Shown here piece by piece: positions 1 through 64,000 of a stretch of 64,000 nt of DNA. The translations under genes were made by a program, and so were the position numbers. The notes under the pieces are model-generated. The model did not search any database and was not told the origin of the DNA. It saw only the letters and a list, made by a program, of their open reading frames with translations. The DNA comes from Nitriliruptoraceae bacterium (GTDB taxonomy: Bacteria; Actinomycetota; Nitriliruptoria; Nitriliruptorales; Nitriliruptoraceae), in the NCBI GenBank assembly GCA_018401275.1, contig JAGYKW010000001.1:372001-436000 (forward strand), written 5' to 3'. Numbering within the stretch: position 1 is the first letter of the stretch; each line of letters starts with the position of its first letter.

Positions 1-600
1 CTCGCGACGCTCGAGGCGCACGGCGTCCCGGTCCTCGTCGTGCCCTGGTCGGGTCCGGACGACGTCGCTGCTGAGGCGCTGCGCTGGATGCAGGCCGTCC
101 CGCTCCTGTGCGCGCAGCTGGGTGTCGACCCGTTCGACCAGCCGGACGTCGCGGCGGCGAAGGCGGCGACCGCACAGGCGCTCGCGAGCGGCATGGAGCC
201 TGACACCGCCCGACCGCTCGAGGAGCTGTACGCCGCGCTCGATGCGGCGGGCTACGTGGCGCTGCTCGGCTACGTCGACCCTGAAGGTCCCGACGCGGTG
301 ACGCTCGGCTCGGTGGCCGGAGTCCTCGCCCGGCGTCACGGCGTACCCGTGACGGTCGGGATCGGTCCGCGCTACCTGCACTCGACGGGGCAGCTGCACA
401 AGGGCGGCCGTGACGACGGGGTGTTCCTCGTGGTCGTCGGTGATGACCCTGAGGACGTGTCGATCCCCGGCCGTGACCACGGCTTCGCGCGGCTCAAGCG
501 AGCGCAGGCCGCTGGGGACCTCGTCGCACTCAGGGGCGCCGGACGTCGGGCCGAGCACGTCACGCTCGACGACCTCGTCCGGACGGTCGCTGCCGGCTGA
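1..600 (+). CDS. Transaldolase/glucose-6-phosphate isomerase fusion, C-terminal part (5' end outside window)
   Basis: The frame is open from base 1, so this is the last 199 residues of a longer protein; the ATG at 40 is internal. The segment matches the isomerase half of actinobacterial bifunctional transaldolase/glucose-6-phosphate isomerases. The clearest mark is the stretch GPRYLHSTGQLHKGG near residue 135, a glucose-6-phosphate isomerase signature, followed by an aspartate-rich strand (VFLVVVGDD). It would interconvert glucose-6-phosphate and fructose-6-phosphate in the cytoplasm, and the missing N-terminal half would carry the pentose-phosphate transaldolase. Whether that half is really present cannot be seen here, so a plain pgi is the alternative. 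It ends two bases before the convergent SDR gene. Confidence 0.8.
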   Translation, partial: LATLEAHGVPVLVVPWSGPDDVAAEALRWMQAVPLLCAQLGVDPFDQPDVAAAKAATAQALASGMEPDTARPLEELYAALDAAGYVALLGYVDPEGPDAVTLGSVAGVLARRHGVPVTVGIGPRYLHSTGQLHKGGRDDGVFLVVVGDDPEDVSIPGRDHGFARLKRAQAAGDLVALRGAGRRAEHVTLDDLVRTVAAG

Positions 601-601
601 A

Positions 602-1345
602 TCAGGCGCGCGGCCGCGGGTGGACCTGGCCGAGGCCGCCGTCCACGCCGATCGTCTGGCCCGTGACCCACGTGGTCGCTGGGTCCATCAGCCACGCCAC
701 CAGCGACGCGACGTCCTCAGGCTCGCCGAGGCGTCCGAGCACGTGCATGCGTCGACTCGCCTCCGCCTGGGCCTCGTTGTCGACGAGGCGCGCGGTCATC
801 CGAGCACGCGTCAGCCCCGGGGCGACCGCGTTGACCCGCACGCCGTTCGCGCCGTAGGTCGCGGCCGCGGAGCGCACGAGCGCGATGATGCCGCCCTTCG
901 CCGCCGCGATCGCCTCGTGGTTGGCGACGCCGGTCTGTGCGGCGGCTGACGAGGCGAGCACGATCGAGCCGCCGTGCTCGCGCATGTGCGGCGCCGCCGC
1001 GCGGACCACCGCGAACGCGGACGTCAGGTTCGCGGCGATCGTCTCCTCCCACTCGTCGGCGGTCGTGAGGTGCGCGGGCTTGAGCAGCAACGTGCCGACG
1101 AGGTTCGCGACGGCGTCGAGACGACCCTCCGCGTCCACGACCGAGTCGACGAGCGTCTTCACGGCGGCGATGTCGCGCGCGTCGACCTCGTGGACGCTCG
1201 CTGCACCGATCTCGGCCGCGAGCGCATCGAGTGCCGTCCGGTCACGTCCGGCGAGATGCACCCGCTGACCGGCAGCGGCGAGCAGGCGCGCTGTCGCTCC
1301 ACCGGTCGCGCCGGATGCTCCGAGGATGAGGCTGATGGTGGCCAT
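602..1345 (-). CDS. SDR-family protein lacking the catalytic tyrosine
   Basis: 247 residues, a classical-SDR length. The start is the ATG at 1345 because GGAGGG lies about 10 bases upstream and the nucleotide-binding loop (GASGATGG) follows directly. The Rossmann fold is complete: cofactor loop at residues 7–14, NLVG in place of the usual NAG, an active-site-type serine in LASSAAAQ, and a C-terminal V(T)GQTIGVDGG. At the YxxxK position the sequence reads IAAAK (in NHEAIAAAKGG), so the catalytic tyrosine is replaced by isoleucine while the lysine stays. SDRs with the NHEAIAAAK block exist as a subgroup, so this is probably a family trait and not damage. The substrate is unknown; reductase activity by the usual mechanism is doubtful. 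Confidence 0.8.
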   Translation of the reverse strand: MATISLILGASGATGGATARLLAAAGQRVHLAGRDRTALDALAAEIGAASVHEVDARDIAAVKTLVDSVVDAEGRLDAVANLVGTLLLKPAHLTTADEWEETIAANLTSAFAVVRAAAPHMREHGGSIVLASSAAAQTGVANHEAIAAAKGGIIALVRSAAATYGANGVRVNAVAPGLTRARMTARLVDNEAQAEASRRMHVLGRLGEPEDVASLVAWLMDPATTWVTGQTIGVDGGLGQVHPRPRA

Positions 1346-1467
1346 GATGTCGCTGCCCTCCGTGACGGGGTGGACGGGGTGTTCGGACTCGTGGTGCAGG
1401 TTCGGCACACCGGGGTGGCGTGGACGGGCGAGGCCGCGTCGGGGACCGGGTCGTGCGGAGGGGTCGG

Positions 1468-2508
1468 TCAGGCGGTCGTGCCCGGGGGCACGACCCCGGC
1501 GTCGGCGACGAGGCGGTCCCACAGGGCGGCCCGCTCGGCGTCGTCCGCCACCGTGCGGGAGAGCCGGTCGGTGGTCCGAGGGCTGCGGTCCGCCCAGAAC
1601 CGACCCCCCGCGAGCGGATCATCGTCCGCCCCGCTGCGCGCGGTCAGCGCGAGGTGCAGGATCGTGTCGGCACCCTCCGCCGGGCTGCGCAGCAGCGGGC
1701 CCACGATCCGCGCGAACGTCGGCAGCGACGTCCGCAGTCCCGGGGTGCGCGCCCAGCCCGGGTGCATCGCGTGGAACGCGATGCCGGTGGACCCACCGAG
1801 GCGGCGGTGCAGCTCGCGTGCGAGCTCCACCTGGGCGCGCTTCGCCCGTGCGTACGCGACCGACGGGCGATAGCCGCCGGGTGAGTCGACCCGGCGCACG
1901 ACGAGGCGTTCGGTGTACATCCCGCCGGAGGAGACCCAGACCACGCGCGCGTCCGGCCGCATCGTCAGGTGCGGGACGAGCAGCATCGTCAGCAGGAACG
2001 GTGCGACACCGTGCACCTGCCAGGTGCGTTCGAGCCCGTCCTCCGTCATCGACCGTTCGGCGAACATCGCTCCGGCGTTGTGCACGAGCACGTCGATCGG
2101 TCCGAGCGTGTCGATGCGCTCGGCGAGCGCACGCACCGAGCCGAGCCGGTCGAGGTCGAGGCTCGCGGTGACGAGGCGGGCACCCACCTCCGTGCGGTCG
2201 AGCGGGCCCCCGACAGGTGCCACCAGGTCGAGCAGCGTCGCGCGGGCCTGTGCACCCTTCGCCTCGTCACGGGTCGTGATCACGACGCGCACACCACGGG
2301 CGAGCAGCCCGGCGGCGGTCGCGAGGCCGATGCCGCTGTTCCCGCCGGTGACGAGGGCGCTGAGGCCACGACCTGCATCGGCGAGCTCGGGCCAGCGCTG
2401 GGTCCGCCGCCGCAGCACGATGCCGATGCGGCTGAACGACCCGACGACGCTTGCCTCCAGTGCACGGTCGAGCAGCGATCCGCGGTCATCGGTGCGAACG
2501 TGCGCCAT
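1468..2508 (-). CDS. SDR-family oxidoreductase, retinol-dehydrogenase/DHRS type
   Basis: 346 residues. About 45 N-terminal residues precede the Rossmann loop TGGNSGIG. Then follow TTRDEAKG at the end of β2 (arginine suggests NADP(H)), HNAGA, the active-site serine in WVSSGG, and YARAK as the intact YxxxK pair. Length and motif spacing fit the DHRS/retinol-dehydrogenase-like branch, which acts on lipophilic alcohols or ketones; the true substrate cannot be read from sequence. The GTG/ATG choice is settled by GGAGGAG just before the ATG at 2508. It is divergent from deoD, with overlapping −10 elements at 2531–2537, and lies 122 bases upstream of the tyrosine-less SDR on the same strand, so the two could be co-transcribed. 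Confidence 0.85.
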   Translation of the reverse strand: MAHVRTDDRGSLLDRALEASVVGSFSRIGIVLRRRTQRWPELADAGRGLSALVTGGNSGIGLATAAGLLARGVRVVITTRDEAKGAQARATLLDLVAPVGGPLDRTEVGARLVTASLDLDRLGSVRALAERIDTLGPIDVLVHNAGAMFAERSMTEDGLERTWQVHGVAPFLLTMLLVPHLTMRPDARVVWVSSGGMYTERLVVRRVDSPGGYRPSVAYARAKRAQVELARELHRRLGGSTGIAFHAMHPGWARTPGLRTSLPTFARIVGPLLRSPAEGADTILHLALTARSGADDDPLAGGRFWADRSPRTTDRLSRTVADDAERAALWDRLVADAGVVPPGTTA

Positions 2509-2530
2509 CCGGACTCCTCCCGCCGGTCGC

Positions 2531-2537
2531 TAGCGTA
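2531..2537. promoter_or_regulatory. Overlapping divergent −10 elements (SDR / deoD)
   Basis: The seven bases TAGCGTA read TAGCGT on the plus strand (2531–2536) and TACGCT on the minus strand (2532–2537). Both fit the actinobacterial housekeeping −10 pattern TAnnnT. Predicted starts are near 2543 (deoD, 49 bases before its ATG) and 2525 (SDR). No clear −35 is visible on either side. Confidence 0.5.
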
Positions 2538-2591
2538 CGAGCGGAGCCCATCACGGACACGACCGGTCCGAGCTGACGACCAGGAGATGAC

Positions 2592-3311
2592 ATGGCAACG
2601 CCGCACATCAGCGCCGCACCGGGAGAGTTCGCGGAGGCGATCCTCCTGCCCGGTGACCCCCTGCGCGCGAAGTACATCGCAGAGAAGTTCCTCGACGACG
2701 CCCGTCAGGTGACGGCCGTGCGCAACATGCTCGGCTTCACCGGTACGTACCGCGACATGCCGGTCTCGGTCATGGGGACGGGGATGGGCATCCCGTCGGC
2801 CTCGATCTACGCGACCGAGCTCGTCAAGGACTACGGGGTCAAGCGTCTGGTGCGCGTCGGCTCCTGCGGTGGTGTCGGCGAGGGCATCGCGCTGCGCGAC
2901 GTCGTGCTGGCGTCGGGTGCGTGCACCGACTCGCAGGTGAACCGCGCCCGCTACGGCGGACAGGACTTCGCGGCGATCGCCGACTTCGGCCTGCTCCGCA
3001 GTGCGGCCGATGCGGCGGCCGCCGCGGGTGTCGACGTGCGGGTCGGCAACGTCCACAGCGCTGAGCTGTTCTACGACCCACGGTCGACGCAGCTCGAGAT
3101 GTTCCGCCGCATGGGCGTGCTCGCGATCGAGATGGAGGCCGCCGGGCTCTACGGGGTGGCTGCCGAGTTCGGCGCCCGTGCACTGGGCATCATGACCGTC
3201 TCGGACCTCGTCCCGTCGGGCGAGCAGACGTCCTCCGACGAACGTGAGCGCACGTTCGACGACATGGTCACGGTCGCACTCGAGGCACTGCTGCTGGACG
3301 CCGGCCGCTGA
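2592..3311 (+). CDS. deoD: Purine-nucleoside phosphorylase, DeoD type
   Basis: 239 residues, the usual size of the hexameric (trimer-of-dimers) bacterial enzyme. It splits purine (deoxy)ribonucleosides with phosphate into base and (deoxy)ribose-1-phosphate for purine salvage in the cytoplasm. Visible marks are the N-terminal phosphate-binding [32 protein letters not shown], the nucleoside-binding block [11 protein letters not shown] and the catalytic aspartate in TVSDL near residue 200. The ATG at 2592 has AGGAG seven bases upstream. It stands alone: an SDR is divergent on one side and tRNA-Val is convergent on the other. Confidence 0.97.
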
Positions 3312-3327
3312 GCCATGACGACGGTGT

Positions 3328-3400
3328 GGGCGGGGAGGGGCTCGAACCCCCGACCTCCTCGGTGTAAACGAGGCGCTCTAGCCAGCTGAGCTACCCGCCC
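3328..3400 (-). tRNA. tRNA-Val (anticodon UAC)
   Basis: A full cloverleaf can be drawn on the minus strand: a 7-bp acceptor stem (GGGCGGG with CCCGCCC), D stem GCTC/GAGC, anticodon stem CCTCG/CGAGG with loop TTTACAC (anticodon TAC), a 5-base variable loop and a T arm with TTCGAGC. The length is 73 bases and no CCA is encoded. A TACCCT −10 on the same strand sits at 3439–3444. Confidence 0.97.
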
Positions 3401-3438
3401 GGTGCCAGCGTCGCTCCGTCGCGTCCGCTGCGTGTGGG

Positions 3439-3462
3439 AGGGTAGTCCTGCTGGCGTAGGCT
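3439..3462. promoter_or_regulatory. Divergent −10 pair for tRNA-Val and the NIF3 gene
   Basis: On the minus strand TACCCT at 3439–3444 would start the tRNA-Val transcript near 3432. On the plus strand TAGGCT at 3457–3462 would start the NIF3 transcript near 3469, leaving room for the AGGGGAG ribosome site before the GTG at 3487. Motif only; no −35 was recognised. Confidence 0.45.
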
Positions 3463-3486
3463 CCGGCGGCGAGGACAGGGGAGTCG

Positions 3487-4296
3487 GTGAGCGACACGGT
3501 CGGAGCGTGGCTCGACCTCGTGCATGAGGTCTACCCACCGTCCGATGCGGCCGAGTGGGACCACCCGGGGTTGCAGGTCGGCGACCTGACCTGGCCGGTC
3601 GAGCGCGTGCTCATCACGCTCGACGTGACCACGGCGGTGCTCGAGGAGGCCGCGCAGCACCGAGCGACGCTCCTGCTCGCCCACCATCCGCTGCTGCTGC
3701 ACCCGCTGCGGGCGCTCACCCCGGACACTGCTGCAGGGTCGCTCGCACTGCGTGCGGCGCGCGACGGCGTGGCGGTCGCTGCGGCCCACACCAACCTCGA
3801 TGCGGCCGACGATGGCGCGGGGACATCCGACCCGGTCGTCACCGCGCTCGGACTGCTCGACGTCGTCCCGCTGTGCCCTCCGGTCTCGCCCGGTGCGCGA
3901 GCCATGGGTCGCGTCGGGGACCTGCCCGAGCCGACGACGCTGCGTGCGCTCGCACGACGCATCGCCGAGACCCTCCCCGCGCCTGCGACGCGCCTGTGCG
4001 GTGCGCCGGAGCGGACCGTGCAGCGTGTCGCGGTCCTCGGTGGTGCGGGCACGAGCGCCGTGCCCGACGCGATCGCCGCTGGTGCTGACGTGCTGGTCAC
4101 CGGCGACGTGCGCCACCATGCGGCGCTCGACGCGCTGGAGCTCGGGCTCGCGCTCATCGACGCCGGCCATCATGCGACGGAGTCGGCCGCGATGCCGGTC
4201 TTCGCGCAGCGCATCGCCGCTGCGGCCGGTCAGCGAGGCCTGCACGCACCCGTCGGACTCTCCACGATCACGACGACCCCTTGGGAGCAGGCATGA
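3487..4296 (+). CDS. NIF3-like dinuclear metal-centre protein
   Basis: 269 residues, the short form of the NIF3 family without the PII-like insertion. Metal-ligand blocks are in place: LLAHHPLLLHP near residue 60, HTNLD near 100, and the C-terminal GDVRHH…HHATE. These proteins form toroidal hexamers with a two-metal site in each subunit. Database names such as 'GTP cyclohydrolase I type 2' are largely unproven, so the biochemical role is open. The GTG start has AGGGGAG five bases upstream. The stop overlaps the start of the zinc-ribbon gene (ATGA), a pairing seen widely in Actinobacteria that implies translational coupling and perhaps a shared function. Confidence 0.93.
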   Translation: MSDTVGAWLDLVHEVYPPSDAAEWDHPGLQVGDLTWPVERVLITLDVTTAVLEEAAQHRATLLLAHHPLLLHPLRALTPDTAAGSLALRAARDGVAVAAAHTNLDAADDGAGTSDPVVTALGLLDVVPLCPPVSPGARAMGRVGDLPEPTTLRALARRIAETLPAPATRLCGAPERTVQRVAVLGGAGTSAVPDAIAAGADVLVTGDVRHHAALDALELGLALIDAGHHATESAAMPVFAQRIAAAAGQRGLHAPVGLSTITTTPWEQA

Positions 4297-5030
4297 CCGA
4301 GCACGACGCTCCGAGCACCGAGGACCTCGACCGGCTGCTCACGCTCCAGGGCATCGACGACGAGATCCGGCGGCTCGAGCACCAGCTCGACGGTCTCGTC
4401 GAGCAGCAGCAGCTCGATGAACTGGTCGGTCAGGACACGCTGCTCGCGCAGGGCGATACCGAGCTCGACGAGCAGCTCGAGCGCGTGAAGCGCGACCAGC
4501 GTCAGGTCGAGGGCGAGATCGATGCGCTCGGTCAGCGGCTCGAGGAGGAGCGCACGCGCCTGTATGAAGGCTCGCTCTCCTCGGCCCGCGAGATCCAGGC
4601 GGCCGAGGCGGAGATCGCCTCGACGTCACGTCGACGTTCCGAGCACGAGGACCAGCTGCTCGAGATCATGGAGCGCGCGGAGGAGGCCGAGGGGCGGCTC
4701 GACGACCTGCGCGGGGTCCGCGCATCGCTCGCTGAGCGCATCGCCGAGGCGACGCAGGCGCGTGACGCGGCCGCCCAGGAGCTGCTCGTCCGCATCACCG
4801 AGGTGAAGGTCCGGCGCGACCCGGTCGCTGCAGCGTTCCCCGCTGAGCTGCTGGCGCGCTATGAGCAGGCGGCCGAGCGCGGGGGCGGCACCGGTGTGGG
4901 GGTGCTGCGCCACAACGCGTGCACCGCGTGTCGGATCACGTTCCCGATGAACGAGATCAACGGGTACCTCATGGGCCCGCCGCTGACGACCTGCTCCCAG
5001 TGCCGTCGGCTGCTGATCGTGCCGGCCTGA
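4293..5030 (+). CDS. Zinc-ribbon coiled-coil protein (C4-type, pfam02591 family)
   Basis: 245 residues from the ATG at 4293, preferred over the in-frame TTG at 4281 because it forms an ATGA overlap with the NIF3 stop and has GGAG six to nine bases upstream. Residues ~10–170 are charged, heptad-rich and rich in E/R/Q/L, a long antiparallel coiled coil. Residues ~205–240 form a four-cysteine zinc ribbon (CTAC … CSQC). Members of this family resemble the tail of nucleic-acid-associated scaffolds, but no activity is established. Coupling to NIF3 is conserved in Actinobacteria. It ends one base before the convergent otsB stop. Confidence 0.9.
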   Translation: MTEHDAPSTEDLDRLLTLQGIDDEIRRLEHQLDGLVEQQQLDELVGQDTLLAQGDTELDEQLERVKRDQRQVEGEIDALGQRLEEERTRLYEGSLSSAREIQAAEAEIASTSRRRSEHEDQLLEIMERAEEAEGRLDDLRGVRASLAERIAEATQARDAAAQELLVRITEVKVRRDPVAAAFPAELLARYEQAAERGGGTGVGVLRHNACTACRITFPMNEINGYLMGPPLTTCSQCRRLLIVPA

Positions 5031-5031
5031 G

Positions 5032-5886
5032 TCAGCGTCCGTCGCGCGACGCGAGCGCGTCGGCGAGCGCATCGAGCAGCACGACGACCTGATCGGGACC
5101 GTCGAGCCGTGCTGAGGCCGCGGTGGTGCGTGCCGTGTCAGCGACGAGCACCCCGATGCCGCCCAGCAGTTCAGCGACCGCGAGGGCGGGTTCGTCCGTC
5201 GCATCGTCACCGACCATCAGCACGTGCGGCGACGTCCGATGGGCTCGACCCGAGGATCCCTGTCCGGCGAGCCGCAGCAGCGCAGCGCCCTTGTCCGCGC
5301 CGGCAGGACGCAGCTCGAGGACGGCCTTCCCGGACTGCACGCTCCCGCCCGCCCCGGAGGCGCCGGGTCCGGAGGGACTCGCTGCTCCGGGCGCTGCGGC
5401 AGCCGCCTCGAGCAGGGCCCGCACGGCGCCGAGCGTCGGCTCGAGCTCGGCGTCGGGGACGAGCCGATGGTGGACCGCGATGGTGACCCCCTTGTCCTCC
5501 ACGAGCCAGCCCGCTTGGTCCGTCAGCAGTGCGGCGAGACGGGGACGCAGCTGCGCGAGCGTGTCCGGCGCGAGCGTCGCGGCGAGCTGCTCGATGCTGC
5601 CGTCGGGCTGACGGCGCCGCAGCCCGTGCTCCGAGACGAGCGTGACCGGCAGACCGGCGAAGCGGGTCACGAGGTCGTCGAGCCCACGCCCGGACACGAT
5701 GGCGACGTCTGCGAGCGCGCACAGCCGTTCGAGCGCTGCCCTCGCACCCGTGGCGAGATGTGCATCGTCCGGTCGGGGAGCGATGGGCGAGAGCGTGCCG
5801 TCGTGATCGAGGGCGACGAGCAGGCGACGTCCGTGCGACGACGCAGCGATACGCGCTGCGAGCGCGTGCGGGTCGTCCCCGCTCAC
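5032..5886 (-). CDS. otsB: Trehalose-6-phosphate phosphatase
   Basis: 284 residues. HAD-superfamily phosphatase that removes phosphate from trehalose-6-phosphate, the second step of the OtsAB route to trehalose. Motif I is DHDGTLS near residue 27 (two aspartates), motif II is SGR in VAIVSGRG, the cap region contains EDKG, and the Mg-binding motif IV is [10 protein letters not shown] near the C-terminus. The GTG start overlaps the otsA stop by four bases (GTGA), so the pair is translated together. An alanine/glycine/proline-rich insert (residues ~165–190) precedes the final HAD motifs and looks like a loop expansion. Confidence 0.95.
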
Positions 5887-7304
5887 CCGGGATGCTCCTC
5901 ACCGGTGATCGCGGCGAGCTCGTCGCCGACCCAGCGGAAGACGTCGTTGTCCCGCACGACCTGCGCCATGCGTGCGATGCGCTCGCGACGGTCCTCGGGC
6001 GCGAGCTCCAGCGCACGCTCCATGAGCATCGCGAGGCCCTCGACATCGAAGGGGTTGCAGCGGATCGCGTCGTGCCCGAACTCGTGGGCGGTCCCGCAGA
6101 ACTCGCTGAGGAGGAGCACCCCGTCGCCGTCGGTCGCGTCCCGCACGGTCACGAACTCCTTCGCGACGAGGTTCATCCCGTCCTTCAGCGGCGTGACGCA
6201 CATCACGTCGGCGATGCGGTAGTACGCAGCCAGACGGGTGCGGTCGATCGAACGGTGCAGGTAGTGCACGGGGACGTCATGGCCCGGTTCGGTGAAACGG
6301 CCGTTGATGCGGCCGACCTCCGTCTCGACCTGCGTGCGCAGCCGCCGGTACTCCTCGACGTCGTCGCGTGACGGGACGGCGATCTGCACGAACACGAACC
6401 GACCGCGCAGATGTGGACGCTGCTCGAGCAGCAGCTCGAGGGCCTGGAGGCGGTGGCGGATGCCCTTCGTGTAGTCGAGGCGATCGACGCCCAGCAGCAC
6501 CTTGCGACCCTCGAACTGCTCGCGCAGAGCGGTGACCTCCGTGTCGGTCGCAGGGTCGCGGGCGAGCGCACCGAAGTCCTCGGCGTCGATGGAGATCGGG
6601 TGGCTGAGCGCGCGGACACGACGCCCGTCCTCGCGCATGATGCTGTCACCGAGCACGGTGGCATCGGGGATGATGCGCTGGACGGTGCGCAGGAAGTTGT
6701 CGCGGTACTGCGTCGTGTGGAACCCGAGGCTGTCCGCGGCGAGCATCCCGCCGAGCAGCGACTCGCGCCACGGCAGCCGGGCGAACAGCTCAGGAGCGGG
6801 GAACGGGGTGTGCAGGAACATCCCGATGCGCAGGTCCGGGAACCGGTCGCGCAGCAGCTGGGGCAGCAGCAGGAGGTGGTAGTCCTGGATCCACACGACC
6901 GGTCGCTGTGGCGATGCAGCGATGACCTCGCTGACCTTGTCGGCGAAGCGACGTGTCACCGTCTCGTAGGAGCGCCACCACGAGCGGTCGATGACCGGTT
7001 GGACGACGAGGTCGTGGAACAGCGGCCACAGCGTGCGGTTCGTGAACCCGTGGTAGTAGCCCTCGACCAGTGCGGGGTCGAGGTCGACCGCGTGCAGGTC
7101 GACGTTGAGGCCTTCGACGCGGCTCGGCACCCCTTGCGCGTCCTCGTCCCAGCCGACCCAGGAGCCACCGACCCGCGCCACGACGGGCGTGAGGGCGGTG
7201 ACCAGACCGCCGGAGGAGGGGCGCCAGACGCCCCGCTGCCGTGCGAGCGGGAGTCGGTTGGCCACCAGGAGCAGTGGCGCGTCGAGCCTGCCGGCTTCAT
7301 CCAT
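5883..7304 (-). CDS. otsA: Trehalose-6-phosphate synthase
   Basis: 473 residues from the ATG at 7304. GT20 retaining glycosyltransferase (GT-B fold) that joins UDP-glucose (or another NDP-glucose) and glucose-6-phosphate into trehalose-6-phosphate for osmoprotection. Diagnostic residues: NRLPL at the N-terminus, [34 protein letters not shown], the sugar-nucleotide site VDRLDYTKG and the late [18 protein letters not shown] at 7322 would add six residues. I prefer 7304 because TACGCT (7312–7317) sits exactly seven bases upstream, which would make the mRNA leaderless, and no ribosome site is seen for either start. otsB follows with a GTGA overlap. Confidence 0.95.
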
Positions 7305-7311
7305 GCGTCCG

Positions 7312-7317
7312 AGCGTA
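7312..7317 (-). promoter_or_regulatory. −10 element for leaderless otsA
   Basis: TACGCT on the minus strand followed by seven bases and then the otsA ATG, so the predicted transcript begins at or next to the start codon. No Shine–Dalgarno sequence is present to argue otherwise. Confidence 0.5.
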
Positions 7318-7334
7318 GTCACCGGTAGTGCCCG

Positions 7335-7340
7335 TACCCT
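7335..7340 (+). promoter_or_regulatory. −10 element for rnpB
   Basis: TACCCT ends six bases before 7347, where the P1 stem of RNase P RNA begins, matching the expected 5' end. It is divergent from the otsA promoter 18 bases away. Confidence 0.55.
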
Positions 7341-7346
7341 GTGAGC

Positions 7347-7732
<386 letters not shown>

Positions 7733-7776
7733 CCCCACCACCTCCTCGAAGGCGCGCGCCGTCAGGGCTCGACCCG

Positions 7777-8457
7777 TCAGGCCTCGACCGCGACGAGCAG
7801 TTCGGGATCGTCGTTGCGCACGTCGTTGACGCGCCGTGACACCCGGGTCACGGTCACGTCGGGCACGCTGTCGCGCAGTGCGCCGAGCAGCCCTGACCCT
7901 TCGCGCACCGACGCATCGAGCCAGTCGTCGAGCAGCTCATCGGGGACCGTCAGCGGCATGCGGTCGTGGACGGTGGCAGCATGTCCTCGCGCGGCCGTCG
8001 TCAGCAGTGCGACGGTCGCCAGCGGCGCTGCGTCCGGTGCCGCGTCAGCTGCGCGCCACGTCGACCACAGCGCCGCGACGCTCACCGGTCCTTCGCTCAC
8101 CGGCCGGAGCAGCCACGGTTGACGGGCCCCGTCCTCGTCGGACCACTCGTACCAGCCGTCGATCGGCACGATGCAGCGGCGCCGTGAGAGTGCCGGACCG
8201 AACAGGCGCGAGTCCGCCGCACCTTCGGACCGGGCGTTGATCGGCCGCGGTCCGCTGTCAGGGCCTCGTGCCCACGACGGGACGAAGCCCCAGCGCAGCA
8301 ATCCGAGCCGCCGCGAGTCGCTGCGGATGAGGGCGGGGACGGGTGTCGATGGTGCGACGTTGTGCCGCGGCTCCAGTCGGCCTTCGGTGGTGTCGACGGC
8401 GTCGAAGCGGAGGGCGAGCCGCTCGGCCGTGCTCGTCTGGACGAACCGGCCGCACAT
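7777..8457 (-). CDS. SRAP (HMCES/YedK) DNA–protein-crosslink peptidase-like protein
   Basis: 226 residues. SOS-response-associated peptidase family: Cys2 becomes N-terminal after methionine removal and forms a covalent thiazolidine with abasic sites in single-stranded DNA, shielding them. All key residues are present: Cys2 in MCGRF, the asparagine of INARSE, the glutamate of GWYEW and the histidine of VHDRMPL. The ATG at 8457 follows the stop of the LON-domain gene by two bases, so the pair is one operon. I see no LexA-type operator upstream of the pair, so SOS control is not supported by sequence here. Confidence 0.95.
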
Positions 8458-8459
8458 GC

Positions 8460-9083
8460 TCAGCCTCGCTCGTGCAGCTCGAGGTCGCTCGTCTCCTCGA
8501 GCTCGGTGAGCAACTGCTCGAACGCGTCGAGCCGCTGGTCCCACCCGTCGATCTCGAGCAGGCGCTGCGCGTCGAGCTGCGACAGGGGGGTGAGTACGAG
8601 CAGCTGCCAGCAGGCGACCGCGTCGTCGGTCGCGACGTCGAAGGTCGAGGGCACGGTCTCGTCGCCGAGCTCGCTGCGCAGCGCGAGCAGGCGTCTGACA
8701 CGTGGGAGCAGCTCCTGGCGGCGTTGCGTCACGCCGGAATCGATGCCGTCCTCGGCGAGCTCCTCGACCCTGGCCTGCGGGTACGGATCGTCGGGATACC
8801 AGTCGGTGACCTTGAGTCGGCGCGTCCCGACCGTCACCGCGACCCAGCGGCCGTCCTCGAGCTCCTCGGCCTGCAGGACGCGCGCGATGGTGCCGACGTC
8901 GTGGCGCACGTCGCCGCCACCCGTCTCCCAGCCACGGGCGATCTGGACGACCCCGAACTCGCGGTCCCCTTCGGCGAGGTCCTGGAACATGGTGCGGTAG
9001 CGCGGTTCGAAGATGTGGAGCGGCAGCACCATGTTGGGCATGAGCACGGTCCCGAGAGGGAACATGGGCAGGCTGCGCGGCAT
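8460..9083 (-). CDS. LON substrate-binding-domain protein
   Basis: 207 residues made almost wholly of the Lon N-terminal substrate-binding domain ([22 protein letters not shown], given here by its start, is the typical opening). There is no AAA+ ATPase or Ser-Lys protease domain. Stand-alone LON-domain proteins are common in Actinobacteria; the fold is thought to bind unfolded or exposed protein segments, but a defined role is lacking. The ATG at 9083 has GGAG at the right distance. The last ~70 residues are helical and acidic. It is the first gene of a two-gene operon with SRAP. Confidence 0.9.
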
Positions 9084-9215
9084 GGGATCTCCTCTCGGTG
9101 GAAGTGCTCGGTGGGACGGCCCGGTGGTCCAAGAGGGAGTTCGTCCCCGACCGACGGCTGGACGGGCGGAGTGGGCATGCTCGCGGACCGGCCCGTGGAC
9201 TGGTACCCCTGTCGC

Positions 9216-9506
9216 ATGGACATCCTTGATGACATCGCCATCAGCTCGGCGCTCGCTGGGCTTCCGGGCTGGAGGCGCGAGGGCGACGCGATCCTGCGCG
9301 ATCTGCGCTTCCCCACGTTCATGGAGGCGATCGGGTTCATCGGTCGCGTGGCCGTCGTGGCCGAGGCCGCCGATCATCATCCGGAGCTGACGAACGTGTA
9401 CTGGAACGTCGGTATCCGGCTCACCACGCATGACGCGGGGGGGCTGACGCAGCGCGACATCGCGCTGGCCCGCGCCATCGACGCGGTCGTCGACGGCGAC
9501 GCGTAG
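9216..9506 (+). CDS. 4a-hydroxytetrahydrobiopterin dehydratase (pterin carbinolamine dehydratase)
   Basis: 96 residues, full length for the family. It dehydrates 4a-hydroxytetrahydropterin to the quinonoid dihydropterin; in bacteria lacking aromatic hydroxylases it may serve molybdopterin or pterin repair. The signature [14 protein letters not shown] near residue 50 carries the His-His-Pro catalytic block and the later tyrosine. The ATG at 9216 has no ribosome site but has TACCCCT six bases upstream, a weak hint of a leaderless start. The TAG stop is followed immediately by the GTG of an SDR gene. Confidence 0.93.
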
Positions 9507-10277
9507 GTGGACGTCCGACTCGATGGGCGCGCGGGCGTCGTGACGGGTGCGAGTCGCGGCATCGGCGAGGCGATCGCACGCGAGATCCTCGTCGCGGGTG
9601 CCGCAGGGGTCGTGCTCACCGGCCGTCGGCCCGAGACCCTTCAGCCACTCGTCGACGACCTCGAGGCGGAGTTCGGTCCGCGGGTCGTGGCCGAACCCGG
9701 CAACGTGCGCGACGCCGACCATGCGGCGGTCGCGGTCGCGACGGCGGTGCGCACGTTCGGCTCGTGCGACCTGCTCGTGAACAACGCCGGCACGAATCCA
9801 TCTGCGGGGCCCCTCACCGCGGTCGACATGGACGCGGTGGATGCCACGTGGGACGTGAACCAGCGCGCTCCGCTGGTCTGGGCACGTGCTGCATGGCACG
9901 GCTGGATGGCGGAGCACGGCGGCGCGATCGTCTCGATCGGCTCGGTCGGCGGACTCGCGCCGGGGCCGATGATCGGTGCGTACAACGTCTCGAAGGCCGC
10001 GCTGCACCACCTGACCCGTCAGCTGGCGCTCGAACTCGCACCACGCGTCCGGGTCAACGCGATCGCAGCAGCGGTCGTGCGGACCCGGCTCAGTGAATCG
10101 CTGTGGGCCGCGGATCCGGCCGGGGCGGCCGCGGCGCACCCGCTCGGTCGCCTGGGCGAGCCGATCGACGTCGCCCGCGCAGCGGTCTTCCTGCTGTCCG
10201 AGCACGCCTCCTGGGTCTCCGGTGTCATCCTCCCTGTCGATGGTGGTCTGTCGGGCGCGGGTGGCGTCCTGGGCTGA
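9507..10277 (+). CDS. SDR-family oxidoreductase (FabG-like)
   Basis: 256 residues. All classical SDR elements are intact: TGASRGIG at residues ~13–20, NNAG near 92, the serine of SIGS, YNVSK as the catalytic YxxxK, and the C-terminal VDGG. FabG-like proteins reduce 3-ketoacyl or related carbonyl groups with NAD(P)H; the substrate here is not identifiable. The GTG start abuts the previous TAG with no gap, so expression most likely depends on readthrough of ribosomes from the pterin dehydratase. The last 53 bases overlap the convergent matrixin-like gene. Confidence 0.87.
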   Translation: MDVRLDGRAGVVTGASRGIGEAIAREILVAGAAGVVLTGRRPETLQPLVDDLEAEFGPRVVAEPGNVRDADHAAVAVATAVRTFGSCDLLVNNAGTNPSAGPLTAVDMDAVDATWDVNQRAPLVWARAAWHGWMAEHGGAIVSIGSVGGLAPGPMIGAYNVSKAALHHLTRQLALELAPRVRVNAIAAAVVRTRLSESLWAADPAGAAAAHPLGRLGEPIDVARAAVFLLSEHASWVSGVILPVDGGLSGAGGVLG

Positions 10278-11079
10278 GCCCGCGGCCCGCCTCCGCAGGC
10301 GGAGCCGGGTTGCAACCGGACTGCGCTCCGATCGCACGCAGGCCGGCGAGGTCGCCGGCACCGAGCACGACCGGGCCGCTGCCCGGGTCCGTCGACATCA
10401 GTTGCGACACGTCCTCGACGTGAGCGAGTCCGAGCAGGTGTCCGAGCTCGTGGAGCAGCGTCGCACCGATGGCGTCGCGGCGGTCCGCGAAGCCGTCGAT
10501 CAGGTCGGTGCGAGCCGCGTTGAGCACGACCTGCCCGGTCACGTACGCCTCCTGCTCGCCATCACGGACCGACACGGGGAGCGCCACACCGCGGTCGAGG
10601 GTCGTCAGTGCGATGCCACCTTCGCCCGGCTGCGCCCATGCGACGAGCACCGGCCGCCACTGCCAGCCCGTTCCGTCGTCCTCGACAAGAGGACGGTCCA
10701 CCCGTGGGCGCTCGTCGGTCGTGCCGAGCAGCTGCAGATCGAGCCCGGTCGCGTCGCGCAGGACCATGAGCGCTGCGGTCAGGTCGCGCACTGCGTGGTC
10801 GGGGGCACCCTGTTCGCTCAGGACGAGGCGGATCGGCTCGCATGCGTCCCAGCGGAGCGGTGCTCCACGATGATCGAGGCCCCACACGGCGTACCCGCGC
10901 GATGGGTCCGGTGCAGCCGCCGGCGCTGCTGCTGCAGCCGCAGGTCGCGCAGGGACCTCGTCCGATGAGGTGAGGTCCGATGTGGTGAGGGAGGACCAGG
11001 CGAGCGCTGCCGTGAGCGTTGCGGCGACGAACAGTCCGCCCGCGATGAGGGGGCCGAGAGCCGGTCGCGTAGTGTCCAC
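10225..11079 (-). CDS. Matrixin-like zinc metalloprotease, membrane-anchored or secreted
   Basis: 284 residues. The N-terminus has a single hydrophobic segment (residues ~8–28), probably an uncleaved signal anchor, followed by a Pro/Ala linker (44–60). The metzincin zinc site HELGHLLGLAH is at residues 210–220 (ligands His210, His214, His220; catalytic Glu211), followed by a Met-turn candidate in SQLMS about ten residues on. It should act outside the membrane on unknown proteins. The GTG start at 11079 lies seven bases after a TAGCGT −10, consistent with a leaderless mRNA. Its last ~18 codons run antisense over the end of the SDR gene, and this tail (rich in G, P and H) has no recognisable fold. 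Confidence 0.88.
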   Translation of the reverse strand: MDTTRPALGPLIAGGLFVAATLTAALAWSSLTTSDLTSSDEVPARPAAAAAAPAAAPDPSRGYAVWGLDHRGAPLRWDACEPIRLVLSEQGAPDHAVRDLTAALMVLRDATGLDLQLLGTTDERPRVDRPLVEDDGTGWQWRPVLVAWAQPGEGGIALTTLDRGVALPVSVRDGEQEAYVTGQVVLNAARTDLIDGFADRRDAIGATLLHELGHLLGLAHVEDVSQLMSTDPGSGPVVLGAGDLAGLRAIGAQSGCNPAPPAEAGRGLSPGRHPRPTDHHRQGG

Positions 11080-11086
11080 GGCCTCG

Positions 11087-11092
11087 ACGCTA
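11087..11092 (-). promoter_or_regulatory. −10 element for the leaderless matrixin-like gene
   Basis: TAGCGT on the minus strand, seven bases before the GTG at 11079. No ribosome site is present between it and the start codon. Confidence 0.5.
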
Positions 11093-11111
11093 GCGCTGGG
11101 AGGGGTGGTCG

Positions 11112-12344
11112 ATGACGGTCACGGAGCATGGTCTCGGACCGCTCGAGGGCGTCCGCGTCGTCGAGCTGGCAGGCCTGGGGGCGGCGCCGTACGGCGTCAT
11201 GCTGCTGGCCGATCTCGGAGCGGACGTCGTCCGCATCGACCGTCCTGGTGCTGAAGCAGACCCCGCAGTGCTGTCCCACGTGGCGGTGTGGCGCGGGCGG
11301 CGCTCGCTCGTGCTGGACCTCAAGCACGCGGATGCTGCAGCGGTCCTGAGCCGACTCCTCGCGGATGCGGACGTGCTCGTCGAAGGCTTCCGCCCCGGGA
11401 CGATGGAACGGCTCGGGCTCGGTCCCGAGCGCCTGTGCGCCGCTCATCCGCGCCTCATCTATGCGCGCATGACCGGTTGGGGGCAGACGGGTCCGCTGGC
11501 CCCGACCGCGGGACACGACATCAACTACGCGGCGCTCTCCGGCGCGCTGCACACCGTCGGGCCCGCGGATCTTCCGCCGCCACCGGTCGCGAACTACCTC
11601 GCGGACCTCGGGGGTGGCGGGATGCTGCTGGCCGTCGGCGTGCTCGCAGCCCTGCTCGAACGCGAGCGCTCGGGATCCGGACAGGTGATCGACGCCGCGA
11701 TGGTCGATGGCGCCGCGTCGCTCACGACGTTCGTGCGTGGCCTGGCCGCGCTGGGCGCGTGGACCGATGCGCGCGGCGCGAACCTGCTCGACGGGGGAGC
11801 GCCGTTCTATGCGACCTACGTCTGTGGCGATGGCCGACACGTCGCGGTCGGAGCCATCGAGCCGCAGTTCTTCGCCGCGTTCGCGGCCGGCCTCGAGCTG
11901 CCCGACGATCTCACCGCCGCGCAGCATGACGTGTCACGCTGGCCCGAGCTGCGCTCAGCGATCGCCGCGCGCTTCGCGTCGCAGCCGCGCGACGTCTGGG
12001 CCGACCGGTTCGATGGGACCGATGCGTGCGTCACTCCGGTGCTCGACCTCACCGAGGTCGCATCGCATCCGCACCATCGCGACCGCAGCACCTTCGGCGT
12101 CGAGCTGGAAGGTCCGGTGCCCGCGACCGCGAACGGCCGTCCGATGCCCGCACCCGCCCCGCGCTTGTCGCGCACACCGGGCCAAGTGGTGCGAGGTGCA
12201 CCGGTCGTCGGTGCCCACACGCGTGAGATCCTCGGCGCAGCCGGATACGCGGATGCCGCGATCGACGAACTGATCGCGAGCGGCGCCGTCGTCGCGGCAT
12301 CGGCCGCGCAGCCGCCTGCGGCATCGGCCGCGCAGCCGGCCTAG
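11112..12344 (+). CDS. CaiB/BaiF family CoA-transferase, α-methylacyl-CoA racemase type
   Basis: 410 residues. The family-III fold opens with GPLEGVRVVELAGLGAAPYG. The block GHDINYAALSGAL near residue 135 carries the histidine of α-methylacyl-CoA racemases, and the aspartate of YLADLGGGG near 165 is the partner base, so racemase is favoured over formyl- or carnitine-CoA transferase. It would invert the 2-methyl centre of branched acyl-CoAs so that they can be oxidised, which fits the neighbouring acyl-CoA dehydrogenase. The ATG has GGGAGGGG upstream. The C-terminus ends in a low-complexity repeat (ASAAQP twice). Its stop overlaps the convergent fadE5-like stop in the four bases CTAG. Confidence 0.9.
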   Translation: MTVTEHGLGPLEGVRVVELAGLGAAPYGVMLLADLGADVVRIDRPGAEADPAVLSHVAVWRGRRSLVLDLKHADAAAVLSRLLADADVLVEGFRPGTMERLGLGPERLCAAHPRLIYARMTGWGQTGPLAPTAGHDINYAALSGALHTVGPADLPPPPVANYLADLGGGGMLLAVGVLAALLERERSGSGQVIDAAMVDGAASLTTFVRGLAALGAWTDARGANLLDGGAPFYATYVCGDGRHVAVGAIEPQFFAAFAAGLELPDDLTAAQHDVSRWPELRSAIAARFASQPRDVWADRFDGTDACVTPVLDLTEVASHPHHRDRSTFGVELEGPVPATANGRPMPAPAPRLSRTPGQVVRGAPVVGAHTREILGAAGYADAAIDELIASGAVVAASAAQPPAASAAQPA

Positions 12345-14236
12345 AACGCCTCGACCGCGAGGCCCATCAGCGCGCCGTCCTCCTGCTCGGCGACGTGGCG
12401 GCGCATCGCGACCTTCGGCAGGGCGTTGCGTGCGAACCAGCGGGCAGCGGCGACCTTGCCCGCGTAGAACGCCAGCTCGTCGTCGCGCGACCGTCCCGTC
12501 GCTGGTGCACTGCCCGCCTCGAGCTCGGTGTGACGTGCGTGTGCGACCTCGGCATGACGCAGGAGCAGCCATGCGATCGCGACCTCCGCCAGCGAGTAGA
12601 GGAAGCCGGTCGACTGCAGCCCGGCGAGGTGGATCCGCTCGCGCTGCGCCTCGTCGAGCGAGGCCATGGCATGGGTCAGCAGCACCCCGAGGTGCGCCTG
12701 CGCGTCCTCGAGCCCTTGGGCGAGCAGGGACCGCTCACGCTCGAACGGGTCGTCGCCGACGCCGCCCTTGGCCGTCTGCTGGACCTGCTCGGCGAGCCAG
12801 GTGAGCGTCTGGCCCTGGTCCTTCACGATCTTGCGGAACAGGAGGTCGAGCGCCTGGATCGCGGTCGTGCCCTCGTAGAGGGTGTCGATCTTCGCGTCGC
12901 GCACGTACTGCTCGATCGGGTAGTCCTGCGTGTAGCCGGAGCCGCCGAAGGTCTGCAGCGTCATCGATCCGAGCAGCTCGTACGCCTTCTCCGAGCTGTA
13001 CCCCTTGACGAGCGGGAGCAGCAGGTCCTCGCGCTTGAGCCAGGTCGCATGCTCCTCGGTGTCCTCGCCGGCGAGCACGGCCTGGTCCTGGATCCAGCCG
13101 GTGAACATGATGAGCGCGCGCATGCCCTCGGCGTGCGCCTTCTGCTCCATGAGCCCACGACGGACGTCGGCATGGTCGATGATGGGGACGCGCGGCGCGG
13201 TCTTGTCCGCCGAGCGCGTCAGGTCCGCACCCTGCTGGCGCAGCTTCGCGTAGTCCAGCGCGTTGAGGTAGCCGGTCGAGAGCGTCGACATCGCCTTCGT
13301 GCCCACCATCATGCGCGCGTACTCGATGACGAGGAACATCTGACGGATCCCGTCGTGCACGTCACCGACGAGGTAGCCGACGCAGGGTGTGCCGTCCTGA
13401 CCGAGCGACAGCTCGCAGGTCGCGGAGCCCTTGATGCCCATCTTGTGCTCGATGTTGGAGACCCGAGCGCCGTTGCGCGCGCCGAGCGAGCCGTCCTCGT
13501 TGACCAGGTACTTCGGCACGATGAAGAGCGAGAGTCCCTTCGTGCCCGGTCCTGCTCCCTCGGGACGCGCGAGCGCGATGTGCACGGTGTTCGCGTGCAG
13601 CGGCGTCGCGTCCGCAGAGGTGATGAAGCGCTTGATGCCCTGGAGGTGATAGATGCTGCCGAGGTCGTCCGGCCCGGCGTCCGAGACCTTGATGGCCTTC
13701 GTGGTGCCCGCTCCGACGTCGGAGCCGGCATCCGGTTCGGTCAGCACCATCGTGCCGCCCCAGGCCTGCTCGACCATGTTGCGCGCGAAGCGCTCCCGCT
13801 GCCCGTCGGTGCCGACCCTGTCGATGATCCCGGCCATGAGCGGGCCGATGGGCCACAGCGATGCGGTCGCGTTGCCGCCCGCCGCGAGTTCGGCAGCGAT
13901 CCAGCGCAGCGTGGGAGGGGCGCCGAAGCCGCCGAGGGACTCCGGAAGGGGCAGGAGGTGCCAGCCGGCCTCGTAGTACTCGCGCAGGGCCTGATCGAGC
14001 GAGGCGGGGAGCGTGATGTCACCCTCGGGGGACAGGACGAGCGGCTCACGGTCAGAGGGCACGAACGAGTCGGCCCAGGCGGACTCGCGGGTGAAGCGCT
14101 CGAACTCGCTGATGAGCATGCGCGCCTGGTCGGAGTCCATCGAGGCGAACGGCCCGCTGCCGTAGTACTCGCCGGCACCGAGCACCTCGAACAGGTTGAA
14201 CTCGATGTCACGCAGGTTGGTGCGGTAGTGGCTCAT
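12341..14236 (-). CDS. Acyl-CoA dehydrogenase, FadE5-like
   Basis: 631 residues, the long form with an extra N-terminal domain (opening MSHYRTNLRDIEFNLFEVL) and a C-terminal extension, as in mycobacterial FadE5 and the PF12418-type enzymes. The FAD/substrate core is intact: LTEPDAGSDVG for flavin binding, FGGSGYTQDYPIEQYVRD, and the catalytic base in LYEGTTAIQ. It performs the first, FAD-dependent step of β-oxidation, probably with broad chain length. The ATG at 14236 has GGGAG at −9. The promoter (TATGCT, 14290–14295) is covered by a perfect palindrome, so the divergent TetR protein is its likely repressor. Confidence 0.95.
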   Translation of the reverse strand: MSHYRTNLRDIEFNLFEVLGAGEYYGSGPFASMDSDQARMLISEFERFTRESAWADSFVPSDREPLVLSPEGDITLPASLDQALREYYEAGWHLLPLPESLGGFGAPPTLRWIAAELAAGGNATASLWPIGPLMAGIIDRVGTDGQRERFARNMVEQAWGGTMVLTEPDAGSDVGAGTTKAIKVSDAGPDDLGSIYHLQGIKRFITSADATPLHANTVHIALARPEGAGPGTKGLSLFIVPKYLVNEDGSLGARNGARVSNIEHKMGIKGSATCELSLGQDGTPCVGYLVGDVHDGIRQMFLVIEYARMMVGTKAMSTLSTGYLNALDYAKLRQQGADLTRSADKTAPRVPIIDHADVRRGLMEQKAHAEGMRALIMFTGWIQDQAVLAGEDTEEHATWLKREDLLLPLVKGYSSEKAYELLGSMTLQTFGGSGYTQDYPIEQYVRDAKIDTLYEGTTAIQALDLLFRKIVKDQGQTLTWLAEQVQQTAKGGVGDDPFERERSLLAQGLEDAQAHLGVLLTHAMASLDEAQRERIHLAGLQSTGFLYSLAEVAIAWLLLRHAEVAHARHTELEAGSAPATGRSRDDELAFYAGKVAAARWFARNALPKVAMRRHVAEQEDGALMGLAVEAF

Positions 14237-14264
14237 CCGTGGCTCCCTCGTGCATCCCCGACAG

Positions 14265-14288
14265 AACTTTGAGCGCTTGCTCAAAGTT
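14265..14288. promoter_or_regulatory. Perfect palindromic operator, probably for the TetR regulator
   Basis: Two 10-base arms (AACTTTGAGC and GCTCAAAGTT) are exact reverse complements around the 4-base spacer gctt, giving 24 bases in all. It is AT-richer than its surroundings. It lies across the predicted fadE5-like transcription start (about 14283), immediately downstream of that gene's −10, and 42 bases upstream of the TetR −10. Position and symmetry fit a TetR-family homodimer blocking fadE5 transcription until an acyl-CoA ligand binds; ligand and binding are inferred. Confidence 0.75.
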
Positions 14289-14289
14289 G

Positions 14290-14295
14290 AGCATA
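14290..14295 (-). promoter_or_regulatory. −10 element for the fadE5-like gene
   Basis: TATGCT on the minus strand, abutting the palindrome. The predicted start near 14283 lies inside the operator, leaving a 47-base leader with a GGGAG ribosome site. Confidence 0.5.
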
Positions 14296-14329
14296 GCCTG
14301 CACGGATCGGTCAGGGTGCGCAGGACCGC

Positions 14330-14335
14330 TAGATT
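14330..14335 (+). promoter_or_regulatory. −10 element for the tetR–CNNM operon
   Basis: TAGATT on the plus strand, predicted start near 14342, 45 bases before the GTG of the regulator. The operator ends 41 bases upstream, so autoregulation would have to act near −54 to −77 of this promoter, weaker than at fadE5. Confidence 0.45.
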
Positions 14336-14386
14336 CGTCGTCCGCCGGTCCCCGTGGTCCGGCTTCAGCCGTCCCGAGGAGCGCAG

Positions 14387-14983
14387 GTGGCCCGCTACCG
14401 CGTCGGCCTCGAGACCCGTGAGCGGATCCTCGAGGCCACCCGCACGCTCCTCGCGGAGGACGGCATCGACGGGGTCACGCTCAAGCGGATCACGACGGTG
14501 GCCGAGGTCGGGGTCGGCAGCTTCTACAACCTGTTCGACTCCAAGGAGGCCGCGGTCTTCGAGGTCATCCGTCAGGCGCTCGACGCCGTCGACCCGCATC
14601 GTGGCAGCTCCGACGGGGACACGCTCGCGGAGCTCATCGACGCCTTCGTCTCGTTCATGACCGGGCCCTCACCGATCGCACGGATCTACCTGCAGCTCGC
14701 GGGGCTCGGGCTGACCGATGCGGCGATCGCGCAGCGGGTCCTGCGCAGCCATCGGCGTCGCGTTCAGCGCTTCGCGGCCGCCTGCCAGCGCGAGGACCCT
14801 GCGCTCACCGATGAGCAGGCCCGCGAGCAGGCCCAGACGATCATGGCGGCCCTGACCGGGCTGGGTCTCACCGCACTGATCGATCCTGCGTTCGACATGC
14901 GTGCCCATGCCGAGCGCCTCGTGGTCGGCGGGGGCGCGGGGAGCGCTCCGTCGGCCGACGCCTCCGTGGAGCGGTCGGAGTGA
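14387..14983 (+). CDS. TetR-family transcriptional regulator
   Basis: 198 residues from the GTG at 14387, chosen over an upstream ATG (14354) because GAGGAG lies seven bases before it and the helix-turn-helix begins right after it. The DNA-binding region (ETRERILEATRTLLAEDG … KRITTVAEVGVGSFYNLFDSKEA) covers residues 8–60 in typical TetR spacing. The C-terminal helical ligand domain contains no family-specific motif I recognise. Divergent orientation and the operator at 14265–14288 point to control of the FadE5-like dehydrogenase, as FadR/KstR-type regulators do. The stop overlaps the next start by GTGA, coupling it to two membrane proteins. Confidence 0.92.
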   Translation: MARYRVGLETRERILEATRTLLAEDGIDGVTLKRITTVAEVGVGSFYNLFDSKEAAVFEVIRQALDAVDPHRGSSDGDTLAELIDAFVSFMTGPSPIARIYLQLAGLGLTDAAIAQRVLRSHRRRVQRFAAACQREDPALTDEQAREQAQTIMAALTGLGLTALIDPAFDMRAHAERLVVGGGAGSAPSADASVERSE

Positions 14984-16290
14984 CCGGATGGCTGGCGCTG
15001 GGCGTCGTGGTCGTGCTCGTGGGCCTCAACGGGCTGTTCGTCGCGGCGGAGTTCGCGGTCGTCTCCGCGCGTGGGCCCGCTCTCGACGACCTCGCGGAGT
15101 CGGGTGACCGTCGTGCGGGGGAGGTCGCGGCGCTGCTCGGGCGGCTGCCGTTCTTCCTCTCGATGGTGCAGTTCGGGATCACGGTCACGTCGCTGATCGT
15201 CGGCTTCCTCGCCGACCGTGCGATCGGCGTCACGCTGGTGCGTCCGCTGCTCGCTGCGATCGGCGTGCCGGTCGAGGTGAGCCTGGCACTGTCGGTGACG
15301 CTCGCCTTGGTCGTCTCCACGCTCGTGCAGATGCTGTTCGGGGAACTGTTCCCCAAGAACGTCGCGATCTCACGGCCAGTGCCCGTGGCGCGCGCACTCG
15401 CCGGCTTCTCGAACGTCTCGATCACGGTGCTCGGCCCGGTCGTGCGCGTCCTCGATCGCGCCGCCGAGGAGGTCACGCGCCGGGTGTTCCGCGTCGAGAC
15501 GCCATCGCGGCTCGACGACGCACCGGGACTCGATGAGCTGAGCCGCATCATCGCCGCCTCGGGCGCGCGAGGCAGCCTGACGGCGGACCAGACCGAGCTG
15601 CTGCGCCGCGCCGTCTCCCTCGGCGCCAGGCGCGTCGGTGAGGTCATGGTCCCGCGGCCCGATGTCGTGTGGGTCACGACAGGTCTGACGCTCGATGCGA
15701 TGGCGGAACTCGCCCGCTCGAGCGGGCACAGCCGCTTCCCGATCCGTGGCGACACCGAGGACGAGGTGCTCGGCACCGTGCACGTGAAGGACCAGCTCCA
15801 GATCCCTGCTGATCGTCGTGCGAGCACCACCGTCGATGCGGTCGCCGCACAACCGTTGTTCGTGCCGGAGAGCGAGACGCTGCGAGCGCTGCTCGACGAG
15901 CTGCGGCTCCGACGTCGCACGTTCGCCGTCGTCGTCGACGAGTACGGCTCGACCGCGGGGATCGTGACGCTCGAGGACGTGCTCGAGACGCTCGTGGGTG
16001 ACATCGAGGACGAGTTCGATCGGAGCGGCACCGGGACGGTCGCACGTGGATCGCGTGCGTCCGAGCGCGTCTCCGGCGCGATGACACTCGCGCGCTTCAT
16101 GGAGCGTTTCGGCATCGAGCTGCCCGAGGGTCCCTATGAGACCATCGCCGGACTCGTCATGGCCGAGGCCGGGCGGGTGCCTGAGGTCGGGGACCGAGCC
16201 CAGCACGGCGGGCTGGAGCTCGTCGTCTCGCGCCGCGAGGGCCTGCGCGTCACGGAGCTGACGGTGCGGCGCATGGAGAGCGGCTCATGA
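14980..16290 (+). CDS. CNNM/CorC (HlyC) family membrane protein 1
   Basis: 436 residues. Domain order is the standard one: a DUF21/CNNM membrane domain (residues 1–~185, four hydrophobic segments, opening with NGLFVAAEFAVVSARG and containing GELFPKNVAI), a CBS pair (~195–330, VMVPRPDVVWV and VVDEYGSTAGIVTLEDVLETLVGDIEDE), and a C-terminal CorC_HlyC domain. Proteins of this type export Mg2+ or related divalent cations (CorB/PaeA/YhdP group) with nucleotide sensing by the CBS pair; 'hemolysin' is a historical name. GTG start overlaps the tetR stop (GTGA). Confidence 0.93.
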   Translation: MTGWLALGVVVVLVGLNGLFVAAEFAVVSARGPALDDLAESGDRRAGEVAALLGRLPFFLSMVQFGITVTSLIVGFLADRAIGVTLVRPLLAAIGVPVEVSLALSVTLALVVSTLVQMLFGELFPKNVAISRPVPVARALAGFSNVSITVLGPVVRVLDRAAEEVTRRVFRVETPSRLDDAPGLDELSRIIAASGARGSLTADQTELLRRAVSLGARRVGEVMVPRPDVVWVTTGLTLDAMAELARSSGHSRFPIRGDTEDEVLGTVHVKDQLQIPADRRASTTVDAVAAQPLFVPESETLRALLDELRLRRRTFAVVVDEYGSTAGIVTLEDVLETLVGDIEDEFDRSGTGTVARGSRASERVSGAMTLARFMERFGIELPEGPYETIAGLVMAEAGRVPEVGDRAQHGGLELVVSRREGLRVTELTVRRMESGS

Positions 16291-17672
16291 GCATCGGTGC
16301 GCTCGTGACCGGCATCGTCCTGCTGGGATTCAACGCGTTCTTCGTCGCAGCAGAGATCTCCCTGCTCGCTGCACGTCGCGGTGTCATCGAGCAGTGGGCC
16401 GAGACCGGTGAGGCGCGCGCGGTCGCGGCACTGCGAGCGCTGCGCGAGCTGCCCATCACCTTCTCGGGTGCTCAGCTCGGCATCACCCTCGCGTCGTTGG
16501 GTCTCGGCGCGGTCGCTGAGCCCGCGGTCGCTGATGCGCTCAAGACGCTGCTCGCCCGCACCGCACTGCCCGATGGTGCGCGTGTCGCCATCTCCATCGG
16601 TATCGCACTCAGTGTCGTGGTGTTCCTGCACATGGTCGTGGGTGAGATGGCACCGAAGAACCTCGCGATCGCGCGGGCCGAGACCGTCGCGGTCGCCATC
16701 GCTCGTCCCTTCGCGCTCTACATGCGTCTGCTGCGGCCCGTCATCGTCGTGCTCAATGGTGCGGCCAACGTGCTCGCGCGGGCGGTCGGTGTCCAGGTCG
16801 TCGACGAGCGCGAGCTCGGCCACAGCGCCGAGGAGCTGCTGCTCGTGCTCGGCCAGGCGCGCGACAGCGGTTCGATCGGCATCGGTGAGGCACGCCTGTT
16901 CGCGGCCGTCCTCGAACTGCGCGACGTCGTCGCGGGCTCCGCGATGACCCCGCGCATCGATCTGGTCGCGGTCAGCATCGACGAGACCGTCGCTGGCGTT
17001 CTCGATGCCGCCGCCTCATCGGGCCACACGCGACTGCCCGTCTACGCGCGCGACATCGATCACATCGTCGGGCTCGTCCACGTCAAGGACCTGTTGGTCG
17101 CGGGACACGCCGATGATGCGTCCGTGACCGACGTGATGCGGCCCGTGTTCGCCGTCCCGGAGTCGCGCGATCTCGAGTCGCTGCTGCGCGAGCTGCTGCA
17201 GACGCGTGCCCAGGCGGCCGTGGTCATCGACGAGTTCGGTGGGACGGCCGGACTCGTGACGCTCGAGGACGTGTTCGAGGAGCTCGTGGGTGACATCGTC
17301 GACGAGTTCGACGATGAGCCGGCCCTGGTCGCGCTCGGGCCGAGGTCGTGGATCGCGCCGGGCACGATGCGGCGCGATGTGCTCGAGGACCTCGTCGGCA
17401 CCGACCTCGACGGCGACGAGGGGGACTCGGACACGATCTCCGGTTGGATGGTCGACCGGCTGGGACGGCTGCTGCGTGTGGGGGACGTGGTCACGACGGC
17501 GCGCGGCTGGCGGCTCGAGGTCCGCAGCCTCGAGGGACGCCGAGCCGGACGCGTCGCGGTGCGCGCACCGCAGGGACCCGAGCAGGGACCCGAGCAGGGA
17601 TCCGGGAGCGGGGGACGGGACGGCGCGGGGCCGGGCCGTCGAGCAGGCGAGCGGGACGCGGCAGACGCCTGA
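16287..17672 (+). CDS. CNNM/CorC (HlyC) family membrane protein 2
   Basis: 461 residues, a paralogue of the preceding gene in the same domain order: DUF21 membrane domain (NAFFVAAEISLLAARR, VGEMAPKNLAIA), CBS pair (SAMTPRIDLVAV … VIDEFGGTAGLVTLEDVFEELVGDIVDEFDD) and CorC_HlyC domain. The ATG overlaps the upstream stop (ATGA). Tandem CNNM pairs are usual in Actinobacteria and may work as a heterodimer, which is an inference. The C-terminal ~35 residues are a low-complexity Gly/Glu/Gln tail with a repeated GPEQ unit encoded by an imperfect 12-base direct repeat at about 17574–17600. Confidence 0.93.
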   Translation: MSIGALVTGIVLLGFNAFFVAAEISLLAARRGVIEQWAETGEARAVAALRALRELPITFSGAQLGITLASLGLGAVAEPAVADALKTLLARTALPDGARVAISIGIALSVVVFLHMVVGEMAPKNLAIARAETVAVAIARPFALYMRLLRPVIVVLNGAANVLARAVGVQVVDERELGHSAEELLLVLGQARDSGSIGIGEARLFAAVLELRDVVAGSAMTPRIDLVAVSIDETVAGVLDAAASSGHTRLPVYARDIDHIVGLVHVKDLLVAGHADDASVTDVMRPVFAVPESRDLESLLRELLQTRAQAAVVIDEFGGTAGLVTLEDVFEELVGDIVDEFDDEPALVALGPRSWIAPGTMRRDVLEDLVGTDLDGDEGDSDTISGWMVDRLGRLLRVGDVVTTARGWRLEVRSLEGRRAGRVAVRAPQGPEQGPEQGSGSGGRDGAGPGRRAGERDAADA

Positions 17673-17698
17673 CCGCGGTGCGCCGGGCGGCGGAGCGT

Positions 17699-18241
17699 CT
17701 AGCCGGGATGCATCGGGAGGAGCGTCGGCCCGTCAGGACCTTCGTCCTCCGCGGCAGGGGGCTGCATGACGGAACCGCCCGGCCCGGCGCGCTTCGGGTC
17801 GAAGCGGTCGAAGACGTCCTGCGCGCCGGGCAGCGCGTCGACGGCGTGCTGGAGCGGATGCAGGAACGGGAGCGCCGTCGGGTCGAGCTCCTCGGCCGCC
17901 AGGAACTCATCGAGCGAGCCGTCATCGGCGAACAGCGCGGCGGTCACGTGCGGGGTGTGGCGGCGTGCACCGAAGATGGCGACCACCGCGTCGCTGCCGG
18001 CGACGTCCGCCTCCGCGACGAACCCCCAACAGGGCACGCCGTCACCGGTCAGATGCTCCGCTGCCAGCTCCGCGAGGACCTCGTGACGCAGCTGGTCGTC
18101 GTCGGGCAGCGCCGGCAGCGTGAGGAGCAGGGTGCGCGCCGGGCCGGGGAGCACGACCGTGGGCGGCAGCGGCCGTGCGTGCTTCTCGACGATGTCGAGC
18201 GCTGCCTGCTGGGTGATGAAGCGCAGCTCCTCGAACTGCAC
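17699..18241 (-). CDS. Hypothetical protein downstream of ilvD
   Basis: 180 residues if it starts at the GTG at 18241, one base beyond the ilvD stop; frames upstream of that run antisense or out of frame through ilvD. I do not recognise the family. The product is acidic, has no signal peptide, membrane helix or cysteine motif, and ends in a proline/aspartate-rich tail (PPAAEDEGPDGP). The middle has predicted α/β character (WGFVAEADVAGSDAVVAIFGARRH). Codon use is like that of its neighbours and the tight spacing indicates translation with ilvD. A role in branched-chain amino-acid synthesis is not supported by sequence alone. Confidence 0.65.
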   Translation of the reverse strand: MQFEELRFITQQAALDIVEKHARPLPPTVVLPGPARTLLLTLPALPDDDQLRHEVLAELAAEHLTGDGVPCWGFVAEADVAGSDAVVAIFGARRHTPHVTAALFADDGSLDEFLAAEELDPTALPFLHPLQHAVDALPGAQDVFDRFDPKRAGPGGSVMQPPAAEDEGPDGPTLLPMHPG

Positions 18242-18242
18242 C

Positions 18243-19931
18243 TCAGACGCCGGTGGTCGCACCAGTGGACGCGGACCCGACGGTTCGGGCGTACTTCCAC
18301 AGCACGCCCGACGTGTAGCGCGGCTCGGGTGCGACCCATCGGGTGCGCCGCTCGGCGAGCACCGCGTCGTCGACCAGCAGCTCGATGCTGCGGGCCGGCA
18401 CGTCGATGCGGATGCGGTCGCCCTCGGCGACCAGCCCGATGGGTCCACCGGCGGTCGCCTCCGGTGCGACGTGACCGATGGAGAAGCCGTGGGTCGCGCC
18501 GGAGAAGCGACCGTCGGTGAGCAGCGCCACGGTGGAACCCAGCCCCGCGCCCTTGATCGCTGAGGTGACGGCGAGCATCTCGCGCATGCCCGGTCCGCCC
18601 TGTGGGCCCTCGTAGCGGATCACGACCACGTCGCCTGGCGCGATGCCACCGGTCAGCACCGCGGTCATCGCGTCGCGCTCGCCGTCGAACACGCGCGCCG
18701 GACCCTCGAAGACGAGCTGCTCGCTCGGGATGCCCGCGACCTTCACGACCGCCCCGTCGGGAGCGAGCGAGCCGCGCAGGATCGCCATGCCACCGTCGAC
18801 GTGGATCGGGTCGGAGATCGGATGGACGATCACGCCATCAGGGGCCGGCGGATCGAGCTCGGCGAGCTCCTCGGCCATCGTGCGTCCCGAGACCGTGAGC
18901 GCGTCGCCGTGCAGCAGGCCCGCCTCGAGCAGCTCGCGCAGCACGACGGGGACGCCGCCGATCCGGTCGAGGTCGTTCATGACGTAGCGCCCGCCCGGCT
19001 TCGTGTCCGCGATGTGGGGCACGCGGCGCGCGATGCGGTCGAAGTCGTCGATGGACAGCTCCACACGCGCCTCGGCGGCGATGGCCAGCAGGTGCAGCAC
19101 GGCGTTCGTCGAGCCACCGACCGCGCTGACCACGCTGATCGCGTTCTCGAGCGCCTCGCGCGTCACGATGTCGCGTGCGGTGATGCCACGCTCCAAGAGG
19201 TTCACGACGGCCTCGCCACTGCGCACGGCGAACGCGTCGCGCCGCGGGTCAGGGGCGGACGGTGAGGCTGAACCGATGAGCGCGAGGCCCATCGCCTCGA
19301 TGGCCGACGCCATCGTGTTCGCGGTGAACATGCCACCGCACGAGCCCTCGGTCGGGCAGGCAGCCCGTTCGATCTGGCTGAGTCGTGCGTCGTCGATCTG
19401 GCCGCTGGCATGGGCGCCGACGGCCTCGAACACGTCCTGGATCGTCACGTCCTTGTCGTCCACGCGGCCCGGGAGGATCGACCCGCCGTAGAGGAACACG
19501 TTCGGGACGTCGAGCCGGACGGCCGCCATCACCATGCCGGGCAACGACTTGTCACAGCCCGCGAGCGTGACCATGCCGTCGAGACGTTCCGCGTGCATCA
19601 CGGTCTCGACGGAGTCCGCGATCACCTCACGGCTGACGAGGGACGCACGCATGCCCTCGTGGCCCATGGAGATGCCGTCGGACACGGCGATGGTCGTGAA
19701 CTCGATCGGGAAGCCGCCCGCCGAACGCACGCCCTCCTTCGCCTGCTTCGCCAGCCGCGCGAGCGGCAGGTTGCACGGCGTGACCTCGTTCCAGGACGAC
19801 GCGACGCCCACCTGCGGGCGGCTCCAGTCCGCATCGGTCATCCCGATCGCACGCAGCATGGCGCGCGCCGGTGCACGCTCCGGGCCGTCGGTGACGTCGC
19901 GGCTGCGGTGCTTCGGGTCGGAGATCGGCAT
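18243..19931 (-). CDS. ilvD: Dihydroxy-acid dehydratase
   Basis: 562 residues, the normal IlvD length. Third enzyme of the common valine/isoleucine pathway: it dehydrates 2,3-dihydroxy-3-methylbutanoate or -pentanoate to the 2-keto acids, using an Fe-S cluster. Cluster-type cysteines are in [17 protein letters not shown] and [16 protein letters not shown]. The C-terminal half keeps the TDGRFSG block. The ATG at 19931 is preceded by a −10 (TACCGT on the minus strand, 19997–20002) shared with the divergent thioesterase. A hypothetical gene follows with no gap. No other ilv gene is nearby. Confidence 0.97.
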
Positions 19932-19996
19932 GCTCGCCTCGAGGTCGTGGACTCGGTCCGCGGCCGACCCGATCGAGCCGGGCCGCTTGGGGCACG

Positions 19997-20006
19997 ACGG
20001 TACCGT
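19997..20006. promoter_or_regulatory. Palindromic bidirectional −10 (ilvD / thioesterase)
   Basis: The ten bases ACGGTACCGT are their own reverse complement and give TACCGT on both strands (20001–20006 plus, 19997–20002 minus). The predicted start for the thioesterase is near 20013, for ilvD near 19990. It could equally be a small binding site; the −10 reading rests on fit to TAnnnT and placement. Confidence 0.45.
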
Positions 20007-20030
20007 TCGGCTTCACGAGGAGGTCTGGGC

Positions 20031-20525
20031 ATGGCAGGAGTGTTCGGTGCGGAGGTGGACCGCGCACTCGCCGTGCTCGCCGCGGGCGGGACCCTCGAGG
20101 GTGAGGCGCTCGCTGACCTCGGCGCGATGTTCACCGACAGCTTCGGGTCGGGGACGATCGGGCTGCGCTGGGACCGGCTCTCCAGCGAGCGCGGTGAGGC
20201 CCACTTCGACGCGGTCGCGGCCCTGCACCAGCCCTCGGGCATCGTGCACGGTGGGGTCTGGTGCGCCGTGGTCGAGTCGATGGCGTCGGTCTGCGGTGCG
20301 CTGACGGCGCTGCCCCGCGGCATGGTCTGTGTCGGGGCCCACAACGCGACGGACTTCCTGCGGCCGCACCGCGAGGGTCGCGTGCTCGGCGTCGCGACCC
20401 CTATCCACGTCGGACGGACGCAGCAGCTGTGGCAGGTCGAACTCAGCCGCGCCTCCGACGGCAAGGCGCTCGCGCGCGGCCAGGTCCGGCTCGCGAACAT
20501 CGACCCCGCACAGCTCGGCGGTTGA
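20031..20525 (+). CDS. PaaI-type hotdog thioesterase
   Basis: 164 residues. The hotdog-fold signature is clear: HQPSGIVHGGVWCAVVESMAS near residue 65–85, with the HGG loop and the catalytic acid of VVES, then the CVGAHNATDFLRPHREG strand. Such proteins hydrolyse acyl- or aryl-CoA thioesters as homotetramers; the substrate is unknown. The ATG at 20031 has GAGGAGG seven to thirteen bases upstream. It lies between ilvD (divergent, sharing the promoter) and gltB, from which it is separated by a new promoter at 20535, so it is probably monocistronic. Confidence 0.9.
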   Translation: MAGVFGAEVDRALAVLAAGGTLEGEALADLGAMFTDSFGSGTIGLRWDRLSSERGEAHFDAVAALHQPSGIVHGGVWCAVVESMASVCGALTALPRGMVCVGAHNATDFLRPHREGRVLGVATPIHVGRTQQLWQVELSRASDGKALARGQVRLANIDPAQLGG

Positions 20526-20534
20526 TCGACGCGG

Positions 20535-20540
20535 TATCCT
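20535..20540 (+). promoter_or_regulatory. −10 element for gltB
   Basis: TATCCT, the best −10 match in the gap, giving a predicted start near 20547 and a 107-base untranslated leader. Confidence 0.45.
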
Positions 20541-20546
20541 CCCGGG

Positions 20547-20653
20547 TCGAGCAACGGCGCTCCCCACTTCCAGGACCAGTCCGGTCCGCCCCGGGAGGCC
20601 GTTGACAGCCTCTGCGGTGCGGACCCTGAGAACGCCCGCATCCGGAGGCCCTG
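20547..20653 (+). promoter_or_regulatory. Structured 5' leader of gltB
   Basis: Two short hairpins can be drawn: GGACC (20573–20577) with GGTCC (20583–20587), and GAGGC (20595–20599) with GCCTC (20608–20612). A further CCCGGG/CCCCGGG pairing could close the 5' part. It ends in GGAGG seven bases before the ATG. I find no match to the known glutamine riboswitch cores and no uORF with glutamine codons, so regulation is only suggested by its length and structure. Confidence 0.3.
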
Positions 20654-23600
20654 ATGCCGACCGCTCCCGCAGCACCGTCCGCTGTCGCACCGTCGCACGT
20701 CGCGATGTCGCACTTCGCCCTGCCGTCCGAGCGTGACGCGTGCGGGATCGGCTTCGTCGCACGCAGCGACGGCCAGCCCACCCGCGCCGTCGTGCAGCTC
20801 GCGCTCGACGGGCTGTGCGGAGTCCGCCACCGTGGTGCGGTCGCTGCGGACGCCAAGTCGGGCGATGGTGCTGGTCTGCTCACGCAGCTGCCGCAGGCGC
20901 TGCTGCGCAACTGGGCCCGCGAGCAGGGCGCGACCGTCGCGGACGACGAGCTGCTCGGCCTCGCGTTCCTGTTCCTCGACGGCCGCAGCGGTGCGGACGG
21001 TGACGTTGCCCGTTCCGCGGCGCGTGAGGGGTTCTCCGCAGCGTGCGCGACCGAGCAGGTCGACCTCGTCGCCTGGCGTGACGTCCCCCATGTGGTCGAC
21101 GCGATCGGCCAGCTCGCGCGCGACCGCATGCCCGCGCTGGTCCAAGCGATCCTGCGCCGGCCGGCCGGGCTCGATGACCGTGCCGCCGAGCAGCTCGCCT
21201 ACCGCGTGCGCCGTCGCGCCGTGCGCTCCGCGAAGGCCGCCGGCGCGGAGCTGTACGCCGCGAGCTGCTCGTTCCTCACCGTGACCTACAAGGCGATGGC
21301 CGATGCCGCGCAGCTCGGGGGCTTCTACCCCGACCTGTCCGACGAGGGTTTCATCTCCGCGCTCGCCGTCTTCCACTCGCGGTTCTCGACGAACACGGTG
21401 CCGACGTGGCAGCGTGCCCAGCCCTTCCGCATGCTGTGTCATAACGGCGAGATCAACACGATCGAGGGCAACGCGAACCTGATGCAGGCGCGCGAGGGCC
21501 AGTTGGCGGCCGGCGCGCTGTCGATCGATGGTGTCGACTGGTGCGACCCGGAGCTGCTCCCACCGGTGATCGACGTCGACCAGTCCGACTCGGCGAAGCT
21601 CGATGCGGCGATGGAGCTGCTCGTGCACGGAGGGCGCGACATCCGTCACGCGCAGGCGATGCTGGTGCCGCAGGCGTGGCAGAACAGCCGCTCGATCGCG
21701 CCCGACATCCGCGACTTCTACCGCTACCACGCGTGCCTCGTGGAGCCGTGGGACGGTCCGGCCGCGCTCATCTTCACCGACGGCGTGCGTGTGGGTGCGG
21801 CGCTGGACCGCAACGGCCTGCGTCCGTTGCGCTTCCACGTCCGCTCCGACGGGATGATCATCGCCGCGAGCGAGGTCGGTGCGATCCGCGTCGAGCTCCC
21901 CGAGGGTGCTGCGCCCGTCACCGTGCGCCGTGGCCGGCTCGGGCCCGGTCAGATGCTGTGCGTCGACCCGGAGGCCGGCGGCCTGCAGGACGATGACGCC
22001 ATCAAGCATGCGCTCGCCGCCCGTGCGCCCTACGGCGGCTGGCTCGCGGACAACCTGATCGAGGCTCCGACCGGTCAGCCGGTCGAGCACGTCGGCGACG
22101 ACCTCGTGCGGCGCCAGCTCGCCTTCGGGTTCACGAAGGAGGAGGTCACCTCGGTGCTGCGTCCGATGGCGACGCAGGGCAAGGAGGCGATCTCCTCGAT
22201 GGGTGACGACACCCCGATCGAGGTGCTCTCGCTCGTGCACCGCCCGGTCTCGCACCTGCTCAAGCAGCGCTTCGCGCAGGTCACCAACCCTCCGATCGAC
22301 CACCTGCGCGAGCGCGAGGTCATGAGCATCCGGACGCGGCTCGGTCGGCGCGCACCGCTGCTCACCGAGGGTCCTGACGTCGCGCGGCTCGTCGAGCTCG
22401 ACTCGTTCATGCTCACGCCGGAGGGTCTGCGCCGGCTGGCGATGGACCCGCGTCTGCCGTGGCCCGTCATGGCTGTCGACGCGACGTTCCCCGTCGCCGA
22501 GGGTCCTGTGGGGCTCGAGCGCGCGCTCGAGCGTCTCGGTGAGGAGGCGCTGGGTCACGTGCACGACGGGGCCGGGATCCTCGTGGTCAGCGATGTCAGC
22601 GTGGACGTCGAGCGCTGCCGCGTCCCGATCCTGCTCGCGGTCGGTGCGGTCCACCAGCGACTCGTCGCGGCGGGCGTGCGCACGCGCGCGTCGATCGTGG
22701 CCGAGACCGATGAGGCACGCACGACGCACGATGCGGCGACGCTGCTCGGGTACGGCGCGGACGCGATCTCGCCGAGGCTCGTGCTCGAGACGATCGCGCA
22801 CCTCGCCGACGAGGACCGCATCGGCGGCGACAACCCGACCGCCTCGGAGGCGCAGCACCGCTACCGCTCCGCTCTCGAGGACGGCGTGCGCAAGATCATG
22901 TCGAAGATGGGCATCTCGGTGCTCGACTCGTACCGCTCGGCGCAGATCTTCGAGGCGCTCGGGCTCGGCCCTGAGGTCGTCGCCCGCTGCTTCACCGGCA
23001 CCGTGTCGGTGCTCGGTGGGCACGGCTTCAGCGACCTGGCGCGCACCGTGCTCGAGCAGCACGCGCATGCCTTCGCAGGTGATCTCAGCGAGGACTCTGA
23101 CGCCGTGCTCCCGAGCCCGGGGATCATCAAGTGGCGCAAGGGCGGCGAGTTCCACGACATGTCCAAGCCGGTCATCGACACCCTGCACGATGCGCTGGGG
23201 CTCGGACGGGCACCGAAGACCACACCGTTCGTGCTCGACGGCGCCGGGAAGGAGGACGTCGACGGTCCGACGGCCGCGCTCGTGCGTCAGGCGGCCGGAG
23301 AGGGGCGGACCGACCTCTACCGCGTCTTCAGCGAGACGGTGAGGTCGAGGCCGCCGGCGTTCCCGCGCGACCTGCTCGCGTTCGACACGTCGCGCCCGTC
23401 CGTCCCGCTCGAGGAGGTGGAACCGGTCGAGGCCGTCACGCGGCGGTTCTCCACGGGCGCGATGTCGCACGGCGCGCTCTCCAAGGAGGCGCACGAGACG
23501 CTCGCCGCAGCCCTGAACATGATCGGTGGCCGTGCCAACTCGGGCGAGGGTGGCGAGAGTCCGCACCGTTTCCGCACGCGGGGGAGCGCGCTCGACCTCG

Positions 23601-25306
23601 ACTGCCGCATCAAGCAGGTCGCCTCGGGACGTTTCGGGGTCACGCCGGAGTACCTCGCGAACGCCGAGGTGCTCCAGATCAAGATGGCGCAGGGGTCGAA
23701 GCCCGGCGAGGGCGGCCAGATCCCGGGCCACAAGGTCATCGACGAGATCGCACGCCTGCGGCACACCACGCCGGGCGTGACGCTCATCAGCCCTCCGCCT
23801 CACCACGACATCTACTCCATCGAGGACCTCGCCCAGCTGATCTTCGATCTCAAGCAGGTGAACCCCGCCGCGCTCATCGACGTGAAGCTCGTGTCGCTCT
23901 CGGGCATCGGCACGATCGCTGCCGGCGTCGTCAAGGCCCTCGCCGACTCGATCCACATCTCGGGCAACGACGGCGGGACGGGTGCGTCGCCGCTGTCATC
24001 GATCCAGCATGCGGGGATGCCGTGGGAGCTCGGGCTCGCCGAGGTCCAGCAGACGCTGCGCGAGAACGGGCTGCGTGGCCGCGTGCGTCTCCGGGTCGAC
24101 GGTGGCTTCAAGACGGGGCATGACGTCATGCTCGCGGCGCTGCTCGGTGCCGACGAGTACGCGTTCGGGACGGCTGCGCTGTTCGCTGAGGGCTGCATCA
24201 TGGCGCGCGCATGTCACCGTGACACGTGTCCCGTCGGTGTCGCGACCCAGCGCCTCGACCTGCGCGAGAAGTTCGCGGGGACGCCCGACACGGTCGCCGC
24301 CTACCTCGTCATGGTCGCCGAGGAGGTCCGCGAGCTGCTCGCGGCCGCAGGCTTCCGCAGCCTCGACGAGGCGATCGGACGCGTCGACGCGCTCACCCGA
24401 CGCGCTGACCTCGAGGGGATCGCCGCGCGGCTCGAGGTGGGTGCGCTGCTGCGCGACCCGGAGGTCGGTGAGCGCCACTTCATCGCGCGCGAAGCGATCC
24501 AGGACCCTCGCTCGGAGCTCGGCGACAGGGTCGCGGAGGATGCGCTCGAGACGGTGTTCCTGGGCGGCATCAGCGAGTTCGCCTACGACATCGGTCCGGC
24601 GGACCGCACCGTCGGAGCTCGCCTCGGTGGCGCCGTCGGCCTCGAGTTCGGCGAGCAGGAGCCGCCGGGCCTGGCACGCCTGCGCTTCACCGGCGCGGCA
24701 GGACAGTCCTTCGGTGCGTTCGTCACCAGCGGTGTCGAGCTCGTGCTCGAGGGCGAGGCGAACGACTACGTCGGCAAGGGCCTCGGTGGTGGACGCATCG
24801 TCATCCGCCCGCCCGCCGACGATGCGGGGGAGCCGGTGCTGCTCGGCAACACCGTCCTGTACGGAGCGACCGGCGGCCAGCTGTTCGCTGCGGGCCGGGC
24901 CGGCGAGCGCTTCGCCGTGCGCAACTCCGGTGCGACCGCCGTCGTCGAAGGGGTGGGTGACCATGCCTGCGAGTACATGACCGGTGGCACGGTCGTCGTC
25001 CTCGGTCCGACGGGCGCGAACATCGGCGCCGGGATGAGTGGCGGCCGTTGCTTCGTGCTCGACACCGACGGCGAGATGCTCGCGCGCGTCAACCGGCAGC
25101 TCGTCGAGGCGGCTCGCCCGTCGCAGGCGGAGCTCGGTGAGGTCGCCGAGCTGCTGCGTGAGCATGTCGCGGTGACCGGATCGACCATCGGTGAACGGCT
25201 GCTCGCGGACTGGACGTCCTCGAGCCGCCAGCTATGGCGCATCGCTCCGGCGTCGGAGGGCGATCGCACCTCCACGGCCGGTGCGACGAGCAGCGCGAAC
25301 GGCTGA
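20654..25306 (+). CDS. gltB: Glutamate synthase, large subunit
   Basis: 1550 residues, full length. Class-II glutamine amidotransferase domain first (residues ~30–430): the nucleophile is Cys30 in ERDACGIGF, which requires removal of a 29-residue propeptide. A central linker follows, then the FMN/2-oxoglutarate synthase domain (~840–1260, with GRANSGEGGES, GGTGASPLSS and the 3Fe-4S ligands in CHRDTCPVGVATQ) and the C-terminal β-helix GXGXG domain (~1290–1500). It makes two glutamates from glutamine and 2-oxoglutarate. The ATG has GGAGG upstream. The small subunit gltD, normally the next gene, is absent from this window, so it must lie elsewhere or be replaced by a ferredoxin-type donor. Confidence 0.97.
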   Translation: MPTAPAAPSAVAPSHVAMSHFALPSERDACGIGFVARSDGQPTRAVVQLALDGLCGVRHRGAVAADAKSGDGAGLLTQLPQALLRNWAREQGATVADDELLGLAFLFLDGRSGADGDVARSAAREGFSAACATEQVDLVAWRDVPHVVDAIGQLARDRMPALVQAILRRPAGLDDRAAEQLAYRVRRRAVRSAKAAGAELYAASCSFLTVTYKAMADAAQLGGFYPDLSDEGFISALAVFHSRFSTNTVPTWQRAQPFRMLCHNGEINTIEGNANLMQAREGQLAAGALSIDGVDWCDPELLPPVIDVDQSDSAKLDAAMELLVHGGRDIRHAQAMLVPQAWQNSRSIAPDIRDFYRYHACLVEPWDGPAALIFTDGVRVGAALDRNGLRPLRFHVRSDGMIIAASEVGAIRVELPEGAAPVTVRRGRLGPGQMLCVDPEAGGLQDDDAIKHALAARAPYGGWLADNLIEAPTGQPVEHVGDDLVRRQLAFGFTKEEVTSVLRPMATQGKEAISSMGDDTPIEVLSLVHRPVSHLLKQRFAQVTNPPIDHLREREVMSIRTRLGRRAPLLTEGPDVARLVELDSFMLTPEGLRRLAMDPRLPWPVMAVDATFPVAEGPVGLERALERLGEEALGHVHDGAGILVVSDVSVDVERCRVPILLAVGAVHQRLVAAGVRTRASIVAETDEARTTHDAATLLGYGADAISPRLVLETIAHLADEDRIGGDNPTASEAQHRYRSALEDGVRKIMSKMGISVLDSYRSAQIFEALGLGPEVVARCFTGTVSVLGGHGFSDLARTVLEQHAHAFAGDLSEDSDAVLPSPGIIKWRKGGEFHDMSKPVIDTLHDALGLGRAPKTTPFVLDGAGKEDVDGPTAALVRQAAGEGRTDLYRVFSETVRSRPPAFPRDLLAFDTSRPSVPLEEVEPVEAVTRRFSTGAMSHGALSKEAHETLAAALNMIGGRANSGEGGESPHRFRTRGSALDLDCRIKQVASGRFGVTPEYLANAEVLQIKMAQGSKPGEGGQIPGHKVIDEIARLRHTTPGVTLISPPPHHDIYSIEDLAQLIFDLKQVNPAALIDVKLVSLSGIGTIAAGVVKALADSIHISGNDGGTGASPLSSIQHAGMPWELGLAEVQQTLRENGLRGRVRLRVDGGFKTGHDVMLAALLGADEYAFGTAALFAEGCIMARACHRDTCPVGVATQRLDLREKFAGTPDTVAAYLVMVAEEVRELLAAAGFRSLDEAIGRVDALTRRADLEGIAARLEVGALLRDPEVGERHFIAREAIQDPRSELGDRVAEDALETVFLGGISEFAYDIGPADRTVGARLGGAVGLEFGEQEPPGLARLRFTGAAGQSFGAFVTSGVELVLEGEANDYVGKGLGGGRIVIRPPADDAGEPVLLGNTVLYGATGGQLFAAGRAGERFAVRNSGATAVVEGVGDHACEYMTGGTVVVLGPTGANIGAGMSGGRCFVLDTDGEMLARVNRQLVEAARPSQAELGEVAELLREHVAVTGSTIGERLLADWTSSSRQLWRIAPASEGDRTSTAGATSSANG

Positions 25307-25352
25307 CTCGGCGCGCAGGCTCGGAGCGGAGGCGCACGGTGGACGGACCGGG

Positions 25353-26309
25353 ATGATCGAACGGCCGGTCACCGTCACACCCGCGCAGCGACGCGTCGTC
25401 GACGAGGTGCTCGCCTGGGGCGCGCAGCGACCCCTCCCGCCCGACGGGCTCGCTGAGCGGCTGCTCGCGCGTATGACGGCAGCGATGGGCGAGTGGATCG
25501 CGCTGCGGACGGAACGCGGCCCGGCTGCCCCGCGCCCGCTGCTCGTGACGAAGACGCGCCTGTCGCGACTCGTGTGCGACGGGCTGCAGCGCGAACCAGA
25601 GCCCTACGTGCATGCCTGGGCGAACGTCCGCGGCACGATGGTCCACGCGGCCATCGAGTCCGACGTGGACGGCGCGCGCTCCGAGCCGGCCGTGGCCGTC
25701 GTCGAGCGGGCGTGGCACCGCCTGGCGACCGACCGTCCGGGCGACCCGGCGTCGATCGGTGCCTGGTTGAACGCGCGTGACGCGGGTGAGCGCGCGACGC
25801 TCATCGACGAGTCCGTCGCGCTCCTGACCGGCTTCCGGGAGGTGTGGCCCGAGCTGCGCGACGCCCCGCTGCGCGTGCGCACCGAGCAGCGCCTCGTCGT
25901 CATGCTCGCCGGCCGGGCGGTGCGCCTCCAGGGCGTCCCGGACCTGATCGTCGAGAGCCACGTGGAGGACGGCCGCGCACGCCGGCTGCTCATCGACCTC
26001 AAGACCGGCATGCCGCGCGGCCAGCGCGACCGCGACGAGCTGCGGTTCTACGCGCTGCTCGCCACGCTCGCGGGTGGTGCGCCGCCCTTCCGTTGGGCGA
26101 CGCTGTACGTGACCGAGGGCCGGCTCGAGCACGAGGACCTCTCGGAGGCCGTGCTGATGACTGCCGCGCAGCGCGTCGCGGACGCGGTCCAGCAGGCGGT
26201 CCGGCTCGAGACCGTCGCAGCGGAGGCCGAGGGCGAGCAGCTCGCCGGTGGCGCGTGGTGCGCTGGCTGCCGGCGGCGCGCCCGGTGTCCGGTCGCAGCT
26301 GCTGGATAG
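25353..26309 (+). CDS. Stand-alone Fe-S PD-(D/E)XK nuclease (Cas4/AddB/RecB-like)
   Basis: 318 residues from the ATG at 25353; frames upstream are the out-of-frame end of gltB. The nuclease core is complete: His98 (GTMVHAAIE), Glu178 (TEQRL), Asp197 (GVPDLI), Asp215-x-Lys217 (IDLKTG) and Arg/Tyr at 231–233 (RFYALL). One cysteine precedes the core (Cys75) and three follow it in the pattern C-x2-C-x5-C (303, 306, 312). That arrangement is the 4Fe-4S clamp of AddB, Cas4 and Dna2-type nucleases. There is no helicase domain and no cas gene nearby. It would cut or resect DNA ends, in repair or defence. Its TAG stop forms part of the next gene's −10, and the next gene encodes a HIRAN domain. Confidence 0.85.
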   Translation: MIERPVTVTPAQRRVVDEVLAWGAQRPLPPDGLAERLLARMTAAMGEWIALRTERGPAAPRPLLVTKTRLSRLVCDGLQREPEPYVHAWANVRGTMVHAAIESDVDGARSEPAVAVVERAWHRLATDRPGDPASIGAWLNARDAGERATLIDESVALLTGFREVWPELRDAPLRVRTEQRLVVMLAGRAVRLQGVPDLIVESHVEDGRARRLLIDLKTGMPRGQRDRDELRFYALLATLAGGAPPFRWATLYVTEGRLEHEDLSEAVLMTAAQRVADAVQQAVRLETVAAEAEGEQLAGGAWCAGCRRRARCPVAAAG

Positions 26310-26312
26310 GGT
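26307..26312 (+). promoter_or_regulatory. −10 element for the HIRAN gene, built on the nuclease stop codon
   Basis: TAGGGT: its first three bases are the TAG stop of the nuclease gene. Seven bases separate it from the ATG at 26320, predicting a leaderless mRNA. Confidence 0.5.
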
Positions 26313-26319
26313 GCTGCGC

Positions 26320-26745
26320 ATGCGCACCTCCCTCCCCGCCTTCCACACCCCGGTGCGCGGCTACGCGTTCGCCGCCGTCCCTCCGCCCCGCACGGCCGTG
26401 CTGGAGGCGGGCACACCGGTGGCGCTGCTGAGGGAGCCGGACAACCCGGCGGACCCGCTGGCCGTCGGCGTGTGGCTGCTCGAGGGCGGGCGGCCGCGCT
26501 GGCGTCTGGGCTACCTCGACCGCACCGTCGCGTCCCGGATCGCACCACGACTCGATGCGGGCGTCGGCGTCGATGCCGTGCTCGACGGCTGGGTGGAGGA
26601 GCCGGACGGTCGCTGGCGTCGGCCGCTGCTTCATCTGCGTCCGGTGGCCGAGGAGGTCGCGGTTCCGGCGCCGGATGACGCCCGGCGCTCGCTGCGTCGT
26701 CAGCCGCCGGGGGTGCAGCGCCGGCGCGTGCGGCGTCGCGGCTGA
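26320..26745 (+). CDS. HIRAN-domain protein
   Basis: 141 residues. Residues ~25–95 match the HIRAN pattern: an opening strand (VALLREPDNPADPLAVGVW) and the later RLGYLDRTVASRIAPRLDAG block. HIRAN domains bind single-stranded 3' DNA ends or stalled forks and usually sit in helicases such as HLTF or next to nucleases; here the domain stands alone. The C-terminal ~30 residues are very basic (RRLRR-type runs ending QRRRVRRRG), suiting nucleic-acid contact. It has no ribosome site, and the −10 is seven bases from the ATG. The gene follows the Fe-S nuclease by ten bases, which suggests a two-component DNA-end processing unit. Confidence 0.75.
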   Translation: MRTSLPAFHTPVRGYAFAAVPPPRTAVLEAGTPVALLREPDNPADPLAVGVWLLEGGRPRWRLGYLDRTVASRIAPRLDAGVGVDAVLDGWVEEPDGRWRRPLLHLRPVAEEVAVPAPDDARRSLRRQPPGVQRRRVRRRG

Positions 26746-26757
26746 ACCGGAGCGCCC

Positions 26758-28590
26758 TCAGTCCGTCGAGGCCACCGGCAGGCCCGGAGCGGATGGAGCC
26801 GTCGGGCCGACCTCGACGATGCGCTGCTGCGGCAGATAGACGGTCGTCCAGCGTTCGACGGACGCGTCCGCGGTGGCGTCGAGCGGTGTCCGCGTCCGGC
26901 TGACGCTCAACGTGAAGCCGTCCCCTCCGGACTGGACGACCCGCTGTGAGCCGGGGCCGAGGTCGGGCGCGACGCGGATGACCTCCGAGAACGTCGTCGG
27001 GTCACGCGGGTCGCCGTGGTCGGCGCGGACGGACTCCCAGGTGGGCACGCCGTACAGCGACACGGTGATCGAGTCGGGGGTGTGGGCGGTGCGGAGCACG
27101 AGCCATCCGGGGGTGTCGTTGAGGAAGCGGACGTCGAGCTCAGGGAAGTTCAACGTCGCCTCGCGGCCGGCCGGGTAGCGCGAGATGAAGAACGAGTGCG
27201 GCTGCCACTGCTCGAGGGGCAGTCCGGCGAAGAAGGCCGCGTTGAGGATCGTGGTGCCGAACTGGGAGACCCCGCCCCCGCACGTGTCGACGAGCTCGCC
27301 GCGGATGATCGTGCCCGCGGGGACGAACCCGTCCTCGCAGCGTCGCGGGCCGGAGGCGCCGTTCACGGAGAACTCCTCGCCGGGCGCGATGAGCCGGTCA
27401 TCGAGGAGGTCCGCGAGCAGCCGGATGTTGATCGCCCGTTCCGTATCCGCCGCATGGGCCGTCGTGAACGTGCCCAGCAGATGCGTCGGTCGTCCCTCGA
27501 GGGCGGCGGCCGTCGTGAGCGCGGGTCCGCGCTCGACCACGCCCGCAGGGGCCACACGTCTGCCGGTGGTCACGAGCTCCGCGATCCGGGCGGCGGTGCG
27601 CGTCGCAGCGAAGACGACCTGGCTGACGCCGCGCTCGATGGCGATGTCGGTCGGGACGGGAGCGAAGGTGACGGAGGACAGGTCACGCAGCTCGACGGAG
27701 GGCGGTCGTTCGGTGAGGAATCGGGCGTCCACCGCTGGCCGATCGAAGGTCGAGCGTCCGACATCGCCCAGTGCTGCGCGGACGCGGTCGACCGGGACGT
27801 CGATGACCGGGCGCAGTTCGCCATCGACGATCGCGCCGGTCACCACGATCAGGCCTGCGAGCACCTGGGGGTCGATGACCAGACGGCGCTCCTGGTGGTG
27901 CAGCACGAACGGTCCCTCGAGGGCCTGCGTGATGAGGGACGCGACCTGCTCGATGTGGGCGAAGGTGCTCGGTGGTGGGGAGAGCGACGTCACGAGCTCG
28001 ACGCGGTCGACGTCCGGATCGAGCAGCGCGGCACGGAGGCGGTCGGCACTGGCGACGCGATCGACGATCACACCGCCGACCGGACCGCTCCACCGCACCG
28101 CGAGCGTGACGGGGTCGATGCTGACCTCACCGACGCTCGGCTGGCGTTCGATCCGGTCGGCGGTCGCGGCGATCCAGGCCTGCAGCTGCTGCTCATCGAC
28201 GCTGCCGCGGGGGGCGACCTCGACGCGATGCAGGGATGCGGTGAGGCGTGCGGCGAGTGCATGGATGTCCGCGGTCCGACCACGTGCGGATGCGGCCTCG
28301 GCCGTGGCCGCCGCGTCGAGCGAGAGCCCCGCCTCGCGTGGTCGCAGCAGGATGCGCTGGCCGGGTGCGCTGACCGCGATCGGGCGGCCGGTCTCGCGCT
28401 CGAGGGCGGGCGTAAGCAGGCGCTGTGCGCTCGACACGTCGCGACCCCCGACGTCGACCCCTGCGACGGTGGTGCCAGGAAGGATGCGCCCGGCCTGCGC
28501 GATGGTGACGAGGAGCAGGGCTGCGAGCGCGACGGCGACGGCGCTGGCGCCGATGGTCAGCGCCCGCACGAGGTGCTGGCGGCTCGGCAC
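26758..28590 (-). CDS. VanW-family protein with peptidoglycan-binding-like repeats
   Basis: 610 residues from the GTG at 28590. Order: a single membrane anchor (residues ~8–30), then two PG_binding_4/YoaR-like domains (~35–370, each beginning near motifs such as GTTVAGVDVGG), then the VanW domain (~375–520, with EFSVNGASGPR, CGGGVSQFGTTILNAAFFAG and the PHSFFISRYPAGREAT block). The protein should face outward and contact the cell wall; VanW proteins occur in vancomycin-resistance loci and many Gram-positives but have no proven reaction. The open frame extends further upstream, but those codons lie beyond the promoter at 28623–28628 and are not translated. Confidence 0.9.
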   Translation of the reverse strand: MPSRQHLVRALTIGASAVAVALAALLLVTIAQAGRILPGTTVAGVDVGGRDVSSAQRLLTPALERETGRPIAVSAPGQRILLRPREAGLSLDAAATAEAASARGRTADIHALAARLTASLHRVEVAPRGSVDEQQLQAWIAATADRIERQPSVGEVSIDPVTLAVRWSGPVGGVIVDRVASADRLRAALLDPDVDRVELVTSLSPPPSTFAHIEQVASLITQALEGPFVLHHQERRLVIDPQVLAGLIVVTGAIVDGELRPVIDVPVDRVRAALGDVGRSTFDRPAVDARFLTERPPSVELRDLSSVTFAPVPTDIAIERGVSQVVFAATRTAARIAELVTTGRRVAPAGVVERGPALTTAAALEGRPTHLLGTFTTAHAADTERAINIRLLADLLDDRLIAPGEEFSVNGASGPRRCEDGFVPAGTIIRGELVDTCGGGVSQFGTTILNAAFFAGLPLEQWQPHSFFISRYPAGREATLNFPELDVRFLNDTPGWLVLRTAHTPDSITVSLYGVPTWESVRADHGDPRDPTTFSEVIRVAPDLGPGSQRVVQSGGDGFTLSVSRTRTPLDATADASVERWTTVYLPQQRIVEVGPTAPSAPGLPVASTD

Positions 28591-28622
28591 GGTGAGGGGT
28601 TCCTGCGGCAGATGAGTACCCG

Positions 28623-28646
28623 AGCGTATCTGCGCGGGTCTACGCT
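28623..28646. promoter_or_regulatory. Divergent −10 pair (VanW protein / zinc-finger protein)
   Basis: Minus strand: TACGCT at 28623–28628, start near 28616, 26 bases before the VanW-protein GTG. Plus strand: TACGCT at 28641–28646, six bases before the ATG at 28653, so leaderless. The same hexamer is used in both directions 18 bases apart. Confidence 0.5.
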
Positions 28647-28652
28647 CCTCCG

Positions 28653-29366
28653 ATGGATCTTCACGCCCGTTTCGAGCAGCTCGCCCTGTCCCACGTGCTC
28701 GGTGGGCTCGCGCGGGGTGATGCCGACGAGTTCCGGTCCCACCTGCGGGCCTGCGTCGACTGTCGCGCACGGGTCGCGGAGCTGCGAGGGATCTCGAGCA
28801 CGCTCGATGCCGCCGCGCGTGAGGAGCGGCGCCGCGCCGCGCAGGAACCGCCGGGACGTCGCGACTCGTCGCCGGGAGCACCTGCTCCTCGGGGCCCGAG
28901 TCGCCTGGGTGTCGTGCTCGCCTCGGCCGTGCTCGTGCTCGGGTTCGCGTTCTGGAACCTTCACCTGCGCACGAGCGCGGACGCCTACCTCACGGTCGCC
29001 GAGGATCGCGGCGCCATCCTGCGCGACCTCGCCGTCGGGACGCTCATCGACGACCCGTCGTTCGCTCCGATCTCGGCCCGCGCGGCGGTCACCGGTGCGC
29101 GCGTCGTGCTCGTGATCGCCGACGGCGGCCCGCTGGGATCCGACGAGCGACTGGTCGCCTGGCTCCTCCCGCTCGGTTCGAGCACGGAGCAGACCGTCGT
29201 GCTCGCCGTCGGACCGAGCCCGACCACGGAGATCGCGGTGCGCATCGAGCGCGGCGCCGCGAGCACCCTCGTCGTCACGCGAGAACGCGGCCTGCTGTCC
29301 TCCAGCGGCCCTCGTGGGGCCGAGATCCTGCGGGTCCCGCTACCTTTCGCGGTCCCGGGCACGTAG
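28653..29366 (+). CDS. Zinc-finger (ZAS-type) anti-sigma-like membrane protein
   Basis: 237 residues. The N-terminal ~40 residues carry the anti-sigma zinc-binding pattern H-x3-C-x2-C (His30, Cys34, Cys37, in RSHLRACVDC). A basic linker, one membrane helix (~85–103, VVLASAVLVLGFAFW) and an extracytoplasmic domain rich in β-strands follow. This is the layout of RskA/RsiW-like factors that hold an ECF sigma factor, but no sigma-factor gene lies beside it, so the partner is elsewhere or the protein senses something else. It is predicted leaderless. The gene's last three codons and stop (29357–29366) lie inside the tRNA-Val gene that follows. Confidence 0.8.
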   Translation: MDLHARFEQLALSHVLGGLARGDADEFRSHLRACVDCRARVAELRGISSTLDAAAREERRRAAQEPPGRRDSSPGAPAPRGPSRLGVVLASAVLVLGFAFWNLHLRTSADAYLTVAEDRGAILRDLAVGTLIDDPSFAPISARAAVTGARVVLVIADGGPLGSDERLVAWLLPLGSSTEQTVVLAVGPSPTTEIAVRIERGAASTLVVTRERGLLSSSGPRGAEILRVPLPFAVPGT

Positions 29367-29428
29367 CTCAGTGGGAGAGCGCTGCCTTCACACGGCAGAG
29401 GTCAGAGGTTCGATACCTCTCGTGCCCA
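29357..29428 (+). tRNA. tRNA-Val (anticodon CAC)
   Basis: Complete cloverleaf: acceptor GGGCACG/CGTGCCC, D stem GCTC/GAGC with a 7-base loop, anticodon stem CTGCC/GGCAG with loop TTCACAC (anticodon CAC, codon GTG), variable loop AGGTC, T arm AGAGG-TTCGATA-CCTCT, discriminator A. Its first ten bases are also the end and stop codon of the zinc-finger protein gene. No separate promoter is evident, so it may be processed from that transcript. Confidence 0.97.
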
Positions 29429-29479
29429 CCCCGGTCGCGGCTCGGTGACGCGCACCTAGGGGCCGCGGAACCCTCCTAC

Positions 29480-29485
29480 TACTCT
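29480..29485 (+). promoter_or_regulatory. −10 element for thrS
   Basis: TACTCT, predicted start near 29492. The remaining leader (~55 bases) is too short for a T-box. Confidence 0.4.
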
Positions 29486-29547
29486 CGTCCTCGCGACGCC
29501 GCCCCGTCACCCGTCCAGCACGTGAGGTCGCGGCGCACTGACGAGCG

Positions 29548-31623
29548 ATGGGACCACCGGTGAGCATGATCCAGGTACGCCACGAGGACGCTGTCGTCGA
29601 GCTCCCTGAGGGGGCGACGGTCCGCGAGGCGCTCGGTCGCCTCGGCGTCATGCGTAACGACGTGATCGCCGCGACCGTCGCTCGCAGCGACGCGCCCGAC
29701 GGCGCTCTCGTGCAGCTGCCCGGGCAGCAGAACGTGCACCCGCACCCGCACGAGGAGTGGGACCTCGACCGTGCGCTCCCGAGCGGCGGCGGGGACGGCG
29801 CGACGGTCATCCTGACGCCGATCCGCGCGTCGAGTCCGGAGGGGCGCGACATCCTGCGGCACTCGACCGCGCACGTCATGGCGCAGGCCGTGACCGACCT
29901 GTTCCCCGAGGCGAAGTGGGCGATCGGGCCGGCGGTCGAGGACGGCTTCTACTACGACTTCGATGTCGAGCGGCCCTTCACCCCGGAGGATCTCGAGACG
30001 ATCGAGACGCGCATGCGCGAGCTGCTCGTCGCCAAGCAGCGCTTCGTGCGGGCCGAGGTCACGCGCGAGGAGGCGCTCGCGATGTTCGCGCAGCAGCCCT
30101 ACAAGCGTGAGGTCATCGAGCGCGTCGAGCCGAGCGAGGTCGACATCGCCGAGGGACGCGACGAGCCGACGTTCACCGTCTACCGGAACGTCGACGTCGA
30201 TGGCGGCGAGGCATGGGTCGACCTGTGCCGAGGTCCGCACCTCGGCTCCACCGACCGCATCCCTGCCTTCAAGCTGCTGCGCACGGCTGGCGCGTACTGG
30301 CGCGGTCGTGAGGACCAGCCGATGCTCCAGCGCATCTACGGCACCGCATGGGAATCGCAGGCGGCGCTCGACGCGCACCTGACGATGCTCGAGGAGGCAC
30401 GTGCCCGCGACCACCGTCGCCTCGGCCGCGAGCTCGGCATGCTGCACATGCCCGAGGAGCTCGGTCCCGGACTCGCGATCTTCCTCCCCAAGGGCGCGCA
30501 CGTGCGGCGGCTCATGGAGGACTGGATCCGTGAGGAGACGCTGGCGCGCGGCTACGAGCCGGTCTACACGCCGCACGTCGCCAAGGAGGACCTGTGGCGG
30601 ATCTCGGGTCACCTCGAGAACTACGGCGACCTGATGTTCCCCGGCATGGAGGTCGAGCACGCGACCTACCGACTCAAGCCGATGAACTGCCCGTTCCACA
30701 TCCTGGCCTACACGTCGCGCACGCGCTCCTACCGCGACCTGCCGCTGCGCATCAGCGAGCTCGGCACCGTCTACCGCTTCGAACGCTCCGGGGTCGTGAA
30801 CGGCATGCTCCGTGCACGTGGTTTCACGCAGGACGACTCGCACATCTTCTGCCGACCCGACCAGGTCGTCGACGAGGTCATCGCCTGCATCACCTTCGCC
30901 CGTGACCTCTACCGCGCGTTCGGGCTCGGTGAGCCGTCACGCGTCGCCGTGTCCACGCGCCCCGACAAGTCGATCGGGACGAGCGAGCAGTGGGAGCAGG
31001 CGGAACGCGCGCTCATGGACGCCGCGGCGGCCTCAGGGTTCGCCTACGAGGTCGACGCCGGAGAAGGTGCGTTCTACGGTCCGAAGATCGACATCCATGC
31101 CCGCGACGCGATCGGTCGCGAGTGGCAGCTGACGACCATCCAGGTCGACTTCAACCTTCCCGGACGGTTCGGGCTCGCCTACATCGGCGAGGACGGGCAG
31201 AAGCATGAGCCGTACATGGTCCACCGCGCCCTGTTCGGCTCGATCGAGCGCTTCTTCGCCGTGCTGCTCGAGTCGACCAACGGCGCGTTCCCGTTCTGGC
31301 TCGCGCCCGAGCAGGTCCGCGTCGTGCCCGTCGCCGCCGACTTCCTCGACCACGCGCACACGGTCGTCGCGGCCTGCCGTGCTGTGGGCTTGCGTGCGGA
31401 GGTGGACGCCTCGGACGACTCGCTGGGTGCTCGCATCCGGACCGCGCAGACGGAGAAGGTCCCGGTGACGCTCGTCGTCGGTGCCGATGAGCAGGCGCAG
31501 GGCACGGTCGCGGTCCGTCGCTACGGCGGGGACCAGCGCAAGGGCGTGCCGCTCGACCAGCTCGTGCAGGAGCTCGTCGAGGAGTCCCGTGCTGGTCGCC
31601 GCGGCGAGATCGCGGTCGGCTGA
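29548..31623 (+). CDS. thrS: Threonyl-tRNA synthetase
   Basis: 691 residues from the ATG at 29548; in-frame GTG (29560) and ATG (29566) are alternatives, the last giving the usual TGS-domain opening MIQVRHED. No clear ribosome site separates them. Domains: TGS (1–~70), the editing domain with HSTAHVMAQA and the later zinc-site DLCRGPHL (~110–290), the class-II catalytic core (~300–580, with MNCPFH, ISELGTVYRFERSGVVNGMLRARGFTQDDSHIFC in pieces) and the C-terminal anticodon-binding domain (~585–680). It charges tRNA-Thr and edits Ser-tRNA-Thr. It opens the thrS–pgsA–patA–pimA cluster conserved in Actinobacteria. Confidence 0.97.
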   Translation: MGPPVSMIQVRHEDAVVELPEGATVREALGRLGVMRNDVIAATVARSDAPDGALVQLPGQQNVHPHPHEEWDLDRALPSGGGDGATVILTPIRASSPEGRDILRHSTAHVMAQAVTDLFPEAKWAIGPAVEDGFYYDFDVERPFTPEDLETIETRMRELLVAKQRFVRAEVTREEALAMFAQQPYKREVIERVEPSEVDIAEGRDEPTFTVYRNVDVDGGEAWVDLCRGPHLGSTDRIPAFKLLRTAGAYWRGREDQPMLQRIYGTAWESQAALDAHLTMLEEARARDHRRLGRELGMLHMPEELGPGLAIFLPKGAHVRRLMEDWIREETLARGYEPVYTPHVAKEDLWRISGHLENYGDLMFPGMEVEHATYRLKPMNCPFHILAYTSRTRSYRDLPLRISELGTVYRFERSGVVNGMLRARGFTQDDSHIFCRPDQVVDEVIACITFARDLYRAFGLGEPSRVAVSTRPDKSIGTSEQWEQAERALMDAAAASGFAYEVDAGEGAFYGPKIDIHARDAIGREWQLTTIQVDFNLPGRFGLAYIGEDGQKHEPYMVHRALFGSIERFFAVLLESTNGAFPFWLAPEQVRVVPVAADFLDHAHTVVAACRAVGLRAEVDASDDSLGARIRTAQTEKVPVTLVVGADEQAQGTVAVRRYGGDQRKGVPLDQLVQELVEESRAGRRGEIAVG

Positions 31624-32435
31624 TGGCGCTGCGTGCGCGCTTCCCCGGGGTCGTGAGCACCGTCGTCGGCCCGCTCGGTCGGGGGCTCGTGCGGATCGGC
31701 GTCGGTCCGAACACCCTCACGACGCTCGGGCTGGTCCTCACCGCGGCGGCCGCGGTCGCGGTCGGACTCGGCGAGCCGCTCGTGGGTGGCCTGCTGTTCT
31801 TCCTCGGCGGCAGCATGGATGCGCTCGATGGCACCGTCGCGCGCGTGTCGGGCAGATCGACGCCGTTCGGTGGCTTCTACGACTCGGTCAGTGACCGGCT
31901 CTCCGACGGGATGATCCTCGCCGGCATCGCCTGGGCCGTCGCGGGGACGCCACGGCTGCTCGGACTCACGCTGATCGCGCTCGTCACCGCAGAGGTCACC
32001 TCCTACGTGCGAGCCCGAGCAGAGTCCATCGACCTCGAGTGCGAGGTCGGCATCCTCGAACGTGCGGAGCGCGGCATCCTGATCCTCATCGGCCTGCTCG
32101 CCGCGCCGGTGTTCGAGGCGGTGCTGTGGGTGCTGGCCGTGGGCGGCGCCATCACGGTCGTGCAGCGCGTCCATCACGTGTGGTGCCAGATCGACCGCGA
32201 CCTGCCCGAGGAACTCATGGTGCTGGCACATGCCGACCGCGCCTGGAGCCGACCGTTCGTGCGCACGGCCCGTGCGTTCTACGGCGATCGCAACTTCGAC
32301 GAGGCGTTCGGAGGCAACCTCGACGACTTCCTCGGCGAGGGTCGCACCGAACGGCTGCGTGAGCGGCTCGCGAGCCGGTTGCGCGCCACCGCCGAGGGTC
32401 GCATCGGGCGGAGCGGGACCGGACCCGAGCGATGA
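31623..32435 (+). CDS. pgsA: CDP-alcohol phosphatidyltransferase, phosphatidylinositol-phosphate synthase
   Basis: 270 residues. The catalytic CDP-alcohol phosphatidyltransferase motif D-x2-D-G-x2-A-R … G-x3-D-x3-D is intact around residues 67–90 (DALDGTVAR, then GFYDSVSD). About six membrane helices are visible, and a hydrophilic C-terminal extension of ~85 residues ends the protein. By position (thrS–pgsA–patA–pimA) it is the PIP synthase that joins CDP-diacylglycerol and inositol-1-phosphate, the first committed step of PIM lipids, and not PG-phosphate synthase. The ATG overlaps the thrS stop (TGATG). Confidence 0.93.
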   Translation: MALRARFPGVVSTVVGPLGRGLVRIGVGPNTLTTLGLVLTAAAAVAVGLGEPLVGGLLFFLGGSMDALDGTVARVSGRSTPFGGFYDSVSDRLSDGMILAGIAWAVAGTPRLLGLTLIALVTAEVTSYVRARAESIDLECEVGILERAERGILILIGLLAAPVFEAVLWVLAVGGAITVVQRVHHVWCQIDRDLPEELMVLAHADRAWSRPFVRTARAFYGDRNFDEAFGGNLDDFLGEGRTERLRERLASRLRATAEGRIGRSGTGPER

Positions 32436-32445
32436 CGGCTCGTCC

Positions 32446-33464
32446 GTGACGGTCGAGCGAGGACGGCTGCTCGGGTCGTTGCCGCCGGCGCCACCCGCGA
32501 CCACATCGCAGCGCATCGCGTACGCGCGTTACCTGGCGATGTGGCGCGCCGTGGAGTCACTCCCGGCCGCCGCCGCCCGTCGGCTGCCTCGCGTCATCGG
32601 TCGGGCATGGTTCCGGGCCGCTTCGTCGCGTCAGCGTGAGCAGGCCGAGCGCAACCTCGCACGTGTGCTGGGTCGCAGCGGTCGCGCCGTCGACACGCGC
32701 CTGCTCGAGGAGGCGTTCGTCAGCTACGCGCGCTACTGGGTCGACGCGTTCCGCGTGCACCGCATGGACGTCGACGCGGTCATCAGGGCGCGACGAGCGT
32801 CGGGCTGCACCACATCGACCGGGTGCGCGACGCCGGGTCCGGCGGGATCCTCGCGACGGCGCACCTCGGCTCGTGGGACGTGGGTGCGCTGTGGTCGTCG
32901 CATCGCCGCTGGGGCATGGTCGTCGTCGCCGAGGTCGTCGAACCCCGTCGCCTGTTCGAGCGCTTCGTGGACCTGCGCGTCGACGCCGGTCTCGACGTCA
33001 TCCCGCTGGTGCGCGGAGGCCCCATGCTCGATCGGCTGGAGACCAGCATCGCGGCGGGTGGCCTCGCGACGCTGCTCGCCGATCGCGACCTGACGCGGCG
33101 GGGTCCGATCGTCGAGTTCTTCGGTGAACCCTGCCGGCTCCCGCCGGGCACAGCAGCGCTCGCGCGTCGAACGGGACGCGAGGTGGCGACCGGTGCGTGG
33201 CTGACCTCGGGCGACGCCTACCACGGTGTCGTCCTCGATCCGGTGGACGTGTCGGGGCTCGATGTCCACGAGGGCACGCAGGTGATCGCGCACCGCCTCG
33301 AGGAGCTCATCGGCCTCGAGCCCACCCAGTGGCACGTGTTCGTGCCGAACTGGTTGGCCGAGCGTGAACCGGACCACCCGGTGGCCCAGCTGTGGCGCTC
33401 GGGAGGGGACTGGCGCCGTGCGGCGCGCGAGGAGTGGCATGCCCGCGCGGAGCCGCGCCCGTGA
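32446..33464 (+). pseudogene. Phosphatidylinositol-mannoside acyltransferase (patA-like), apparent −1 frameshift
   Basis: The N-terminal third is in one frame from the GTG at 32446 (…AYARYLAMWRAVESLP, RQREQAERNLARVLGR, YARYWVDAFRVHRMD) and the rest in another (…GILATAHLGSWDVGALW, LLADRDL, EFFGEPCRLPPGTAALAR). Together they give the ~340-residue lysophospholipid-acyltransferase-like PatA that acylates mannose in PIM1/PIM2 at the inner membrane face; the HLGSWD histidine/aspartate pair is present. The break falls near 32786–32790. One extra G in the GGG run at 32786–32788 restores a continuous frame reading VIRGATSVGLHH. No codon-use decay is seen, so a sequence error is as likely as real inactivation. 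Confidence 0.82.
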
Positions 33465-34663
33465 GGATCGCGATCGTCAGTCCCTACGACCTCGACGTCG
33501 TCGGCGGGGTGCAGGCACACGTCCATGCGCTCGCGGCAGCGCTGCCGCTCGGGTGACGAGACGATCGTGCTCGGCCCCGGACGGCGCGACGGCTCGGATC
33601 GCAGCTCGGACGGCGGCCCAGCCGTGCTCGGTGTCGGCGGGTCGATCCCGGTGCCCGCGAACGGATCGCGCGCTCCGCTCGCGCTCGATCCTCGTGCGGC
33701 GCTGCGGCTGCGCCGGCTGCTGCGTGATGTCCGCCCTGACGTCGTCCATGTCCACGAGCCGCTCGTCCCGCTGATCGGTCCGGCGGCCGTGCGCGCACGC
33801 GACGCTGCACGCGTCCTCACTTTTCATGCGAGTGCGGAAGGGGGGACGCTGCCGCGCCTGTACCGGGCATTGCGCGGACCGGCACGACGCATCGTCGCGC
33901 AGGCGGACGCGCTGACAGCGGTGAGCCCCGTCGCGGCAGCGTTCCACGCGCGGATGCTCGGCATCGACGTGACACGGCTGGAGATCGTGCCGAACGGCGT
34001 CGACGTGGCGCGCTTCGCCGCGCGAGCCGGCGTGGACCGCACGGCGCCGGACGCGCGTGGTGACGCGCGTGACGCGCGCGGGCACGGATGCTCGTGATCG
34101 TGTTCCTCGGCCGCCTGGAGCATCGCAAGGGTGCGGACGTCGCGGTCCGCGCGTTCCTGCGCCTCGCGGCAGAGCGGCCGCACGTTCGCATGCGGGTGCT
34201 CGGTGACGGGCCGATGGCGCCCGTGCTCGAGCGGCTGCGGGCTGCTGCTCCATCCGACGTGGCCGCGCGCCTCGAGCTGTTCGGACGCGCCGACCCGCAG
34301 GAGCTGCCGGGGCTGCTGGCCGCTGCCGACGTGGCGGTGCTGCCGTCGCGCGGCGGCGAGTCGTTCGGCATCGTGCTGCTCGAGGCGATGGCCGCGGACG
34401 TGCCGATCGTCGCGACCGACATCCCCGGCTACCGGGACGTCGCGCGCCACGACCGCGAGGCGCTGCTCGTCGCGCCCGACGACGAGGTGGCGCTCGCGGC
34501 CGGCATCGCCCGCCTGATCGACGAGCCGGCCCTCGCCGCGCGGCTGCGGTCCGCCGGCCGGGCGCGTGCCGACGAGCACGACTGGCAGGTCGTCGCTGCG
34601 CGCATGCGCGACGTCTACCGGCGTGCCCTCGAGCGAGCTGCGGGCGGTCCGCCCGGCCGCTAG
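33461..34663 (+). pseudogene. Phosphatidylinositol α-mannosyltransferase (pimA-like), two apparent frameshifts
   Basis: GT4 glycosyltransferase in three frames. Segment 1 (33461–33556, VRIAIVSPYDLDVVGGVQAHV) is the PimA N-terminal GDP-binding start and overlaps the patA stop by GTGA. Segment 2 runs to about 34082 (PVPANGS, DVVHVHEPL, FHAS, LEIVPNGVDVARF). Segment 3 runs to 34663 (VFLGRLEHRKG, and RGGESFGIVLLEAMAADVP with the catalytic E-x7-E region). Removing one G at 33551–33553 and adding one at 34080–34082 joins them into a single ~400-residue protein. It would add the first mannose to phosphatidylinositol. With patA also broken, PIM synthesis looks lost if the bases are right. Confidence 0.85.
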
Positions 34664-34701
34664 GCCCCGGTGTCGCGGCGTCGCTGCGCCGCTCGGCCGT
34701 T

Positions 34702-34720
34702 CGGACCGGGGGACGGTCCG
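34702..34720. terminator. Hairpin after pimA, possible terminator
   Basis: CGGACC and GGTCCG form a perfect 6-bp stem with a 7-base loop, 38 bases after the pimA stop. No T-run follows, so an intrinsic terminator of the classic type is not shown; high-GC genomes often lack the T-run. Confidence 0.3.
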
Positions 34721-34742
34721 GCGTCCGAGCCCCGCGGTTCCC

Positions 34743-34748
34743 TACCCT
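34743..34748 (+). promoter_or_regulatory. −10 element for the DUF3048 lipoprotein gene
   Basis: TACCCT, start predicted near 34755, 32 bases before the ATG and upstream of its GAGGGAG ribosome site. Confidence 0.45.
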
Positions 34749-34786
34749 TGCGTACGTCCGCTGATGCGGTCACCGAGGGAGCCGCC

Positions 34787-35875
34787 ATGCCGTCCGCCCC
34801 GATCAGTCGAGGTCGCGCCGCTGCGGCCGGCGTCGTGCTCGCTCTGCTGCTCGCCGCCTGTGGTGGTGCTGACGAAGCCGCACCCGTGCAGCCCGGCGCT
34901 CCAGGTGCTCCTGCTCCTGCCCCCGGCTCGGGCGGTGACGCTCCGACAGTGGATCCGGTCGATGGCCGTCCGCGCTCACCCTTCACCGGGCTGCCCGTCG
35001 ACCCGGACGTGCTCGCGCGACCCCTGCTGATCGTGAAGATCGAGAACTCCGAGAGTGCACGGCCGCAGAGCGGTATGGACGCGGCCGACGTCGTCATCGA
35101 GGAGCTGGTCGAGGGAGGCATCACGCGCTTCATGGTGCTGTTCCACGGCGAGCTGCCGCCCGTCGCCGGCCCGATCCGTTCCGCCCGCCCGGTCGATGTC
35201 GATCTGCTCTCCGGGCTCGGCCCATCCGGGTTCGCCTACTCGGGCGCCCGCGCCGAGGTCGAGGGCCTGCTCGCGTCGGCCCCATCGATCCGCGTCGTCG
35301 AGGGGGTCAGCGGTTTCTTCCGTGACGACGCGCGTCGAGCCCCGCACAACCTGTACGTGGAGCCGGCGGCGGTGCTCGATGTCGTCGCGGGACGTGGTGC
35401 ACGTCCGCTGATCGACATCGGCTGGGCGTTCGACGAGCTCGCCCCGGAGGGTGCGCTGGCGTGCCCTGCGAACGCGACCGGTTGCGCGGACCCGGGTGGC
35501 TCCGTCGTCATCGAGATGTCGCGCTCGTTCCGCAGCGGCTGGACCTACGACGCCGCCGCGGGTGTGTACCGCCGCGACCAGAACGGACGGCCGTTCGCAG
35601 CGACGGGCCCGGGCGAGGTCGGTGCGGCGAACGTCGTCATCCTCGCGACGCGGCACTACGTGGGCGCGAGCGGCTACGACGAGACCGACGCGACGACCAC
35701 CGGTGCACCAGCGCTCGTGCTCCGTGATGGCCGTCGCTACGAGGCCCGGTGGGAGAAGCCGACGTCGAGCGATCTGCTGCGCATCCTCACCCCTGACGGT
35801 CGACCGTTCCCGCTCAAGCCGGGACCGACGTGGCTGCACCTCCCGGCCGCCGACCGGATGCCGACCGTCGGCTGA
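34787..35875 (+). CDS. DUF3048-domain lipoprotein (YerB-like)
   Basis: 362 residues from the ATG at 34787, which has GAGGGAG six bases upstream and opens directly into a lipoprotein signal peptide (lipobox LLAAC, lipidated Cys25). A Pro/Ala/Gly linker (30–60) leads to the DUF3048 N-terminal domain (~65–200, PLLIVKIENSESARPQSG, the IEELVEGGITRFM strand and the GPIRSARPVD block) and the DUF3048 C-terminal domain (~240–360). The family is exported, sits on the outer face of the membrane and has no known activity. It occupies the pimA–pdxS gap, with its own promoter. Confidence 0.92.
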   Translation: MPSAPISRGRAAAAGVVLALLLAACGGADEAAPVQPGAPGAPAPAPGSGGDAPTVDPVDGRPRSPFTGLPVDPDVLARPLLIVKIENSESARPQSGMDAADVVIEELVEGGITRFMVLFHGELPPVAGPIRSARPVDVDLLSGLGPSGFAYSGARAEVEGLLASAPSIRVVEGVSGFFRDDARRAPHNLYVEPAAVLDVVAGRGARPLIDIGWAFDELAPEGALACPANATGCADPGGSVVIEMSRSFRSGWTYDAAAGVYRRDQNGRPFAATGPGEVGAANVVILATRHYVGASGYDETDATTTGAPALVLRDGRRYEARWEKPTSSDLLRILTPDGRPFPLKPGPTWLHLPAADRMPTVG

Positions 35876-35958
35876 ACCCCTCGTGCGGCTGTCCGGCCAT
35901 GCGGCCGTCAGCCGTCCAGGGGGCCGCCGGCGCCGAACGTCCCTCAGCGGGTGCGCAG

Positions 35959-35964
35959 TACGCT
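35959..35964 (+). promoter_or_regulatory. −10 element for pdxST
   Basis: TACGCT, predicted start near 35971, 66 bases before pdxS. No PdxR-type repeat was seen nearby. Confidence 0.45.
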
Positions 35965-36036
35965 CCGCTGCGTGAAGAGCCTCCAGGGGGCACATCCCAG
36001 GAGCGCACGCCCTGAGAGCGCACGACGGAGGCCGAC

Positions 36037-36945
36037 ATGGCTGCAGGCAGCGACGGGACGACCACGACGACCGGCAGCGTCCGGGTCAAGCGTGGTCTGG
36101 CCGACATGCTCAAGGGCGGCGTCATCATGGACGTCATCGACCCCGAGCAGGCGCGCATCGCCGAGGAGGCCGGTGCCGTCGCGGTGATGGCCCTCGAGCG
36201 CGTCCCGGCTGACATCCGTCGCGACGGTGGCGTCGCGCGCATGAGCGACCCCGACATGATCGACTCGATCATCGCGTCGGTGTCCATCCCGGTGATGGCG
36301 AAGGCCCGCATCGGCCACTTCGTCGAGGCGCAGGTCCTGCAGAGCCTCGGTGTCGATTACATCGACGAGTCGGAGGTGCTCACGCCCGCCGACGAGGCGA
36401 ACCACATCGACAAGCAGCCCTTCACCGTCCCCTTCGTGTGCGGTGCGACCAACCTCGGTGAGGCGCTGCGGCGTATCTCCGAGGGTGCTGCGATGATCCG
36501 CTCGAAGGGTGAAGCGGGGACGGGCAACGTGGTCGAGGCGACCCGACACATGCGCGCGATCACCTCCGGCATCCGGCGGCTCACGCAGCTCGACGCTTCC
36601 GAGCTGCACACCGCAGCCAAGGAGCTCGCTGCGCCGTACGACCTCGTCGCCGAGGTCGCCGAGCTCGGTCGCCTCCCCGTCGTCCTGTTCACCGCGGGTG
36701 GTATCGCCACACCGGCGGACGCCGCCATGATGATGCACCTCGGCGCGGACGGCGTGTTCGTCGGCTCCGGCATCTTCAAGTCGGGCGACCCGGTGAAGCG
36801 CGGCCGCGCGATCGTCGAGGCCACCACGCACTTCGCGGACCCTGAGGTCATCGCTCGCGTGTCGCGCAGCCTCGGTGAGGCGATGGTCGGCATCGAGATC
36901 AGCACGATCCCGCCGGAGCAGCGCTACGCCGGCCGAGGCTGGTGA
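36037..36945 (+). CDS. pdxS: Pyridoxal 5'-phosphate synthase, lyase subunit
   Basis: 302 residues. A (βα)8-barrel that builds PLP from ribose-5-phosphate, glyceraldehyde-3-phosphate and ammonia. Landmarks: [16 protein letters not shown], the aspartate of VMDVID-type strand β1, the Schiff-base lysine in [13 protein letters not shown] (first lysine of the pair characteristic of PdxS), [16 protein letters not shown], and [27 protein letters not shown] given in parts. The ATG at 36037 has GGAGG eight bases upstream. The stop overlaps the pdxT GTG (GTGA), so synthase and glutaminase subunits are made together for the 24-mer complex. Confidence 0.98.
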
Positions 36946-37616
36946 CGCGCCTCCCCGGGGAGCGCCTCGACCGGCGCCGTGGGGCGGAACGCACCGACCT
37001 CGCTGACGCCATCGCACCCGACGCCCTCCCGGTCGGTGTGCTCGCACTGCAGGGTGACGTGCTCGAGCACGCTCGTGCGCTCGCGGCCGTGGGCCTCCGG
37101 CCCGTCGCCGTGCGGACCCCGGACCAGCTCGCAGCGGTCCATGGTCTCGTGCTGCCGGGCGGGGAGTCGACCGCGATCGCCCGTGCCCTCGAGCGCTCGG
37201 GCCTGTCCGGACCGCTCACGGCACGGATCGCGGACGGCCTGCCCGTGCTCGGCACGTGCGCCGGACTGATCCTGCTGTCCGACGAGCTGACGGGCGATGA
37301 CGAGCGACTCGCGCGACCACGCGGCCTCGCGGTCCGCACGGAGCGCAACGCGTACGGGTCGCAGACCGCATCGTTCGACGTGCGCTTCGCCGTCAGCGGC
37401 ATCGCGGGCGGACCGATGGAGGCGTCGTTCATCCGCGCACCACGCATCGACGCCGTGCTCGACCCGTCGGTCGAGGTGCTGGCCACCGTCGACGGTCACG
37501 CGGTCGCGGTCCGGCAGGGCTCGATCATCGCGATGTCCTTCCATCCCGAGGTCGCAGGGGATCACCGGCTGCACGCGCTGCTCGCCGACGACATCCGTCG
37601 CAGGGCCGGTCGGTAG
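36942..37616 (+). CDS. pdxT: Pyridoxal 5'-phosphate synthase, glutaminase subunit
   Basis: 224 residues. Class-I glutamine amidotransferase that feeds ammonia to PdxS. The triad is visible: Cys in LGTCAGLIL, His and Glu in FHPEVAG; the oxyanion GGES block is at LPGGESTAI. The GTG at 36942 overlaps the pdxS stop and adds a ~29-residue, Arg/Asp-rich N-terminal extension ahead of the usual [10 protein letters not shown] opening. No better start lies closer to that strand, so the extension seems real. The TAG stop (37614–37616) is also the first half of the yebC −10. Confidence 0.95.
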
Positions 37617-37619
37617 CAT
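37614..37619 (+). promoter_or_regulatory. −10 element for yebC, built on the pdxT stop codon
   Basis: TAGCAT, whose TAG is the pdxT terminator codon. Predicted start near 37626, with a 52-base leader ending in GGAGG before the ATG. Confidence 0.45.
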
Positions 37620-37677
37620 CCCGGCACCCCGGACGGCATCCGCCGCGGGTGCAGCGCGGTGACGTGGAGGGATCCCG

Positions 37678-38433
37678 ATGGCGGGCCACAGCAAGTGGGC
37701 CAACATCAAGCATCGCAAGGCCGCGCAGGACAAGAAGCGTGGTCGCAACTTCGCGAAGCTGATCCGTGCCATCGAGTCCTCGGCCCGTGAGGCAGGCTCG
37801 TCGGATCCGTCGGGGTCACCGTCGCTCGCGCTCGCCGTGCAGAAGGCGCGCGACGCCGACGTGCCCAAGGACAACATCGAGCGGGCCTGCCGGCGCGGTG
37901 CCGGTGAGGACGACGGTGGTGCGCGCTACGAGGCTGCGACCTACGAGGGCTACGCGCCCGGTGGTGTCGCGGTGCTCGTCGAGGTCCTCACCGACAACCG
38001 CAACCGCGCGGCCTCGGACGTGCGCAGCCTGTTCACCAGGGCCGGAGGCAGTCTCGCCGAGCCGGGCTCGGTCTCCTTCCTGTTCGGCCGACGCGGTCAG
38101 GTCCTGCTCGATGGCGCGCTGGACGAGGAAGTGGTCCTCGCGGCGGGTATCGAGGCCGGTCTCGAGGACCTCGAGTCGAGCGAGGACGGCACGGTCGCCT
38201 GGTGCACCCCCTCGGCGGTCCCGGCCCTGCGCGCCGCGTTCGAGGCGCAGGGGCTGCCCGTGAGCGGCGCGGGCTCGACGATGGTCGCGAACGTCACGGT
38301 GCGCATCGACGATGCGGTGGAGGCCGGTCGTGTGCTGCGGTTGCTCGACGCGCTCGAGGACAACGACGACGTCCAGGAGGTCCACGCGAACCTCGACGTG
38401 GACGAGTCGATCCTCGACCAGGTCGAGCTCTGA
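37678..38433 (+). CDS. yebC: YebC/PmpR/TACO1-family protein
   Basis: 251 residues, full length. The opening MAGHSKWANIKHRKAAQDKKR and the three-domain layout are those of the YebC family. In bacteria these proteins are named transcriptional regulators, and recent work on the family points to a role in relieving ribosome stalling at proline-rich or other difficult stretches. The gene precedes ruvC in most bacteria, as here, though a separate promoter (38520–38525) lies between them. GGAGG is seven bases upstream of the ATG. Confidence 0.97.
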   Translation: MAGHSKWANIKHRKAAQDKKRGRNFAKLIRAIESSAREAGSSDPSGSPSLALAVQKARDADVPKDNIERACRRGAGEDDGGARYEAATYEGYAPGGVAVLVEVLTDNRNRAASDVRSLFTRAGGSLAEPGSVSFLFGRRGQVLLDGALDEEVVLAAGIEAGLEDLESSEDGTVAWCTPSAVPALRAAFEAQGLPVSGAGSTMVANVTVRIDDAVEAGRVLRLLDALEDNDDVQEVHANLDVDESILDQVEL

Positions 38434-38519
38434 CCGATCGCTGGCAGCCCGATCGCTGGCGGCCCGGTTGGCGGTCCCCACACCCGTCCGGACGTCCATG
38501 GCGGAGCGGGCCGCGCTGC

Positions 38520-38525
38520 TAGCGT
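38520..38525 (+). promoter_or_regulatory. −10 element for ruvCAB
   Basis: TAGCGT, predicted start near 38532, 23 bases before the ruvC GTG and just upstream of its GGAGAG. No LexA-type operator is seen. Confidence 0.45.
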
Positions 38526-38554
38526 GGCGAACACCTGTTCGGACGGAGAGTCGG

Positions 38555-39186
38555 GTGGAGCGTTCGCGACCGGTCGTGCTCGGTGTCGACCCCGGCCTGA
38601 CCCGCTGCGGCGTCGGCGCGGTGCGTGGGCCCGCGGAGCGCCCTGAGCTGGTGCTCGCGCGCTGCATCACCACCCCAGCGAGCTGGCCGCTCGAGCAGCG
38701 CCTGCTGCAGCTCTCCATCGAGCTGCGCGAGATCATCGCCGAGGTCGCTCCGGTCGGGGTCGCGGTCGAGCGTGTGCTGTTCAGCGGCAACGTGCGCACC
38801 GCCATGCCGACCGGTCAGGCGGCGGGGGTCGCACTCCTGGTCGCCGCGGAGCACGGGCTGCCCGTCGTCGCCTACAGCCCCAACGAGGTCAAGCAGACCG
38901 TCACGGGGGACGGTCGTGCGGACAAGCAGGCCGTCGCGCGGCTCGTCGCCGCACAGCTCGGGCTCTCCGAGCCGCCACGTCCGGTCGACATCACCGATGC
39001 GCTGGCGGTCGCCATCACCCATCTCGCCTACAGCCGGGGCCCCGTCGCCTCCGTGGTCGCGACCCCTGCGCGCGCCGCGTTCGAGGCTGCGGCCGCCGAG
39101 TCGTCGCGCATCGGACGTGGCGGCTGGGAGGCCGTCGTCGCCGCCCGGCGCATCGGCGGGGACCGCGTCGCGGGGACGCGGCGTGA
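38555..39186 (+). CDS. ruvC: Holliday-junction resolvase RuvC, probable frameshift near the 3' end
   Basis: The GTG at 38555 follows GGAGAG. The resolvase core is intact in this frame: first acidic residue in LGVDPGLTRCG, second in VAVERVLFSGN, and the final pair in VDITDALAVAITH. After the core the frame has no stop and runs on to 39643 across most of ruvA, giving 362 residues where ~170–210 are normal. One extra G in the GGGG run at 39172–39175 would give VAGDAA-stop at 39186, overlapping the ruvA GTG as GTGA, the spacing used throughout this operon. I therefore end the gene at 39186 and take the run-on as an error or fresh mutation. RuvC cuts Holliday junctions with RuvAB. Confidence 0.88.
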
Positions 39187-39785
39187 TCGCGCTGCTGCGC
39201 GGCAAGGTCGTCGAACGCAGCGAGGGTTGTGTCGTCGTGGACGTGCAGGGTGTCGGCTACCAGGTGCACGTGCCCGGTGGCACGGCCGTCCCGGTCCCGG
39301 GACGCGAGGTGACGCTGCACACGTCGCTGCAGGTCCGCGAGGACTCGATGACGCTGTACGGCTTCACCGGGCGCGACGCCCTGCGGCTGTTCGAGCTGCT
39401 GCTGACCTCGGCGGGCGTGGGTCCACGCATCGCGCTGGCGGCGCTGACCGCACTGCCGACCGCTGCCCTCGAGGTGGCACTCGCCGAGGGCGACGTGGCG
39501 GTGCTCACCACGGTCCCCGGTATCGGCCGCAAGGTCGCCGAGCGGCTCGTGCTGGAGCTGCGCGACCGTGTGGGTGTGCTGCTCGCCACGCCCGTGGGCA
39601 GTGCGGCCACCACGGACGACGGCGTGCTCGCGACGGTGCGTGAGGCGCTGGCCGGCTTCGGTTTCACCCCGCTCGAGATCCGTGGTGCACTGGTGGGAAT
39701 GGAGGCCGTGGAGGGCGAGGACAGCGGCGCACTGCTGCGGCGCGCCCTGCGTGAGCTGGGTCGTGGCAGCGAGGTCGGCGCATGA
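39183..39785 (+). CDS. ruvA: Holliday-junction branch-migration protein RuvA
   Basis: 200 residues from the GTG at 39183, which opens [11 protein letters not shown]. Three domains: the OB-fold junction-binding domain (1–~65), the tandem helix-hairpin-helix domain (~70–140, with [14 protein letters not shown] and [13 protein letters not shown]), and the RuvB-contacting C-terminal helices (~155–200). It forms the tetramer that holds the four-way junction square-planar. ruvB follows with an ATGA overlap. Confidence 0.97.
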
Positions 39786-40834
39786 GCGCGGACCGGCTGG
39801 TCGGACCGGACCCGGCGGAGGACGAGTCCAGCGTCGAGGTCACGCTGCGTCCGCAGCGCCTAGGGGACTTCGTCGGGCAGGAGCGCATCCGGCGTCAGCT
39901 CGAGCTGGTGCTCGGTGGCGCGCGCCGCCGCGGCCAGCCCGCCGACCACGTGCTGCTGTCAGGACCGCCAGGCCTCGGGAAGACGACGCTCGCAGCGATC
40001 GTCGCCAGCGAGCTCGACGCCCGCTTCCGTGCCACGTCCGGACCGGCGATCGAACGCCCCGGGGACCTCGCCGCGATCCTCAGTGGCCTCGAGCCGGGTG
40101 ACGTGCTGTTCATCGATGAGGTGCACCGCCTGCCGCGCACCGTCGAGGAGGTCCTCTATCCGGCGATGGAGGACTTCCAGCTCGACGTCGTCGTCGGGAA
40201 GGGGCCCGGTGCACGCTCCATCCGGCTCGAGCTGCCGCGCTTCACCCTCGTGGGTGCGACGACGCGCGCCGGGCTCGTCGCCGCGCCGCTGCGTGACCGC
40301 TTCGGGTTCACCGCGCAGCTCGAGCACTACGCCGCCGACGAGCTCGGCACGATCGTGCGCCGCAGCGCGGGGATCCTGGGGATCACGCTGGACGAGGCGG
40401 CCGCTGATGAGATCGCCGGGCGATCGCGCGGCACGCCACGCATCGCGAACCGGCTCCTCCGGCGGGTGCGCGACTTCGCCGAGGTCGAGGCCGAGGGGCG
40501 CATCGACCGGGACGTCGCACGCGACGCGCTCACCGTGTTCGAGGTCGACGACCTCGGGCTCGATCGGCTCGACCGGCGCCTGCTGGAGGCCGTCATCGAC
40601 GGCTTCGACGGGGGACCGGTCGGGGTCGGGACGCTCGCCACCGTGCTGAGCGAGGAGGCGTCGACGATCGAGGACGCCGTCGAACCGTTCCTCCTCCGCA
40701 GCGGACTGCTCCAGCGGACCCCACGTGGACGCACCGTCACCGCGGCCGCCTACCGTCACCTCGGCCGTGCCGTACCACCACGTGACGGTGCGCCTCCCGG
40801 GCTGTTCGACGATCCGAGCGTTCCCGAAGGCTGA
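39782..40834 (+). CDS. ruvB: Holliday-junction branch-migration ATPase RuvB
   Basis: 350 residues. AAA+ motor: the N-terminal [15 protein letters not shown], Walker [12 protein letters not shown] near residue 62, Walker B FIDEVHRL near 112, sensor [10 protein letters not shown] and the arginine-finger region APLRDRFGF, followed by the winged-helix domain. It pumps DNA through the RuvA–junction complex. ATG overlaps the ruvA stop. The last operon gene; yajC has its own −10 51 bases downstream. Confidence 0.98.
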
Positions 40835-40884
40835 CATCCCCCCAGGGGTGACATGAGGACCGCGTCCTCCTCCTGTGGCAGCGG

Positions 40885-40890
40885 TAGGCT
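40885..40890 (+). promoter_or_regulatory. −10 element for the yajC–secDF operon
   Basis: TAGGCT, predicted start near 40897, giving a ~154-base leader before yajC. The leader contains no open reading frame or structure I recognise. Confidence 0.45.
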
Positions 40891-41050
40891 CCCCACCGCC
40901 TGACGGCGCTGGTACGCGCCCTGACGGTGTCCGACCGCCCGGCAGTGCTGCACGTCGCAGCGCGGGCTCCAGCGGGACGACGGGCACCGCAGCGAACGGC
41001 ATCGACCCCCCGCATCCGAGGCGGGACCGACATGGACCAGAGGATCGATC

Positions 41051-41443
41051 GTGGATGTCACCCTGCCGGCCGACACCGTGCTGCTCGCGCAGGCGGCCTC
41101 CGAGGGCCTGGGTGGGCTCGTGCTGCCCCTCGTGTTCCTCGCCCTCCTGTACGTGCTGCTGATCAGGCCGCAGTCGAAGCGTCGGCGTGAGCTCACGCGT
41201 CTCGTGGCGTCGCTGCGCGAGGGCGACCTCGTGGTCACGCTCGGCGGGATCCACGGTGAGATCGTCGACATCGCGGACGGCACCGTCGACCTGGCCGTCA
41301 GCGAGGACGCCGACGGGCGCCCGGACGCCATCATCCGGTTCGAGCGCTCCAGCATCGTGCGGGTGCTCGAGAAGTCCGGGACGGCCCTCGACCCCGGTGA
41401 TGACCCCGACGACGGGTCCGACGACGGGTCGGACACCGCCTGA
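41051..41443 (+). CDS. yajC: Preprotein translocase subunit YajC
   Basis: 130 residues. A single membrane helix (residues ~20–42, LVLPLVFLALLYVLLI) leads into RPQSKRRRE and the short cytosolic β-domain (GDLVVTLGGIHGEIVDI), the standard YajC layout. YajC joins SecDF to assist SecYEG export. The GTG at 41051 has AGAGGA upstream. The acidic C-terminal tail (DDPDDGSDDGSD) is low complexity. Its stop overlaps the start of an HD-domain gene (TGATG). Confidence 0.93.
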   Translation: MDVTLPADTVLLAQAASEGLGGLVLPLVFLALLYVLLIRPQSKRRRELTRLVASLREGDLVVTLGGIHGEIVDIADGTVDLAVSEDADGRPDAIIRFERSSIVRVLEKSGTALDPGDDPDDGSDDGSDTA

Positions 41444-42291
41444 TGTCGGACGAGCCGCGCACGCCTGATCCCGACCCGCCGGTCGGTCCCGAGGGGGCCT
41501 CCGCGATCGCGGCCGGACCGCTCGGCGACGAGCAGGCCGAGCAGTCGCTGCTGCGCGGGATCGACGCGAAGGCGGCGGTCGCCGAGGCGCAACGGCTCGG
41601 GACGATCACGCGTCAGGCGACGGGCTCGGATCCGGACATCCTCACCAAGCTCCAGCAGGACGAGGTCGTGTCCGCGTTCATCCAGCTCTCCGACCAGTTC
41701 ATCGGGGCGATGGGCTTCACCGAGCACGGGTTCCGTCACGCGAACCTCGTCGGACGCATCGCGCACAACGTGCTGCGCCATCTGGGCGCCGATCCACAGC
41801 TGTGCGAGCTGGCCGCCGTGTCGGGCTACCTGCATGACGTCGGCAACGTCGTCGCCCGCACCAACCACGGACTCTCGTCGGCCTGGATCGCCTTCGACGC
41901 GCTGCGGCGCCTCGAGGTCGACCCGTACCGCATCGGGCTCGTGCTGTCCGCGGTCGGCAACCACGAGGAGCAGCACGGCTCGGTCATCGGACCGGTCGGC
42001 GCTGCCGTCATCCTCGCGGACAAGGCCGACGTGCACCGCTCGCGCGTGCGCCGCGGCGCTGATCCCGAGCTCGACATCCACGACCGGGTGAACGGTGCCG
42101 TGACCCACTCGTTCCTACGTGTCGATGCCGAGGCGGCGACGATCACGCTCGAGCTCGAGCTCGACACCGAGCGTTCGACCGTGCTCGAGTACTTCGAGAT
42201 CTTCCTCGATCGCATGATCATGTGCCGCCGGGCGGCTCGTACGCTCGGGTGCTCGTTCCGCATCACCGCCAACGGGGTCCCGCTCGGATGA
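41443..42291 (+). CDS. HD-domain phosphohydrolase-like protein in the sec operon
   Basis: 282 residues. After a ~50-residue Pro/Glu-rich N-terminus comes an HD fold (~85–200) with a full metal-ligand set: GFRHANLV, YLHDVGNVVARTNHG, GNHEEQHG and ADKADVHR. HD proteins of this type hydrolyse nucleotides, cyclic dinucleotides or (p)ppGpp; I cannot assign the substrate. The C-terminal third is β-rich and ends with a cysteine-containing segment. It is coupled to yajC (TGATG) and lies 67 bases ahead of secD, a position normally empty in the Actinobacterial yajC–secD–secF order, so a membrane or export-linked signalling job is possible but unproven. Confidence 0.82.
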   Translation: MSDEPRTPDPDPPVGPEGASAIAAGPLGDEQAEQSLLRGIDAKAAVAEAQRLGTITRQATGSDPDILTKLQQDEVVSAFIQLSDQFIGAMGFTEHGFRHANLVGRIAHNVLRHLGADPQLCELAAVSGYLHDVGNVVARTNHGLSSAWIAFDALRRLEVDPYRIGLVLSAVGNHEEQHGSVIGPVGAAVILADKADVHRSRVRRGADPELDIHDRVNGAVTHSFLRVDAEAATITLELELDTERSTVLEYFEIFLDRMIMCRRAARTLGCSFRITANGVPLG

Positions 42292-42358
42292 CCGTCACCC
42301 GATCCGCCCGCCGCCCCAGTCCCGGTCGCACGCGACCGTCCAGCACCGGAGTCCGCCC

Positions 42359-43831
42359 GTGAAGCGCCGTCCGCTCGTCGTCAGCCTCATCGCGTCCCTC
42401 CTCCTCGTGGTCGCCGCGGGCTCGGTGCTGCTCGCCGGCCTTCGTCCCGTGCTCGGGCTCGACCTCCAGGGCGGCATCAGCGCCGTCTACCAGCCCGTCC
42501 TGCCGGAGGGCACCGCGATCCCCGATGACTTCGAGGACATCCTCGACGAGACGATCGAGATCATCCGATCGCGTATCGACGCGCTGGGTGTCGCCGAACC
42601 CGACATCTCCCGCAGTGGCACCGACGTCATCGTCCAGCTGCCGGGTGTGACCGACGCGGAGCGCCTGCGCGAGCTGATCGGCCGGACCGCGCAGCTGCGC
42701 TTCCGGCCGGTGATCGAGACCTTCCAGCCGGGCACGGAGGCCTACGTCGAGACGGGCGTGGACTGCGATGTGCCGGTGGGGGACCGCGTGGAGCTCGGCG
42801 CGGATGAGGCCGGCTTCCTGTGCGGCCCGACGACGACGTTCGGGGAGGGCGAGCTCGCGCTGACGCTGCCGGCGACGATCTATCTCGTCGGTCCGGCGGC
42901 CCTGTCGGGCGAGTCGATCGAGGACGCGTTCCCCGTCGAGCAGTCGGGCGGCTTCACCACGTCGGTCGCCTTCGACGCCGCCGGGAACGCAGCGTTCGCC
43001 GCGATCACGTCGGAGCTCGCCTGCGAGCGTGACCTCGGTCGTCCGGGTCTGCTCGCGATCGTGCTCGATGGCATCGTCGAGTCCGCGCCGTCCATGAACC
43101 CCGACGTGCGCTGTGGGGTCGGGCTGACCGACGGCGCGGTCATCACCTCCGGTGCCGGCGATCGGGAGGCGCAGCAGATCGCAGCGACCGACCTCGCGCT
43201 CGTGCTGCGCACCGGCTCGCTGCCGATCAGCCTCGAACCGTCGACGTTCGAGGAGGTCTCCGCCACGCTGGGCGACGCGTCGCTGCGTGCCGGCCTCCTG
43301 GCGGGCGGCATCGGACTCCTGCTCGTCGGGATCTGGCTGCTCATCTTCTACCGCTGGCTCGGAGCGGTCGCGCTCGCCGCCCTCGGCGTGTTCGGGGTCG
43401 TGATCGTCGGACTCGTCGCGGTGCTCGGGTCCGTCGGTTTCGCCCTCACGCTCGCCGGTGTCGCCGGCATCATCGTGTCGCTGGGGATCACCGCGGACTC
43501 GTCCATCCTGTTCATCGAGCGCATGCGCGACGAGCTGGCGCTGGGCAAGACGGTGCGCAGTGCGACCGTGAAGGCCTACGCGTCGGCGTTCCGCACCAAC
43601 CTCGCGGGCAACACGGTCACCTTCGCCGCCGCAGTGATCCTGTACGCGCTCGCGGTCGGGCCGGTGCGTGGGTTCGCGCTCATGCTCGGCATCTCCACCG
43701 TGCTCGACCTGCTCATCCTCGCCGGGTTCACCCGGCCCGTCGTGATGCTGCTCGTCGCGTCCGGCTTCCTCGACCGGAGTCGGCTCGGCGTTCCCGAACG
43801 GTCCCGTACCGACCAGGAGGTGGCGGCATGA
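42359..43831 (+). CDS. secD: Protein-export membrane protein SecD
   Basis: 490 residues. N-terminal membrane helix (8–28), the RND-type LGLDLQGGI motif, a large periplasmic-side head domain (~40–300) and five C-terminal helices (~310–480), including the SLGITADSSILFIERMRDEL block of D4-D5. SecDF uses the proton gradient to pull proteins out on the far side of the membrane. The GTG at 42359 opens with MKRRPLVV; no strong ribosome site is visible. The stop overlaps secF (ATGA). Confidence 0.97.
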   Translation: MKRRPLVVSLIASLLLVVAAGSVLLAGLRPVLGLDLQGGISAVYQPVLPEGTAIPDDFEDILDETIEIIRSRIDALGVAEPDISRSGTDVIVQLPGVTDAERLRELIGRTAQLRFRPVIETFQPGTEAYVETGVDCDVPVGDRVELGADEAGFLCGPTTTFGEGELALTLPATIYLVGPAALSGESIEDAFPVEQSGGFTTSVAFDAAGNAAFAAITSELACERDLGRPGLLAIVLDGIVESAPSMNPDVRCGVGLTDGAVITSGAGDREAQQIAATDLALVLRTGSLPISLEPSTFEEVSATLGDASLRAGLLAGGIGLLLVGIWLLIFYRWLGAVALAALGVFGVVIVGLVAVLGSVGFALTLAGVAGIIVSLGITADSSILFIERMRDELALGKTVRSATVKAYASAFRTNLAGNTVTFAAAVILYALAVGPVRGFALMLGISTVLDLLILAGFTRPVVMLLVASGFLDRSRLGVPERSRTDQEVAA

Positions 43832-44880
43832 GACGCACCCCGAAGCTCCGCATCGTCCCCAACGCCCGGCGCTGGGGCGTCGTCTCCGGCCTCCTGATCG
43901 TGCTCGCCGTCGGGTCCCTGTTCGGCCGTGGGCTCGAGCTCAGCCTCGACTTCGTCGGTGGCAGCTCCTTCCGTGTCGAGGGCATCGGCGCTGACGTGAC
44001 GCCCGATCTGCTGCGGACCACGGTCGAGGGCGTCGGCGTGTCCGAAGCGGTCGCGCAGGTCAGTGGCAGCGGGTCCGAGCGCGCCGCAGTGGTCCGCACC
44101 GAGTCGCTCGTGCCGGACGGTGAGATGGCACGGGCCGTGCGTGCGGCGCTCATCGGCGTGACCGGTGTGGCCGATGTCCAGGAGACCTTCGTCGGGCCGA
44201 CCTGGGGCGAGCGCATCACGACCCAGTCGCTGCGCGCACTCATCGTGTTCCTGCTGGTCGTGACGCTCTACATCTCGGTGCGCCTGGATCGCAAGATGGC
44301 GGTCGTGGCGCTCGCGGCGATGGCGCACGACGTGCTGATCACGATCGGGATCTACGCGCTCGTCGGGTTCAGCGTGTCACCCGCGACGGTCATCGCGATC
44401 CTGACGATCCTGGGCTACTCCCTCTACGACACCGTCGTCATCTTCGACCGCGTCAAGGACAACGCGCACACCATGGGGGAGCCGGGGCGGCGCACGATCC
44501 TCGAGCTCGTGAACGTCTCGCTCAACGAGGTCGTCTACCGCTCGATCAACACGACGATCAGCTCGATCCTCCCCGTCGGTGCGCTGCTGTTCATCGGTGG
44601 GCAGGTGCTCGGAGCGACCACGCTGCAGGATCTCGCGCTCGCGCTCTTCATCGGCCTGATCGCCGGCGCCTACTCGTCGCTGTTCGTCGCCGGACCGCTC
44701 TACGCCTACTGGAAGGCGCGCGAGCCCGCCGAGCAGCGTCGGATCGCGAAGGTCGCCGCGCGCGCCGAGGGCGCGTCCGAGGAGGACCTCGCCGCGATCG
44801 ACGTGTCGTACGCGGGACGAGCACCGATCACGACCGACTACGTCCGCGGCGGAGGCCGCCGTGGACGCCGACGCCGCTGA
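43828..44880 (+). CDS. secF: Protein-export membrane protein SecF
   Basis: 350 residues, six membrane helices. Landmarks: LSLDFVGGSSFRVEG at the head-domain start, ILGYSLYDTVVIFDRVKDN (the conserved SecF helix-4/5 loop), and the R-rich C-terminal tail GGRRGRRRR. Partner of SecD; the ATG overlaps its stop. Apt follows after 52 bases. Confidence 0.97.
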   Translation: MRRTPKLRIVPNARRWGVVSGLLIVLAVGSLFGRGLELSLDFVGGSSFRVEGIGADVTPDLLRTTVEGVGVSEAVAQVSGSGSERAAVVRTESLVPDGEMARAVRAALIGVTGVADVQETFVGPTWGERITTQSLRALIVFLLVVTLYISVRLDRKMAVVALAAMAHDVLITIGIYALVGFSVSPATVIAILTILGYSLYDTVVIFDRVKDNAHTMGEPGRRTILELVNVSLNEVVYRSINTTISSILPVGALLFIGGQVLGATTLQDLALALFIGLIAGAYSSLFVAGPLYAYWKAREPAEQRRIAKVAARAEGASEEDLAAIDVSYAGRAPITTDYVRGGGRRGRRRR

Positions 44881-44932
44881 GCACGGAACGCGGCGACGCC
44901 ATCATGGCGTCTCGCCCGGGGAGGACGGACCG

Positions 44933-45463
44933 TTGACCACCATCGACCGTGCACTGCTCGAGTCGCGCATCCGCGACGTGCCGGACTTCCCCAAGCCCGG
45001 CATCGTGTTCAAGGACGTGACACCACTGCTCGCCGACCCGGCAGCCTTCGCGCACGCGATCGAGGCCATGTCCGAGGCCTTCTGCGACGAGGGCATCGAC
45101 AAGGTCGTCGGCATCGAGGCGCGCGGCTTCATCCTGGCCGCGCCCGTCGCGCTGGCCTGCGGTGCCGGCTTCGTGCCCGCCCGCAAGGCCGGGAAGCTGC
45201 CGGCTGCCCGGCGTGGCGTGTCCTACGAGCTCGAGTACGGCAGCGAGACCATCGAGCTGCACGACGACGCGTTCTCCCCGGGCGATCGCGTCCTGATCGT
45301 CGACGACGTGCTGGCGACGGGTGGGACGGCGGCCGCGACCGTGGAGCTCGTCGAGACGCTCGGCGGCGAGGTCGTCGGGCTCGCCTTCCTCATCGAGCTC
45401 GGGTTCCTCGACGGCGCGGCCCGGCTGTCCGGACGTCGCCACCTGTCCCTGCTGACGTTCTGA
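44933..45463 (+). CDS. apt: Adenine phosphoribosyltransferase
   Basis: 176 residues from the TTG at 44933, chosen because GGAGGA lies eight bases upstream and the opening (TTIDRALLESRIRDVPDFPKPGI) is the normal Apt N-terminus. An in-frame ATG at 44861, inside secF, would add 24 unlikely residues. Salvage enzyme: adenine + PRPP → AMP. The PRPP-binding loop is VLIVDDVLATGGTA near residue 120, and GIEARGFILAAPVA carries the purine pocket. The order secF–apt–relA is conserved in Actinobacteria. relA has its own −10 downstream. Confidence 0.95.
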   Translation: MTTIDRALLESRIRDVPDFPKPGIVFKDVTPLLADPAAFAHAIEAMSEAFCDEGIDKVVGIEARGFILAAPVALACGAGFVPARKAGKLPAARRGVSYELEYGSETIELHDDAFSPGDRVLIVDDVLATGGTAAATVELVETLGGEVVGLAFLIELGFLDGAARLSGRRHLSLLTF

Positions 45464-45510
45464 GCCTTCGTGGCCCTGCATCGCTGAGCCGGTCCGCTCA
45501 GGCGCATCGG

Positions 45511-45516
45511 TAGGCT
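45511..45516 (+). promoter_or_regulatory. −10 element for relA
   Basis: TAGGCT, predicted start near 45523, 20 bases before the ATG and directly upstream of GGAGG. Confidence 0.45.
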
Positions 45517-45542
45517 CGTCGCGACGAGCGGAGGCGGTGCAG

Positions 45543-47918
45543 ATGGGCTCGGACCCGCAGTCCGGCGGTCCTCCGGGCGCCCCGGCAGTGGGCGTCCCGC
45601 TCGCCCCTGTGCCGTCGAGCTCGACCGTGCCGCCGCGGCCATCGGGCGTGTGGGCCGTGCTCGCCCGCCTGCCGCTCGGTTCGCGTGAGTCCGTCCCGCC
45701 CGAGCTCGAGGGGCTCGCCACCGCCATCCGCCGCGAGTCACGCGCCGAGCTGCGCGAGGTCATCCGCGCCTATCACTATGCGCGCGTGATGCACGAGGGT
45801 CAGAAGCGTCGCAGTGGTGAGGACTACATCACCCATCCCGTCGCCGTCGCGACCAACCTCGCCTCGCTCGGACTCGGGACGGCGACGCTGCTCGCCGCGC
45901 TGCTGCACGACACCGTCGAGGACACGCCGGCCTCGCTCGAGGACATCCGCGAGGGCTTCGGTGACGAGGTCGCCCTGCTCGTCGACGGTGTGACGAAGCT
46001 CGACCGCATCCAGACCGAGTCGAAGCAGGAGCAGCAGGCGGAGACGTTGCGCAAGATGGTCGTCGCCATGGCGCGCGACATCCGGGTGCTCGTCATCAAG
46101 CTCGCCGACCGTATGCACAACATGCAGACGCTCGGCGTGATGCCGCGCGACAAGCAGAAGCGCATCGCGCAGGAGACCCTCGACATCTACGCGCCGCTCG
46201 CGCACCGGCTCGGCATGCAGGCGTTCAAGCTGGAGCTCGAGGACCTCGGCTTCGCCACGCTGCACCCGAAGCGCTTCGAGGAGATCGTCACGCTCGTCGA
46301 CGAGCGCAACCCGGAACGCGAGGTGTACCTCGAGGCCGTGATGGCGTCGATCCGCGACGAGCTGCGTGCCGTGCGCGTGCGCGGTGACGTCACGGGACGC
46401 CCGAAGCACTACTACTCGATCTACCAGAAGATGGTCCTGCGCGGGAAGGAGTTCGACGAGATCCACGACCTCGTCGCCGTCCGCGTCATCGTCGAGAGCG
46501 TGCGCGACTGCTACGCCGTGCTCGGCCAGCTGCACTCGGTGTGGCGTCCGGTCCCCGGGCGGTTCAAGGACTACATCGCGATGCCGAAGCTGAACCGCTA
46601 CCAGTCGCTGCACACGACGGTGGTGGGGACGGGCGGAAGGCAGATCGAGATCCAGATCCGCACGTCCGAGATGCATCGCACCGCCGAGTTCGGCGTCGCG
46701 GCCCACTGGAAGTACAAGGATCCGTCGAAGGGGGAGGGCGACGCCGCCGAGCTGCCGTGGCTCTCCCAGCTGCTCGAGTGGCAGGACGAGATCAGCGAGC
46801 CCGACGACTACCTCGAGTCGCTGCGCATCGACCTCTACCAGGACGAGGTGTTCGTCTTCACCCCTAAGGGTGAGGTCCTCGGACTGCCGGCGCGCTCCAC
46901 GCCGATCGACTTCGCCTACGCGGTGCACACCGAGGTCGGGCACCGCTGCATCGGCGCGCGGGTGAACGGGCGGCTCGTCTCGCTCGATCACGAGCTCGAC
47001 AACGGTGACACCATCGAGATCATGACGACCCGCGCGGAGGACGCCGGTCCGTCGCGCGACTGGCTGCGGCTCGCGGTGTCGTCGCGGGCGCGGTCCAAGA
47101 TCCGCGCGCACTTCAACAAGGAGCGTCGCGAGGACACGTTCGTGCGCGGTCGTGACGCGATCCAGCGTGGACTGCGGCGCAAGGGCATCGGTTACGCCCG
47201 CGTCATGGCGTCGGGTGAGCTCGCTGAGGTCGCCCGCGGGCTCAACTACCGCGGCACCGACCAGCTGTTCCTGGCCGTGGGCGAGGGCCACGTCGCCGCT
47301 GCCACGGTCGTGCAGTCGGTCGTCGACCGGCTCGTGGACGATGACGCGCCGGAGGAGGTCGCTTTCGCACCGGTCACGCGGTCGAGCCCGATCCGTATCG
47401 GTGGGCTCGGCGATGGTGATGCGGTCGAGGTCGAGGGGGACACGGGCATGCTGGTGCGCCTCGCGCGCTGCTGCACGCCGGTCCCCGGTGACGCCATCGA
47501 GGGCTTCGTGACGCGCGGACGCGGCGTGTCGGTGCATCGCGTCGACTGCCCCAACGTCGGCGACCTGCGTCAGGAGCCCGAGCGCTTCGTGCCCGTCGCC
47601 TGGGCCGCGGACTCCGGCTCGACGTTCCGCGTCGCCGTCGAGGTCGAGGCGTTCGACCGCAAGCACCTGCTGCGCGACGTCACGTCCGTGCTCGGTGACC
47701 TGCACCTGTCCATCGTGTCCGCCCAGGTCGCGACCCGCCCCGACCGTGTCGCGGTGCTGCGGTTCTCCTTCGAGCTGGCCGATCCCGCACACCTCACCCA
47801 TGCCATCAGCACGATCGCCGGTGTCGAGGGTGTCTACGACGTCTACCGCGTCGTGCCGCGCGCGGTCGGCAGCGCCGCGCACGGCGGTGCCGGCGACGCA
47901 GCGGACGGCGAGGCGTGA
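45543..47918 (+). CDS. relA: Bifunctional (p)ppGpp synthetase/hydrolase (Rel)
   Basis: 791 residues from the ATG at 45543 (GGAGG at −10; a GTG six bases earlier is too close to it). Domains: HD hydrolase (~75–225), with YITHPVAVA, LLHDTVEDT and DRMHNM all intact; RelA/SpoT synthetase (~285–420, FKDYIAMPKLNRYQSLHTTV in part); TGS (~450–510, VFTPKGEVLGLPARSTPIDFAY in part); a helical/zinc-finger region with a CC pair (RCCTPVPGD); and ACT (~700–780). Both catalytic sites look active, as in the single Rel of most Actinobacteria. It sets the (p)ppGpp level in response to uncharged tRNA on ribosomes. The stop overlaps the MBL gene (GTGA). Confidence 0.97.
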   Translation: MGSDPQSGGPPGAPAVGVPLAPVPSSSTVPPRPSGVWAVLARLPLGSRESVPPELEGLATAIRRESRAELREVIRAYHYARVMHEGQKRRSGEDYITHPVAVATNLASLGLGTATLLAALLHDTVEDTPASLEDIREGFGDEVALLVDGVTKLDRIQTESKQEQQAETLRKMVVAMARDIRVLVIKLADRMHNMQTLGVMPRDKQKRIAQETLDIYAPLAHRLGMQAFKLELEDLGFATLHPKRFEEIVTLVDERNPEREVYLEAVMASIRDELRAVRVRGDVTGRPKHYYSIYQKMVLRGKEFDEIHDLVAVRVIVESVRDCYAVLGQLHSVWRPVPGRFKDYIAMPKLNRYQSLHTTVVGTGGRQIEIQIRTSEMHRTAEFGVAAHWKYKDPSKGEGDAAELPWLSQLLEWQDEISEPDDYLESLRIDLYQDEVFVFTPKGEVLGLPARSTPIDFAYAVHTEVGHRCIGARVNGRLVSLDHELDNGDTIEIMTTRAEDAGPSRDWLRLAVSSRARSKIRAHFNKERREDTFVRGRDAIQRGLRRKGIGYARVMASGELAEVARGLNYRGTDQLFLAVGEGHVAAATVVQSVVDRLVDDDAPEEVAFAPVTRSSPIRIGGLGDGDAVEVEGDTGMLVRLARCCTPVPGDAIEGFVTRGRGVSVHRVDCPNVGDLRQEPERFVPVAWAADSGSTFRVAVEVEAFDRKHLLRDVTSVLGDLHLSIVSAQVATRPDRVAVLRFSFELADPAHLTHAISTIAGVEGVYDVYRVVPRAVGSAAHGGAGDAADGEA

Positions 47919-48631
47919 GCGGCGCCCTCCTCGAGGCGGCAGCGCTGGGCGCATGGGCGACCAACTGCGTCGTGCTGGGCGATCGCGCGACGGGCGAGGC
48001 CGTCGTGGTCGACCCCGGTCAGCACGGCGAGCAGGCGGTCCCGGTCCTGCTCGAGCGGGTCGGGCTGCGGGCCAGCGCCATCCTGCTCACCCATGCGCAC
48101 CTCGACCACCTGTGGGCCGCTCCGGCGCTCGCACGCACGCTCGACGTGCCGGTCCATCTCCATCCGGACGACGCTTGGTTGTGGGCCAGGCCCGAGGAGG
48201 CGTTCGGGCCGCAGGGTGCGCAGCTCGCCGCTGGGTTCGGCTTCTCCGACTGGGACGTCGACGGCATCGACCTGCGCCCGCTCGCGCACGGGCAACGGCT
48301 CGAGCTCGCAGGCCTGCGCATCGACGTGCACCACACGCCCGGGCACACCCCCGGCCACGTCATCTTCACCACCGACGACCTCGTCGGCGCCACGCTGCGC
48401 CTCGACGAGCGCCCGCTCGATGCGACGGGGACGGTCATGCTCGCCGGGGACCTGCTGTTCGCAGGCTCGATCGGCCGGACGGACCTCGCTGGGGGCGATC
48501 CGGCAGCGATGGCGCGCTCCTTGGCCGCCTGCATGGCAGGATGCACGGACGCGACGCTCGTGATCCCCGGCCACGGCGGCGCGACGACCATCGGTGCCGA
48601 GCGCGACACGAACCCGTTCCTGCCCCGCTGA
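47915..48631 (+). CDS. Metallo-β-lactamase-fold hydrolase (glyoxalase II-like)
   Basis: 238 residues. The binuclear-zinc motif THAHLDH is at ~60–66, followed by HTPGHTPGH near 145, AGDLLFAGSIGRTDL near 183 and IPGHGG near 217. This pattern is that of the YcbL/glyoxalase II-like group, which hydrolyses thioesters such as lactoylglutathione in other bacteria; Actinobacteria use different thiols, so the true substrate is open. The GTG start overlaps the relA stop (GTGA), and this MBL gene between relA and hisS is a regular feature of actinobacterial genomes. Confidence 0.92.
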   Translation: MSGALLEAAALGAWATNCVVLGDRATGEAVVVDPGQHGEQAVPVLLERVGLRASAILLTHAHLDHLWAAPALARTLDVPVHLHPDDAWLWARPEEAFGPQGAQLAAGFGFSDWDVDGIDLRPLAHGQRLELAGLRIDVHHTPGHTPGHVIFTTDDLVGATLRLDERPLDATGTVMLAGDLLFAGSIGRTDLAGGDPAAMARSLAACMAGCTDATLVIPGHGGATTIGAERDTNPFLPR

Positions 48632-48658
48632 CACTGCCCGCCGCACCGAGGAGTCCGC

Positions 48659-50026
48659 ATGCCAGCCGCCGACGTCACGCCGCCGTCGGGCACGCGTGAC
48701 CTGTTCCCCGCCGACGTGCTGCTTCGTCGCCGGACGTTCGCGGCCATCCAGGACACCTTCGAGCGCCACGGCTTCGAACCGCTCGACACGCCCGCGTTCG
48801 AACGCCTCGACGTCCTCACCGGCAAGTACGGCGAGGAGGGCGAGCAGCTGATCTTCCGCATCCTGCGCCGTGGCGAGCATGCCGCGAGCGGTGAGGCGGA
48901 CCTCGCGCTGCGCTACGACCTCACCGTGCCGCTCGCCCGCGTCGTCGCGCGCTACGGATCGCAGCTGCCGTCGCCCTTCAAGCGCTACCAGATCGCGAGC
49001 GTGTGGCGTGCGGACCGCCCGGGCCGTGGACGCTTCCGCGAGTTCACCCAGTGCGACATCGACGTCGCCGGGGCGAGCTCGCTCGTCGCTGACGCGTCGG
49101 TGGTGCTCGCGCTCATCGATGCGCTCGCAGCGATCGGGCTCGAGGGTGTCACGGTGCACCTCAACGACCGCGATGCTCTGCACGGGCTCGTCGCCGCGTA
49201 CGGCATCCCGGAGGCGCTCGGTGCGTCCGCGCTCACGGCACTCGACAAGCTCGCCAAGATCGGTCCCGATGGTGTCGCGGACGAGCTGCGCGCCCGGGGG
49301 GTCGCCGACGACGCGGTCGCGGCCCTGCACGCGGACCTGAGCGCCGCCGATCCGACCGCAGCGATCGTCGCGCGCGTGAGGTCGGACGCGCGCGGACGGG
49401 TGGGACTCGACCGCATCGCCGAGCTCATGGCACTGCTCCCGGCCGAGGCGGGCGTCGACGTCGTGCACGACCCGGTGCTCGCGCGCGGGCTCGGCTACTA
49501 CACCGGACCCGTCTTCGAGCTCACCCACCCCGCGCTCGACGCGTCCATCGCCGCCGGTGGCCGCTACGACGGCCTCATCGGGATGTTCGGTGACGAGCCC
49601 GTGCCGGCGGTCGGTGGCTCGCTCGGTCTCGAGCGCATCCTGCTCATCCTCGCCGAGCAGCAGGGCCTGGAGGCGGGTGGGGCCGGTCCGGGACCGGACG
49701 TGCTCGCCACCGTGCTCGACCCGGCGGACGCTGCCGACATCCTGGCCGTGGCCGTCCGGCTGCGCAGCGCGGGCATCGGCGTCGACGTGTACAGCGGCGA
49801 GGGGCGGATGAAGAAGCAGCTGCGCCACGCCGATCGCCGAGGGGCCCGCTTCGCGCTCGTGCGCGGGGCCACCGAGCGGGCCGCCGGTAGCGTGACCCTC
49901 AAGGAGCTCACGTCCGGTGAGCAGACCACCCTGTCCGAGGAGGAGGCGGTCCGCTTCCTGCGCGGACGGCTCGCCGAAGCCGGCGGACGTGACGGCGGAC
50001 GTGACGGCGGCCGCACCGACGGTTGA
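48659..50026 (+). CDS. hisS: Histidyl-tRNA synthetase
   Basis: 455 residues. Class-II synthetase: motif 1 region TPPSGTRDLFPADVLLRRR (in part), motif 2 KRYQIASVWRADRPGRGRFREF (in part), the histidine-specific HisA loop LARGLGYYTGPVFEL and the motif-3 GGRYDGLIGMFG. A C-terminal anticodon-binding domain follows. The final ~15 residues are an added GGRDGGRDGG tail encoded by a repeated 12-base unit at ~49981–50010. The ATG has GGAG eight bases upstream. aspS follows after 93 bases. Confidence 0.97.
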   Translation: MPAADVTPPSGTRDLFPADVLLRRRTFAAIQDTFERHGFEPLDTPAFERLDVLTGKYGEEGEQLIFRILRRGEHAASGEADLALRYDLTVPLARVVARYGSQLPSPFKRYQIASVWRADRPGRGRFREFTQCDIDVAGASSLVADASVVLALIDALAAIGLEGVTVHLNDRDALHGLVAAYGIPEALGASALTALDKLAKIGPDGVADELRARGVADDAVAALHADLSAADPTAAIVARVRSDARGRVGLDRIAELMALLPAEAGVDVVHDPVLARGLGYYTGPVFELTHPALDASIAAGGRYDGLIGMFGDEPVPAVGGSLGLERILLILAEQQGLEAGGAGPGPDVLATVLDPADAADILAVAVRLRSAGIGVDVYSGEGRMKKQLRHADRRGARFALVRGATERAAGSVTLKELTSGEQTTLSEEEAVRFLRGRLAEAGGRDGGRDGGRTDG

Positions 50027-50049
50027 GCAGCCGCGAGCGTCCCGACAGC

Positions 50050-50075
50050 AGCCACCGAACAGCCACCGAACAGCC
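50050..50075. repeat. Short tandem repeat between hisS and aspS
   Basis: Two full copies of the 11-base unit AGCCACCGAAC (50050–50060, 50061–50071) and the start of a third (AGCC). No gene covers it; it is probably slippage-generated and its function, if any, is unknown. Confidence 0.6.
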
Positions 50076-50119
50076 CATGAACGACACCCGAGCGACCCCG
50101 GCACCACCCTGGAGGGACC

Positions 50120-51961
50120 GTGAGCATCACCCCCTACGGCGCCATGCGCAGCCACGGAGCCGGCGTGCTCCGCGCCGAGGACGCCGGCAGCGAGGTGCAG
50201 CTCGCCGGTTGGATCGCGACCCGACGTGACCACGGCGGCGTCGTGTTCCTCGACCTGCGCGACCGCTCCGGTGTCGTGCAGGTCGTCGCGGACCCTGCGG
50301 TCGCGGCCGGACTCGTCGAGGCCGCCCAGCGGCTGCGCGACGAGTGGGTCGTGCGCGTCGTCGGAACGGTGCGTCCGCGCCCCGAGGGCATGCGCAACCC
50401 GAAGCTTCCCACCGGTGACGTCGAGGTCGCCGCGAGCGCCATCGAGGTGCTCAGCGAGTCACGCACGCCGCCGTTCCCCGTCGAGGACGACGTCGAGGTG
50501 GGGGAGGACCTGCGCCTGCTCCACCGCTACGTCGACCTGCGTCGTCCGCGCATGGCCCGCAACCTGGCGCTGCGCTCGCAGGCGCTGTCGGTGATCCGCA
50601 GCGTCATGGAGCGCCACGGCTTCCTCGAGGTCGAGACGCCCCAGCTCACGCGCCCCACACCCGAGGGTGCGCGCGACTTCCTCGTGCCTTCGCGCATCCG
50701 TCCGCGCGAGTCGTACGCGCTGCCGCAGTCGCCGCAGCTGTTCAAGCAGCTGCTGATGGTGGGCGGCGTCGAGCGCTACTACCAGATCGCGCGCTGCTTC
50801 CGCGATGAGGACCTGCGCGCCGATCGTCAGCCGGAGTTCACACAGCTCGACGTCGAGCTGTCCTTCGGTGACGAGGAGGACGTGTACGCGCTGATGGAGG
50901 AGCTGTACGCCGAGCTGTGGTCGACGTGTCTCGGTGTCGAGCTGCCGACCCCGTTCCCGCGCATCACCTACGCGGAGGCGATGGCCCGCTTCGGCTCCGA
51001 CAAGCCCGACCTGCGCTACGGCCTCGAGCTCGTCGACCTGTCGGCGGTGCTCGCCGGCACCGGCGTGGGCGTCTTCTCCGGGGCGCTGAGCGAGGGCGGC
51101 AGTGTCGTGGCGCTGTGCGTGCCCGTCGGCGCGCCGCTCACGCGCCGCGAGCTCGACGGCTGGGTCGACTGGGCCAAGGCTCGCGGTGCGGGCGGGCTCG
51201 CCTGGGGCGTCGTCGAGCACAGCGAGGACGGCGCGGACGGCGCGGGAGGCGTGACGCTGCGCTCGCCGCTGGCGAAGTTCCTCACCGCCGAGGAGATCGC
51301 GGGCATCCTCGCCGCATGCGGCGCGGCACTCGGCGACACGATCCTGTTCGCCGCCGGGGCGACCGATGCGACGCGCACGCTCATGGGTGCGCTGCGCGTC
51401 GCGCTGGCTGCCGAGCGCGGGCTCGTGCCCGACGGCGAGTGGCGCTTCCTGTGGGTCACCGAGCCGCCGATGTTCGATGCAGCCACCGACCGTGCAGGCC
51501 GGCCGACGGGCGGCTGGGTCCCCAACCACCATCCGTTCACGGCACCCGGCGCCCCGTACGTCGACGGGTTCGAGTCGGACCCGGGCAGCGCGACCAGTCG
51601 CGCCTACGACATCGTGCTCAACGGGGTCGAGCTGGCCTCCGGATCGATCCGTATCCACGACGCGGAGCTGCAGCGACGTGTGTTCCGTTTCCTGGGCATC
51701 TCCGACGAGGACGCCGAGGCGAAGTTCGGGTTCCTGCTGCGCGGCCTCGCGCACGGTGTCCCGCCCCACGGCGGGATCGCGCCCGGCATCGACCGCACCA
51801 TCATGCTGATGGCCGGCGAGGACTCGATCCGCGAGGTCATCGCGTTCCCCAAGACCCAGTCCGGTGCCTGCCCGCTCACCGACGCGCCCGCCCCCTACGA
51901 CGAGGGCGCGCTGACCGAGCTCGGGCTGCGCCTCATCCCCCAGCCGCCCCGCGCGACGTGA
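50120..51961 (+). CDS. aspS: Aspartyl-tRNA synthetase (bacterial type)
   Basis: 613 residues with the bacterial GAD insertion. Domains: OB-fold anticodon binding (~10–105, GWIATRRDHGGVVFLDLRDRSG in part), class-II core motif 1 around VIRSVMERHGFLEVETPQL (in part), motif 2 RYYQIARCFRDEDLRADRQPEF (in part), the GAD domain (~300–415) and motif 3 GIAPGIDRTIMLMAGEDSIRE (in part). The GTG at 50120 has GGAGG six bases upstream. The stop overlaps rarA (GTGA). Whether it charges tRNA-Asn too (non-discriminating) cannot be judged here. Confidence 0.97.
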   Translation: MSITPYGAMRSHGAGVLRAEDAGSEVQLAGWIATRRDHGGVVFLDLRDRSGVVQVVADPAVAAGLVEAAQRLRDEWVVRVVGTVRPRPEGMRNPKLPTGDVEVAASAIEVLSESRTPPFPVEDDVEVGEDLRLLHRYVDLRRPRMARNLALRSQALSVIRSVMERHGFLEVETPQLTRPTPEGARDFLVPSRIRPRESYALPQSPQLFKQLLMVGGVERYYQIARCFRDEDLRADRQPEFTQLDVELSFGDEEDVYALMEELYAELWSTCLGVELPTPFPRITYAEAMARFGSDKPDLRYGLELVDLSAVLAGTGVGVFSGALSEGGSVVALCVPVGAPLTRRELDGWVDWAKARGAGGLAWGVVEHSEDGADGAGGVTLRSPLAKFLTAEEIAGILAACGAALGDTILFAAGATDATRTLMGALRVALAAERGLVPDGEWRFLWVTEPPMFDAATDRAGRPTGGWVPNHHPFTAPGAPYVDGFESDPGSATSRAYDIVLNGVELASGSIRIHDAELQRRVFRFLGISDEDAEAKFGFLLRGLAHGVPPHGGIAPGIDRTIMLMAGEDSIREVIAFPKTQSGACPLTDAPAPYDEGALTELGLRLIPQPPRAT

Positions 51962-53451
51962 GCGACGCGCCTCGGCTCGGCCTCGCCGACATCACCGACG
52001 GGCTCGACGTGAGCGACGCGTCCGACGGTGCCCGTCAGGACGTCGTGCTGGTCGACACGGCCGGCATGCCGCTCGCGGCGCGCCTGCGACCGCGCGACCT
52101 CGGCGAGTTCGTCGGTCAGCAGCAGGCGGTCGGGGACGGGCGTCCGCTGCGGCGCATGCTCGACCGCGGAGCGCTGTCCTCGCTCGTGCTGTGGGGCCCG
52201 CCGGGGGTGGGCAAGACCTCGCTGGCTCGTGTCATCGCTGGCTGCGTGGACGCCACGTGGGTCGAGCTGTCCGCGGTCACCGCCGGGGTCAAGGACGTGC
52301 GTCGCGCGCTCGAGGAGGGCCGTAGCCGCCTCGAGCTGCGCGGTCGTCGGACCCTGCTGTTCATCGACGAGATCCACCGCTTCAACAAGGCCCAGCAGGA
52401 CGCGCTGCTCCCCGGCGTCGAGGCCGGCTGGGTCACGCTCGTCGGTGCGACGACCGAGAACCCGTTCTTCGAGCTCAACGCGCCGCTGCTGTCGCGCTGC
52501 CAGCTCGTGCGCCTCGAGCCGCTCGAGGACGCCGACGTGCGCACGCTGCTGGAGCGCGCCGTCGCCGACACCGAGCGCGGCCTGGCGGGACGCGTCAGCC
52601 TCACCGAGGACGCGCTCAGCCATCTCGCCGCGGTCGCCGAGGGTGATGCGCGCGCAGCACTGTCGGCGCTCGAGGTCGCGGCGTCCGCCGCCGGCGTGCA
52701 CGGTCCGGCCGGGACGCTGTTCGACCCGGACACCAGCGACGGGACCGCGTCCGGACCGATCGCGCTCGACGTCGAGGCGGTCGCGGGCGCGCTGCGCCGC
52801 TTCCGCTACGACCGCGCGTCCGACGCCCACTACGACCAGGTGTCCGCGTTCATCAAGTCGATCCGCGGCTCCGATCCCGATGCGGCCGTCTACTGGCTGA
52901 CGCGCATGCTCGCAGCAGGGGAGGACCCGCGCTTCCTCGCGCGCCGCATGGTCATCCTCGCCTCCGAGGACGTCGGACTCGCCGACCGCAGCGCGCTGCC
53001 GCTGGCCGTCGCCGCCTTCGAGGCGCTCGACCGCGTCGGCCTGCCCGAGGCCCGCTACGCGCTCACCCACGTCGCGATCGCGCTGGCGGTCGCGCCGAAG
53101 TCCAACCGGGTGACCACCGCGATGGCCGCGGCGGACGCGCTGATCGCGCAGACGGGTGACGTCCCGGTGCCGATCCACCTGCGCGACACGCACAACCGTT
53201 CGATGCGCCGCTGGCTCGCGGAACGTGGCCCCGACGGCCGTCCAGCACGCACCTACGAGTATCCTCACGACCATCCGAACGGGGTCGCCGCCGGCCAGCC
53301 GCACCTCCCGGACGGTCTCGAGGGGCGGGTGCTCTACGAGCCGTCCGACCACGGCCACGAGGCGCCCCTGGTCGACTGGGTGGCCCAGCTGCGCGCCCTG
53401 CGACAGCCCACGACACCCGACAGCCCCGCACGCCCCGCCCACGACCGCTGA
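51958..53451 (+). CDS. rarA: Replication-associated recombination ATPase RarA (MgsA)
   Basis: 497 residues from the GTG at 51958, which overlaps the aspS stop. A ~45-residue non-conserved N-terminus precedes LRPRDLGEFVGQQ. AAA+ core: Walker A GPPGVGKTSLA near residue 82, Walker B FIDEIHRFNKAQQDALLPGVEAG (in part), sensor GATTENPFFELN. A C-terminal domain (~310–480) carries AFIKSIRGSDPDAAVYWLTRM (in part) and the DHPNG/Q-rich end. RarA tetramers act at stalled forks and gaps near RecFOR and SSB. The order aspS–rarA–(DUF6167-like)–alaS is actinobacterial. Confidence 0.95.
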   Translation: MSDAPRLGLADITDGLDVSDASDGARQDVVLVDTAGMPLAARLRPRDLGEFVGQQQAVGDGRPLRRMLDRGALSSLVLWGPPGVGKTSLARVIAGCVDATWVELSAVTAGVKDVRRALEEGRSRLELRGRRTLLFIDEIHRFNKAQQDALLPGVEAGWVTLVGATTENPFFELNAPLLSRCQLVRLEPLEDADVRTLLERAVADTERGLAGRVSLTEDALSHLAAVAEGDARAALSALEVAASAAGVHGPAGTLFDPDTSDGTASGPIALDVEAVAGALRRFRYDRASDAHYDQVSAFIKSIRGSDPDAAVYWLTRMLAAGEDPRFLARRMVILASEDVGLADRSALPLAVAAFEALDRVGLPEARYALTHVAIALAVAPKSNRVTTAMAAADALIAQTGDVPVPIHLRDTHNRSMRRWLAERGPDGRPARTYEYPHDHPNGVAAGQPHLPDGLEGRVLYEPSDHGHEAPLVDWVAQLRALRQPTTPDSPARPAHDR

Positions 53452-53484
53452 CCGCTACCGCCACCGCTGACCGACGAGGCCTCC

Positions 53485-53727
53485 GTGCGACGCATCCTCT
53501 CCTTCGCCCTCGGGCTCGGCATCGGGCTCGTGATCGGTGGCAACGTGGTGCGTCGCCTCGACGCCGTCCAGCAGCGCTTCGCCCCCGACCGCATCGGGGT
53601 CGCGGCGAGCGCGTTCGTCGACCGCACGCGTGATCGGGTCGCGGACACCCTCGGTGCCCGCGCACGCGGACCGCGTGACGGCCAGCGTGACGCTCAGCGT
53701 GATGGCGGGACCCCGTGGACTCGCTGA
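53485..53727 (+). CDS. Small membrane protein between rarA and alaS (DUF6167-like)
   Basis: 80 residues, GTG start. The N-terminus is a glycine-rich membrane helix (residues 4–21, ILSFALGLGIGLVIGGNV), followed by an amphipathic, charged region (RRLDAVQQRF … VDRTRDRVADTL) and an Arg/Asp/Gln low-complexity tail. Size, position and the hydrophobic-then-amphipathic layout fit the DUF6167-type genes found before alaS in Streptomyces and relatives; similarity at the residue level is weak. It overlaps the alaS start by 13 bases in another frame. Function unknown. Confidence 0.7.
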   Translation: MRRILSFALGLGIGLVIGGNVVRRLDAVQQRFAPDRIGVAASAFVDRTRDRVADTLGARARGPRDGQRDAQRDGGTPWTR

Positions 53728-56378
53728 GCATCCGCGAGACGTTCCTCGCCTTCTACGAGGAGCGCGGCCACCGCCGCTTCCCCTCGGCGTCGCTCATCCC
53801 CGCCGACCCGTCGGTGCTGCTGACCATCGCCGGCATGCTGCCGTTCAAGCCGTGGTTCATGGGCGACGAGCCGGCGCCGGTGAAGCGCGCGGTCAGCTTC
53901 CAGAAGTGCGTGCGCACCAACGACATCGAGAACGTCGGGCTCACCACCCGTCACCTGTCCTTCTTCGAGATGCTCGGCAACTTCTCGTTCGGCGACTACT
54001 TCAAGCGTGACGCGATGCGCTGGGCGTGGGAGCTCTCGACCGAGCACTTCGGCCTCGATCCCGAACGCATCTGGGTGACGATCTACGAGGACGACGACGA
54101 GGCCGAGCAGCTCTGGCTCAGCGAGACCGACCTGCCCGCCTCACGGCTGCAGCGCCTGGGTGCGGACGACAACTACTGGTGGACGCACGCCGCAGGGCCG
54201 GGCGGGCCGAACTCGGAGCTGTACTACGACCGCGGTGACGCGTACGGCGAGGCCGGCGGCCCGGCCGTCAACGACGAGCGCTACCTCGAGTTCTACAACC
54301 TCGTGTTCATGCAGCACGCGCTCGATGCGCAGGGCACGATCCTCGGCGACCTGCCCGCGCAGAACGTCGACACGGGCCTCGGGCTCGAGCGCCTCGCCGT
54401 GCTGCTGCAGGGCGTCGACAACGTGTTCGAGACCGACCTGTTCCAGCCGCTGCTCGCCCGCGCCGGCGAGCTCACCGGCCACACCTACGGCCGTGATGCG
54501 AAGGCCGACGTGTCGCTGCGCGTCATCGCCGAGCACGCCCGCACCGCCGCGTTCCTCGTGAGCGACGGTGTGCTGCCGTCGAAGGAGGGCCGCGGCTACG
54601 TGCTGCGTCGCCTGATGCGCCGCGCGATCCGCCATGCCGGGCTGCTCGGTGCGGACGTCGGCGGGTCGGCTCGCCTCGCCGTCCCGATGGTCGAGACCGT
54701 CATCGACACGATGGCCGCGTCGTACCCCGACCTCGCCGCGCAGCGCACGCTGGTGACGCGCGTGCTCGAGGCGGAGGAGCGCGACTTCGGGGCGCGCCTG
54801 CGCGACGGGCTCGACCGGGTCGACACGGCCGTCGCCGAGCTGGCTTCGGGCGAGCGCTTCCGCGGTGACGTCGCCTTCGAGCTGCACGACACGTTCGGCT
54901 TCCCCATCGACCTCACGGCCGAGATCGTCGCGGACGCCGGGCTCGGACTCGACCGCGACGCGTTCGACACGCTCATGCAGGCGCAGCGCGAGCGTGCGCG
55001 CGCCGGAGCGCGCAAGGGCGGCGGTGGCGTGCCCGACGACGTCTACCGCCAGGGTGCGGCCGCCAGTGCTGCGGCCGGCGCGGGCAGCATCGAGTTCGTC
55101 GGCTACGACACGCTCGAGGTCGAGGCGACGCTGCGCGCACTCGTGACCGCCGGTGGGGTCGTCGCGTCCGCGAGCGAGGGCGACGAGGTCGAGGTCATCC
55201 TCTCCCGCAGCCCCTTCTACGCCGAGGGCGGCGGTCAGGTCGGGGACAGCGGGGTCATCGAGACGCCGACGGGACGCCTCGAGGTGCTCGACACGCAGGA
55301 CGTGATCGGCGGTGGCCTGCGCGTGCACCGTGCCCGGGTCGTCTCCGGTGAGGTCGTTGCGGGTGTCGATGTGTCCGCACGCGTCGACGTCGAGCGGCGC
55401 GCCGCCACCGGACGCAGCCACTCCGCGACGCACGTGCTGCACGCGACCATCAAGGAGCTCGTCGGCGACCATGCGCAGCAGGCCGGCTCGCTCGTGCAGC
55501 CCGGACGACTGCGCTTCGACTTCCCACACTTCTCGGCGCTCGACGCCGACACGGTGCGCGCCGTCGAGCAGCTCGTCAACGCCCGCGTGCTCGCCGACCC
55601 CGACGTGCGCGTCGACGTCATGGCGCTCGACGACGCGAAGCGTGCGGGTGCGGTCGCGAACTTCGGCGACAAGTACGGGCAGACCGTGCGCGTCGTGTCG
55701 ATCGGCGAGTTCTCCAAGGAGCTGTGCGGCGGCACGCACGTCGCGAGCGGCGCGGGCATCGGCACGGTCACGATCGTGCGCGAGGAGTCCGTCGGGTCCA
55801 ACACGCGGCGCATCGAGGCGCTGACGGGAACCGACGCGGTCGCGTTCCTGACCCGCGAACGGCTCATCGCCGAGGAGATCGCCCGGCTGGTCGACGTCCC
55901 GACCGGTGAAGCGGTCGCACGCGTCGAGGACCTGGTCGCCCGGCTGCGCACGGCGGAGAAGGAGCTCGCCCGCCTGCGCGGTGCGGACCTCGCTGGCCGT
56001 GCTCGCCAGCTCGCGGACGCGGCGCCTCGCGTGGACGGGATCGCCGTCGTCGTCGAGCGGGCCGACGGGCTCGCGCCTGACGACCTGCGTCGCCTGGCAG
56101 CCGAGGTCCGCGGGGCGCTCGGCACCGGTGCGGTCGTCATCGTCGGAGCCGCGAACGACGGCAAGGCGCAGCTCATCGGCACGGTCAGCGACGACCTGGT
56201 CGCACGCGGCGTGTCCGCACGCACGGTGCTCGCCGACGCGGCGAAGGTCGTTGGCGGCGGCGCGGGCGGCGGGGACGACCTCGCCCAGGCCGGTGGCCGC
56301 GACGCCGAACGGATCGACGAGGCGCTGCGCATCGCGGCGGATGCTGCGAGGGCCGCCACAGGCACGGACGGCGCCTGA
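53715..56378 (+). CDS. alaS: Alanyl-tRNA synthetase
   Basis: 887 residues, full length. Class-II core (1–~260: RETFLAFYEERGHRR, PFKPWFMGDEPAP, NVGLTTRHLSFFEMLGNFSFGDYFK in part, GPGGPNSELYYDRG), tRNA-recognition helices, the editing domain (~560–720) with zinc-type HSATHVLHA and CGGTHV, and the C-terminal oligomerisation C-Ala domain (~790–887). It charges tRNA-Ala and clears Ser/Gly mischarges. The GTG at 53715 lies within the preceding small gene. ruvX follows in TGATG. Confidence 0.97.
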   Translation: MDSLSIRETFLAFYEERGHRRFPSASLIPADPSVLLTIAGMLPFKPWFMGDEPAPVKRAVSFQKCVRTNDIENVGLTTRHLSFFEMLGNFSFGDYFKRDAMRWAWELSTEHFGLDPERIWVTIYEDDDEAEQLWLSETDLPASRLQRLGADDNYWWTHAAGPGGPNSELYYDRGDAYGEAGGPAVNDERYLEFYNLVFMQHALDAQGTILGDLPAQNVDTGLGLERLAVLLQGVDNVFETDLFQPLLARAGELTGHTYGRDAKADVSLRVIAEHARTAAFLVSDGVLPSKEGRGYVLRRLMRRAIRHAGLLGADVGGSARLAVPMVETVIDTMAASYPDLAAQRTLVTRVLEAEERDFGARLRDGLDRVDTAVAELASGERFRGDVAFELHDTFGFPIDLTAEIVADAGLGLDRDAFDTLMQAQRERARAGARKGGGGVPDDVYRQGAAASAAAGAGSIEFVGYDTLEVEATLRALVTAGGVVASASEGDEVEVILSRSPFYAEGGGQVGDSGVIETPTGRLEVLDTQDVIGGGLRVHRARVVSGEVVAGVDVSARVDVERRAATGRSHSATHVLHATIKELVGDHAQQAGSLVQPGRLRFDFPHFSALDADTVRAVEQLVNARVLADPDVRVDVMALDDAKRAGAVANFGDKYGQTVRVVSIGEFSKELCGGTHVASGAGIGTVTIVREESVGSNTRRIEALTGTDAVAFLTRERLIAEEIARLVDVPTGEAVARVEDLVARLRTAEKELARLRGADLAGRARQLADAAPRVDGIAVVVERADGLAPDDLRRLAAEVRGALGTGAVVIVGAANDGKAQLIGTVSDDLVARGVSARTVLADAAKVVGGGAGGGDDLAQAGGRDAERIDEALRIAADAARAATGTDGA

Positions 56379-56866
56379 TGCGCCGTCCCGGTGACGAGCT
56401 GCCGACCGCCGGCCGGCTGGTCGCGTTCGACCTCGGTCGCGTGCGCGTCGGCGTGGCGCTCAGCGACCCGTCCCAGGTCGTGGCGTCACCGGCCGACACC
56501 CTCGACGTCGCCGACCTCGACCGCGGCGACGCGATGGACGTCGCTGGGCTCGCGACCCGCCTCGCGGAGGTCGCGACCACCCACGAGGCCGGAGGGATCG
56601 TCGTCGGAGCCCCGCTCGGCCTCGACGGGCACGAGGGCGAGGCCGCGCGGGAGGCACGGGCGGTCGCTGACGCGCTGCGCGAGCGCACCGGGCTGCCGGT
56701 GCGCCTCGTGGACGAACGCTTCACGTCCACGCAGGCGGAGCGCACGCTCATCGAGGCGGACGTGTCGCGGGCCGGGCGCCGCAGGGTCGTCGACCGTGTC
56801 GCGGCCAGCGTGCTGCTCCAGGGTGTGCTCGCCGCGCACGACGTCCGTCGCCGTGGGACCGCCTGA
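56378..56866 (+). CDS. ruvX: Holliday-junction resolvase-like protein YqgF/RuvX
   Basis: 162 residues. RNase-H-fold YqgF family: AFDLGRVRVGVALSD at the N-terminus has the first acidic residue, VVGAPLGLDGHEGEAA the middle strand, and LPVRLVDERFTSTQAE the later acidic residues. Roles proposed include pre-16S rRNA end processing and junction resolution. The ATG overlaps the alaS stop and its own stop overlaps mltG (TGATG), so alaS–ruvX–mltG–aroE form one coupled operon. Confidence 0.93.
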   Translation: MRRPGDELPTAGRLVAFDLGRVRVGVALSDPSQVVASPADTLDVADLDRGDAMDVAGLATRLAEVATTHEAGGIVVGAPLGLDGHEGEAAREARAVADALRERTGLPVRLVDERFTSTQAERTLIEADVSRAGRRRVVDRVAASVLLQGVLAAHDVRRRGTA

Positions 56867-58074
56867 TGCGACCCACAGGTGAGGACGGGAGCAGGAGCGA
56901 GGACATGGACCAGGTCCTGCACGAGGTCGAGCACGACATCGGGGACGAGGCGTCGGGCGCGGGTGGCGGGCGCCGCCGTGCGCTCGCCGTGCTCGGCGTC
57001 CTGGTCGCGTCCGCGCTGCTGATCGCCCTGTGGCCCTCCGGCTCGGACCCGGACGGCGCCGGAGCGGACGCTGCCGACAGCGCGTCAGCGGGCGTGCCGG
57101 TGGTCTACGAGGTCCGCGCCGGTCAGACCGTGCGCAGCGTCGGCGACGAGCTCGCCGAGCTCGACGTGGTCGGATCGACGCTGCGTTTCCGCAGGGTCGC
57201 GGAGGAGGCGGGACTGGCCGGCGTGCTGCGCCCGGGCCGCTTCGAGCTCACGACCGGCCTGAGCGCCGAGGACGTGGTCGCGCTGCTCGCCGCAGGGCCG
57301 GTCGAGGGCGTGCGACGCCCCACGGTGCGGGTCCAGGTCATCGAGGGGCTGCTCATCAGCGACACGCTGGCATCCATCGCCGAGCAGCTCGCGCACGTCA
57401 CGCTCGATGAGCTCGAGGACGTGATCACCGCGACCCGTGAGGGCGGCGAGGGCGCGCTGACGCTGCCCGACTGGTGGCCCGACGTCACCGCCGCACCCGA
57501 CGACGTCGACCTGCTCGAGGGTGTGCTGTGGCCCCAGACCTACGACGTGTTCGCCGACGCCACGCCGCGTGATGTGCTGCAGCGTCTGGTCGACGAGACC
57601 ACGCGGGAGATGGCGCGGGTCGCCGAGGGTGACGTCGAGGTGCTCGGCGCGCTGCGCACCCGCCACGAGCTGATGACCATCGCCAGCCTCGTCGAGCGCG
57701 AGACGAACGTCGACAGCGAGCGTCCGCTCGTCTCCGGCGTGATCCACGGGCGCCTCGCGGACCGCATGCGCCTCGAGATCGACGCGACCCTGTCGTACGC
57801 GAAGGGTGACCTGACCGCGATCCCGCTCGACGTCGACCGTCAGTCCGCGAACCCGTACAACACGTACCGGATCGCGGCACTGCCGCCCGGTCCGATCTCG
57901 GGCGTGGGGCGCGCGTCGCTCGAGGCAGCGGTGCAGCCCGAGGAGACGCGTTTCCGCTTCTACGTGCTGGCCCCGCCGTGCGACGGCAGCCACGTGTTCG
58001 CGATCACCTTCGCCGAGCACGCGCGCAACGTCGCGGCCTTCCGTGCCGCGCGTGCCGCGGGCGCATGCGGATGA
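56866..58074 (+). CDS. mltG: Endolytic murein transglycosylase
   Basis: 402 residues. A ~45-residue cytosolic N-terminus, one membrane helix (~38–56, ALAVLGVLVASALLIALW), a LysM-like subdomain (~85–120, VRAGQTVRSVGDEL), and the YceG catalytic domain. The catalytic glutamate is in MTIASLVERETNVDSERPLVSGV (in part), and NPYNTYRIAALPPGPIS near residue 325 is the family signature. It cuts nascent peptidoglycan strands to set glycan length. ATG overlaps the ruvX stop; the stop overlaps aroE (ATGA). Confidence 0.95.
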   Translation: MRPTGEDGSRSEDMDQVLHEVEHDIGDEASGAGGGRRRALAVLGVLVASALLIALWPSGSDPDGAGADAADSASAGVPVVYEVRAGQTVRSVGDELAELDVVGSTLRFRRVAEEAGLAGVLRPGRFELTTGLSAEDVVALLAAGPVEGVRRPTVRVQVIEGLLISDTLASIAEQLAHVTLDELEDVITATREGGEGALTLPDWWPDVTAAPDDVDLLEGVLWPQTYDVFADATPRDVLQRLVDETTREMARVAEGDVEVLGALRTRHELMTIASLVERETNVDSERPLVSGVIHGRLADRMRLEIDATLSYAKGDLTAIPLDVDRQSANPYNTYRIAALPPGPISGVGRASLEAAVQPEETRFRFYVLAPPCDGSHVFAITFAEHARNVAAFRAARAAGACG

Positions 58075-58970
58075 GCGCTGGCGCGCACGACGTGAGCGTC
58101 ACCGCGGACACGCTGCCGGGCGACCTCGGGAGCGACGACCTGGTGCTGCTCGGCTGGCCCGTGGCCCACTCGCGCAGCCCCGCGATGCACAACGCGGCGG
58201 CCGCACACCTCGGGCTCGCCCTGCGCTACCGGGCGCTCGCGGTCGCCCCGGAACACCTCGACGAGGTCATCGTCGCGCTCGGGCAGCGCGGGGTGCGCGG
58301 TGCGAACGTGACCGTGCCGCACAAGCTGGCCGTCATGCCGCACTGCGATGCGCTGAGCGACGAGGCACGCCTGGTCGGTGCGGTCAACACGCTGACGTGG
58401 GAGCGCGACGCGGACACGCTGCGCCTCGAGGGGCACAACACGGACGCGGTCGGGCTGCAGGCGGCGCTCACCGAGGACGTCGGCGACCTGCACGGCGCCC
58501 GGGTGCTGCTGGTCGGCACCGGGGGAGCGGCGAGGGCTGCCGCGGTCGCCCTCGTGCGCTGCGGCGCGATCGTCACGGTCGCAGGCCGCGATCCGCGCGG
58601 CTGCGCGGCGATCCTCGACGTCGTCACCGCCACCGACCAGGTCGGCGGAGCAGCCGCCGGCATCGTCGACCTGCTCGACGACGTCGCGCTCAGCGCGGCC
58701 GTGGCCGGGAGCAGGATGGTCCTGAACGCCACGTCGCTCGGACTGGCTGGGGAACATCTGCCCACCGCCTGCGAGGCGCTCCAGCGCGACCAGGTGGCGT
58801 ACGACCTCGTCTACGGCCCCGAGACACCCTTCCTCGCTGCTGCCCGTGCCGCAGGGGCCCAGGCCCACGGGGGGCTCGGCATGCTCGTGCACCAGGCTGC
58901 AGCAGCGTTCACCCGTTGGGCCGGCGTCGAGGCGCCCGTCGCGGTCATGCGGGACGCGCTCGCCGGCTGA
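58071..58970 (+). CDS. aroE: Shikimate dehydrogenase
   Basis: 299 residues from the ATG at 58071, which overlaps the mltG stop. NADPH-dependent reduction of 3-dehydroshikimate in aromatic amino-acid synthesis. Substrate site: GWPVAHSRSPAMHNAA (SRS), the catalytic lysine/asparagine of NVTVPHKLAVM, VGAVNTL and GHNTDAVG. NADP site: GTGGAARAAAVAL with AGRDPRG. C-terminal GLGMLVHQAAAAF. Complete; the aroE–pilus-cluster junction follows after 122 bases. Confidence 0.96.
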   Translation: MSAGAHDVSVTADTLPGDLGSDDLVLLGWPVAHSRSPAMHNAAAAHLGLALRYRALAVAPEHLDEVIVALGQRGVRGANVTVPHKLAVMPHCDALSDEARLVGAVNTLTWERDADTLRLEGHNTDAVGLQAALTEDVGDLHGARVLLVGTGGAARAAAVALVRCGAIVTVAGRDPRGCAAILDVVTATDQVGGAAAGIVDLLDDVALSAAVAGSRMVLNATSLGLAGEHLPTACEALQRDQVAYDLVYGPETPFLAAARAAGAQAHGGLGMLVHQAAAAFTRWAGVEAPVAVMRDALAG

Positions 58971-59092
58971 GGCGTACCACCCGGTCGTCCACAGGTGAGC
59001 GAACGGGGCTTCCTCTCACGCCGGAACTGCCGCATGCTCGCGCGATCTGCGCCGGGTGGTCGACTGCACCCCCACCGCGGGTGGGAGCACGC

Positions 59093-60289
59093 GTGGCGAT
59101 CGACGATCAGGCGACACGGCGGGTCGGGCGCAGCCGTGCCACGCGTCGCGCTTCATCTCGCATCCGATCCAGGGCGAGCACCGGGCGTGTCCTCGGCGGG
59201 ATCGGCACCCGTCCCGAGGTCGACGAGCTCAGCGGGAGCGATCAGCGGACCCGTGAGCCTGTTCGCACGGGCCGATGGGTGCCGCAGCCCGATCAGCTCG
59301 CACTCGTCGCGTCGCTCATCGAGGCCGGTGTGACGGTCGACGTCGCCTTCGACACGCTCGCGACCATGGGAGGGACGCGCGCGACCCGTGAGGCGGCGTC
59401 GCACGTGCGCGATGCGCTGCGTCGCGGCCGCACACTCGCCGATGCTCTCGACGAGGTCGGTGCTCCTGACCATGTCCGCGCACTGATCCATGGTGGCGAG
59501 CGTGTCGGTCAGGTCGTGCCGGCGCTGCGAGCGGCGTCCGACCTCGTCCGTCGCCTGGCGACGCTCACGGCGGACCTCAAGCGTGCACTCGTCTATCCCA
59601 GTGTCGTGCTCACGCTCGGCATCGGGATCCTGGTCATCGTGGCGCTGGTCGTCGTCCCACCGCTCGAACGGACCTTCGACGACCTCGGCGGCGAACTGCC
59701 TGCCGCGACGCGAGCCGTGCTCGCAGTCAGCCGGCCGCTGCGCAGCCCCGTCCTCCTCACGGCCATCGTGGCCATGGTCGGCCTGAGCCTCATGCTGCGG
59801 CAGGGCCGTTGGCAGCGCAGGCTCCCACCGTGGGCCTCGATCGCAGCGGTACCGCTGATGCGTGGACTGCGCGCTCACGTCGGACTCAGCGTCGCAGCAC
59901 GACAGATCGCCACGATGCTTGCAGGAGGGCTCCCGCTCATCGATGCGCTCAAGGTCGCGCAGGAGAGCCTGCGGGACGGTCCGCTCACGATCCGTCTCCG
60001 GGCGGCGATCAGTGCCGTCGAGTCAGGTGGGTCCGCCCTCGCCGATGATGCGCTCGGCGGTGCGCTCGACCCGGCGGAGCTCGAGATCCTTGCCGTCGGT
60101 GAACGCACCGGCATGCTGACCGAGCAGTGGGAGCGCGTCGCGGTGCGGCGCGCCGAGGACCTGAGCGCGCGCATCGGACGACTCGGGGTCATCGTCGAAC
60201 CGCTGCTCGTCGTCCTCGTCGGTGCGCTCGTCGGCGGCGCGGTCCTCGCGCTCTACCTGCCGACGTTCCGCGTCCTCGACCTGCTCTAA
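59093..60289 (+). CDS. Type IV pilus inner-membrane platform protein, PilC/GspF family
   Basis: 398 residues from the GTG at 59093, with GGGAG seven bases upstream; the open frame before it is antisense-like shadow of aroE. Two T2SF domains are visible: ~80–205 (LVASLIEAGVTVDVAFDTLA … LKRALVYPSVVL, given in parts, one membrane helix) and ~265–385 (ARQIATMLAGGLPLIDALKVAQ in part, GERTGMLTEQWERVA), ending with a membrane hairpin (VLVGALVGGAVLALYLPTFRVLDLL in part). The first ~65 residues are Arg/Ser-rich and not conserved. It forms the platform on which pilin is assembled. The usual PilB and PilT ATPase genes are not upstream. Confidence 0.9.
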   Translation: MAIDDQATRRVGRSRATRRASSRIRSRASTGRVLGGIGTRPEVDELSGSDQRTREPVRTGRWVPQPDQLALVASLIEAGVTVDVAFDTLATMGGTRATREAASHVRDALRRGRTLADALDEVGAPDHVRALIHGGERVGQVVPALRAASDLVRRLATLTADLKRALVYPSVVLTLGIGILVIVALVVVPPLERTFDDLGGELPAATRAVLAVSRPLRSPVLLTAIVAMVGLSLMLRQGRWQRRLPPWASIAAVPLMRGLRAHVGLSVAARQIATMLAGGLPLIDALKVAQESLRDGPLTIRLRAAISAVESGGSALADDALGGALDPAELEILAVGERTGMLTEQWERVAVRRAEDLSARIGRLGVIVEPLLVVLVGALVGGAVLALYLPTFRVLDLL

Positions 60290-60420
60290 GCGGTACGTGG
60301 CCGCAATCGTCGGGTCCGCCTGTTTTCCACAGCGCACAGATCGGCTCTTCCATGGCGCCGTCCCTGATGCGAGATTCCTCCCGACGGATCGACCGTCGCC
60401 CACACCGAGAGGAACTCGCC

Positions 60421-61002
60421 GTGAACATCCCTGAACCGTCGAGCACTGCGCAGGCGTACACCGGCGCGCACGTCATCCCCTTCCGCGCGGTGAGCCGCGC
60501 CCGCCGAGCTGCGTCTCATCCCGCAGGTTCGGCAACCGCACGTCCATCACTGCGCAGCGCGGCGAGCGGACGGGGCGTGCGCACTGCGGACCAAGACGGC
60601 TTCACGCTCGTCGAGCTGCTCGTCGTCGTCCTCGTCCTCGGTGCGCTCGTCGGCATCGCGGTGCCCACGTTCGTCCAGCAGCGGGACGGCGCGTGGGATG
60701 CGGCGGTCCGTTCCGAGCTGCGCGCCGCGACGATCGCCCTCGCCTCCTACCGGGCGCAGAACGGCGTCTACTCGGCGGCGGCGCTCGCGACGGGTGCGGG
60801 ATGGGGCTACGAGGCGTCGCCCGACATCATCTCGGTGAGTGAGGTCAGCGAGCAGTCGTTCTGCCTCCTCGCCTGGTACCGGACACAGGCCGATGATGCG
60901 GGCACGCCCGACGTCACGAGAGCCGAGTGGCGCGCGACGACCGCAGGCATCATCGCCGCATCGGAGGCGATCGCGCCGGTGGGCACGACGTGCCCGTCAT
61001 GA
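60421..61002 (+). CDS. Type IV prepilin (major-pilin-like)
   Basis: 193 residues from the GTG at 60421, which has GAGAGG upstream. The prepilin signature DGFTLVELLVVVLVLGALVGIAV is at residues 59 onward: cleavage after Gly60, mature Phe1, and Glu5. The start at 60421 gives a 60-residue leader; the GTG at 60577 would give the more typical 8-residue leader VRTADQDG but has a weaker ribosome site. The mature protein (~133 residues) has the hydrophobic α1, then RAATIALASYRAQNGVYSAAAL, the pilin core, and two cysteines near the C-terminus (SFCLL, TTCPS) that could form the D-loop disulfide. The next gene, prepilin peptidase, overlaps its stop (ATGA). Confidence 0.9.
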   Translation: MNIPEPSSTAQAYTGAHVIPFRAVSRARRAASHPAGSATARPSLRSAASGRGVRTADQDGFTLVELLVVVLVLGALVGIAVPTFVQQRDGAWDAAVRSELRAATIALASYRAQNGVYSAAALATGAGWGYEASPDIISVSEVSEQSFCLLAWYRTQADDAGTPDVTRAEWRATTAGIIAASEAIAPVGTTCPS

Positions 61003-61796
61003 CCTCCGCGACGCTTGTCGGAGGAGCCGTCGCAGGCGCGGTGATGGGGTCGGCCGCTGGGGCAGCGCTCGAGCGCTGGCCGTCGGGCGCGACGATGGGA
61101 GACCCTCGACGTTCGTGCTGCGCCTCCTGCGGCGTGACGCTCGCCCGGCGGGACCTCGTGCCGGTCCTCTCCTGGCTCGTGCTCCGTGGACGCTGCCGTT
61201 CCTGCTCGGGCACGATCGACGGTCGGCTGCCGCTGCTCGAAGCGGCCTCCGCCGTCGGTGTCGCCCTCACCCTCCAGGCGCATGGATTCGACGGGCGATC
61301 GGTCCTGCTGTCGGTCGGCGTCGTGGCCGTGCTGCTGGCCACGTTGACCGACCTCGACGCGATGATCGTCCCGGACCGGCTCACGCTGCCGCTCGGTGCC
61401 GTCGCCCTCATCGGGATGAGCCTGCCCCTCGGAGGAGCACGGGTCGGTCCGGCGCCGGGACTGCTGGTCTGGGCGCTGGGCGTGCCGCTCGCGCTCTCCG
61501 CGATGTCGCGGCTCACCCAGTGGCTCGTGGCCACGCGACCCATCGGCGGTGGCGACGTGAAGCTGCTCGTCGGTGTGCTCGCGCTCGCGACCGCCGTCGA
61601 CGACGGGCCCATCGCCGTGCTGGCCCTCGCGGTGCTCGGCGCAGCCAGCGTCGCGACGGTCGGGCTCGCGACCCGGCGCCTCCAGCGGCACGACCGCATC
61701 CCCTTCGCTCCTGCCATCGCCGGCGGCTACCTGGCCGTCGTGCTCGTCCCGACCGTCGCGACCCCGGTCGCCCGACTCATCGGAGGTGCTGCATGA
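60999..61796 (+). CDS. Prepilin peptidase (leader peptidase / N-methyltransferase)
   Basis: 265 residues from the ATG overlapping the pilin stop. PilD/GspO family: the N-terminal cytosolic loop holds two cysteine pairs (CCASC and CRSC) of the methyltransferase zinc site; six to eight membrane helices follow; the aspartyl-protease pair is in TDLDAMIVPDRLT near residue 120 and GGGDVKLL near 188. It cuts the Gly|Phe bond of the prepilins here and methylates the new N-terminus. Its stop overlaps the next gene (ATGA). Confidence 0.95.
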   Translation: MTSATLVGGAVAGAVMGSAAGAALERWPSGATMGDPRRSCCASCGVTLARRDLVPVLSWLVLRGRCRSCSGTIDGRLPLLEAASAVGVALTLQAHGFDGRSVLLSVGVVAVLLATLTDLDAMIVPDRLTLPLGAVALIGMSLPLGGARVGPAPGLLVWALGVPLALSAMSRLTQWLVATRPIGGGDVKLLVGVLALATAVDDGPIAVLALAVLGAASVATVGLATRRLQRHDRIPFAPAIAGGYLAVVLVPTVATPVARLIGGAA

Positions 61797-62527
61797 AGCC
61801 CGATCCGAAACTCCTTGCGAGCCTGAAGCGCCGCACCGTCAACGTCCGCCTCGATCGTGACTGCGTCGAGGTCTCCGGGATCGTGCTCGGCGCCTCACGT
61901 CACGAACGGACCGCGATCCCTGACGGATCCGATCCGTATGAGGCACTCGAGACGGTGCTGCAGAAGTCTCGGCTGCTGAGGGCTGGTCGTGCCTGCCGTC
62001 TCGACATCGACGTCGAGTCGGCCCGGATGGTGTACCGCACCTCGGAGCCGCCCGACGGTGGGCTCGGCGCGGGCGGCGGTCCGGGGATCGATGTCGAGTT
62101 CCCCGACGGCCTGCTCGATGTCCTCGTCCCGATCCTCGGTCGCCGCCGCGTCCATGGCACCGTAGGGGTGAGGCCGGGGCCTGCCGCACGAGCCATCCGC
62201 ATGATGCGCGCACGTATCGAGCAGGGTGCGACAGGACGGGGGCTGATCATCGACCGTTCGTCGGCAGCCATCACGGTGCTGGTCGTGGATCCAGCGGACA
62301 TCCCCTGGGCGCGGGGCGGCCCTGCTGATGACCCGATCCTGGCCGTCGAGCTGCTCGTCGATCGTGCGGCCGGCATGATCGCAGGACGCTCGCGCATCGA
62401 TTGGTGGCATCTGGCGGACGTCGCGTCGCCGGAGGACGTGCTCACACGGCGACGGGACGCCAGCGGCTTCGAGGCCGCCTGCCACGCGCTCGTCGGTCAC
62501 CTCCCACGCATCCCGGTGCCCCTATGA
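61793..62527 (+). CDS. Pilus-cluster cytosolic protein, possibly PilM-like
   Basis: 244 residues, coupled at both ends by ATGA overlaps. No signal or membrane helix. The opening VNVRLDRDCVEVSGIVLGASRHE and the later GLIIDRSSAAITVLVVDP look like the strand-loop phosphate blocks of the actin-like fold, which would make it a divergent PilM, and it directly precedes a PilN/PilO-type gene as pilM does. No residue-level family signature is certain. If right, it links the platform to the inner-membrane alignment complex. Confidence 0.5.
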   Translation: MKPDPKLLASLKRRTVNVRLDRDCVEVSGIVLGASRHERTAIPDGSDPYEALETVLQKSRLLRAGRACRLDIDVESARMVYRTSEPPDGGLGAGGGPGIDVEFPDGLLDVLVPILGRRRVHGTVGVRPGPAARAIRMMRARIEQGATGRGLIIDRSSAAITVLVVDPADIPWARGGPADDPILAVELLVDRAAGMIAGRSRIDWWHLADVASPEDVLTRRRDASGFEAACHALVGHLPRIPVPL

Positions 62528-63360
62528 GACCGCACGAATCGCTCCGGTCGGCGAGAGACCTCGAGCATCGCCTCGGCTCGCCGGTCAGGTCGACCGTCCT
62601 CGCGCTCGCCAGCCGGACGGCACTGGGTGCACTCGCTGTCATGGCCGCAGTCCTCGCGAGCATCCCGCTGTGGCCCGAGGACAGCGGACTGACCGGCAGC
62701 CGTGTGCAACTCGCACCCCCTGCCGCCGCGAGTCCGGTGATCGCGACCGCAGGGACGACGATGGCCGACCTCCTCTCCGCTGTCCACCGCGAGACGCGTG
62801 CAGTCGGGGCGAGCATCATCGAGGTCGACGTCGTGCCCACTGTCGGGGCCGGCGCGGACGTCCTCCTTCGGATCGACGCTCACGGCGGTGATGCATCGAG
62901 CGTCGCAGAGGTCGTGGCTGCGCTCGGACGCGCACACCTCGACGCGGTCCGCGTCCGGAGCATCACCCCGGTCCCGTCGGGCTCACGCCTCGAGCTCTCG
63001 GCGCAGACCTCGCGCGCCTCCATGCCACTGCCTGCATCGCCGGTCGTGGCCGACGCCGAGCAGTCGATCATCCTCGCCGACCTCGTGCAGCGCTCCGGTG
63101 CGGAGCTGCGCCGACTCGAGGTCCGTGACGCCAGCGACGGAGCTGGAGCCTCCACGCAGGGCGGCACGATCCGGCTCAGCGCCCGAGGTGAGGCCGGGGC
63201 GATCGTGATCCTGCTCGATGCGCTCGAGCGCACCCACACGGCGCCGCTGCGCTTCCTCAGCCTCCGCATCGAGGGCTCCAGTGACGGGCGTCTCGACCTC
63301 GCGACCGTCTTCCGGCCGCGTGAGGCGCTGGTCGCGTCCGTCCCTTCGTGGACCTCATGA
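62524..63360 (+). CDS. PilN/PilO-like bitopic membrane protein
   Basis: 278 residues. A ~32-residue cytosolic start, one membrane helix (~33–52, ALGALAVMAAVLASIPLW), then two α/β domains: ~75–160 (TTMADLLSAVHRETRAVGAS…) and ~175–265 (SIILADLVQRSGAELRRLEV … IVILLDALERTHTAPLRFLSLRI, in parts). The second has the LLxALE…RFLxL pattern of PilO/GspM ferredoxin-like domains; two such domains in one chain suggest a PilN–PilO function merged in one protein. Coupled to neighbours by ATGA on both sides. Confidence 0.6.
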   Translation: MRPHESLRSARDLEHRLGSPVRSTVLALASRTALGALAVMAAVLASIPLWPEDSGLTGSRVQLAPPAAASPVIATAGTTMADLLSAVHRETRAVGASIIEVDVVPTVGAGADVLLRIDAHGGDASSVAEVVAALGRAHLDAVRVRSITPVPSGSRLELSAQTSRASMPLPASPVVADAEQSIILADLVQRSGAELRRLEVRDASDGAGASTQGGTIRLSARGEAGAIVILLDALERTHTAPLRFLSLRIEGSSDGRLDLATVFRPREALVASVPSWTS

Positions 63361-64000
63361 GGGGATACGCCTTCGACCCACGTGACGAGGAGGTGGTGCG
63401 GGCGGCTGAGGACACCGACGGGTCGGTGCTGCTCGAAGTGGTCGTCGGCATCGCCCTGCTGGCGACGCTCGGTGCGAGCGCCGCTGGGTTCCACGCCGCG
63501 GCCCTCGGAGCCGATGCACGCGCCCAGGCGCGCCTCGCGGCGACCCTCGACGTTCGCGAACTGCTCGAGATGGGAGCTGGGTTCGACCATGTCGTTGAGG
63601 CACCGAGTGATGCTGAGGAGTCCGCCCGAGGCCTCACCGTGCAGACGACGCTCATCGACGTCGACGATGTGCGATGCGGTCGACCCAGGCCCCTGATCGG
63701 ACTCGAGGCGTCCGCTGCCGAACCCGCCGTCATCCTCAGCGGGCTGCCTGCTCCCCGGTCCCGTACGTCGCTCCCGATCGGATCGACCGTCACCGGCGGC
63801 GTCGTGCCCGTCGGTCCGCCCGGTGCGTTGAACACCACTGTCGGCGGCCTGATGCTCTCGTCGGGCGGCGCGACGGCGCACGCGGTCGCGCTCGCAGGTG
63901 GCTGCGCGACGCTCGGCGCGCTCAGCCCGGGCCGCCATGTCCTGACGCTCGCGGACGACGATGCGACACTCATCGACACGACGCACCGTCCCGCGGTGCA
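63357..64000 (+). CDS. Second prepilin-like protein (3' end outside window)
   Basis: The frame is open from the ATG at 63357 to the window end, 214 residues so far. A 22-residue acidic leader ends in DG; the mature part starts SVLLEVVVGIALLATLGASAAGF with Glu5, a clear type IV pilin-like N-terminus where Ser replaces Phe at +1. The later part has a β-rich stretch (PGALNTTVGGLMLSSGG … GCATLGALSPGRHVLTLADD, in parts) resembling a CnaB/prealbumin-like module. It is probably a minor pilin or pilus-tip protein. The start overlaps the preceding stop (ATGA). Confidence 0.8.
   Translation, partial: MRGYAFDPRDEEVVRAAEDTDGSVLLEVVVGIALLATLGASAAGFHAAALGADARAQARLAATLDVRELLEMGAGFDHVVEAPSDAEESARGLTVQTTLIDVDDVRCGRPRPLIGLEASAAEPAVILSGLPAPRSRTSLPIGSTVTGGVVPVGPPGALNTTVGGLMLSSGGATAHAVALAGGCATLGALSPGRHVLTLADDDATLIDTTHRPAV

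Follow-up and report, generated by a model that had tools for sequence, protein, structure and literature searches.

Described systems and the locus compared with them

In AdnAB, AddAB and RecBCD a UvrD-like motor is found in the nuclease protein itself or in its operon, and Cas4 of CRISPR systems is associated with cas1 or another cas gene. Stand-alone nucleases of Cas4 type have also been described, among them ACE1, a Cas4 protein associated with Argonaute. HIRAN domains are known from HLTF, the human sensor of stalled DNA copying, whose residues N91 and D94 we take to have a role in the binding pocket. The HIRAN domain of HLTF binds an ssDNA dinucleotide, on which the tyrosines Y72 and Y93 stack (PMC4666394), and prokaryotic HIRAN domains have been described as uncharacterised (PMC11090510). 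In Stenotrophomonas phages HIRAN and nuclease genes share one replication module, in which they lie about 20 genes apart in phage DLP4. Those phages aside, no HIRAN-Cas4 or HIRAN-RecB operon was found described in the open-licence literature, and a description in a subscription journal is possible. The founding HIRAN paper, Iyer's of 2006, reportedly mentions a HIRAN domain fused to a restriction-fold nuclease.

The window, by which we mean the whole 64,000-nucleotide stretch of DNA that was analysed, contains a nuclease gene followed by a HIRAN gene (Table 1). The original prediction had taken these for a stand-alone Cas4/AddB-like Fe-S-type nuclease and a stand-alone HIRAN protein; both open reading frames are present, their Pfam matches exceed the gathering scores and the predicted folds agree with the assignments. 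The nuclease matches PF12705 (PDDEXK_1; E=9.6e-17, 62.2 bits, gathering cut-off 22) and displays, as had been claimed, a complete PD-(D/E)XK core (H98, D197, D215 and K217) together with the cysteine pattern C...C-x2-C-x5-C (C75, C303, C306 and C312). These four cysteines are kept in relatives outside the lineages with a decayed nuclease and are predicted from the sequence to hold a 4Fe-4S cluster. An AlphaFold2 model of the nuclease (mean pLDDT 90, with low values over residues 300-318) finds its best PDB fold match in the nuclease domain of AdnA (Z 14.9), followed by ACE1 (Z 14.2), Dna2 (13.7) and AddB (12.8). Sequence searches of the PDB with the nuclease gave no match, and NCBIfam offers no name for either protein; an Rv2119-like identity was considered as a candidate. 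With mycobacterial AdnA, as with AddB and Dna2, the window nuclease shares the PD-(D/E)XK fold over model residues 50-314, and it has the superfamily and the type of cysteine cluster in common with AdnA, but it is a separate protein without a motor domain and the identity is about 19%. It resembles ACE1 and the stand-alone Cas4-type nucleases in having a single domain and a similar length, whereas it differs from them in its sequence (11-13% identity), in its HIRAN partner and in that no link to Argonaute or Cas1 was found.

The HIRAN protein (PF08797; E=4.3e-9, 36.5 bits, gathering cut-off 24.7) begins with a barrel spanning roughly residues 8-110; a linker connects this to a C-terminal tail that is conserved. 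Its model (pLDDT 83) shows the HIRAN fold, the best matches being Lactobacillus lp_0118 (Z 13.4) and HLTF HIRAN (Z 11.7). In a profile alignment the counterparts of HLTF N91/D94 are N42/D45, which are invariant in 26 relatives, whereas the tyrosine positions Y72/Y93 are occupied by P21/A44. Because neither of the two tyrosines with which HLTF clamps the dinucleotide is retained, 3'-end recognition by the window protein is uncertain, and HLTF-type end binding is, judging by these residues, no more than possible. The protein further departs from HLTF and lp_0118 in standing alone and in its extra tail, where the motif PPGVxRRR (residues about 129-136) is conserved; the tail is kept family-wide, including in genomes with a dead nuclease, and may serve to bind a partner or DNA. 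A further fold match of the model, to the C-terminal part of HamB from the Hachiman defence system (8vxy_B 1092-1168), scores Z 7.2, which is below the trustworthy level. Butyrophilin matches of the protein are attributable to chance (E 0.1-0.4).

Table 1. Coordinates of the features discussed; positions without a prefix are those of the window
Feature	Position	Strand	Description
Nuclease gene	25353..26309	+	stand-alone PD-(D/E)XK nuclease, AdnA/AddB/Cas4-type, 318 aa
HIRAN gene	26320..26745	+	stand-alone HIRAN protein, 141 aa
HIRAN residues 124-136	about 26689-26727		beyond the barrel; family consensus LWGRPPGVRRRRV
VanW-family gene	26758-28881	-	convergent with the HIRAN gene, directly downstream
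recC-recB-recD operon	G000:C1:188029-196723 (L201)		complete
RecJ-HIRAN-DEAD-box helicase fusion	L190:5609-9232	-	
RecJ-HIRAN-DEAD-box helicase fusion	L195:6204-9932	+	

The genome that contains the window is reduced (1.73 Mb in 39 contigs). Upstream the pair adjoins a glutamate synthase gene, and further along the window are genes for a CDP-alcohol phosphatidyltransferase and a glycosyltransferase, a SOR/SNZ gene and ruvA-ruvB. The nuclease had been described as lacking a helicase partner; this is correct for the neighbourhood, where no UvrD-like motor is joined to it in protein or operon, but does not extend to the genome, which encodes RecBCD about 200 kb from the pair. In line with the statement that no cas, recB or addA gene lies nearby, cas1 was not found in the genome, and none of the UvrD-family matches of the genome, nor any PDDEXK_1 match other than the nuclease, falls inside the window. 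The genome encodes two more stand-alone PDDEXK_1 proteins. VanW, and Ku below, were assigned by profile matches, while FxsA, RsgA, DsbA and the methyltransferase were named by reading translations. A distant PDDEXK_1 protein of the genome G102 (L188) likewise adjoins a VanW gene.

Could the locus be a new anti-phage defence module, the original prediction having named it a candidate for a DNA repair or defence module? The nuclease does give a weak partial match to PADLOC DruK (6.7e-8) and the HIRAN protein a weak match to PDC-M03B (0.013), and the similarity of the nuclease fold to ACE1 points in the same direction. However, the DruK match is partial and generic, and the partner genes and the mobile or island context of Druantia are not seen here. 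The neighbours that were scanned gave no PADLOC match at 1e-10, the genome has no cas1, and the genes around the pair, from glutamate synthase and VanW to the more distant phosphatidyltransferase and ruvA-ruvB, mark a housekeeping locus. Viral contigs scanned with the HIRAN alignment, phage records searched with HIRAN and plasmid records searched with the nuclease contained no relative, and plasmid records searched with HIRAN gave two weak partial matches only. As the pair is moreover vertically inherited and nearly universal in its family, we consider a defence function very improbable.

Conservation of the pair in one family and its surroundings elsewhere

All 35 genomes of the family sample were searched for both genes. 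Of these, 29 have the nuclease, 28 have the HIRAN protein and 27 have both; the remainder consists of two genomes with the nuclease only, one with HIRAN only (at a contig edge) and five with neither, and one of the nuclease-only genomes, G005, has a weak additional HIRAN match elsewhere. Over the 35 genomes the co-occurrence has p = 0.0004 by Fisher's test, uncorrected for kinship. In each of the 24 genomes with both genes on one contig, the two share a strand and the nuclease gene precedes that for HIRAN. The gap between them, whose size depends on the start codon chosen, is 300 bp or less in 22 of the 24, the exceptions being G011 with 565 bp and G010 with 1791 bp; in six genomes the frames share a 4-bp start/stop overlap. 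Three more genomes have both genes located at contig ends. The original prediction had staked itself on the two genes being neighbours in relatives, and this holds within the one family but not across Actinobacteria. Among the 296 genomes of a phylum sample, strong matches to HIRAN of the window kind are confined to the family, and outside it none of the HIRAN loci of these genomes is flanked by such a nuclease; relatives of the nuclease occur in 65 of the 296. Since the pairing is restricted to one family, the lineages of that family are not independent tests of it.

The adjacency might simply be the product of slow change in gene order, which has left a housekeeping RecB-family exonuclease next to a HIRAN protein with another job. 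VanW adjoins HIRAN in nearly all family genomes, with a constancy that almost equals that of the nuclease; part of the linkage is therefore plain synteny, and for this reason we regard synteny as the main rival explanation. The other genes of the block hold their order too, and HIRAN is conserved even where the nuclease is dead. What speaks for more than synteny is that the frames overlap or nearly overlap in many genomes, and that the pair remains constant while its upstream neighbours vary among genera. The identity of the nuclease to the window protein drops to 35-50% across most of the family, which implies ample time for rearrangement. In addition, both genes are absent together from a locus that is still recognisable: G020 and G008 (g6) and G004 (g2) retain the VanW and methyltransferase genes, which are directly followed by DsbA in the first two, and profile searches at this locus in the three genomes revealed no remnant of nuclease or HIRAN. 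Taken together, an association of unrelated neighbours appears to us rather unlikely.

Two genomes, G005 and G017, carry the nuclease without HIRAN, and their VanW gene is elsewhere. In a VanW tree, used as a proxy for the species tree and built with a distant outgroup and an unsure root, these two and the three genomes lacking the pair at the recognisable locus all fall outside the HIRAN-bearing clade (93/88). As these five HIRAN-less genomes branch outside, the simplest account is a single arrival of HIRAN at the base of the clade.

What accompanies the nuclease in relatives outside the family? Twelve nuclease-bearing genomes of the class were found there among those searched, none of them HIRAN-paired. 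In 11 of the 12, Ku is encoded within about 2 kb upstream of the nuclease on the same strand (for G053 and G040 judged from coordinates); the remaining genome, G043, gave no Ku match, and there was none in the genus of the window organism. The gene order in the sister families is Ku - FxsA - (RsgA) - nuclease (L085-L087, L089-L096), FxsA being usual and RsgA present sometimes. The link to Ku may be positional because FxsA and sometimes RsgA sit between the two genes, and because other genes of the block are also syntenic the neighbourhood is a hint, not proof, of a connection with end joining. From this gene order, a link of the stand-alone nuclease of the sister families to end joining is possible. 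In other Actinomycetota, a different union was identified by Pfam: fusions of about 1200 aa that comprise RecJ (DHH, DHHA1, RecJ_OB), HIRAN and a DEAD-box helicase (Table 1), with which the large HIRAN frames of L192, L194 and L196 cluster. No description of this fusion was found in the open-licence literature. These proteins are similar to the window pair in that HIRAN is joined to a DNA-end nuclease; however, they combine a DHH-type nuclease and a helicase in one polypeptide, whereas the window has a PD-(D/E)XK enzyme as a separate protein.

Repeated loss of the nuclease active site under purifying selection

Of the 27 HIRAN-paired nucleases, about 11 lack one or more catalytic residues, a count of genomes and not of independent events. 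The losses affect H98 in G006; H98, D197 and K217 in G007; H98 and K217 in G018 and G030; H98, D215 and K217 in G026; D197 in G012; and both catalytic residues and the cysteines, all four of them in some genera, in G013, G024, G028, G034 and G015, the losses of G012, G026 and G028 having been read by eye. HIRAN is present in every lineage with such losses. All HIRAN-less relatives of the nuclease in the alignment keep H98, D197, D215 and K217, and they keep the four cysteines in all cases but L096, which has a broken frame beyond K217. The VanW tree pairs G007 as sister with the intact G019 (99/99), which indicates at least two losses of the active site; with G012 there were probably three. 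Most decayed copies group together in the nuclease tree (92/90), a grouping that may in part be due to long-branch attraction.

The decayed copies are under purifying selection. Their dN/dS values (NG86) are 0.28 and 0.34 in g11 and 0.19 in g4, compared with 0.08-0.23 for intact pairs; the HIRAN values, 0.15-0.27, are close to those of the dead copies. With an active site that is no longer intact in several of the lineages that have HIRAN beside the nuclease, catalysis is not what holds the pair together everywhere. These observations also bear on the notion that HIRAN is a regulator of the nuclease, akin to an antitoxin or inhibitor, as has been proposed for HIRAN (HipI) beside HipA kinases. 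The HipI-HipA and diDNase-HIRAN-HipA clusters of Gram-positive bacteria do resemble this locus in placing a small HIRAN gene beside an effector or nuclease, but no HipA or DEDD nuclease is seen beside the window pair, nor is there a mobile element. HIRAN is kept where the catalytic residues of the nuclease are gone and nothing is left to inhibit, the same nuclease occurs without HIRAN throughout the sister families, and the nuclease gene, not that for HIRAN, comes first. Regulation of this kind is improbable.

A proposed unit for DNA-end or stalled-fork processing

Based on these observations, we propose that the nuclease and HIRAN protein may constitute a lineage-specific two-component unit of the Nitriliruptorales-type family, which processes DNA ends or stalled forks; we see this proposal as about evenly poised between right and wrong. 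That the two work as one unit is suggested by their staying together family-wide even where the active site is lost. The ancestor of the nuclease would have been a housekeeping exonuclease that stood alone, belonged to the RecB/AdnA/Cas4 superfamily, contained an Fe-S staple and was encoded downstream of Ku, as in the sister families. The HIRAN gene would then have arrived directly downstream of the nuclease gene and in the same orientation. We envisage that the HIRAN protein binds an exposed DNA end or a junction of single- and double-stranded DNA and positions the nuclease, which would trim the end; the window enzyme is probably active, judging by its residues. The families, folds and motifs, the conserved adjacency and joint absence, and the repeated loss of the active site with purifying selection going on are observed, whereas a physical complex of the two proteins, its substrate and polarity, the Fe-S cluster and a role in repair belong to the inferred part of the model. 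In the decayed lineages the nuclease might serve as a non-catalytic DNA-binding scaffold. The simplest account of function would have HIRAN read the DNA structure, with the body of the nuclease as cutter and scaffold at once. A precedent is RecC, which is related to the RecB-type nucleases but inactivated.

A further reading gives more weight to the scaffold role. Here the two proteins would form a bacterial sensor of DNA ends or forks in which HIRAN carries the conserved function, while the nuclease would repeatedly have given up cutting to act as a non-catalytic DNA-binding scaffold, even without its Fe-S cluster, so that a lineage-specific end-recognition complex would be evolving from an end-resection nuclease. 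We hold this reading to be conceivable, though on the unlikely side.

What would a two-component unit of this kind mean for the biology of HIRAN proteins? A fixed partnership of HIRAN with a DNA-end nuclease, in a family that also supplies natural dead variants of the enzyme, allows a direct test of the role of HIRAN in bacteria. It opens the questions of whether HIRAN binds ends, whether it recruits the nuclease, or whether it acts without catalysis.
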